Origin: Larus michahellis
Lineage: Eukaryota > Chordata > Aves > Charadriiformes > Laridae
Assembly: GCF_964199755.1 (NCBI RefSeq)
Contig: NC_133903.1
Span: 439,001 to 503,000 of the forward strand
Reading direction: 5' to 3'
DNA: 64,000 bases
The position numbers and the translations under genes were made by a program. The notes beneath the pieces were generated by a model. The model did not search any database. It was not told where the DNA came from and saw only the letters and a program-made list of their open reading frames with translations. Positions 1 to 64,000 of this stretch are shown one piece after another. Each line of letters opens with the position of its first letter. The first letter of the stretch is position 1.

Positions 1-233
1 AGAATATAACAAATTTCTTGCAAGTTAGGCGAATTCTAGTTTTTATATCCAGGATGTTAACAATGTAAATATCTTGCAATGAAATAATTTCTTTAAATAA
101 TTAATTTATCAATATCGCATCAGCTGCAGTTAATTCATAGTCTGTCACCATCTTGAATCTTTATATTGCTTTGATTTCTTTTTTTCAGTCTCCTTGAAGA
201 AAACTCTTGCTGTTTGAATTTTTTTTTTTCCAG

Positions 234-3200
234 ATTGCCTGGGAACCAGAGCACCTTCTTCAGATGAAATTATTAAATTAGTGGAAGCAAATGTCTTTTG
301 GTCTGTTCAGGAACTGAAATGCATGGATGCAGGGACCTTTGGCAAAAATGTAGAACTTCTTGGGACCGTCTCAGGTTTTAACAGCTCCCAGCTTATTGCC
401 TTGAAGGAAAAAGCCAAGCAGGTAACTATCCTGGCTGTGAAGGAAAATTAAATCCATAATTTGATTTGCTGTTATTGAGCTATGCAGTCCTAAAATAACT
501 GTGCTACGTCAATGTCACCACTGCTGCAAGAATATCTATTGTTTATTGGAAAAATAATGTGAGATGGTGATAGAAGACTATTGCCCTTGCTTTAGAGTCA
601 ACAGGCAAGTCGTTCTGAGCTATCGGCAGCTGAAAAACTTAAGTGCTTTTACTTTTTAATTGCTTTTCAGTTGCTTGCTTCTCACTTTTCTTTCATAACT
701 GAGAAGTCAGCCAGCGTGCTATAGGTTGTTGTTTGGCCTGCTGAGAATTAAGCTCAGAGTGTTAAATTGTCTACATCAATGTTAAATATAGTTTACAGTG
801 GTGTAAAACCAGACTGACTGAAAGAGACTGTTACTAGCTGAATAAAGCTCACTCTCCCACCTTCTTGTCACAGGCAGGGACAAGCCCATCAGTGGGAAAT
901 TTTAGGGAGGGGAAAAAAAAAAAATCACACATGTCTTTACTCGGATGTTACTGGTGAGTGCAAGTTAGGGAAACACGGCAGAAAGCAGAGGCCCATCTTT
1001 GCCAAGGTGTAGCTCCGTGGAGCGGGACAGGGATGTGGTCTCGGCTCTCGTCACCGCTGGCGCCTCTTTCTTTCAGGGCAGGACGCAGCTCCTCCCGAGC
1101 TCCTCAGAGAGGGCCCTGCCGGGCTCAGCCCGCGGGTGATGTCGGCGCTGCAGCAGCGGCGCAGGAGGCCGGGAGCCTCTCCTGTGTGCGCAGTGCAGGA
1201 CCTGTGCTGGCTGCAGGTCAGCGTGCTGCGCCTGCGGCTGACCATCAGCGAGGCGTCTGGGCTCCCCGCAGCACTGCCGTGGCCACCTGTGGGCTGGGAG
1301 AGAAGTCAGACCTTGCTGATTTCTTACACCTGGGGACTGAGAGCTCTCGCGCTCTATGGAAAGTGTCCTTAAAGATCTGCCAGCTCGGTTCTGCACCCTT
1401 GTCCCGAGGGCAGTTTCCCAGGGGTTCCTATTGACTAACTTCTTGAGGAGCTGTGAGTTCACTTTCATAAAACTCGGGGTCCTGACTTTACTCTTCCCCT
1501 GGGCCGTATCCCTCAGGACTGCACATTCCACCTGGGCATGATCAGTGCAGCCCAGGCTGCCTCCAGCCTTGGTGTCACCAGCTAGCTTGCGTTGGTGACC
1601 AACAGGTCCAGTATCGCACCCCTCTGGTCGGGCTGTCTATTACCTGGCTTAAGAAGTTATCCCCGATGCACTCCAGGAGTCTCCTGGATTGCCGACAGCT
1701 CGCCGTGCTACTTCTCCGGCAGCTGTCGGGTCGGCTGAAGTCCCCCAGCAGGACGAGAGCCTGCGGGCGCGATGGCCGCTGGAGCTGGAGTAAGGAGGCT
1801 TCGTCAATAGGCTCCCCTCGATCGGGCAGCCTGTAGCCAACACCAGCCACAAGGTTCCCTGTTACCTCTGTCTAATTCTTACCCACAGGCTTTCAGCCTG
1901 CTTGCGGCTGTTCTTCAGAGACAGCTCTTCACGCTCTGTCCATTTCTTGATGTAGAGAGCAATCGCTGCCCCTCCTTCCTCGCCTGTCCCTTCCGAAGGG
2001 CCTGTAGCCATCAACGGCCGCACACAAGCCGTGGGATTCCTCCCACCAGCTTTCAGTAATGGCAGGTTTCAGTAAAACCAGGTCATAGCTTTCTAGCAGC
2101 ACGGTGGCTTCCAGCTCCTCCTGTTTGTTGCTCATGCTGTGTGCATTGGTGTAGAGGCACTTCAGCTGGGCTGTCGGCCATGTCACCTTCTCAGAGGAAC
2201 ACCCCTCGATTCCTTTGAGGTACTTCACCTCAAGTGTGTTGCCCTCTTGGCTCCTGTGACCTCAGGAGCCCCTGGCTCATCTCTGTAAGACTTGGAGTGT
2301 GCTGCAGTGTAGCCAGCACAAGCTGTGGGCCCTCGCTGACACCCCGTTCCTCTAACCTCGGCGTGTGTCCCACAGCTTGCCACGGGCAAGAGATAAGGCC
2401 ATCAGTGCGGTTTTTAGCAGTGAAGCTCAGCTTCCAAAACTCCTGAGCTGGAGCTGCTCAAAGAAAAGTGGGACCAACCAGATTTCCGAAAGCAGATGGT
2501 GACTCTGCAGCTCTGTCTCTGCAGCCTTGTTGCAGCAGGACGACAGCCCAGTGCAGCAAACACATCCTTCCCGAGACAGCGTCCCTCGCTCAGCACGGAG
2601 ACACGTGGGTAGGAAAAGGGAAAAAAATATAATCCCAGAAGAAAATAAAAACAGCGCTCATCTGAGGTAGCGGGAACTACAATATTTTACAGCAGTGCAA
2701 CATAATGGTCTGCCTACAGGGGGGTATCTGCTGCAGAGGAATTGCCAACGAGGCCAACGCACTCACATCCCAGTTACATTCAGCTCACAGATCCACAGGT
2801 CTGTAGTGCACTGAGTGAAAGAATATTCTGTCTGTGTGAGTGTTTGTCAGACGGGTTGCTGCTAGACAAAGGCAGGATTCCTATATGTTAATCTGCAGAA
2901 TGCAACATGGTGTTACACTGGGCGTGAAGCACGAGAAATCAGCACAGGCAAAGCTTTTTGAAATTATGTGCGTAAGATGCTGTTATGTTATTAACTAAAG
3001 GGCATCTTTGATGAAAGGTTTGATTAAGCCAGCTTTAATTTCTCATAAATTGATTTCCCATAAAAGGAACTGCATGGTCCCAAACTAATTCAAAAAGTCT
3101 GTTTGTCAGATTGTGTGTTACTGAAAGAAAGAAGCTGAGCTCACTTGTAAGTGGAAGGTCTCCAAGCTCTGCGATAGCGACAGCTGTACGGATCTGTGGT

Positions 3201-6200
3201 CTCTAGGTGAATGAGGACAGAGGGGTGTTTCAGCTTCATCTGTCGTGTTATTTATATCATTACAGCTGAGGTTTCATCCAACACTGTTGGATAATACTAT
3301 TTATGAAGTACTTCAAATTCTGTAGTTTATGACCTAGATCAGGAAAAAGACAGACGACATTTTTAACGGCATGTGTTTCATGTATCTCTTAAGCTAGAGA
3401 ATTAAGAGCTTTAAAATTGGGTTAATGCTTTTTACTACTTATTTTCTTTGGAAAAGATTGAAATTTCCCAGGCTTAGACCCGTTTTCTATTTCTTTATGA
3501 CATCGTAAAAGCAACATAAAAGATCTGGTGGAAACTCAGTCAGGAGGTACCGGTCCAGCAAAGCATCTCTTCACCAAATCCTTAGCCCCGAGGTCCCTCG
3601 TCGCTCCTGAGGCTGCCCTGCTGTGCAAACAGCAGAGCGTCCCCAGCTCTGCGTAAGGAGTAGCTTCTTCCAGACCTGTCCCCTTTAGAATTATAGACGT
3701 GTTAGGGTTGGAAGGGACCTTAAAGCTCATCTACTTCCAACCCCCCTGCCCTGGGCAGGAACACCTCCCGCCAGATCAGGTTGCTCAGAGCCCCGTAAGG
3801 CCCCAGCTCAGAGCCTGGCCTTACAAAATTCCAGGGATGGGGCTCCCACCACCTCTCTGGGCAACCTGTGCCAGTGTCTTACCACCCTCATGGTGAAGAA
3901 CTTCTTCCAAACGTCCAGTCTGAATTGTCCCATCTCTAGTTTTAATCCATTCCCTCTAGTCCTACCACTACCCGACATCCTAAAAAGTCCCTCCCCAGCT
4001 TTCTTGGAGGCCCCCTTAAGATACTGGTAGAACACTGTAAGGTCTCCTCAGAGCCTTCTTTTCTCCAGACTGGACAACCCCAGCTCTCTCAGTCTGTCCC
4101 CATAGGAGAGGTGCTCCAGCCCTCTGATCATCCTCGTGGCCCTTCTCTGGACACGTTCCAGCACGTCCATATCCCTCTTGTAGTAGGGGCTCTAGAAGGG
4201 GCTTTCTTTCTTTTATGCAGGTTGTACAGCTTCGTGTGTAGCTGAAGGTGCAAACACTACTTAGGAGGCCACAGCAGAGATATCCCTTCAACAAGACCTT
4301 ACTAGCTTTGACCTTCCTAATTTTTTGAACAAAAGCTAAGTTGTAGCTATGCTGAAGGTGCAATAAATATTTCCATGAATCAGACTGCATGAAAGATCAA
4401 CTTAGCCAAGGGCTGGGATTTTAGTTTTATTTTCCCATGTGGAGTTAGGAGCACAATCATGTACTAGAAAACTGTCATGTATTGACTGACATAAAGCTAA
4501 GTTGATGAAGCACATGAGATCTTTAAAGTGAGCTCTTTCTTTTTCCATTTTTAAATGTGTGCCTGTCTCGTTCAAGTCACTTCCTCCGGCCAAAACCCAG
4601 TGTCTCTTTTTCTGTAACGACAATTGGCCACATTCTGAGAAATACTGGCCACTGACTACTGTATTCTGTCATTTACAACTGAATGTAATTAACAGTTTTG
4701 GCCTCTGCAAATTCAGCTCTTGATGTACTTTCATAATTCCTTTTTCCTGAAATCAAAATTTTCTTAGGGCTGATCTGTGACAGCTTTTGAGTGACTGTAT
4801 TTATATCACAGATAAAGTTAAAAGCAGTGGATTTGTCAGTTTAAACACACTGGTACTGGTTTAGAAAAGCCCCTGCTTATTTTTTTGTTTTTACAGAGCT
4901 TTACAGATTTAACTGTATCTCTGCAAACATATTCAAATTATTATTTTTTTTTATATTGTATGCACACAAACTAGAAATCAGAACTTTAGGAATTGGCTAT
5001 TTGTCTGTATTACCCGATTCTCTACTTTGATTTCTGCTTCCCTCGCCAACGACCGAGCCAGAACGACAGGTCACCAGAGCAACTGGAAGTCCCTCCATGG
5101 AGCGGCTGCGGGAGGCGCAGAAGCCTGGCTGGTCCAGGGGCTGCTTTCGCGGTCATGCTGGAACAGTGTGGATCTCGGCACAGACTCACATTTTTATTGC
5201 TTTTAGTGGTACTCGCTCCTACAGCAGCCCTTCTAGCAGTCCCTGCTCTGACTTATCAACAAGCTCGAGCTGCGCAAATTGCAGCATTTTTAGATAAACT
5301 GGCCATTATTAGTGTAGAACCTCGAAATCTTTCACAATACCTAAGCCCTGCCTTTTGTGCGCAGAGGCATGCTTCGGGCATTGCCACTTTGAAACCAGGG
5401 GGTTTGAGAACGGTCTACGTAGAGGAAGATTCATAATGATCTCACAGACATTAATGAATTTCTTCCAAAGGTTTGGGGATCGCTGCCAGGCTGGAAGAGT
5501 TATCATATTGTGTCCCTGGGCCGCATCGCTCTGGCACTCACCGAGCAGGAAATCGAAGAGCTGGATTTGCGATCTGTGGACACCATTTCTGCACTGGGTC
5601 AGCAGAGGGAATGGACTCCTACCCAGGTAAGTGTGTTACTGAAGGTACTGCTGGTGAAAGGCGCTGGATTCAGGCCCTTTGGGACTGAGGTCCCGGACTG
5701 CCCAGGAAATGGTTACAGCAACGCACAGTGCTGCTGCTCTGGGCTGAGAGCCCAGGCAGGTTGGTGGCCACGGGCGTCTGCCTGGCTGCTGGCTCCTCGG
5801 GGAGGTGGCCAAGGGCACATCAGTTACCGTCAGTTGTGGTGGTGACTAGTGTATTCTTTAGCGCTTGCCCACCGAGTAGCGGAAAGGTCAGCAGCTCCTC
5901 TCAGGGCGGCCCCAGGACAGACCGTGCTGCCAGGGGACGTTAGCCCTTCCTCACGACCAGTAGTCACTGGAGAGGCCGTGTGCCCCCAGCACCAGCAGCC
6001 ACTGCCCTAGAAGCCTAAGTTGTTAGCAAATATGCTCCGCTCCTCTTCCTTTCCTTGATTAACGTCTAGTTATGTCGATGGGACTTTCATTATAAGAGCT
6101 AAAAGCGTACGTGCAGCTGGCAGCATATTGCTGGCTCCGTGGCCCATTCCGTGAGGGCTCCTCAGCTGCACACGTGCTGGCGTGGTGGCAGCCAGCCTTG

Positions 6201-9200
6201 GCGGGATGTCACAAATCTGTTTAATAGATTCTTGTTCTGAGGAGCACCATCAGAAGGAAGCACTCGTGAGGGTTTTGTACAATACTAGTTGGCTTTTGAT
6301 GTTCCCTGCTGTCAGTAAGAATAGATGGTTAAAAGAGATTCATCCTGCTGAGCTTCAGTGGTCTAAAAGCTGGGCAGCTAGTTTAAGCTAGTCATTAAGT
6401 CTCAGCATTGTGGATAGATTAGGAAATCTTGGAAGATGCTTGTTTCTTTCACTGACTTTGGAGGATGCCTTGGTGACAGGCTTAAGCTAGACACAGTTTT
6501 AAAATGCTTAGTTTAGGATGAGCACTGTCCTAAACAACTTAGGCTTGCAAAGGCGTTTTGGCACCAATATCCCATTTATATCCGGAAATTAATCCTAAGC
6601 ACAGGTCACCGCCTATGTATGACACTTAAATAAGACAAGATAACCTGAGTATTAGAAAAACTAAAAATTTCTTACTGATGCCCTTGAGTAACGTATGTTT
6701 TCTTCTAGCAATTAATTGACTGGGGCAGTTCTGCGAGGGGATCCCACGCCCGTTTCTTCTGGTGAAGCGTTTCCTCCTGACCTGGCAGAAGGGGCACAAA
6801 GTGCTTTCAACACTTGCCCTTGGGAAGTGTTTGTGCAGCAGTGCCCTGTCCGAGCGTCACATGTAGGTGGTGACAGTGCTCCTCCTGAAGGCCACAGCAA
6901 AACTCCAAGTAATTACATTGGGGAGGCTCAGGATTATATATGGTCCATGGCTTCTGATAAGATTTTGAGCTTCTAGTAACAAAACCTTCAATTATATTCA
7001 CGCTGTTCATGCATAATATCTTACTGCTTTTGCAGGCAAGATCTATTTTGCAAGGTTTTCTGGAAGACTCTGGCCAGACGATCAGTACGCTAAAAAGCTT
7101 TGACTTGGTTGGATTAGGAGCTATTCTTTGTGCTTTGAACTCCACAGAAATCATGTCCGTGAGGACTGCTGAATTCAGGTACTTCATTTAATACTTAATG
7201 AAATATGCATTAGTATCCCTATTGATAAAATTTATTGTGCAATTTATTTTCCTTCAAGATTTCCAGAGCCTAAAGAACATTATTTTACATTTTAAATGCT
7301 TTTAGAAAGGCAATAACTGTTACGAAAGACGTACACTAGTTGTTTAAAATACATTCTATTTTGGGTTTCCTCTGCCATTTATATCCCACCATTTCAGCAT
7401 TGCACTGAGAAACCCAGGTTTTTGCTCAAAGCATTAAGCATTTGTATGCAATTTGTGTACATGTATTTCAAACTGAAAATGGGTTTACAGCAGACTAGGT
7501 GTATTCCCGGCATATTTAGTATTGCAGGTAGTTGCAGCACGTAACGTTAACCTCGTTGCCCTTCGCAGCGCTGCGGTTGCAAGAGTTGGCCTGTTGTTTT
7601 GTAGCAGCCCTGTTCTGCGGCATTTTAAGAAGATGGCAGAGTCTGTGTTCGGAACTGCTGCCGGCTGGAACGGCTCTGTTTTACAGGAAATCGGTACTAT
7701 AGCAGGTAACAAAACTCAGACTCCAGGTGGTGATGGTTCTGAAGCACTGTTATTAAGCGTTAAAGACAGGTTCGCATAGCAGTGCCTTTTTCTAGACTGG
7801 CAAAAGACGTGTCTTACAGAGAGGAGTCACCTGCAGGGATGGACACGCAGCACTTTCGTTAGCACTAAGGAAAAGTCGTGGTGTTCTCTGTAAGGATCTC
7901 TGAACGTGCTCAAGCCGACCGCGGGGAGCGCAGCCTGCAGTCATTCGGGTCCTGTAAGGTGGGAAGGGTAAATCAAGGAGGGCACGACCACCCCGTGTTT
8001 CAGCCCCCGCCGCGACAGGAGCGAGCTGCTGGGCCGGGGCAGCCGGCGGCTGAGGGAGCGTCGTGAGCGGCTGCCCAGGGAGCGCGAGGGCGGCCAGCCT
8101 GGAGCGGTGCCTCTCCAGAGCACTCCCACAGCCACCGAGGCTTCCTCGGACAGAGGTCACACGGCTTTGTTCAGGGAATTTTCCCCTCGATTGATTAACT
8201 GCACGTTGAGCGCTCATAAATTTTAGCATCCCCGATGCCTGGGGCTTCCACGCAATGGGATGATTCCAGGCTGTGAGTCCCTAATGGGTGAGGAACAACT
8301 CCCGTTGCACGCTCGTGCTTCCTAGTCTGGCCGCAGAAGAGGCTGTGAACAAGCATTCCCTGAAAACACCGCTTATGATTTCACTGATTTTATAATTTTC
8401 TCTTTTCCGAGATAAAGTGACTCCAGTAGAGTACATTCCATACCAATGGTTAAAGTCAGATGATTTGTAATGTTGGAATACAATGAAAGAAGCAAATCAA
8501 AAAAAGAACCGGTATCTTTCTCCACAACATCCTGGAGTAAACCATTTATTAGATATTTTGTATAAATGCTTAATTTTATTAGCCTAAAAATAAATCTAAC
8601 AAAAAGAATATTAATGAAGTTTTGTTCCTATTGGTTTTTTTCACTTTTTTTAGGTGGTTTGAATGAGGATGAACTGAAAGCTCTTGATAAAAACTTGATG
8701 CCATATTTCCAGCCAATAGCAGTAAGATGTATACCTCCTGAAATTTTCCAAGTAAGAGCTCAATTACTGAAGAAGTAACCAAACTTCTATCATTTTTACT
8801 CTAGTATAAATAAAACGTAGCACTGATTTATAGCTTGGGTTTGGGTTTCAACAAGAATTTTTCTACGGTGTGTTAAGTGAGAGGCAGTCAAGGATTGGAA
8901 ACATTAACTTTCAGCTGTACCATCTGTATTTCGATGCCCGTAAAATATGCTAGACAAGCTTTATTTATGCTTCAGAATGCGTCCCAAGGAAAAAGCAAAG
9001 ATCTAGGGTCAGAAATCAGGGGATGGACTCCCTCTTTCTTCCGACACTGTATTCAGATTTGAGGGGTTTTTTTTCTCTGTTTATTAACATTTGCAAGGAT
9101 GCTATCATAGCTACAAATTTCTCTGCTGACTATATAGGAGCTTTTTTATTATCCTAAAATCTGACAACATTCTCCTGAGCTGGCTCTGAAAAACAGATTG

Positions 9201-12200
9201 TACAGGCAGATACAGATCACAAAGGAATTACATCTACTTACAGCCTCTCTGAACGTGGACCAGAAATTAGAACATGGGTCTTGAGATCATTGCCCCAGAC
9301 TTCAGGTGACTTGGTGACAAGATTAATGTTCTGCCGAGGCTGGTGGCTTTCGGATGCTCGGCAAGCAATGAAGTTGTGGACGGATGAGCTAAACGGATAG
9401 TTAACGGTGTCAGCTTCCATAAAAGAGAAAAACTCCTTGAACGCGACTGTTCTGCCCAGTACCGCTGACAGTTTATATAAGCTTGAAACGTCCTTAGTGA
9501 AACTATTTCTTTGAAAAACAGGCAAAACTGAAGATGTATGGCATCTTGTAGAATTTCTTTCAAATAGCATACGTTCTGTTAGTAAGAGTAGTAATGATAC
9601 TACAAAATGTGCTTAACGAGTAACAGGGGACCTTCTCAAAAAGTTTTCTGTATTTTAAAGATTCAGAGCAGGTTTTGGTGTTACCCAGGTTCTGTGTAAC
9701 TTCATTTTGCAGCTGTATACCTTATTCAGATTTTTATTTATGAAAAATTACATTGTATTATGGACTTTAGTTGAGTTAAGAAGAGACTCGATTAAAAAAT
9801 TTCTGGACCTGTAGGCATTTACATGAGTTTACTCAGTTTAAAAGAGAACACTGTTTGGCAGACAATGAAAAATCAGGAAGGGTTTGTTCCACTGCCTGAC
9901 CTACAGGGAATTTAGTTGTGAAGTAGAATCTGGACGGAGAATTGTTGCAGCAAAGAAGGCTTGTTGTGTAGGGGGGCTGGCGTTCTTGTGACTGCAGAAT
10001 GTTCACGAGAATCAAAGCAATCCAGCGTGCCCAATACGTGCAGGCTCTACAGACTGGTTAATTGCTATGTGATGTAAGATAATTACTGTAAGATTATGAT
10101 TGCCAGGTTTCATTTTTAAACACAAGTTTTAACGTAACCAAACTTGGAAGATTTTTGATCTAAAAGAGAAAATTGAATAATGAGATTAAAGCATGGGGTT
10201 TTTTTTCATCTCTTTGCTCTGCCGCTAACTCTAATTAAAGGTCAAACATAGGTTCAAGTGAGGTTGCTTGGGAGCAGATGTAAGAGGAAATAAATGAAAA
10301 CACAAGAGGATGCACACTGTCATCAGTCTTTGAACAGATCAGAAAAACGTGGCTGGAGAATTAAACTCCAGCAGTTTACTGAGGAAGCGTCCAACACAGC
10401 GGTGGCACAGAAGGCTGCTCAAGCTTCCTGTCAGACCCCAGCAGCAAAGAGCCGGGAGAGGGATGGATGAGTGGTCAGTGAAGTAAAAGAATGCAGAGGA
10501 TTTCTGTTACGCTCTATTGAACTCTCGTGTAGCAACACAATGTTGAAGGCTACTTCCCCTCGTTCCAAACGCAAGATAGTGTGACTTCTGATTCCTTACC
10601 TGCCTTATTTAATTGAGAGCCGAAACCAATTTTTCTGGCTTTTATTCCTCCCAGGCACTGTCCCCAGAGCAAATAGCAAACCTGGGCCCTGAAAACGCCG
10701 CTGCAGTTACCAGATCACAGCGTGAGCATCTGAATGGGCCGCAGCTCCAGAGCCTTCAGCTGGCGCTGGATGGAGCCCAGAGCAGCGCCCCGGAGACAGA
10801 GAAGGACGACGGCATGCCCCAGGTGGGGCAGACCCCGGCCCCCGGTGGTGAGTGCAGCTCTGCCCCACGCACACCCCCGGGGACAGACCCCGTCCCCCAG
10901 CGGTGAGTGCAGCTCTGCCCCACGCACACCCCCGGGGACAGACCCCGTCCCCCAGCGGTGAGTGCAGCTCTGCCCCACGCACACCCCCGGGGACAGACCC
11001 CAGCCCCAAGCGGTGAGTGCAGCTCTGCCCCACACACACCCCCGGGGACAGACCCCGTCCCCCAGCGGTGAGTGCAGCTCTGCCCCACGCACACCCCCGG
11101 GGACAGACCCCGTCCCCCAGCGGTGAGTGCAGCTCTGCCCCACGCACACCCCCGGGGACAGACCCCGTCCCCTGGCGGTGAGTGCAGCTCTGCCCCACGC
11201 ACACCCCCGGGGACAGACCCCGTCCCCCGGCGGTGAGTGCAGCTCTGCCCCACGCACACCCCTGGGCGAGTGCAGACCCGCAGCACCACCAGGACCAGAC
11301 CTGGGTTTTGAAGGGGGAGGTGCAGTTGGTTTTCTAACTAGCTTTTTAACTCATGCCTCAAATCACATGCCAGACCACGACAAACAGCAAGGGTGTTGTT
11401 GGATTTACCCACAGCAAGAGGTAACAGAGGAAGATTGTCAGATGGCATTAGCAGCTATACGCTGCTGTAGCATTACACCATGCTAAGCGCTAGCTTGTGT
11501 AAACTGTGGCCTGAAACAGTGAGCTTTTCCCTCTCCTTCTTTGCCATATTCATTGCCTAAATTTAAGGCAGGATTCTCCATCTCTGGACCTTCAGATCAC
11601 AACCTTTACCTGCAGCAGAACCTTGTTTGCAGAGCTGCAAGTGAGAAAGGAGTGGGTTAGCATCTTTATCCAGACTGTAGAAACCCCTTGAACTGTTTTT
11701 CCTGCTGTTCCCACCCTGTTTGGAATTAAACCCTATTAGTGCCTATGCGTCAGTGGTTTAACATCTTACTTCTGCATATTGCAGTCTATGCTGGGCAAGT
11801 CATGCTGGCAGGTGCGTTAGTGGCCGTTCTACGAGTGAGATTTTGCATGTAGTCAAGCCAACGTTGAGAACTTATCCCTGTTGGACAGCAAATATTGTTG
11901 CTTCCAGTGACACCAGTGAGACATAAGCTGTTGAAGAAGAGAGAGGGATGTCGAGGTGCTAAAATAGGAGAAAGGAGGACTAAATTGCTGTGATGCCGGT
12001 GCTGTAATCAGAGCAGAGCTGCCCAGCAGCAGCTGAGCGGTGCTCGCGGCCCGGCTGCCTGGCGCGGGGGACCTGTTCCCTCGGCAGATGTGCCAACGGG
12101 AGGAGTTTCCTGGGTAAAGATCAGCTGAGCTCTTGAGCTTCTCATTTATTATTCCTCTCTGTAGTGAGCACCACCCCTACGAAATGCTTCTGTTCGCAGC

Positions 12201-12441
12201 TGTGTGTGTAACCTGGAAGGGACCATTCTGACCAGTGTCGTCTTTTCTGCAGCTGAATGTAATTAAGAGTCAAATGCTGGGAGTTGCTGCACCTCTTTGG
12301 GTTGGTGTAGATAAGACTGTACTAGACCTGAACTGTATTGTGACACTAAGACTTAATGATTTCTGCTTTTCAGGTGCTCCTTGTTTGAGTGGCTTCAGCA
12401 TCTGGTTGTGTGCTGCACTTACGCTGCACCTGCCTTTCTGA
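234..12441 (+). CDS. MSLN: Mesothelin-like GPI-anchored protein, 3' part (partial at 5' end)
   Basis: Seven coding exons can be joined: 234-421, 5471-5626, 7036-7178, 7569-7705, 8654-8751, 10655-10847 and 12374-12441 (TGA at 12439-12441). All have AG acceptors and GT donors, and every junction keeps the frame, giving about 326 visible codons. The gene begins upstream of the window. Recognisable family features are [11 protein letters not shown] and LKEKAKQ in the first exon, running into VWGSLPGW and a LDLRSVDTI repeat in the second; IPPEIFQ followed by [18 protein letters not shown]; and a final exon that is a short hydrophobic tail ([19 protein letters not shown]) directly before the stop, as expected of a GPI-attachment signal. 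Mesothelin, otoancorin and stereocilin share a helical-repeat architecture and act at the cell surface or in apical extracellular matrix. Mesothelin is GPI-linked, and the LDGAQ...GAPCL end resembles its C-terminus. Otoancorin or a mesothelin-like paralogue is the main alternative. The family call is firm; the exact orthologue is less so. Confidence 0.78.
1280..2430 (-). mobile_element. CR1 LINE fragment, endonuclease half of ORF2
   Basis: Reading the minus strand from about 2430 down to 1280, translated pieces match avian CR1 ORF2 from its start. An ORF1/ORF2 junction-like stretch is followed by [20 protein letters not shown], then [35 protein letters not shown], a [16 protein letters not shown] block, [12 protein letters not shown], and a region containing [11 protein letters not shown]. 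The frame is broken several times (for example between the pieces ending near 1929, 1649 and 1575), so it is a dead copy. Unusually for CR1, the 5' half is kept and the reverse-transcriptase half with the 3' tail is missing. The exact ends are by eye. Family identity is firm. Confidence 0.88.
3686..4192 (-). mobile_element. CR1 LINE 3' fragment
   Basis: The plus strand begins with the reverse complement of the CR1 3' end (TTAGGGTTGGAAGGGACCTT and the CCCCCCTGCCCTGGGCAGGA block). On the minus strand, 3808-4035 encodes the terminal part of the CR1 reverse transcriptase, with [17 protein letters not shown] and [19 protein letters not shown]. Upstream ORF2 sequence extends to about 4192. This is the usual 5'-truncated CR1 form, with frame damage. 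It lies in the large intron of the mesothelin-like gene. Confidence 0.93.
5157..5436 (+). other. Unassigned intronic open frame with hydrophobic leader-like segment
   Basis: An open frame from the ATG at about 5155 to the TAA at 5434-5436 begins [13 protein letters not shown], followed by about 20 hydrophobic residues ([19 protein letters not shown]). It continues with a mixed-charge stretch ([20 protein letters not shown], then [14 protein letters not shown]). The same frame is open upstream to about 4993. A splice-acceptor-like TTTTATTGCTTTTAG ends at 5206. It lies only 35 bp before a mesothelin-like exon but is in a different frame and stops before it. I do not recognise the product. It could be an alternative exon, an old mobile-element or viral remnant, or chance. 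Confidence 0.3.
10821..11267 (+). repeat. 55-bp minisatellite spanning an exon/intron boundary
   Basis: Tandem units of exactly 55 bp run from the last ~25 coding bases of exon 10655-10847 into the following intron. Each unit contains CGGTGAGTGCAGCTCTGCCC, and GTGAGT recurs at 10848, 10903, 10958, 11013, 11068, 11123, 11178 and 11233. The units are nearly identical, with substitutions such as CAGCCCCAAG in unit 4 and CCTGGCGG in unit 7. All three minus-strand frames are open through the array simply because 55 is not a multiple of 3 and the unit lacks stops. Those open frames are not genes. Confidence 0.97.
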
Positions 12442-13545
12442 GCCCACGACTGTTAGGCTTGAGGTAAGTTATATTTTCAATAAGAGGTAGCTTTATAACA
12501 GAAACATAGTTCACCTGTAACAGCGAACACCACAGGGGGAAGGACTGCGGGACCCCCTTCCTGCTTTGAATACAGAGAGAATAATTGCTGAATAATTTTT
12601 CTGTATTACAAAGGTGTCTTGTACTTCTATTAGACTAGCTTAGAATCTACTCAAGGGGAAACAACTTTATCTTATCTTTACCGTAAAGCCAACCTTAACG
12701 AAAGTATATTTAAAATTCCATGTAACACCAATCCATTACTGCATTGTTATTTGTAACATGTTGTTAGTATTAATCTGTATTTTGCCTGTTACAGTCTATT
12801 GATTAGATTTTATTCCACAACTGCTTTGATAATCTCCAGTTAAAAGAATGTTGCCATTAACTTTAACTGGATTTTAGCATTTTGACAGGCTAAAATTTAA
12901 CGAGAGCATTGGTGGGCTTAAGGTATGAATTCCAATTAAGCAAACTAAGTGCTTAAGTGTTCTTAGTGTTTAAGACTAAGTGCAAATCAACGTATGTCAA
13001 AAGACTTAGTATTTTTCTTCGCTTTCTGATTTTCAGTGTCCCGTAGCTTACAGAGGAGACGCTAGAGATAAAGAGCCGCAGCTCAGCGTGAGCAGTAGAA
13101 TCAAGAGGCTCCGAGATGCCTGAGTGCAAAGTGGTTAATTTCTTAACACCTTCGTCTGCCATCATGATGTGAAGTATCCCTTTTCCCTACCTTTACCATT
13201 AACAAGTTACACAGGATCCCTCCAAATACTTCAGACAAACTTCAGAACTGGAAATGGCTTATTTATCTCATAAGAAAACCACTGGAAGATACACTTACGT
13301 GCTAGGGAGGAGCCTGAACGACCCAAGGGACACGTGGCAGGCGACTGTGACTTGGAGGCTGATGCATTGTACACACCCAGTGCTTTTTACATTGGCCGAT
13401 TTGTTCTCCCTGTGGTATCCATCTGTTGGGGTTTCTTCTTGTTTTCTGAGTGTACGTTCCTCCGGACAGAGGCGATCCTTCTGCGTGACGTAGTAGAAAC
13501 CGTACTAAAAGTTACTGCTCTTGCAATAAAATAACTTCATCTCCG
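12442..13545 (+). other. Probable 3' UTR of the mesothelin-like gene, likely with an intron
   Basis: A strong donor, GAG|GTAAGTT, starts at 12464, only 22 bases after the stop codon. A good acceptor with a pyrimidine-rich lead (CTTTCTGATTTTCAG) ends at 13036. A canonical AATAAA lies at 13525-13530. The simplest model is a spliced 3' UTR with a last exon of about 13037-13545. A donor this close to the stop would not normally trigger nonsense-mediated decay. This is inferred from signals only. Confidence 0.45.
13525..13530 (+). terminator. Candidate poly(A) signal, mesothelin-like gene
   Basis: AATAAA about 1.1 kb after the stop codon; it is the only canonical signal I found between the stop codon and the gene-poor stretch that follows. 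Confidence 0.45.
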
Positions 13546-16500
13546 GGCTGCTGGTTTAAATCCTGCTCAGATAAGAAGTGATGACGTGTTCTTACAGCGT
13601 AAGCACCTGTACAAAATGTAGTTCCCCATGGCTGTATGTATCAACCCAGAACTGTTGACACGGAGGGGATTGGCAATACTGTTAGCATTTCACGCGACAA
13701 AACGTGCCATGGAAACCTGCTTATGTTCACCAGGAGATGGTCCCTTCACTTCAGGCGGGGCCGAGGCACTCGACTGCGAGTGGTGAGGGGAAGCTGCTCT
13801 CTGGGTCTACGTACTACTGGGACTGTCAGCACAGTACTTTCCACAAGCTTTGTAATAACTAATTTCTCATAATTGTAAACCACAAATATTTTCATGTGTT
13901 TTATCAACACACGGCTTACGTGTCTACTGTTTTCCATGCCACACCTCAGTATTTTAAACAATGGAAAAAACAGATTTATTAAAAATCCTCTGCATGTGAA
14001 CTTACATTTTGATGTCATTAATATGATTTTATGCTGAGAACGCATGGTACCGTTTTCCATTTTGCCATTGCACAAGTCTATCTTTTCTAGACTAAAAAAA
14101 GCAATGCATAGACGTAAAAGTTTAGCTTTTTCATTGAGGGCGGTACATAAATGCCTCTCAAACTTTTATTTGTATTTCTTTATGGCAAACATTACATCTA
14201 GCTTCACAGCGCTGAAAGCAGAACAGAGCTGCGGTAGAGGTGCGGCCGAGGGGCAGCCGGAGGGAGGGCAGAGGCCTGTGCTGGGGAAGGTGAGCATCGG
14301 CCGTCGCTGCTGCTGGGAGTGAGGGTCCCAGCCCAGTCCCGCACGTTCCGTAACTCCTGCGGCGGCAGGAGTCGGGCTGATTTTCAGGGCTTTGTTACTG
14401 GCAAAGCAGGCAGTGCGAGCGCGGCCGCTTTTCACCCCCCCGGTTCCCGCTCCCCGTTCAGCGATCTGCTGCTCTCGCAACTGCCTTTGCTGTAACGAAC
14501 CCTGGCAAGTGCGAGGTGACCTTACAGACAGCACGACAGCCTTCAGCTCCGCGTTTTATGGGCTAAGAGATACTATTGCTGCGAACTGCCTTGCACCTTC
14601 TTCTCCGGTGCTAACGATAAGATTCCAGCTTTTCCTGCTGGGCTTCCTTTTCTGCATGTAAACGGTAGATTGTGACATTTATTTAAATAGAAAAGGATTT
14701 GTTTTATCAATCCCAGCAAATACATGCAAATGCCCACTAAAACCAAAAAAACGCTTCAATAGATCAAATACATTATAAAGATTTATCTGGTTTTTCCCCA
14801 TTAAAAAGTTCTGCCTCATTTAGATGTGAAAGTACTAAAAGGTTGTTTGATTTCTAGAAATTGCCTGACTTGAATTCTGTGTGCGCTTCAGTGGAGATGC
14901 AGGCGAGTATTTTCGTAGTCGAGAAGACAGTCAGCATTTCCAGTTCAGCTGTTCAAGTCAGATACGTGACCTAGCTATACCAAGCACTTCAAAAATCTAT
15001 ACGAGCTGAAAATGATCTTCTGTCAATGTACCTGGGAGTGATTCCGTCTGCAATTATGTGAGTCAGAGTTTAGCTTTTAATTGGAGCAGGAGTGAGCTCT
15101 TTGTTTTGTGCCATCTGTGCCGTAATTTCTTTCAAGCACAAGTGCTTTTAAATAGCTGAACTCCTCGATTATTTATTTATTTTATTAAATTAATAATTAT
15201 GTTAATAACTTTGGCATCACATTTACATTTGGTCAAAGACACACCTATTTCTTACAAGAGCAGTGTCGGGAGGGTAAATGTGGAGCACCCACTTGATGTT
15301 ATACTTATTTCACGGTGAGATTACAAATCCCCTTTGGTTCATAAAATGGTCTGAGCATCTTGGATGGCGAGTATTGTAGAAAAGCAATTTTACTTTTGCC
15401 AATGTACCTCTTGTAAAGGTCACTGATGGAAAAAACCATTCTACAAAAACTGTGGTTCGTGAGATACCTCCCTCAAAACTGTTGGAACTGGATTTCTGTG
15501 GAAAGAATAGATGGAAAGGAGAGGAGGAGACGGAGAGCGCGAGTCCACAGGGTGTGTAATCTGCTACCCATCCACAACCTGGCGCACTGCCATCGCCAAG
15601 AGGAAACTGAAACATGTACGCTTTCCTTTTCACTCCGGGGAAACAAACCGCAGAAACCCTTAATGCCGGCGTCCCTGCCACAGGGTGCTGCTCGTCATAC
15701 GGATCTGTCCCCTGCGCATAGCGACGTTACACACAAAGTGCACGTGGCCACTTTCACTGGAACGCATTCTTGGGAAGAATGTCTCACGGTCCCTCTGCAC
15801 ACCATCAGGGTCTTAGGGAAGAACATACTACAGAGAAGTGTTGTAGAAAGACTGTGATCCTTAAGGAAATGTTGCTGTTTGTTGTACGTGTGTATATGGG
15901 CTATACATATGTATATACATATATACGCACACACACATATATACACACGTATATATATACACATATATATACACACACATATATACATATATATAACATA
16001 TATATACACATATATATACATATATATGTATATAGCATTTGTTTAAACCAAGCTTATTTTTTTCTATATCCTTTTAGTTCTAACATTTATATTTGAGAGT
16101 GAAAAAACCCCAACAGATTAATGCATGAATCCGCTACTGAATATGTGTCATGACGGTATTTTTTTTATCTGCATATTGTGAGAATTGCAGCTCTCCTCTC
16201 CGCCTGTGACTGCGCCGGTGGTTGCTAGGCACTGCCGTACGTACTGCAGGACGTGCACCCGACTGTTGACAGTCTGACATGACTCTGGCGTAGGCCCGGC
16301 TCTTCCAAGGCTGTGACCCAGGGGACAGCTGCTCCTGCCCAGCAGTGTTACCAGCAGGTGTTTCATTTAACTCCTTTGATTGGACGGAGGATTCTTGAAG
16401 GGTTAACAGATGAGAAGAAATACTTCGTTGGTCTATTATTTCAGTGCCTGACACCTTTATATTCAGAATAGTGTTTAGAAAAGAGAAAGAGGCTACTAGA

Positions 16501-19500
16501 TCTGGATCACCGATGGAGAAATATCCTGACCACCAGGTACTGAGGCAATGCCACATTTCCGCTGTCTTTAAATCCTTGAAGATATGAAAGCAACTACCCC
16601 TCCACAGGGTCTGAAATACGTCCCTGTAAAGCTGGCATTATGGCTGCTGCCAGGTTTTGTACAGTACACGGAATGTTTGACTCCCGGTGATCTCAATCTG
16701 TCACATCAGAGCTAACCAACTCCTATCAGTGTGAAGCTCTAAAGATACCTCTTTAAACAAAAATTGCATCCTTCTTTAATTTTAAAGTTAAGAAGCCCTT
16801 TATGCCTCTGTATAATCTGCTCAAATACTCCAGAGGCAATTATGTACTGCATTATGGCAGACTCAGCTTGTCACTTGACGGCTGTGCCCATCGTAGCGTC
16901 ATCGCCACCTGATTTATTTTCCCATAAACAGATTGCCGACCCGTCATATTAGACTGGGACCTTGTTAGAGTCCCATTGTCTGCCCACACTGAAGCAGATG
17001 TGAGACGCCTGCGAAGTGTGCCCGCCAAAGGCGCCGCGGTTATGGGAGGGGTCCAGCTAACTCAACTGGCACTCACAAATGCGCAACAGAATAGTCACCC
17101 GGCATGTGTCACTTGACCAGGTAATCCCACAGCCGCAGGGCACTTGCTGGTATTCTGGCTCTTACCGTGTTGTGGTTATAGATACCGCATGAGTGTCCAC
17201 GAAGCCTATTACAGCGTATCAGTCGAGGAGCAGTAACTCGTTAAACTGCGGTACCCTCTTCCCTTGTGACGGGCTTATCTTCCTTAGAGAGAAGTAGAAG
17301 TCAAATTTCAAATAATCTCTTCCTCTTCACCCCGTCCCCCTCCCCTCAAAAAAGGCTGATATTCTAGGCTGGTTCACGACTTCATGCGTTGTGGTATCTA
17401 TCTCAGTGAAAGTGGTTTTGTAAGCATAGGGGTTCTTTTTGTTTGGGTTTTGGTTTTTTGTTAAAGCAAGATCAGCAGACACATGGGCCTAAGGAGGGCT
17501 AGGAACCTTATTTTACTCCCTTGTAGTCCTGACTAGCAAAACATTTTCTCCTGTGTCATATGATGCGAGACAGCCTTGTGGACTGCTTCCACTGCCGTTG
17601 AGGTCAGGGATCTGCCTTCCCTTTCCAGTAAGGCAGGAAGGAAACTGGATAGAAAAGACAGGTCTGCGAAGAATAAACACAAACTCCAATGTAAGTTAAA
17701 TTTCTCTTATCAGTATTTCAGAACATCTGAAATTGTTCCTCAGAAATGGTATTTTGTGCATTGTCATACAGCATGCTTTTAAAAGTGCAGATAAATTACA
17801 AACTTTTCAGAGAACAAAATAAATCTGTCTGCCATCCAAGTAGCCAGAACTTCATATTTTAGTAAAGTGTCTGGTCCGTTATGAGACTACCTTTCCATCT
17901 CTACGTACTCAGTCCCTAGAGAGAGAAACGACACGACTGGCTCATACACCCCACCTGCCCTCGTAGCAGTTTTGCACCATAGGATACTTTGGTAAAATTC
18001 ACGCCTGGTTCTTTAATCGTACCCAGAAATAGGTAGTCTCGAAATGTATTACATTTTTTCTGCTGAGAGTAGCGGGCAGCCACTGTCCATCTGTCTCTTC
18101 CTGCCCTTTCCTGTTCGGCATCAGTCTGCTTTTCTGAGCCAGATTAACGAGAGGATTTCCTTGCCCTCATGATGCAGGAACACAAGGCACGTTCAGAGTT
18201 TACAACCCAAGTGACTACACATCGGAGTACTAAATGAAGGAACTGTGATCAATGGACTTCCTGCTTTGCTGGCAACAGCGTAACATTTATCTTCTAACGT
18301 TTCAGCTGGTATTAATTAGCCTTACAAATATTTAACAGCATCTCACTTAATATCTGCGATCTTCGCTTTGGGGGACAAGGAGAAAAGAGGGGAGCCCAGG
18401 AGTAAATTCATAGAGGAGAATTATGAAAATAGTGGAAAATGCAGGATAATATTTGCTGGTACTCTTTTCCCAATAATTTATAACTGCTGTATAGAAAAGA
18501 ACTGCATTGATTTATCAAAGAATAGCCATTGCTATAGTTAAAATCATGTGTTGGTTTGATGCAGAAGCTAAAGCTGCCCTAGGTCATCTTTAGCTGGAGC
18601 CTGACGTGTTTCAATATTTAATCAGATGTCAGAAAACAACTTGGATCACAAGTTGAATATATCCTGCATGAACTGAGAAAGAGGTTGAGAGAGGAGGGAT
18701 GTCAGCTCTCTGCCTTTAATGTATCTATTAAAATAGATTCCAGTTATGCGCCTGTCAGTGTTTTTATTAGCTACTTTTATTTCCGTATTCATCCTTTTAG
18801 AAGTGTTTACTTCTAACACATTAAATGCACGTATTTCAATCAAACAGCTAATCCGTCTAGTTCAGACAGTGCTTTAAGATATAAACTGTACTCTCAGACC
18901 TTATTATTCCGTTCATACACAGTGATGGAAATGCCACGGCACCGCAACCATAGACGTTGTACTTGCAAAGCTGCACTTTTGCCCCCGCAGTTGCAGTCTA
19001 CACCACGGACCTGGCGAGTGCTGTCAAACGCCGTCGCCCTCCGTACAAATTCTCCAGGTACCGGACTGGGGTTCCCAACACGTGTCCTCAAGTAGGCAAC
19101 TTACTGGTGACTACATCAAACAGTATTTGATGCTTAAAGTTATTCAATATCTGTTTAGAATAATTAGTCTGTTGGCGCTCAAATCTATTAAACTTTTCAA
19201 ATGTAACATATAACCTCTTCTCTTAGGGCGTTATAAGAGTAAGATAAGAGATACTACGGGGCTTGCCAAGGAGTTGTATTGCTGTACTTGTAACCAGTGA
19301 CTTAAGAGGACAGGCTTTGATTCCTAGTCTCTGAAAATAAGTAAATCTGTCACACTGGGGGTACTTACTAAAAAAAGATAAACTCAATAGGAGGTACTAA
19401 TCAGTTGCCTTTTCTTTCAGGGACTAGGTAAGCCCTTTAAAAATTTCAACATTTATGTTACATTTTAAACAAGAAAATGAAGGTTTGCAGTTAGGACCTT

Positions 19501-19700
19501 TTTAATAAATTTTCAAACAACACGTAACCTTATGATGTGGGAAATTTCCTGTACGTGGTTCCATACGTTATTCTGGAACAGTAAAGTCCTTATGCTGTTT
19601 CCTCAAACTGGAGGTGTAATAAAGTAAACTAGGAAATTTTAAAGAAATAACTTACTCTTTCTGTGGTGCTATAAAAAAGCATATTGCCACTGTTCAGCTG
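13546..19700. other. Intergenic region without recognisable genes
   Basis: This is 6.1 kb between the mesothelin-like gene and the KDELR2 CpG island. Open frames are short, lack splice context and match no family I know. Apart from the AT/CA microsatellite at 15,895-16,034 I see no repeat family or RNA gene. In human, GRID2IP neighbours KDELR2, but I recognise no GRID2IP exon here. Confidence 0.6.
15895..16034. repeat. AT/CA alternating microsatellite
   Basis: About 140 bp of imperfect alternating purine-pyrimidine sequence: runs of TATA, TACA, CACA and CATATATA. Such tracts are length-variable and can adopt Z-form or cruciform structures. The tyrosine/isoleucine-rich open frames on both strands here are artefacts of the repeat. 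Confidence 0.95.
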
Positions 19701-20471
19701 GGATAACCTGATACCTATTTTCCAGAGTCATTGGAATCCCACTCCCGGCTGTCTGCGCTGCTGTTTCGATCGTTGCTGTTTCCCGGAGAGCACTGGGGAG
19801 CACCGGGGCGCCGCCCGAGGCGACCCCTCTCCGCTCGGCTCGGGGCCTCCACGGCCAGGCGGCCGCCGGCGCGGCCCGCCCCGGGACGGGACGGGAATAA
19901 CTGCCCGGTGTTCTTCCCGGGAGGTGCGCACTCTCTGGGGCTACTAGACATGAACCAACTCGGACGCTCGTTTTCACAGAACACGGCAATAGCTGTGTGG
20001 TGTCACCTGCTCGACCGGGCTCTGAGCGACGCGCCGGGCCGGGCCGCTCCTCTCCGTGCGCGCCGGGCCCGAGTCGCCGCCAGCCGCCGCTCCCGGCTGC
20101 ACAGCCCCGCGCTCTGCCGGCAAAGAGCCTCCAATTTATTCATCTAAAAAGGCTTCCGAAGAGTTTAAAGCGAAAAAGGGACCATGTCCTGCTCCGCCCG
20201 CGGTGCCGTGAGGCCTTCCCTGCTCGGCGGCCGGCGGGGTGACAGAGTCTGGCCCGGGCCGTCCCCCTCAGCGCAGGGCGCGGCCGGTCCCGCCGGTGAC
20301 CCGGGCCCCCTTCAGGACTCGCGGCCCGGGCCCCCAACAGAACCCGCGGCCCGTCCGTCCCCGCCGATCCCGCCCCGGCGCTCAGGGCCCGTCCGCCCGC
20401 GGCGGGAGGCGGCGCGGGGGCGGGGCGCGCCCGCCCGTTTCCCAGGGTGCAGCGGGCGCGGTGGCTGTCTG

Positions 20472-20492
20472 GCCACGTCCCCGGGCCACGTC
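20472..20492 (+). promoter_or_regulatory. Two GCCACGTC boxes upstream of KDELR2
   Basis: GCCACGTC occurs at 20472-20479 and again at 20485-20492, 76-96 bp before the ATG. The ACGT-core GCCACGT is the type of element bound by XBP1 and ATF6 in unfolded-protein-response promoters. KDEL receptors are known to be induced by ER stress in mammals. The sequence match is direct; function in this promoter is inferred. USF-type or other bZIP/bHLH factors also bind CACGT cores. Confidence 0.5.
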
Positions 20493-20567
20493 GCTCGGTG
20501 CCCGCTGAGCTTACGCCATCTTCGCTCTCCGGCTCCGGGCTGCGCCGCCGCCTCTGTCGCCGCCGCC

Positions 20568-23500
20568 ATGAACATCTTCCGCCTCACCGGGGACTTGTCC
20601 CACCTGGCGGCCATCATCATCCTGCTGCTCAAGATCTGGAAGAGCCGCTCCTGCGCGGGTGCGTGCGGGGCGGGCGGCGGGGCCGGCCGGGCGGCCGCGG
20701 GCCGCGGCGCCTGAGGGGAGCCGCGCTGGGGGCTGGGCGCGATGGCCGCCGTCGCGCCGCGGCGGGGGGGCTGCCATCGCCTCTGCCGCCCTCCAGGGAC
20801 CCTCCCGGAGGAGAGCTCGGCCGAGCCCAGGGGGTCCCGCCTGCCCGGCGCGCTGCTGTGGTGAGGCGGGGGGGGGGCGACTGCCCCCCCCCCCCCCGGG
20901 GCGTGAGGGCAGGACTCGCCCCGGGCAGGTGAGCAGGGACGATCGGTCCCCGCGGCGCACGGGAGGGGGGCTCAGCCCTCGTACCGACGGACCCCCTCCG
21001 AACCGGGGTGTGGGGGGCTGGGGGAGGGAGGGGAGCCGCATCCCGCCCGCCGCGGGGGGGTGCACTCGTGGGCGCTGCCATTCCGTTACAGCTTTAGTGG
21101 TTGCCATCATTTGTACTTTAATCCCCGAGCACCGGCGCTGGGCCGGCCCCGGGAGGGTCGCTCCCGCCTTATGCAACCGCCGGGCGGCGGGCGAATGAAT
21201 GGAGCGCGGGGCGGGGGGGGTGTCCCTGGCGGGCGGGCGGGCGGGCGGCCTCCCTCCCTGCCCGCCCCGCCGCTGCCGGGCGCGGCGCCGGCGCGGATTC
21301 CCTCGCCCCGCCGGGAGCGGCGGACGGCGGACCCCCGCGCTCCCCACCGCCCTCCCCGCGGGCCCCGCGCTCCGCGGCGGGCGGGCTTGCCGGCGGCCCA
21401 CCGCTGCCCGGTCGTTCCCCCCTCGCCGCCGTGAGGATCGAACTGTGATTCGTGCCCGTTTGAGGCTTCGGGCTGTTGTCGGGTCTGCGACCAGCTGCGG
21501 TGGAGGCTGTCGGGGGGCGGCCCCCGGCCCAGCCCGAGGCCTTCTGTCGCGATACGGCCCGCTCTGACGTGGCAGCGGAGGGGGCCCGGGCTCCCCCGGC
21601 GGAGCAGCGCCCGCCTTCCCCCCGTGTTTTGTACGTGCCTGCTCGGATCCCCTGCGATGTGCTCTGCTGCTTGGCTTCTGGTGTACGGTGTGGTGGCTGG
21701 AGGGAACTGCAGGCAGCGCTTATAACTGCAGCATAGCTGATTTCTGTCGGAAAACTAGGATTTGTTGTAATTCGAAATGGACGTTTCAGTGCTCTGTGTG
21801 TTACACGGGTCAGGCCACCGACCCTGGAAATACTGTTTTTGCTGTGGACTGGGGTCTGACTATGAGCTTGACTTTGCCTTCTCTTCATTGAGCTTCTCCT
21901 TCATTAGGAGGAGTGGTTATTCTTGAAAGTGGTTTGCCATGTGTTGACATATCGCTCAAATACTGAGTTAACGCTCTTGAACAGATGTATCTGTAAAGTC
22001 TTCAGTTAAGAGCGTGAAGAATTAGTTTAAGCTGCAACCTGAAAGGACTGAAAATGAGGAAATTAAAGAGATTGATGCTACAGGTAAGAGGAAGTACAGG
22101 TTTTGCACGTTTTCATGTCAAGTCACTTTTTGCTAATTGCTTGATAGTGCAAAAGAAAAGGTAAATCAATAGCTTTTATTTTAAACACACTTAAAAGTAA
22201 AAACTGTTCTTAACTTTACAAAAGAGCCCAAGCAAATGACTCCACGGTTCAAATGCAGCAGTACTGCAGAACTACTGTTTCTGAAGTCATGGAGCTCAAG
22301 AGCTCTTTCCTAACGAACTTTCCTGGCTCAAGCTCTAGTGGATCAGGAATTCTGTCAGGATCTGGCAGGGAAGGGCCTGGCCTTCTCCAGCTTGTCTGTA
22401 GAGTTCTGTCCTCCACCTTATTTGAGAAATGCAGTCAAGATTACAAACCACAGAGTTAATGATCAGAACACTAAATATCTCTTCTTGTCTGAAGAAGGAG
22501 AATGAGAAATTCTATTGCAAGACTAAAATTCAAGTATGTTTTAGCCAAGAGATTCTTAAGTGACCTTTGGACGCGAGGTTATTTACACAGTATAGTGCAA
22601 TGTAACCTAGTCCCATCTTTCTGCCTGAAAAGTGGTCTGATGTTGTTTTACTTAAGTTAGTTGTGATTGAGGATCTCTGTTACTAGGGATTTATGCAGAA
22701 GAAAGTAGACTCATACTAATCATTATCTTTAGTACTGCTTTCTCCAACACAGAAAAGTAAAGGTGCCTATATTTGCATAGAGCCCTCCACTTTTGCCTTT
22801 ACCAAATTAGCCAGCGTCCCCAAACACAAACGTACGTGCATGGGCTCTTTTTTAGTAGAAAACATCTGTTTCATTCATTTTCCTGACCAAAAGAATGAAA
22901 CAGGGATGTATTTGTGTGGGATTGGGGTTTTAGGTGTCTTCCATTTCGGCCTGAGTCCTTAGGAGTAAATCCAAGTCCATGTTACTTCTGTGAGATTAGT
23001 GTCTGAGGCCTAAAAAGCTCGTCTAGAATGAGAAGAGCACTTCAAAGGAGCATGCGATTTTATTTTTGGGGCTCTATCCTGTTCCTTGTAGTGCTTTGCT
23101 GTTGACAGTTGTGGTGTCTACTAATAAAAACTTCATAAATATATATTCATATGAAGTATGTTTGTAAAGCCATACACAACAATAACTCATAAATAGTTAC
23201 TGGTAAGTGTTGAGCAGTTGCTAAATGCCTCTTATTAGTGGGCTGTCTGGCTTTCCTTTACATTGCATATTAGAGCAGTTCATAAATTAAATAAACATAT
23301 ATCTCATCGTTATTGGTGACTAAGGAAATGCGGGCAAAAGAGCCGCCGCTTTAACTGTGCATTTTTGAAGCAGTAGAAGCTTAGAAAATAAATAAAGACT
23401 CTTAACTGATTGCTGAACGTAGGCTGTGATCCATGAGAGCTGGCAAACCACATGGTGCCGGCTCTTCTCTTCTGGTTGCGCCTGTGTCTGTCTGAGGTCT

Positions 23501-26500
23501 TTGTTCCAGGAGGAGCTTGGAGGCCTGTAAAAGCAGCTGGAGACGAGAGGGAGACAGCCCCTCTACCTCTGCGGCAGCCTGCTGTTTCCTGAAGACATAT
23601 CAGCCCCATTTTCTTTCCTAAGATTTCCTCTAATTGAGGAAAATAGGTGAGGCTAGGATAATCTGCATTATGAAGTCTTTGATGAACTTTTTTTTTTTCC
23701 CCGCCCCTAATTTAGTCAATATGTTAAAAAGAGAACGAGGGGAAAACAAATCAAGTCATGATTTCAGAGCTGGCAGGGAAACCATTTTTAGCATGACTGG
23801 TTATTTGAGTTTCCAAATTTAGAATTTGGAAAAATGTTCGCCATTCCAAAGAACAGCTCGAAAATAATTACTAGGAGCCATGGAGAATGTAGCAGGTAAC
23901 TCCATTATTGGCTTCATGTCATAATTAGGAAATTCATGAGACTTAAGGAATCCTGTGCTTTCAAACATTGCCATGTTCAGACTGTATTTTCTAATCCATT
24001 CCAAGTCAAATTAGATTGTTTGCACTGGGAATTACTGCCTGAAAATTGATTGGCTTTTCTCAGTGTGGTGTGTCAAGTGTTAAAGGGGACCTGCAGTTGC
24101 AAGACTGTCAAACTATATGCTGAATAATCTAAAAAAAATAGTGTAGATAGTAAGCGTGTAATACTTTTGCTAGGTAATGTAGCTGTCTCTCATAGTTTTG
24201 TTTATGTGCCTGCTATGGACCAGATCGAATGCTATGTTGAAGACTTTAAACAGTACTTTGCCATAGGCTGCTGCCAATTTGTCTGTATTTTCTTTAAAAA
24301 TGCTGCTTTAGGTAGATTTGGAATTTCTTCTCTCTCTTTGAAGGAAAACTTTGCCTTTCTCAATTGACAAATTTGTGTTTACATTTAGGTTGGGTTTTTT
24401 TAATTGAAACGGGATTCTTAATGTTAGTATTTTCTTAGCAGAACCAAAGAAGTTGTGGTTCTATGGCTGATGCAGACTTCATACGGAACTAAACTACTTT
24501 CTTTATTAAATACTTCAAAAAGTTTGCGAAGTTTCCATGACAAAGTATGGACTTTGTCTTTCCTTAGAAAGTCTGTCCTTCTAAGGCTTTCCTTAGAAAA
24601 ACTTCTGTTTGTAGATTTTGTGGTTGTCCATAGTATTGTACACACTCCGCAGCCAGGCTGACTGACTGCCTCTGCTGCTGCCTATTGCTCTTCACCTAAC
24701 TCACAAGAGCAAAATGAAGTCGATGAGAAAGTACTGCAATTTCTGCTCTGCTCTCCTCCCCGGCTGTGAAAATCAGATGAGCTTTTGAATTAGTTTCATG
24801 CCAGTGCTTTTAGCCAAACGAGTGCAGCAGTTGAAGGAGTTTTTCTGTGTGTGAGGATGAAACAAAAATGAGAGGTTTGACTCAGAAATTTGAGCCCAGA
24901 GCTTGGGAAGAAGAAATAAAAATGTGTTTATTTAGCTCAAGTAACGTTTGTGGGAGTAAAAGGAAAGGGAGAAGGATGAGAATGACGGCAGTGTAGTCTC
25001 AGTATGTTGCAGTTACCAACCATGAGCCGAGGTCAGTGCTGTAGCAGGTGTATCGATATATTTCCAAAAGTGTTGAAATGCGTCAAATTCATACAGCAGA
25101 GTGTTTACCTGTTTCCCCCCCCTGTTTTTTTTCCTAGTGGTGTAGATCTTACTTTCTCCCAGTTTGCCTGTCTTTCCATAGATAGGTATTTGGTTTAAAC
25201 TTTGAACCTTGCCTAGCTTAGCCTACTTAACTTAACAGTGAGTTTAAACTTGGCTTTAGGATGTGTTTCAGGAGCATTTGGCTATTCTAAAGATTCAAAA
25301 CGCAATGTAAGTACTGAAAGCCTTAATAAAAATTACAGCTTTTGGGTTGGGGGGGAGGTGAGGCTGGCAATAGCTTAGAGGAGTTTGTCAAGTGCATTAC
25401 TTGTCTTTATGTGACAATATATCCAGGTCAAAATTTATAGCCATTATCAATCATTAATGTATTTTATATGCTTTTTTTCTGTTCACAGTTATTTACCAAA
25501 AGAAAACAGCATGCTCAATAATTTAACATAACTGTATGCTGTAGCGTGGTGCTGTGCTGTGATCTGCCCAGGTGGATTTCTTTGTCCTGTAGGTTTGGCC
25601 GGAGGACAGCGTTGAGAGGTTTCATCAGCGTGAGAGCAGGGCTCCGGCAAGAGTTGCAATGTCAGCGTGCACCTCGGATGCAATTGAGGGTGCTGCTTCA
25701 GCTGTCTGCAACGTAGTTCTAGTTCAAGAAGTGTCAAATGTGTTTTTTTTTTTCTAAACTTCATGAAGTGGTTTGTTTGGGGGTGGAGAGGTTGTCTGTT
25801 TGGGGGTGTTTTGTTCTGTTTTGTTTTTTTTATACTACAGCTTTTGTTGTATGGTTTTACAGTCTGTGTAACTGTAGGTTTTAAGGCATTTGCTGTTTCC
25901 TGTCCTGCAGGTGCTTATGGGCAGCTGGGTTGTTCTGCAGGCTCACCTCTTAGACGTTTCACATATGAAAGTTATAAATGAAAACCTTTTTTAGTTGTTA
26001 CTGTTTCAGCCATTCCTGTACTCTATGTATAAACTTAAAGTCCCTTCATCTGGGATGGCTTATTCAGTGTTTCTTACGCCAAAGTTCAATAATCATAGCA
26101 GATAGCCTTTCTTCTAATTGCTTTATGGCACTGTTAATAAAAGCCTTTCTTGGAAATACCTCTGTATAAAGGGATGAGGATTTTCAACCTTGTGTTGTAA
26201 CCCTCTCCTAGAGAATATGTTTCCCTCTTGTTTTTTGAACAATATTTGCATGCTTAGCTGAACAGATTCAAATATTTTTACCCTGGGTGCCTGAAAACAA
26301 GAATAATTGGAATAATAAGATAGGGGCACAGGCTGGGTTGTTTTGTTCCCCTGCTGTGATACATCACCACATCAGTATTACGGAGCGATGCTTCACCTCA
26401 GTTTTCAGAAGCTTTTAGTGACTGATTATGCAAAGCTTTTATTCTTCTAACTCTGCTCTAGTGGCTGAAGTTAAGTACAAATAAATGTTTTGATGGTGGG

Positions 26501-29500
26501 GCTTTGGCCTATAATCTAAAGTTACTTTGAAGATGCAGTGTAGGTGTCTGTCATCTTAGCTTACTTCTCTCTTTTTGTATTTTGTGGTAGTACATAGTAA
26601 CATTGGGATTTGACTGTTTGATAATTTTCCCCACCATGTCACCAATTAAGTTTCTGAAGTGTCTTGTGTTGTAAAATTCATTTATTCCTTTAAAATCAAA
26701 TTATTGGTGCTAGCATACTTTCAGATTATCACCGGACCTGTGGTATCCATTGCCCTTGTACTTTTCCAGCTATTCAGCATCTAAAGAATGTACTGAGGCA
26801 TGTGACGGCACTCTTGAGAATTGAAAGCTAATGCAGCCTTGCTGCATAATGCCCAGTGATAATGCAGAACAGATAGCGTAATCTACAAAAACATCACCTG
26901 CAAGCTATCTGCTGTGAGTAACCTCTAAATCTTGTGTAGTGCTAGCACCTCTTCCAGTACAATGGTATACAGGTAACTTACATCCATGCTACCGAGATTA
27001 ATGGATTTACAGTTCTGTTCGTACAGCTTAGTTCTGGAAGCCTGGATTTTGTCCTAATTTGGTGATCAACTTGCTCAGAAAAAAAGGATATCTCCCTTCT
27101 CATCCTTGGCATCAAGTGTTATAAAGCACATCATCACTTTTTGAATAATTAATTATTTCCTTTATCACTTTAGGTATTTCTGGGAAAAGCCAGCTTCTGT
27201 TTGCACTGGTCTTCACTACCCGTTATCTGGACCTCTTCACTTCATTCATTTCATTGTATAACACATCTATGAAGGTAGAGTATACCGAAGAGTTAGAAAA
27301 GATAGTAATGTTGCATGCAGAGTGCATAATTTCATCAATAAAAGCCTTTTTAAATGGCCCACTGCACAGTTATTACAGAATAAGTTCTAGATGGGCTTTG
27401 GATAAAGAATGTGGAAAATGGACTCAAAACCCTACTTTTTTTCTATACTCCACATGCAATTTTTAAAAACTTTTTTTATGGGGACGATGTTGTTTAGAAC
27501 AAATGCCATTTTGGTTATTGAAAATACAAGTTTTTGGAAAAAATGGTTCAAGTGAATTGTATTTCTCAATTGAGACATTAGAGCTTAAGTAAATATCTTT
27601 TTATCCACTATAAGGTAAATTGCCAGAATTGTAGCTAGTGTCTGGTCAGAGGCGGATCAAAAGTTGACAGAAGTATGCTTTTGGGAATGTAGCTCCCATC
27701 AGATTGTACCCAGTTCACTTGCCCACTGAATGTTAGTGAACCCATATTTGTTTTTGTTACTTCTTTCTTTATTCCTGCAATTTCTGATGCTGAGTACAAG
27801 AAAACAAAGCAGTAGACTGTGAGAGTGCAGCATGTTTGTGGCACCAGTAGAGATTGGTGCATTTGTGGCACCAGAGCAGACACCTTTTTTAAGGCAGTTC
27901 CTTTATTCTTGGATTTTCTTGATGTTCTCCAACTTTAGTTCAGAGGAACTTTGCCAAGAGAAAAGACTAGATAGGCAATAACGCAAAATGTACTGAAGAA
28001 TTAGGGGAATAATACTGTAAAATAAAATTTTAGATCTTAAACTCACTCACACTGTTGTTTTCTAACAAGTCAAACATGTAAGCTTAAGTTTTAATATTAA
28101 CAGTCTAGATGAAGAACTGTAGATTAAGTAAAATACTCTTGAAACACAAGCTTTTTTCCTACGTAATTTCTGAGCACGCTAAAGGTGCAGCTATGATTTT
28201 TTGCAATTTAGTTATTGGTTGTGCTTCAGGGTCATGACCATGTCTTTGTTCTGCAGCCCTCCTACCCAGAAAAGGAATGAATATGGGGAATGACACTTGT
28301 GATACTCAGCTTCATACTAAAATGAGTCTTTCCAGTAATGAAAGAGTGGTCCTCTGGTCAAATCCAATATTAACTTGCAAAATGGAAGCATCAGTTACAG
28401 TTTCAAAGGCTACTGCTTAGAGAGACTGCCAGATGTAATTGGCTTTTCGGCCTGTCATTGTAAGGCCAAGAGAAAGCTGCTTGAGGGTCCCGACACAGCT
28501 TCTTGTTCTATCTTTGTATATTCAGGTGTATTTAACATTAGACAGTTGTAGAGAACATGAACTACTATACAAATAAGCTTACCCAGAGCACAACTAGAAG
28601 AACTGTCTATTCTGAGGAAAAGATTGTAAATTACTACTGTAATTGGTGGTAAAAAATGTTGTCAGTTTCTGTAGAGTTAGGATTTTCTTCAGTATTTGTA
28701 GAGGAATATTAATTAAACTACAGGTGCCGACTTGCTGTATTTGTCTGGCAGTGGTCATCAGATATTTAGGAAAATTAATTTCTTCTGTGTTCCAGGAATG
28801 TATACAGAAATACACTAATTGGCGCTATCTGTCTTTCTTAATGACCTGCAGATGAATTTTTGTGATTTGTAGCATTCTGCATCTTACAGTTTCTTTTTCA
28901 TGGTACCTGTATCTGAGGATTGGATGCATTTCTGCTGGTGCAATCTGCAGTCATTTTTCTACCGTTGTGTTATTTTTTATCTTTAAAAACAAAAACTTTT
29001 TGAGTGTCCCAAAACACATGATAATTCTCATGAAGAAATCTTTAATAAGGAGTTGGGGTTCACTCACACTTTCACAGTTTCTTCTATGACCATACCAATT
29101 ACGATTAGTTTACACCTGTAGTAGGGATTCCCCGTAACTGATACCCCATCCTGTGGTCCTTCATCTCCAGTCAGCTGGGGTGCTACTGTAGTAGAGTCTT
29201 GGGATTCTTAGCTCCTTAATATAGTATTTGCAGCATTTTTTTATCCCTGAGCAGTGTTTTTAGTGATAAGTAGCATCTGCAAACAATGGGTTTTTAAATC
29301 TGTTAGTTTTCAGTTGTAAAGAACCTATATTTAATGTGATAAATGGTTTGGAATATTTAATATTTGTGATGAAACTGAGGCAGAAGCTGAACTGTTTGTC
29401 TAGTCTACTGCACTATGTTGTCTCCAGGACAATGTGAGCTCTGTCCTGATGATGGCAGATTGACCTTTAGAAAGTAATGTATTCTCTCAGATTCTGTTTT

Positions 29501-32500
29501 CTCATCTGTAAAATAAAGATATTTGCCTATTCAACAGGGAATAGCTATGAAGTCTACCATAACAATTAAAAATGCTAACTTTAGACACAACTGAAATTGA
29601 AACTGAATTCTGGTTCAGTGCTCCTAGCAGTCTGTTAGTTTTGCAGGTTTTATGGCGGTTGGCTGGTGAAGAACACTGGCCAATTGCCACTCTTCAGATT
29701 TTAGAGATGTTTAAAGGTCTAAATCAAATCATCTAATTTGTGATATGTTAAATGGCTGAGTCTGAATGGGGCTTATTGAGTAAATTTTTAATTGCCACAT
29801 GAGACACACCACTCCCAGGCTTTTTGCATGTAAAGAGACCCCTGCCATCATTATTGCACGTATGCACGTGCACATTTTCAACATCAGTGTTCTGGGCCAG
29901 TGCTTCCCTTGCAGTAGCAGAAGGGGTATTCCTTCTGCAGTCAGTTCCTTAGTTCTGTCTGCTCAGGAAACGGTCTGTAAGGAAACTTTGACTTCAACCA
30001 GAGGCAAGGTGATGGTTTTAAAGCAGCAAAGCCACTAGAGCCCAGAGTCATTGGTTTTGAGTTATTACTCTGCTGAGAAAAGTTAAATACCACCACATAG
30101 CCTGGAACTGCAAATGCAGGTAAACAAACAATACAAACAACCAAAAAAGACAGCACTTAGTGCCTGGGAATATCCTTGTTCAGCGACTTTGGTCTAATCC
30201 TGCAACCTCTGTGCGTTGTTCTGTTTTTTGTTTCTTCTTTCCTTGCTCTTTAGCTTATCTACATTGCTTGCTCGTATGCCACTGTGTATCTGATCTACAT
30301 GAAATTTAAGGCCACCTATGATGGAAACCATGATACGTTCAGAGTGGAGTTTCTGATAGTTCCTGTTGGTGGACTCTCGTTTCTTGTCAATCATGACTTC
30401 TCTCCTCTGGAGGTGAGTTGAGGATGGGCAGGAGGTTATACTTTTTTCTCTAAAATTATTTAGAACATGAAGATGAGCATTTTTAGGCTGATTGAGGAAC
30501 GCTTGAAAGATGCCTGTGTCTAGTAGGTTCTGGCTTAATGCATCTTTACAGTGTGGATTTCTGTGAAAATTTAAGGCACTTAGGAGACTAGCATTAGCAT
30601 CAACACTGGTTATTTTAGAAATGGGAAGGCTTTATCTTTTTCCCCAGTGTACTCTGATGGTTATATTAATTCAGAAGTATCCTTCCTTATGTTATCTTTG
30701 TTAAAGAAATGCCCCAGAATGCGGTTTGTGAATAGTTGGTGCCACCTGTTGAAAACAAAAGGAACTATACTACTTCTTAAATTTTGTAGAATAGCAAATG
30801 GTCTAGAGTATTAGAAAGAATTGCATTGTATTTGAAATGCAGCTATGTGTTTTCCTAACAGGAAAATTATATTAAAAATGTAATTATAGAGTTCAAACTC
30901 TGTATTTCCCCATGAAATAATGAATAGCTTTAGATGCTTATCTGAAGTGGATTGAACTGCATTTTTATATTCATTGGCATTAAATTATTTTATTAGAGAC
31001 TAAAGGAGTTTTAGCTCCAACACTTTGAGACATTATTTTAAATTTTGTTCTGTATTAACTCATTCTTTAAAACCAATAGATTTAAAAAGTTGGAAGAATG
31101 TGGCGGGAAGAAGGACTTCCATCTTCCCTGCAGCTTTTCACAGCACCAGCTCTGTAAACTGCATGTCGTGGTACTGTGAATCCTGAATTGATGGATGCGC
31201 ATAAGTTTCCTCATGAATAAACCTACGCCTGCCAGCTCACTGGACAGCTGGTGTGGAGAGTCTGTTGTCTGCCAAGAGAGTTGTTCCCTCCTACCGTCCC
31301 GTGGTTGATTATGAAGCTTTCACTTAGTTTTTACTGTACCAAGAATGGTTTGCCAAAATACTGTACTTATTCATAACATTGTTAGAAAGTGAAAAGTCAA
31401 GCCAAGTCAAATATCCTCTTCGCTTCTTATCAGTAAGACAGTTGAATATATTTGTGGGGTTTTTTTCCTTTCAGATACTGTGGACCTTCTCCATCTATCT
31501 CGAGTCGGTTGCTATTCTCCCTCAACTTTTTATGATCAGCAAAACTGGGGAAGCAGAGACCATCACTACTCACTATCTTTTCTTCTTGGGTCTGTACCGT
31601 GCCTTGTACTTAGTCAACTGGATTTGGCGCTACTATTTTGAGGGATTTTTCGACCTCATAGCCGTTGTTGCTGGTGTGGTCCAGACCGTTCTTTACTGTG
31701 ACTTCTTCTATTTGTATGTTACAAAAGGTAAGCAGTGCAATAACTTTCAGCTTCAGGTTCTGGAATGTAGCAGTTAACACGTTCGTAGGCATCTGCTGTA
31801 TCGACATTACTAGGTTGTAAATGCTGCGTGCAAATTATTGCTGAAATCTCCTTGATAGATTTATCAAGTAGACTTTCTGCTAGTGTGGGGCGTTTCTGAG
31901 GATTGTTCTGATTGTGGGTAGAATATAAATGTGTAAATGGTCTGATGAACTTAATTGATAAATTTAAAATAAGTATGGCTAAATACGTGTTGCTGTTATC
32001 TTCCATAACTAAGCATGATCCTCGTGCTTCTCCTGACAACATACACTGTTTTGTGCAGATTCCATGCTTACAGACACCTTTCTCAGTGATTTAAATACCT
32101 TAAGAGTCCAAAGGATTTTGGATGTTTCTGTTTATGCTAAGCGTAGAAGCAGTTATTTCTGCTTGGTGCATTAGCAATACTGCCCTTGTTCACATTCCAG
32201 CTTCCATCATATCACTACAAAGCTATATGGGGGTGTGTTGTTCTAGTATTAACTCTTAAGAAACCAGGGTCATAGGCTAGTATTTCCTGAGGATGAAAAG
32301 TGAGAATTCCAGGGTGCCACGAGAGGGCAGGGTTGGAATAGTTGTTAATTCATCATAGTTTTACCAGTATGTATTGGAGAGAGAGGCAGGCTTGGAAGGA
32401 CTGTCTGCAGAGCACCCAGTGACTCTCTGTGACAGGTTTTGGTCCCTTTGAAGTTTTAACAGCATGTGCTTCTCGTAGGTCACGTCTGTTCTGCTAACTG

Positions 32501-32560
32501 TTTCCTTTCCCACTTTTCCTTACAGTACTCAAGGGAAAGAAGCTCAGTTTGCCAGCGTAA
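20568..32560 (+). CDS. KDELR2: KDEL endoplasmic reticulum protein retention receptor 2
   Basis: Five coding exons: 20568-20658, 27174-27274, 30254-30412, 31475-31727 and 32526-32560. All are GT-AG with matching phases, giving 639 nt and 212 aa, the standard family length. The product starts [20 protein letters not shown] and ends [11 protein letters not shown]. It is a seven-transmembrane receptor of the ER-Golgi boundary that binds C-terminal KDEL/HDEL signals in the acidic Golgi and returns escaped chaperones to the ER in COPI carriers. The conserved Asp193 (in [11 protein letters not shown]) and the cytosolic lysine-rich tail at 204-207, used for retrograde transport, are present. Differences from human are few and conservative (for example Ile in [10 protein letters not shown] and Tyr in WRYYFEG). 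The start is fixed by homology and by a GCCGCC Kozak context immediately before ATG. Intron 1 is 6.5 kb. The downstream neighbour DAGLB follows head-to-tail. Confidence 0.98.
20659..27173 (+). other. KDELR2 intron 1
   Basis: The first kilobase is CpG island, including a long G-run facing a long C-run at 20868-20900. From about 21,900 on it is ordinary AT-rich intron. I see no CR1 copy, no RNA gene and no open frame with coding character. Confidence 0.8.
20868..20900. repeat. G-run / C-run inverted repeat
   Basis: A run of about 11 G, a short CGACTG spacer and a run of about 15 C, followed by GGGG. The two runs are complementary and could form a stem, and the G-run could also take part in a quadruplex. 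Length is likely to be polymorphic or mis-sequenced. Confidence 0.85.
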
Positions 32561-32809
32561 GTGCCAAAAAACCATCACCAGCATCTGTCCTTTGGGATGC
32601 TTGGACAGAACAATCCTTATCACAAGCAAAGGCGAAGATGCTTGAGACAGAAAGTCAGAAACACAGCTCTTTATAGTGCAGGTAGTCATCAGCGGCTCTG
32701 TAAGAACGGAGGAAAAACAACCAGCAGATTTCTGTTTGATGCATCTTGCCTTTATCTTTTTTATTACTATGTATAAAGATTTTTTACATAAAGAAACTTA
32801 TACTGTATT

Positions 32810-32815
32810 AATAAA
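32810..32815 (+). terminator. Proximal poly(A) signal, KDELR2
   Basis: AATAAA 250 bp after the stop codon, in an AT-rich context. Use would give a short 3' UTR; not provable from sequence alone. Confidence 0.45.
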
Positions 32816-33569
32816 TTCAGTGTATGGTTTCAATTGGAATAGTTCCAAAAGTGAGATTTTTGTGAGATTGTTTATGACCAGGAACAAGTGCAAACTTTTT
32901 TTTTAATTTTCAATAATTTCTTTGAAATGACTGATTTTTTTTTCTTTTTTTTTTTTTTCAGTGCACAGATTTGTGCATCCTTGATGGATGGTAGTCATCT
33001 GTTCTTTCCCTTTGATTCAATTTTCATTCCACTGTATTTATTTTTTTTCCAAAAGGTGAATATATGTCAACTCTGAATCTGAAACCACCGATGTTTGATG
33101 TGATGTGTGCTGGTGCCCAGTCTTTGTGCCATCCGCTGACATGGGGTTCCCGTTTCAAACAGACGTTGGTGCCAGAAGGGGAGCCGTCGCCTCTCGTGGT
33201 TGTTCCCCTTCTGGCGGGGCCGGTGGCTGGGGAGGCCGGTGCCGTTCCTGCCGTGCCGCCTGCCTGGGACCACCCCGGTGCCGGGAGCACGCGGCAGCGC
33301 AGCCGCAGACACCGGGGGCTCGCACCGTTGATTGCAGACATCTGCAGGCGACCATTTTAAACAGTAACTACATTTTCTTTTTAATTAATGCTTTATAAGC
33401 AACTTCCATGTTCAGCTTCAGGTGGTTTTCAATGTCACTTTTGGACAATTAATATTTTTTTTTTTACAAACTTTTCAAAATCAGCAGCACCAGTTACCAT
33501 TCTTTATCCTTTAAATGATTCCCTTTTTTTACTGAGCTGTTGCATGATTTATCCTGTGTTACCATCCTC

Positions 33570-33575
33570 AATAAA
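33570..33575 (+). terminator. Distal poly(A) signal, KDELR2
   Basis: AATAAA followed by a TG/GT-rich stretch (GAAATGGTGAAGATGTTGAGTG) that fits a downstream element. It lies just before the DAGLB CpG island. Confidence 0.8.
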
Positions 33576-33619
33576 CACTTTATGAAATGGTGAAGATGTT
33601 GAGTGTTTGATTCCATGCG

Positions 33620-34480
33620 CCTGGGACCGGGTGAAAAGGCGCAGTCGGGAGTGTCGCTTTGCCCTGTTGAAATGCGGTCTGTTTAAGGCGTTATCGCCCG
33701 ATGACGCCATGGTGACGTAGTTCTGCTTGGCTCAGAGCGCGGTCCCGGGTTTGGTGCGCTGCCCCTTTAAGGAGCACGCGCCGCATCGCCCGTGCGCGCG
33801 TCGGGCGGCCCCGCGCATGCGCCTGGCTGAAAGGCCCCGCCGCGGCGGGAAGGCCCAACGCGCGGTGCGTCATGACGTGGCGCTCGGTGACGCGCGGCCT
33901 GCCCCCGGGCGCGCTGTGGCCTGCGGCGGCGGGACGACGGCGGCCGCGGGCGAGGGGCCGAGCCCGGCGCCCCTGAGGGAGCGGCCCGCAGGATGCCGGG
34001 GCTGGTGGTGTTCGGCAGACGCTGGGCCATCGGCAGCGACGACTTCGTCCTCCCGGGGGCCTTCGAGCTCCTGGTCCGGCTGGTGTGGTGAGGCGGCGCG
34101 CCGGGCCGTTACTCCGCGGGGACCGGGCGGCCTGGACGTGGGGCGGGCTGGCGCCGGGACCGGCGCCGTGCGTCCGGTCGGGGGCGGGTGCCGCCGAGGC
34201 TCCGTTACTGCGGGGCGGACGCGGCGATCCCCCTGCTGGGCTCGGCCCGGGCCCGGCGGGGTCGATGCGATGAGCGGCGCGGCGGAGCGGGGCTGCTGCC
34301 GTCTGCGAACGGCTTGTGATCGCCGCCGGGCGTTCGCGCGGGCATTTCACCGTCGAGTTCCTGACAGAACAGCTGCCCGTCTGCCCAGCGCTGTGCAAGG
34401 CTTCCGCTGGGATGGGGACGCTGCGTCAGGGCGTCGGCCCGCAGTGCGCGCCCTGCCCTTCCCGCCGCAGCTGCTGCTCT
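33620..34480. promoter_or_regulatory. DAGLB: CpG island / promoter of DAGLB
   Basis: A CpG-rich block surrounds the DAGLB start codon at 33993, beginning only about 25-50 bp after the KDELR2 poly(A) region. It contains four TGACG motifs upstream of the ATG: 33702-33706, 33713-33720 (TGACGTAG), 33873-33880 (TGACGTGG) and 33888-33894 (TGACGCG). No TATA box is evident. The island covers exon 1 and the short intron 1. Confidence 0.8.
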
Positions 34481-37400
34481 CGCCTCTGCAGGTGGATGGG
34501 GATTCTCGCGCTGTACACGGTCCATAAGGGGCAGTTTAACTGTCCCGGCGGAGGGTTGCTGCACAGCTACCTGCTCGTGCTCCTCGTTCTCCTGGCTTCC
34601 ATAATATGTGCGTTATCGGCTCTTGTATACATCAGTATGCAAGGTAAATAGTTAATGTTTTGTGTTTAATATAAAATTATTGTAGTTAATATTAATAGTT
34701 GTAATAGGTATGTTTTTTAAGCTGGAGTTGACAGTGAAAAAAAACCCAACAAACCACAATGCAAAAAAATTGAAGTGCTTTAATGGTCCTCAAACTTGAG
34801 AAACTGTTGGTCAGCATTAATTTAATAGTATGAATGTATTTTAATAGTATTACCTCTGTTAGTCAGGAACCTAAAATAATAAATGGACACAGCAGATTAG
34901 TGCAGCTAACAGTGATATGTTCATTGCCATCAAAGCATCTTGAAAACTTCCTCTCCGTTCACTATTAATACATGACCTCAAATGGAATACCGCTCAACCT
35001 TTCTGACAGGAATTTAGGGGAAATTATCCAAAATCAGTTCCTCATCTGAAGTATCTATGCCTTGCATAGGCAGGTTTAGTTGTATGTTGCAAAAGTTTAT
35101 TAGCTGCAGTGGGTTGCTTGGGAAAAAAAGCCACACATAGGAACTTGTTCCATAGAAATGTCATAGTTAAACTGGTGCATTAAGTATTGTTAAATAGAAC
35201 AGGACTTATAGCTTGAAGTGAATGGCGAAACAGAAGTAAGGACCCCAATGCAACTCTTGTCGTTTGTAGAAATGCTTCATTTGGGGTTAAAAAATGCTAG
35301 GAAAGATTTTTTTCCTGGTGAGACACCTCATTATCAAAGTGATGCTAGGAAGATTAATTGGAAATATATGTGTGGTCTCTGGAGTAATAGATGAGACCCT
35401 ACGATTTCTAATATATTCATTCGCTAAACACAGTGTAAATAAAAAAAATATTTAAATTATATAAGTGGAAAGAAGCATAAAGAGTGCATGAAGAGAAAGT
35501 ACGACAGAGCCGAGATGTGGATGATAATCCTGGCCTTGAATCTAAACGGTGGTTTTCCTACAGTTTCCAGAGGAGGCAAAGGAAGATAAGCGAAGTTGTG
35601 CTATTTATATCTATATCAAAGTTGAGGAGGCGAGAGATGAGATAAATAGCAGAGAGAAAAGGGCCTTGTTTGGTATAAAAGTACAGCTACGAGGCCATTA
35701 TAATTGAGAAATGGGAGAATTCTGAGGCTGAATTTCTAAGAAAATTAATGGTGAGATATCTTGGACTGCGGTTACAATGTGTGGGTTCAGGAGCAGTGGT
35801 TCGCACACCACCCCTTGCACTGTACTGACTGGGCGGTAGTGGTGCCAGCGGTGAGCCTGACGGGAGAACTCGTACACTGGGTTGTGGTGCTGGGAAAGGG
35901 AAGAGGTGGTTTTCAGGAACCGCAGTTCCGTCTGATCATGCCTGTGTAAGCAACCATGCTGCTGCTGTACAGGCTACAACCGGGGAATGGGAATAAGCGA
36001 CCTCTGGATCAAGAGCTTTTTAAACAGCTTTGTCACTGGCTGCAAACCACACCTTTACAATTGGAAAATTGTTTCCAAAGTTGTTTTTGTTCTGCGGTGT
36101 TTTAAGCCTTTGCAAATTATCCTGCCTCCACGTGAGCACACGCATCCTACCACCTTATTACCCGGCGATCAACAAACTGGTTTCAGGAGCTGAGCTAGCC
36201 AAAAATTACTCTGCTTTTTTATTGCCTGAATGCTAAAAGGAAGAGGTTATTAGTAAGCTAGCAATACAGAAGATAGTCTAAGAAGTATTTGTCCTGATAA
36301 TGGTCCTACTTTTGTTCTCCTAAAAATGTGAATGAATTTATTTAGTGACTCGGTATACGGAACTTCATTGTAGCCCAGCAAACTAGCATCTAAAAATGAA
36401 ATATTCAGGCAACTGAAAGCTACATAGAATAATAATAAAAGCAGGCACTGAAAGTCACAAGGAACTGTAGGTGAGCCAATGCTTCAGCATGCCGCTTTTG
36501 CTTCTGCTGGGCAAGCACTACTGCCTCAGGTTCCCTGCAGAACTGTCTCTGACTAGAGAGTGATTTTGGGTATTAGTAGAGTAAATCACAGCTGTAAACC
36601 CATTGTGGTTTTTCTTTTCTCAGCTTCAGTGACAGCTTTCCATTAGTATGAAGATACTTTATAGTTTCTATTAAGTTTCTTCCTTTATGTAGAGCTCAGA
36701 AAGTTCATAAATCTGGGTAGGATTTTATGTGCTTAAGACGCATTCATAAACAGTTCTTGTTTTAAATTTGCTCTGTAATTTCAGGAACAATTTCTAATCC
36801 GGGCCCAAGAAAATCACTTCCCAAGTTACTTTATACTCGCCTCTTTCTCTATTTGCCTGAATTCGTCTGGGCTGTTGTAGGAGCTGTATGGGTGTCAGAC
36901 AGCAGTGTGCGCTGCGAGAAGGCTGTGATAAATGCCATCATTGGGACGGTTATTGCAAGGTAAAGGTGCATCCCCCCAAATCTAAGCTTGATAGTGTACG
37001 TGAATGGAAAACACTGCTTACGTGGTTTTTGTATGTGTTTATTGAAGACTCCAGCAGTTGGAGACTTCAGTATTTCCTATAACTTATTCTGGTTTCTCAT
37101 AGAAGGGTTTTCATTGTGAAAGGAGAATTTTTAAATCTAGACAGCTAGAATGTATTGGTATCCTTCCATAAACAAGCTTGAGGTACTTGCCTTGAGAGAG
37201 CACGTGATACAGTGAAGGAAAGGAGGTGAAGATCAGAAAGGGTAAGAGGGGTAGACGGGAATGTAGAAAAGTGGGTAAATATGAAGAGGGTACTAGCTAG
37301 ATCACTTAACTGGTAGTGAAAAACGGAGCCTTCACACCTCTGGGTTGCTATTTCCAAAGCACAGGGCTGTGGTACTGAGTTTGTGCCCTTTGTGGAATGA

Positions 37401-40400
37401 GCCGACAGCCTTGTTCTTGTGCCCAGGGGATTGAAAGCCCAATAACAAAACACGCACCTGTTAGACAGTAACAGATGGTGTTCATACGGTATTGCATACA
37501 GAATTACAGAATGGTTCGGGTTGGAAGGGACCTTAAAGATCATCTAGTTCCAACCCCCTGCCCTGGGCAGGGACACCTCCCACCAGACCGGGCAGGTATA
37601 CCAGTTAGGTGTAAATACCTAACTTTGTTTTCTGTCTGTCAAGATCTGTAGTTGTGTTTTCTTGCACACTTGTCAGAAGTATCTGTTTTCACGGTCTTTT
37701 TATCTCACTTCCTTCTGTTTTGCAGCTGGGTTATCATCATCTTTACCATCATTGGAGTTGTAATCGTCTTTGATCCACTGGGGGGCAAAAAGACATTTTA
37801 CCTCACCGATAGCGTAAATCGGAACCTGGAAAGCAGTCAGTCAGGGCAGTTGCTGTATAACGTGAAGAATACTGCCACCAGAGTCTGGGAAAAAAGAATC
37901 AGGTTGCTGTGTTGTTGTATTGTGCAAGATGATGACCATCGAGTGGCTTTTACAAGTATCGCAGAGCTTTTCCGCGCCTACTTTTCAGTAAGATGGAAAG
38001 CTTTTTTTATGTTCTGTTTTGGCTAACAGTGAATTTGCAGACCTTGCAACACACACGTACGTTTGTTCAGCCAGAGGGCCCTGGTACCCTGTGCCTTGGA
38101 ATCAGGTTTTGAATATGACAATTGCAAAATTCAAGGTGATTCTCGTAATATAACACTGATTTTTCCCTCCGTTTAACGAAGGCTTCTCTCCTTTCACAAG
38201 TGTGAAGGGCTGTGAGACAACAGTATTCTTTCTCCTTAAGTATCTAGTCAGGAGAACAAAGGTGAGTTTGTTTTCCTCAATATGTGAGGGTCCAGGCATT
38301 TTTCCTACTGACAATGAGTAAGGAGTTTTACCCATAGCAAAGAATCGGACCACTTTCTAGCTATTAAAAAAATGAGTCCCACGCTGCATTGAGGCTGTAT
38401 TCTGAGCCATTCTGACCCGTTCTGAGCCGCTTCTGAGCAGGTACCAGGCTGGAGTGAGCGCAGGCAGGAAGCTGCTTTTTGGAAACAAATTGCATCTGCC
38501 AGATTGGAGTCTGTATAGTGTTGACTTAGCTCAAATGTATGTCATCAGTTGCTTGGGTAGTCGTAGTTCAATGTTGACTTTGAATCTGTTCATGATTTCA
38601 AAACTAGTAGTTCTTGTTTATTAAGCAGCATTTGGGCATGGCGATTTATAGCTACAGCCTACGCAGCGGTTTACAGGCTAAAGGGTGTAAGTCACACGGA
38701 GAGATGACTGCCACAGATAGCTGAATAAAAACCCCTCAGCCCTCTCCTGTGTAAAATCCTTCTTAGTTGTTTTCAGCGTAGAGGACTTTTCACATAGGAG
38801 TGTAGAACAGTGATCAGTGATGTCTGGATCATTATTTGCTATAGGGCTGAGCAGTACTACGTGGCCGATACTCTGTTGGGTATTTTGTTAAGCGATGAAA
38901 TTAATGTGTAGAATTGTCATCGGTCTTACTGAAGAAAACATTCGATATGTGCAGAAGGGTGGGAGTTTAGATGCTGCTGTGACCTGTTTCTGCAACATTC
39001 ACATTGTCTCTGAGTGAAATGTATTTATATAAACTGAAAAAATGCAATTCCGTGTGCATTTTCTTATGAGATAGTTCTGCTGTGTTGAGGTGTGGGATGC
39101 TTTTAAGTTCTCTTTCATTTCTTTGTACAGGACACTGATCTGGTGCCCAGTGACATAGCAGCTGGTTTGATTCTGCTCCATCAAGAGCAAGATAAAATGG
39201 AAAGTTGCCCAAAAGAGCCTGAAGAAGTCCTGTGTCATTCTCCATCATCTCTTGCGGTAAGATAGGATTGTTGCAGCCTCTGGTGCAATTACTGTAGGAG
39301 ATGGTGCCAGATCAAATTGAAGTGCAGTTCTTTGCGCAAGGGTGTTTCAGTTTTGTTCTTTGAACAAAGTCAAACACTATTATAAAAAATCACAGCAATT
39401 TAAATAATTAATAAATGCAGTGAAAACATCTTGATGAGTTCTCAGCCAAAACATTTGTCTGCTTTTGCATAAGTAGAACTTATATATGAATGGGGAATTA
39501 GGTGCAAAAAGGAACCATTTAGGACATTTGAACATTGTTGAAGAGCTGAGAGAGAAAGGGAACAGAGAGAAAATTAACATTTAGTACTGTTTCCATAGAA
39601 CTGAAAAGATAGATAGTCTTTTAGTATTTTGATCTGTTTAAATTATGTCTGCTGCAAATATCTAGACAAGGTAAGAAGCAAAAATAGCATCTTTTAAATG
39701 CTTGCAGATGGTGGTTTTCAGTTTGCTGATTGATTTTTGCTGGTTTTCTATGGTAAAATGCCTTTGTAAATTATTTTACCTTCTTCTGGTCTGTGTTCCA
39801 TGGAAGTATATAATTCTACTTCAACCAGTATGTTTCTGTCGACTTCCTTTCGGATCCAGACAGCATGATAGGGTCAAGCTTTAAAAGTCTTTACCAGAGA
39901 GATCTGCTACAGACTCTGCAGCCATTCCTGTGGCATCCTTAAGTAACGTATTTGGAGTGAACGTTGTTTTCAGTATTGAGCTAATCAGTGTATTAGTATT
40001 GGAAGAAAATGATTTAATGAGAGCTTTCCAAGATTCTTGAGCTGTCTAGATACGTAAATAAACACAGACTTTTTCCTGGAGTATGAGTGGCTATTTTTAG
40101 TTACTCTTAGACCTTGAGGTTTTCCTTTCGGATAATTCTTATTTCATCGTGCCTTGATTTTTGCTAGTCTGTGTTCAGGCTTTATGCTGGAGCTACCTAA
40201 CACACCTTTCTTCCTCTCTCTCCTTCCCTTTCTTTCCCTGTGTCCTTTCAGACAGATGATTTGGATGTCGAACTGGAGAATGCTGCTCACTATATGCTGT
40301 TTGCTGCAGCTGCTTATGGCTGGCCCTACTACATATACACCAACCCGTTGACTGCACTCTGTAAGCTCAACGGTGACTGGTAGGTTTGATCAAGAGCTTA

Positions 40401-43400
40401 AAAACACATACTTCCTTTTGTTACTCCAGTGTCTTTCCACCCTCAGAAACAGATTGACTTTTTTTCCTTAAGACAAGTTTGTGATTGAGATAAATAAAAT
40501 TCATTTAGCAAAATGACAAAGGAAGAACTGGAATGAAACCAAACATGTTTTAAAATGAGGCTTTTTAGAGCTGCCTTTTGGGCACATGTGTATGTATAGA
40601 AATAAAAGTGTATGAACAAGAAATAAAAGTGTATGAACAGTTTTCCCTGTCTTAAAGGAATTAGCAAAAGTTACCTGTCCTTCCAGCCTATTCCCTTTGC
40701 CCCCTTTACTCAAAAAAATATTTACAGTCAGTATGGAGGTGTGCATAATGCTGTGTAGAATTACTGTGTATTTATGTGACATATATGTATTTATATGACA
40801 TTTTTGACTGCAACCATCATTAACTTCATTAGTAACATGAAATATAAATATAACTTCCTGAAATATAAATGACTTGGAAAAAAATATCGCATAATATAAA
40901 GGATGAAACATGAGATAAGCCTGCTGTACAGAACTTGGTTTGAATTTCCTTGTTGCTTGTTTGTGTTTTCCGTCAGTGGCCTGTAGTCTTAACAATTCTT
41001 TGCATTTACTGGGTTGTTTGCTCTGCTGATAGCCCTGTAGCAACGGTGTACTTGCCGGTTCTTGAGCTGAAAATGCATGGCGTGCTGCTCAAGCAAAGCC
41101 AGGTTTGTGGGCAGAGGCAACATCTTGTATCAGACTACTGGTACTATTGCAAAGAAAAACAAACAAACAAACAAAAAAAACCCAAAAGAGCTTTTGATTC
41201 CTAGCGGAAATCCTTCTGCAAATGTAACTGAGTTTGATTCCTTGAAAGGAAACCTAAAAAATTGGAACATGAAAATTTTTCTCTTCTGTGTTTGTTAGTT
41301 GCGGAAATAGACCAACAGATTCTGATATAACTGGCAGTGATCGTCATAACTTTCACTTTGGATCCATCCTAAAAATAACAGGACTGCAGTACAGAGACTT
41401 CATTCATATCAGTTTTCATAACAAGGTAAACAATCTGGGCAAGAATTCACCAAAAAAATTTAGTGATTAATTCTGTGAAAGCAAGGGGTGAAGTTTCTAG
41501 TTTACCTTCAGCATTTATAAAGTGCAAGATGCAAAGCCACATGAAAACAGGTCCTGAAACGTTCAGTTCTGATTTTTTTTTCCTAATCTAAAGGAACAGC
41601 CACAAAAACCACAGACGTAAATCTGTCTCAGTATTGCACAAAAGGCACTTACAGTAACTTGATAAGGAAATAATTCTGGTTTTTTCCATAATACAATAGA
41701 GAGCTCAATAAGAGAGCTTTCCGAAGGTGAGAACAAACGCTTACCCTGAGAAAAAGCTGATGTCTTTACTGATTGCATTTTTCCCCTCCAGATCTATGAG
41801 ATACCATTTTTCGTTGCTTTGGATCACAAAAAAGAAGCTATTGTGGTTGCAGTGAGAGGAACCTTGTCTTTTGAGGTACGGTGCATCTGATATAAATAAT
41901 CAGCTTTATCGAAATGTGTGAACTCCTAGTATCTAGAGGAAACTGCGTTACGCTGGCGTGTGTAAAAATAACTCGCTCACAGGTGTGAGTCTTCCAGACT
42001 TCAGTTGTAAGCCCTTCTGCCCTTGGATGGGTAATATTCCCTGTGCCAGTGGAAGAGAGTGTGGAGGGCGGGCATGGCAATTCCTTTTCACTGTGAGTGG
42101 AGCTGCGTTTGTAACGTGTGTGTGTGCAGCTCGGACGTCGTTGCTGAAATCAGAGTTGTGATTGCTCTGTGTGTTTGCTTCGGTGGTGGTTTATGGTGGT
42201 TTGTGGCTTGCACACTTGGAAGTCGGCTTGCTGATGTCCTGTGACAGTGTTGCCGAGCGGAGCACGGCCCATGAGCCGTGAAGCCCCGCAGAGAGGTGTG
42301 ACAAAAGCTGTCTTGTTTACAGGACATTCTCACTGATCTGTCAGCAGATTGTGAAGACTTGACACTGGAGGATGTTTTGGAGAATGGCTTTGTGCATAAG
42401 GTGCGTGCAGTCTGTAGCTGTTTATAAATCATCTCGGCAGTAAGAAAACTATAAACTCCTGGGATCCTGTAGTTAAACAGAAGAGTGCTCTCCTTGTGAG
42501 ATGGATTGCGCAAATCATTTCAGTAACTTAGTTGGTGCATGAAATACTGCCTCGGGAACTGCAAGGTAGAATTTGTAATCCTCTTGTCAGACTTAGGTCC
42601 TTACTAAATATTCCAAAAACTTTTAAACCATTACGTACGAGACCGCTTGGCTATAACTAGACTTCTGTCCGCAGCATGTTAAAAGAGAAGACCCGCTTTG
42701 CAAAAAGCAAGTTGTTCTGTGATAGTGTTGTGTTTAAAGTGTACATGTATCACGCTTCAGATTAGATACGCCCTTCTCTTCTAACTTTAAATGCTGTCTT
42801 GCAGGGAATAACTCAAGCTGCAAATTACATCTATCGAAAGCTAATAAATGATGGAATTTTAAACCAGGCTTTCACAATTGCTCCAGTAAGTTACCTTCCA
42901 AATAATATGGTTTGCCAGCAAAATTACAGAAAGCTTTTTCTGTGTGAAGATATTTCAGTCTTCTCTTTCTGTCTGTAGGAATATAAGCTTGTGATAGTTG
43001 GTCACAGTTTGGGTGGCGGAACAGCTTCTATATTGGCGATCATGCTCAGGAACTCTTTCCCAACATTGAGATGTTATGCCTTTTCTCCTCCAGGAGGACT
43101 TTTAAGGTAAATGTGAGACTTCTGTTATTCGGTTCTGTGTCTGAGATGTAAAAATCTTCAAGGCAGTTGACAAATACGTTAGATGATAACTCTGGGCTTG
43201 ACTGTGTTAAGAGTTTGTTTATACATTCTCCACTCGAATTGGATGTGCTCCATCTTGAGTTACAGTCGAATTCTTGGGGAACTACTACAGAATCAAAAAT
43301 GTCTAGTGAATTCTGTCAGATAGTATAATTAGAGTTTAAAAGAAGTGTTTCGAAAATAAAATGCCCAGCTGACCAGTCTAGCTTGGCCTGTTTGACATCT

Positions 43401-46400
43401 GCAACGCGCCTTTATGATCAGCATTGAAATTACTGTCATCCGTAGCAAGTAGGTCTGAAAGGCTGAAGAACCGACTGCTAATGCTGCTGCTGTTGCCACA
43501 TATTTGTATTTTTATAGAATGATAATGATAGTCATAAGACTACAGTGTGCCTCTCCTTAGTGTATCTAAAGGGTGTCTTTTTTTTTTTCTTAAGCAAATC
43601 ACTTGCAGATTACACTAAGCACTTCATTGTTTCAGTCATCCTTGGAAAGGACCTCGTTGCAAGGTGAGATGGAAATGTTTTTACATTGTTCTTTCAAAGG
43701 TGCTTAGATTGCGGAGAATAGGAGGCTTTTATTTACTTTGTTCTGTGTGTGTTTAAACAGGTTAAGTATGCCCAACATGGAGGATTTAAAGAGGAGAATA
43801 GTGAGAATCGTGGCAAACTGCAACAAACCCAAGGTAAGGGCATGCAGTTCCTGGGTAAAAGCCAGTGGGCCCCTCAGCTGGGTTAAGCCCCAGCTTTAAC
43901 CAGGTGACAAAGGCGGGGGGGGGTTGATCTTAATGGAGACAGTTACAGTTGTGTTTTGGAACAAAAGTGTTTGGTTTTAATTCAGCAACGCTTATGTTAG
44001 TCTCTTACGGTATAAAGCTGTCTTGTTGGAAATTAAGATTCAACAAGACCTGGAAGATACCCGTGCTCAGCATGCAGGACCTTTCTCAGCTACTTTTGCT
44101 GAGAAAGAAAAGAAAGGGAAAAAAACCCAAAACCGAAAATGGTGAAAAATCAGTGAGATGTCTTACTTTAATAACCATGTAGTATCACTAAGTAAACAAG
44201 TTAGTGGTTTTATTTAAATTTTACCTTCAGAATTTATTTGGAAAGCAAATATTTCTCTGTTATGGTGTTAATTGCTCACCTTTTCCTTTTCTTGTTTGTG
44301 AGAAACAGTTTTGAAAGTGCTGGATCCAGGGTGGTGTCAGGCAAGATGATACTGGAGGTGTAGAGGAGTGTCTTAAAGATTCAAAACTGCTGTTTCTCAA
44401 CATCTAAAGTTAAATCTGCTGTACTCGCCCAGCATGAGGAGTCATGGAGAAGGCCTGGGTGACGTAGTAAATGCAGAGTCGGATAATGGAGAGTTAGAAG
44501 TTACAGGTGCAAGAAGACTTAAACCTGCAGAACAAAATCATAGAATCGTTATGGTTGGAAGAGACATTAAAGATCATCAAGTCCAACCATTAGCTCGGCA
44601 CTGCCAAGCCCACCTCTAAACCATGTCCCCCACAGCTGCCCCATCCCTGGAGGGGTTCAAGGCCAGGCTGGACGGGGCTCTGAGCAGCCTGGGCTGGTGG
44701 GAGGTGTCCCTGCCCAGGGCAGGGGGTGGAACTAGATGATCTTTAAGGTCCTTTCCAACCCAAACCGTTGTATGATTCTATGCCAAACCTCAACTCAGCT
44801 GTTTCTCTTTCTGAATTCAGTACCGGATTTTGCTGCGTGGATGTTGGTATGAAGTGTTTGGGGGAGATCCAGAGAACTTCCCCACTGAGCTGGATGGTAG
44901 AAGCCAAGATGCACTCACCCAACCGCTCCTGGCTGAGGAGAGTTTAATGGTTCATCGGTCACCTTCATACAGTGCCCTTGAGGATGAATCGCACTTACAT
45001 TCACCACCTCAGTATCCTCATCTGTATCTTCCTGGAAAGATTATCCACATTGTAGAAGAATCCAGCTCTAGGAGGTAAGTAGAGTAATGAATACCACTGT
45101 CTTGTTTTCCTAAAATCTACTCAGAGCTGCTTCTCGCTTTCAAAGTAGGTATTTCCAGCTCTGCTTCTCATCTGCATCTCCGACGCCCGTCTTCGGTTAT
45201 TGCGCATTAGCCAGCTTTTCCGTTTATTCTGTGCCTCCCTGCTGCTTTGCTGTTCCACTGAAAGCCCTGGAAAGTGTTTCTCTTTACGCCCCCCTGTTGC
45301 GCGTGCTCAGGGGATGATGTTAAGCAGTGACTGCTGCGTTCAGCCTTGGCGTGCTGCAGTTCCTGCCCGAGACTGCAGGTCGTGCAGTCTTACGTCCCGC
45401 TAGTGGTGACGTGATAACAAAGTACCTGGCCACTGAGTCGTCACGTGAATATTGGTGATGAGGAGCAGGCAGAATATTGCCCATCACAGCGGCCCAGCCA
45501 GGCTGGGTACCAGTTGCCGCAGTAAGCAGTGTGCCCATGCAGCCTCCCGTTTCCCGTCCTTTGCTGCTGTTTTGTGGATGCAGGAAAGTGAGACAAAGAC
45601 AATGGAAAAGCTGAAAGTGCTGGGAGGGTGAGGATTGTGGTTTTGTTGGGTCAGTGTTGGGTTTAGGGTGGGGTTTTTTGTTTGTGTGTTGTTGATGTTG
45701 GGTTTTTTTGACAAAACAACCTGAAATGGACCACAGCCTAGACAGTACTCAATATCCTCCCTTGTTTGCTTCTGAAGCAGAAATAAGAGCATCTGTAACT
45801 TGCACAAGACCATCTTACAGAAGAAAAAAAATAATCTGTAACTTACAGAAGAGGGAAGAAAAGGCCTGGAGAAGAAATCCACTTCTTTTCCTCCCATTCA
45901 GTAGATTAGTATTTTACTTAAGCTTCACATCTTTAATGTTTAACAATTTAAATACTGGTTTTACGAGTTAGATACTTTTAACACCTGTGACCTGGCGGGT
46001 TTTCTCAGTGGCTCCTGTTCTACGTAATTGAGTTCATTTAGAATCATAGAATCATAGAATTGCTGAGGTTGGAAGGGACCTTTAAGATCATCGAGTCCAA
46101 CCTTTAACCTACACTGACAAAAGCCACTTCTAAACCTCGTCCCTAAGTGCCCCATCTACCCTTTTTTTAAACACCTCCAGGGATGTTCCAATGTTTAATA
46201 ACCCTTTCAGTGAAGAAATGTTTCCTAATATCTAATCTAAACCTCTCCTGACGTAACTTGAACCCGTTTCCCCTCGTCCTATCACTTGTCACCAGGGAGA
46301 AGAGGTCAGCCCCCATCTCTCTACAACCTCCTTTCAGGTAGTTGTAGAGGGTGATGAGGTCTCCCCTCAGCCTCCTCTTCTCCAGGCTAAACAACCCCAG

Positions 46401-47498
46401 CTCCCTCAGTCGTTCTTCATAAGGTTTGTCCTCCAGGCCCCTCACCAGCTTTGTAGCCCTTCTCTGGACACGCTCCAACACCTCAATGTCCCTCTTGTAG
46501 CGAGGGGCCCAAAACTGAACGCAGTACTCGAGGTGGGGCCTCACCAGTGCCGAGTACAGGGGGATGATCACTTCCCTAGTCCGGCTCACCACACTGTTCC
46601 TGATACAGGCTAGGATGCTGTTGGCCTTCTTGGCCACCTGGGCACACTGCTGGCTCATATTCAGCCGGCTGTCAACCAACACTCCCAAGTCCTTTTCTGT
46701 CGAGCTGCTTTCAAGCCATTCTGCCCCAATCCTGTAGCGCTGCATGGGGTTGTTGTGTCCCAAGTGCAAGACCCGGCATTTGGCCTTGTTGAACCTCATA
46801 CCATTGGTCTCAGCCCATTTCTCTTCCTTCATTTACTCCACAGCACAGCAGTTAATCATAGGGGTTTTTTTTTCTTACTTGTACTAGCGCATGAGAGCCA
46901 CCATCACGTACCATTCTGTAAAATAAAATCCTAAATACATCATGTGTGCAGCATTAAATCTAGTGTCTAGTCTCCTACTGGTACCACTGTGACATAGGGG
47001 CTAAATTTGACACTAACGGTGCGAATGGGCAGCGCTTGACCCTCATCCCCCCTTTGCTCAGCCTGCATTCCGTCTCTTTGAGCAGGATTATTTGATGGCT
47101 TCTGTCACTGTTAAGGCGCAGGAGGGTTTGGGGCAGTTCTGCCACCGGGGGCAGGGAAAGGCGGCGTTCCCAGCTGTGTCCTGAAGGTCGGAACTGCTGC
47201 TCTTTGGGAGGTTCCAGCTCCAGGTTCTCTGGTCCAGCCTTGGCCTCGGGCACCAGTTCTGCAGTCTCAGCCCTTGTATTTGTGGTGTCTTTTTTGTTTT
47301 TTTAGGTTGTGCTCTTCAGATAGTAAATATACGGCAAGATGGTCAAACGAAGCAGTCTTCAGCAGCATTTTAATAAGTCCCAAGATGATAACAGACCACA
47401 TGCCAGATGTTGTGCTCAAAGCTCTGAACAGTTTGTCTCAGGAACACGGATCGTGTATTTCTTGTCAAACACGAGAATGTAACACCAACGTAGTCTAA
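33993..47498 (+). CDS. DAGLB: Diacylglycerol lipase beta
   Basis: Fifteen coding exons: 33993-34087, 34492-34643, 36785-36959, 37726-37987, 39131-39256, 40252-40379, 41299-41425, 41792-41875, 42323-42400, 42805-42885, 42979-43106, 43595-43663, 43761-43833, 44821-45074 and 47306-47498. All are GT-AG with matching phases: 2025 nt, 674 aa (human 672). The enzyme hydrolyses sn-1 of diacylglycerol to make 2-arachidonoylglycerol at membranes. The N-terminus ([17 protein letters not shown]) leads into four transmembrane segments in exons 1-4, roughly residues 20-155. The lipase domain carries GHSLGGG with nucleophile Ser446 and the acid Asp498 in [12 protein letters not shown], matching human Ser443 and Asp495 with a constant offset of 3. 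The cysteine-rich LLCCCI segment in exon 4 and the tail with LTQPLL and KMITDHMPD are also family features. No damage is seen. CR1 copies lie in introns 3, 13 and 14. Confidence 0.98.
37497..37597 (-). mobile_element. Short CR1 3'-end fragment
   Basis: The plus strand shows the reverse complement of the CR1 3' end: AGAATGGTTCGGGTTGGAAG, then GACCTTAAAGATCATCTAG and the CCCTGGGCAGGGACACCTCC block. About 100 bp, severely 5'-truncated, in DAGLB intron 3. Confidence 0.93.
40599..40639 (+). repeat. Two-copy ~20-bp tandem duplication
   Basis: AGAAATAAAAGTGTATGAAC occurs twice in direct succession in DAGLB intron 6. It is a small local duplication with no obvious function. Confidence 0.85.
44536..44640 (-). 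mobile_element. CR1 3'-end fragment (left arm of an inverted pair)
   Basis: Begins with the reverse-complemented tail (ATCATAGAATCG), followed by GGTTGGAAGAGACATTAAAG and ATCATCAAGTCCAACC. It then carries a GCACTGCCAAGCCCACC section ending near CCCCCACAGCTGCC. It abuts a CR1 copy in the other orientation. In DAGLB intron 13. Confidence 0.9.
44641..44782 (+). mobile_element. CR1 3'-end fragment (right arm of an inverted pair)
   Basis: Sense-orientation CR1 end: CCATCCCTGGAGGGGTTCAA, GGCCAGGCTGGACGGGGCTC, the GCCCAGGGCAGGGGGTGG block and the tail GTATGATTCTATG. It ends only 38 bp before DAGLB exon 14 (44821). Confidence 0.93.
46040..46836 (-). mobile_element. CR1 LINE 3' portion with long uninterrupted reverse-transcriptase C-terminus
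   Basis: The plus strand starts with two ATCATAGA tail repeats (reverse-complemented). On the minus strand, 46167-46832 is one open frame of 221 codons covering the C-terminal reverse-transcriptase/thumb part of CR1 ORF2, with [77 protein letters not shown] and [20 protein letters not shown]. The frame is lost near HWNIPGG close to the 3' end. It is 5'-truncated and therefore immobile, but less decayed than the other copies here. In DAGLB intron 14. Confidence 0.95.
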
Positions 47499-48500
47499 CT
47501 GTAGCTGGGAGAGGAGGTGTGGCGGGTTTTTATTGCAGGTTTCAAGTATTCAGGACACATTCCACTTTCATGCCTAAGTGGATTTCCGTACTTTCTCACA
47601 TTGCATAAAATAAACAAGGGTCTTAATGCCCTTGCCTCTGCAGCGACCTCGAGTACCATGATGCTGGTTAAAAGCACAGAGTCTGCATTTATGCTGAAGG
47701 TTGAGCTTTTACAAAAAAAAAAAAAGGGAAGCGCACGACAAGTTGTAGCTAAACCTGTGGGCGCTGGCGCACGAGCTGAGGCGGCAGCTGAATACTTGAC
47801 CAAAGCGAGCGGGTGAGAGCTTGGCCTGCGCGTCACCGAGCCCTCGCAGCCATCAGCAACAGGAACAGCCGGGTCTGCTGCACAGGCGCTGCGCCCCATC
47901 GTCTCGGCGCCTGTCACCGGCTGTGCCGAGGAGCCGGGGCAGGAGGGGGGTGCCTGAAGAAGACGGCGGTGGCGGGGCGTGTGGGCAGCTGCCCGCGCCC
48001 GTGTTTGGTCAGGCAGCGCTGATTGCTTGATTGCACTGTTTTTCTTACAGATGGTGGTAGTATCCAGGGGAGGGAGTGTGTTGTGGTTAAATGCTGCTTG
48101 GATATACATGTGCAATACTCTCTAATCTACCTGTCTTTTGTATTTGTTGATCCACGTGACTACTTTTATTCATTTCGAACTAAACTTGTATTATAACTAC
48201 TTAATGAGAAGAAAAAAATATTGTTCATGCCCTGGCATCATCTTAGTCACCAGCTCTAGCTCTGAGTACTGAGAACACTGAGCCAATTCAGCCAAAAAAA
48301 AATGTATGACCAGTTGTACTGATTTTAAAAAAGTGGCATCCCTGTTTCCAGTGTGCAACTATTTTAACTTTTTTTTTTTAAGGCTCAGCAGCATTTCTTA
48401 TTAAAAAAAAAAAAAAGGTAGAAAAATGTAAAAGTAATAACTGTGTGGATGTTCTTGCTGTGATACTTAACTTGGAGACAAAATAAAATGCAGTCTAAAA
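47499..48500 (+). other. DAGLB: DAGLB 3' UTR
   Basis: About 1.0 kb from the TAA at 47496-47498 to just after the AATAAA at 48482-48487. It includes an A-tract at 47,711-47,724, a GC-rich middle (about 47,760-48,010) and several T/A-homopolymer stretches near 48,370-48,415. Open frames here, for example the 206-codon frame on the minus strand at 47495-48115, have no coding character. Confidence 0.8.
48482..48487 (+). terminator. Poly(A) signal, DAGLB
   Basis: AATAAA followed by GT/TG-rich sequence (CTTGCTGTGTTCAGGTGTGC), a good match for a cleavage/polyadenylation site near 48,500. Confidence 0.85.
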
Positions 48501-49084
48501 AGCGGTCTTGCTGTGTTCAGGTGTGCTGGGGTGAGACCAGAGTCCCCAGTTCACAGCTGTTGGCAGCGCTGGATGCCCTGCAGGAGGTGCGTCGGCCCCG
48601 CAGGGGGTTACTCCCAGCGCAGGCAGCCACGGGGTGCTGCTCCGGGGTCCCCCAGGCCGGTAACGCACACTGACCACGGCCCTGCATTTAAAAGGCTGGA
48701 ACCTGAGGCGGTAAAGCACAAACTGTACTGCTCCAGAGCCACCCAGTCACAAACTGTTAGAGTAACAGTTTTAGAGGAAAATACATCATCGCATTCGTTT
48801 GCGCACAGTGGCGTGAAACAGGTGTATTTTCCCCAGTTGTCACCAGCTTTACATCATCGCAGGAGGAGCCAGCACCAACTCCAACCACACGGACAGGCCT
48901 CTGAAGAAACGGGGCCAAGTCCCACATTTGAGTCCGGCTCTTAACGCCAGGCCCCACTGAAGGAGCCCAGGTCAGTGCGGAGCCGCCCCAGGGGACACCG
49001 ACACCCCCCTGCTGGTGGCAGTGGACGAAGACGCTTATTGGGGGGACAAGAATGAGAACACTTGCTCAGAAACTCAAACACCAC
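48501..49084. other. Intergenic gap between convergent DAGLB and RAC1 ends
   Basis: About 580 bp between the DAGLB poly(A) region (+) and the distal RAC1 poly(A) region (-). It is moderately GC-rich. I see no gene, repeat family or RNA here. Confidence 0.7.
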
Positions 49085-49103
49085 CACACATGTGATTCAA
49101 GGA

Positions 49104-49109
49104 TTTATT
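49104..49109 (-). terminator. Distal poly(A) signal, RAC1
   Basis: Plus strand TTTATT, which is AATAAA on the RAC1 strand. A second AATAAA at 49184-49189 is 80 bp earlier in the transcript. Confidence 0.7.
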
Positions 49110-49964
49110 AAGTCATACATGCAAAACATACTGCTAATTGCATTAGCAAAAGATCAATGTAAAAACTTCACAATTTTGCAACTTTTATTTTTAAATTTTG
49201 CTTTAGTGGTTGAAAGGGTGTAGTTCAACATTGTATTCCTGCCAGTTCAGGATGTACAGAACATTAGCACTAATTACAGAACCTCACAGACCCAAGTTAC
49301 CATTACTCAACCTATGCTGCACATGGACACGTAGTGACAAAGAACGCTCGTCTGCATTAGTGATGTTACACTGGGGGGGAGATCTGGCAAATCGCGAGAT
49401 TGGAAAAGATTCATAGTTTAGAGAGGTTTAAAATACAAAAACGGCTAAAATGTGTAAAGCTGCTTCACATGATTTTTACACCTAGTTAATAGCCTAAAAG
49501 CCCCTCAGAAAGCATAACTTACTGGGTCAGCAGTAACAGGAAAATAAGGAGGATACGCTTGAACATTCTACTCTACAGAAAAAGAGAAAAAAAAAAAAAG
49601 CAAATTTCTATCATCAGAAAGGTTTTAAAATACAAGTTATATTGCTCAGTAAGAAGAGATTCTACAAGAAAAGCATTTACTACACATCAGCTGTGGGAAT
49701 GACTGGTTCAGAATTGTACCTAAATGAATGCCCTACTTGAAATCAAAGGAATTCACCCGTGAACAGCAACTTCCTCCACTCCTGCACCTCTGGGAAAATG
49801 GTCCCTGGTTTCACCCTGCACTGAGTCGATTCAGCCTCAGCTACCCTGGCAGTGTAGCGTGGGTCATCTGTACAGTGTCCAAATACTGTCTGGCACTACC
49901 CTCTGTCCATCAAATACAATGCTGTCAAAAGGACTAGATACGCTCCAGTAAGAATAGTTATTCC

Positions 49965-49970
49965 TTTATT
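49965..49970 (-). terminator. Proximal poly(A) signal, RAC1
   Basis: AATAAA on the minus strand about 590 bp after the RAC1 stop codon. Use would give the short transcript form. Confidence 0.55.
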
Positions 49971-50555
49971 TTTGAAATCACAGCAGCAAGAACTAGATTG
50001 CAACCAAGCCCTTACCAACGATAAAGCATTTTACACTGACTCGGGGGTGTCAGCCATTGTCAAAGATTTAGGTTCGATATACAACACTATGCAATGACTG
50101 CGGTTGAGAAAACGTTTAATAATAAAACACATTAGAGTGCAGTGTTTTGCTAATTATTCGGTACTGTTACTTACTGTGAAAAACTAGAAAGTGTTTTTGC
50201 ATTTCCTACCAGAAATTAGAGTCATCTTCAGAAGAATCTTTTAAAAAACAGTTTAGTGCTTAGTGTTCGTAGCACAACAACGCAACTTAGTTCAGCAGAT
50301 AGTTTGGCAACACTTAATTGAGCAAGAATAGGATTTTAAAAATAAGGCTTTACATAGGTTTGTCTTTTCAGGAGTTTGCTTTTAGAAGAATGCAAAGTAA
50401 CTTTCATACTTTAAACAAATGAAACCATGAAATCATTGATCGGTTCAAGAATTTATGGAAGAGACCTAATTTATAACAGAAAAACTTGGCATCGAGTGTG
50501 AATGCTCCATTGTTCCGAGCAAAGCACGGGCTGGAGGGGGTGGGGAGGGAGACGT

Positions 50556-64000
<13,445 letters not shown>

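What the first reader, a model, noticed from the sequence alone, without database searches (positions are those of the whole stretch)
10821..11267. Tandem array of eight consensus 5' splice sites
A 55-bp minisatellite has amplified the actual exon/intron boundary of the penultimate coding intron of the mesothelin-like gene. Every unit carries GTGAGT, at eight positions spaced exactly 55 bp from 10848. The first donor gives the conserved frame into the GPI-signal exon. The second (10903) adds 55 nt, shifts the frame and would replace the hydrophobic GPI tail with a different, non-membrane C-terminus. Donors from the third onward read through an in-frame TGA at 10904-10906 and would truncate before the GPI signal. 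So donor choice could switch the protein between GPI-anchored and secreted forms, and copy number could vary between individuals.
Basis: partly seen in the sequence, partly recalled or inferred. Interest (0 to 1): 0.72.

Follow-up and report, generated by a model that had tools for sequence, protein, structure and literature searches.

The report
Minisatellite copying a splice donor
In a mesothelin-like gene of what is probably a bird, a short repeat has copied the end of an exon and its splice signal eight times; this kind of repeat is known from lancelets and human genes, and whether the extra signals are ever used is not shown here.

Summary
The array is real: 55 bp x 8.1 copies at 10825-11266, with GTGAGT in all eight units from 10848 to 11233. 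It sits on the donor of a coding exon (10655-10847) of a Mesothelin-family gene (Pfam E 6.1e-11), within an open six-exon frame ending in a hydrophobic tail. The kind is known: boundary-spanning tandem repeats are called 'mirages' in lancelets, where normal splicing is reported to continue, and human genes have them too. Most likely donor 1 makes the working mRNA and the copies are by-products of minisatellite turnover. The proposed anchored/secreted switch is untested, and two of its steps need correction: the donor-2 tail is still fairly hydrophobic (best 19-residue mean 1.36 against 1.54), and donors 3-8 put the stop 54-329 nt before the junction, so decay is as likely as secretion. Intact donors are no sign of selection (P 0.38). 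In favour of the switch: human mesothelin has a soluble isoform with an 82-bp insert ascribed to its intron 16/17, which I take to be this intron's counterpart.

The parts
10825..11266 (+). 55-bp minisatellite, 8.1 copies, spanning the exon/intron boundary
   Evidence: TRF; unit table
10655..10847 (+). penultimate coding exon, 193 nt, enters in phase 0, ends in phase 1; its last 23 nt belong to repeat unit 1
10848..10853 (+). donor 1 (GTG|GTGAGT), the one in frame with the tail exon
10903..10908 (+). donor 2 (GCG|GTGAGT): +55 nt, frame shift
10958..11238 (+). donors 3-8 at 10958, 11013, 11068, 11123, 11178, 11233; products stop at the TGA at 10904-10906
10904..10906 (+). in-frame TGA met by donors 3-8 and by intron retention
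12374..12463 (+). last coding exon: TGA at 12439-12441, then a strong GTAAGT at 12464 (possible 3' UTR intron)
8654..8751 (+). upstream coding exon (model), phase-compatible with 10655
7569..7705 (+). upstream coding exon (model)
7036..7178 (+). upstream coding exon (model)
5448..5626 (+). upstream coding exon (model; its acceptor is weak)
234..421 (+). further upstream coding exon (model; link to 5448 not resolved)

Best explanation
The array is a 'mirage': a minisatellite whose unit holds the last ~23-25 nt of a coding exon, its donor, and ~30 nt of intron. It grew by slippage or unequal exchange after a duplication of the boundary of a Mesothelin-family gene (shown: position, unit, homogeneity; inferred: how it grew). 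Splicing of working mRNA most likely uses donor 1, the only one that keeps the frame into the hydrophobic, probably GPI-signal exon (inferred from frame and from how lancelet mirages behave). The other seven donors are bystanders; when used they give a frame-shifted tail (donor 2) or an early stop with probable decay (donors 3-8). The array is tolerated rather than selected.
For: Array and donors. Unit 1 differs from the consensus at 6 of 55 positions while units 2, 3, 5 and 6 are identical and units 2-8 differ at only 7 of 385, i.e. recent homogenisation that spares the first copy; exclusion of cluster boundaries from homogenisation is described for a lancelet mirage (PMC3087553, passages). 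GGTGAGT is unchanged in 49 of 49 positions of units 2-8, but the chance of that is 0.38. Open six-exon frame through donor 1; Mesothelin family by Pfam. Donors score alike in the recalled matrix, 5.47 for donor 1 and 5.26 for each of the others, and alike in predicted pairing, mean unpaired 0.27-0.33. The array RNA is not unusually folded, z -0.42. [quoted passage not shown] Matches to three GGTGAGT at 20-50 nt gaps are no more numerous in this genome than for the reversed word, 70 against 81 (overlapping matches, lower bounds).
Against: No RNA data at all, so use of donor 1 is inferred. When donors compete, factors can favour the intron-proximal one (SRSF1) or the intron-distal one (hnRNP A1) (PMC5585400, passages); older work that I recall favours the intron-proximal one for equal sites, which here would be donor 8. 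All eight donors are predicted to be mostly paired: chance that 8 nt are open 0.0006 for donor 1, at most 0.0002 for the others, regional median 0.008. Exon-side parts of units 2-8 vary more than intron-side parts, 6 of 175 against 1 of 210, p 0.05, which a purely neutral account does not predict, though the test is weak. The far edge copy, unit 8, differs at only 1 position, so the edge effect shows at one end only.
Confidence: 0.68

Rival explanations
1. Donor choice is a regulated switch between an anchored and a secreted mesothelin-like protein, and copy number tunes it.
For: Donors 3-8 and intron retention all end at the same TGA before the tail. [quoted passage not shown] I take that intron to be the counterpart of this one from its place before the tail exon. 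In human duplicated genes, tandem repeats at exon-intron boundaries can generate alternative splicing (PMC2812944, abstract and passages).
Against: No sign of selection on the copies. Donor 2 does not clearly remove hydrophobicity, 1.36 against 1.54 over 19 residues. Stops 109-329 nt (donors 4-8) or 54 nt (donor 3) before the junction predict decay (the 50-55 nt rule is recalled).
Confidence: 0.12
2. The copies act as a sink: donors 3-8 are used often and their mRNAs are degraded, so longer arrays lower the amount of protein.
For: Near-equal donor scores and pairing; stop placement; a strong GTAAGT at 12464 after the stop would add another junction if used.
Against: Lancelet mirages are reported to leave splicing normal. 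No RNA tested here.
Confidence: 0.17
3. The exon model is wrong and the array is an ordinary intronic or non-coding minisatellite that happens to carry GTGAGT.
For: Matches to clustered GGTGAGT occur at 18 places in this genome by my grouping of the 70 matches, and are not enriched over the control.
Against: The exon, its phases and its family fit on both sides. In the partial check I made of the 17 other places, no Pfam-supported exon ending at a copied donor was found.
Confidence: 0.03

Closest known systems
Lancelet 'mirage' minisatellites (Adh3, globins BflGb6 and BflGb9, TnC; similar repeats in PGBD5)
   Same: [quoted passage not shown] cluster boundaries spared from homogenisation; splicing reported normal (PMC3087553, PMC3902484, passages)
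   Different: Here in a vertebrate, with an intact donor in eight of eight copies at exact 55-bp spacing; length variation not tested
Variable internal tandem repeats at exon-intron boundaries of human genes in segmental duplications
   Same: Minisatellites (on average 30-bp units repeated 4 times) that at boundaries can change splicing (PMC2812944, abstract and passages)
   Different: Those are in primate-specific duplicated genes and include new introns; no transcript evidence here
Human mesothelin soluble isoform (82-bp insert, intron 16/17)
   Same: Intron before the membrane-binding C-terminus; its abnormal splicing removes that end (PMC7485315, passage)
   Different: An insert in human, several candidate donors here; homology of the two introns is my inference
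Tandem-repeat-filled introns of GC-rich avian genes (leptin, TNF-alpha, MRPL52)
   Same: GC-rich tandem repeats with G4-type motifs in introns (PMC6792250, passages); here 7 non-overlapping G4-type motifs on the minus strand, 0 on the plus
   Different: Not described as copies of a splice donor in the passages I saw

Membership tests
Mirage minisatellite | tandem repeat unit spans an exon-intron boundary | tested here: met
   on the modelled exon:
Mirage minisatellite | copies carry splice signals | tested here: met
   8 of 8 units
Mirage minisatellite | internal copies homogenised, edge copies more diverged | tested here: inconclusive
   unit 1 at 6 of 55 and units 2, 3, 5 and 6 at 0, but the other edge, unit 8, at 1 and inner units 4 and 7 at 4 and 2: met at one edge only
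Mirage minisatellite | length differs between haplotypes | not testable with these tools
   one assembly only
Mirage minisatellite | regular splicing kept | not testable with these tools
   no RNA data
Mesothelin family (PF06060) | profile match above curated cut-off | tested here: met
   41.7 bits against 25.8 for a 441-aa hand-joined model with gaps; the last six exons alone give 18.5 bits, below cut-off
Mesothelin family (PF06060) | C-terminal GPI signal | tested here: inconclusive
   hydrophobic C-terminus, best 19-residue mean 1.54; no GPI predictor was run
Regulated alternative 5' splice sites | two or more donors used in mRNA | not testable with these tools
   no RNA data

The most novel reading that the evidence does not exclude
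The array is a copy-number-tunable splice switch: the number of donor copies sets how much of this mesothelin-like protein is anchored, secreted or lost by decay, so that individuals with different array lengths differ in surface mesothelin, through minisatellite variation at an intron whose likely human counterpart also gives a soluble form.
Probability: 0.08. Interest if true: 0.72.

Novelty: new member of a known kind. Interest (0 to 1): 0.4.

Why it matters
Eight near-identical donors in a row, at equal spacing, form a natural test of how the splicing machinery chooses between equal sites; copy number, if it varies, would make it a graded test. It also extends boundary-spanning minisatellites, described in lancelets and in human duplicated genes, to a probable bird gene, and a second, acceptor-side case was seen in the same genome. 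If donors other than the first are used, it would bear on how mesothelin-type proteins are released from cells.

Tried and rejected
Array as coding repeat: rejected; period 55 is not a multiple of 3, and GGTGAGT closes each plus-strand frame within three units (54-residue open frames); all three minus-strand frames are open through the array, which I take as a composition effect. Alternative donor at 10823 (CAG|GTGGGG): it leads to a stop after VLLV and drops the tail. Acceptors or mini-introns inside the array: its AG sites score from -7.2 to 0.1, against 0.7 to 4.7 for the six model acceptors. Special RNA structure: z -0.42. Rfam: no match at gathering scores in the window. PDB: a chain named HeliScrew4 (E 2.8e-07, 2.4e-07) and ribosomal L3 chains at E 0.083 or worse; no mesothelin structure was matched. 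Genome-wide comparison: one pattern only (GGTGAGT three times, 20-50 nt apart); the 17 other places were fetched and scripted, but the script took the first donor of the densest cluster, not always the true start of the array, and for 9 of the 17 no open exon was found. Of the 8 with one, I scanned chosen peptides of L044 (3), L052 (2), L053, L055 and L056 (1 each, not every frame listed); for L057 I scanned only the opposite-strand exon; L054 and L058 were not scanned. Searches for paralogues, for AGGTAAGT arrays and for longer spacings were sent but did not complete.

Full report
What is there. Tandem Repeats Finder gives one array at 10825-11266, period 55, 8.1 copies, 95% matches. Each of the eight units holds GTGAGT, at 10848 and every 55 bp to 11233.

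The gene. The window is G000:C12:439001-503000 of a 1.405-Gb assembly with no name. I modelled exons 5448-5626, 7036-7178, 7569-7705, 8654-8751, 10655-10847 and 12374-12441 (the script took one base more, to 12442). They have GT/AG borders and matching phases, and join into a 271-residue open frame. Pfam gives Mesothelin at E 0.00065, 18.5 bits, below the 25.8 cut-off, for these six exons, and E 6.1e-11, 41.7 bits, when three further upstream exon peptides are put in front; how those upstream exons join is not resolved. The neighbours carry a KDEL-receptor-type domain (ORF at 31328-31774, E 2.9e-25) and a Ras-family domain that I read as RAC1 (ORF at 50784-51101, E 1.7e-05).

Frames. Donor 1 closes a 193-nt exon in phase 1, and the tail exon then reads [22 protein letters not shown] and stops at 12439-12441. 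The tail resembles the human mesothelin C-terminus as I recall it. Donor 2 adds 55 nt and reads a different tail that, without further splicing, stops at 12465-12467; its best 19-residue hydropathy mean is 1.36 against 1.54 for the normal tail, and its best 15-residue mean 1.55 against 1.83. Donors 3-8 and intron retention stop at TGA 10904-10906, which lies 54, 109, 164, 219, 274 and 329 nt before the respective junctions. By the 50-55 nt rule (recalled), donor 3 is borderline and donors 4-8 should be decay targets. A strong GTAAGT at 12464 (score 7.6) lies 22 nt after the normal stop codon; if it is used, a further junction follows and the donor-2 frame would run on into another exon.

Is anything selected? 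Against the consensus of the eight units, unit 1 differs at 6 of 55 positions, unit 4 at 4, unit 7 at 2, unit 8 at 1, and units 2, 3, 5 and 6 at none. In units 2-8 together 7 of 385 positions differ, none of them in the 49 positions of GGTGAGT, and the chance of that is 0.38. So the intact donors are what near-identical copies would show anyway. The exon-side part varies more than the intron-side part, 6 of 175 against 1 of 210, Fisher p 0.05, which is too weak to build on. The predicted RNA fold of 10800-11320 is no more stable than shuffles, z -0.42. The eight donors are alike in mean predicted pairing (0.27-0.33 unpaired); all are predicted to be mostly closed, the chance of 8 open nt being 0.0006 for donor 1 and at most 0.0002 for the others, against a regional median of 0.008.

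How special is it? In the same genome, GGTGAGT three times at 20-50 nt gaps is matched 70 times (41 forward, 29 reverse); the reversed word is matched 81 times (75 and 6). These are overlapping matches and the tool calls such counts lower bounds; the number of control places was not shown. I grouped the 70 by hand into 18 places, this one included. The 17 others were fetched and scripted. For 8 of the 17 an open stretch from an acceptor-like AG to the chosen donor exists, but none of the eight peptides scanned for this purpose, from L044 (3), L052 (2), L053, L055 and L056, has a Pfam match. L054 and L058 were not scanned, and for L057 I scanned the opposite strand instead. There, at C37:35323-35765, a 51-52-bp repeat runs into the start of an exon with a CUB domain (E 1.5e-11): a boundary-spanning repeat on the acceptor side. 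So this assembly has at least two such structures, and the window's is the only donor-side one that I could support.

What is known. Lancelet genes carry 'mirages', minisatellite-like tandem duplications of exon-intron boundaries; they vary in length, cluster boundaries escape homogenisation in the case studied, and they are reported not to disturb normal splicing (PMC3087553, abstract and passages; PMC3902484, passage; the original Adh paper, PMC117041, is not held). Human duplicated genes also have variable minisatellites at exon-intron boundaries, where they can generate alternative splicing (PMC2812944, abstract and passages). Introns of some GC-rich avian genes consist largely of tandem repeats (PMC6792250, passages). 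[quoted passage not shown] I did not find an avian donor mirage or a mesothelin-family one in print in the ten answered searches. Searches were aimed at other questions, one search listed only 20 of 519 papers, and the library holds only openly licensed papers.

Which donor wins? Competing donors can be shifted either way by known factors: SRSF1 towards the intron-proximal and hnRNP A1 towards the intron-distal (PMC5585400, passages). In a reporter with two competing donors, 26 of 31 intronic elements placed between them suppressed the intron-proximal one (PMC1877881, passages); whether this array contains such elements was not tested. The frame, and the lancelet precedent, make donor 1 the best guess. 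Against it, older work that I recall favours the intron-proximal site among equals.

Verdict. A real and tidy example of a known kind; the switch is a fair hypothesis with no direct evidence, and two of its steps need correction. Interest 0.4, mainly as a natural test of donor choice.

Noticed in passing
L057, C37:35323-35765 of the same genome: A 51-52-bp repeat, 8.6 copies, runs into the start of a CUB-domain exon (Pfam E 1.5e-11): an acceptor-side boundary repeat.
   Followed up: partly
window 12464: Strong donor-like GAG|GTAAGT 22 nt after the stop codon; a possible 3' UTR intron.
   Followed up: no
window 10801-11300, minus strand: Seven non-overlapping G4-type motifs on the minus strand of the array, none on the plus strand.
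   Followed up: no
window 46170-46832, minus strand: A 221-codon open frame that looks to my eye like a CR1-type element; a Pfam scan of its first 150 residues gave nothing.
   Followed up: partly
L052, C23:4939800-4943000 of the same genome: A GGTGAGT array lies near what looks to my eye like an opioid-receptor first exon; no Pfam match for the two peptides scanned.
   Followed up: no
window 11268-11279: The right flank of the array (GAGTGCAGACCC) joins two short words, GAGTGCAG and CAGACCC, that each occur once in every unit; a possible trace of how the first duplication arose.
   Followed up: no
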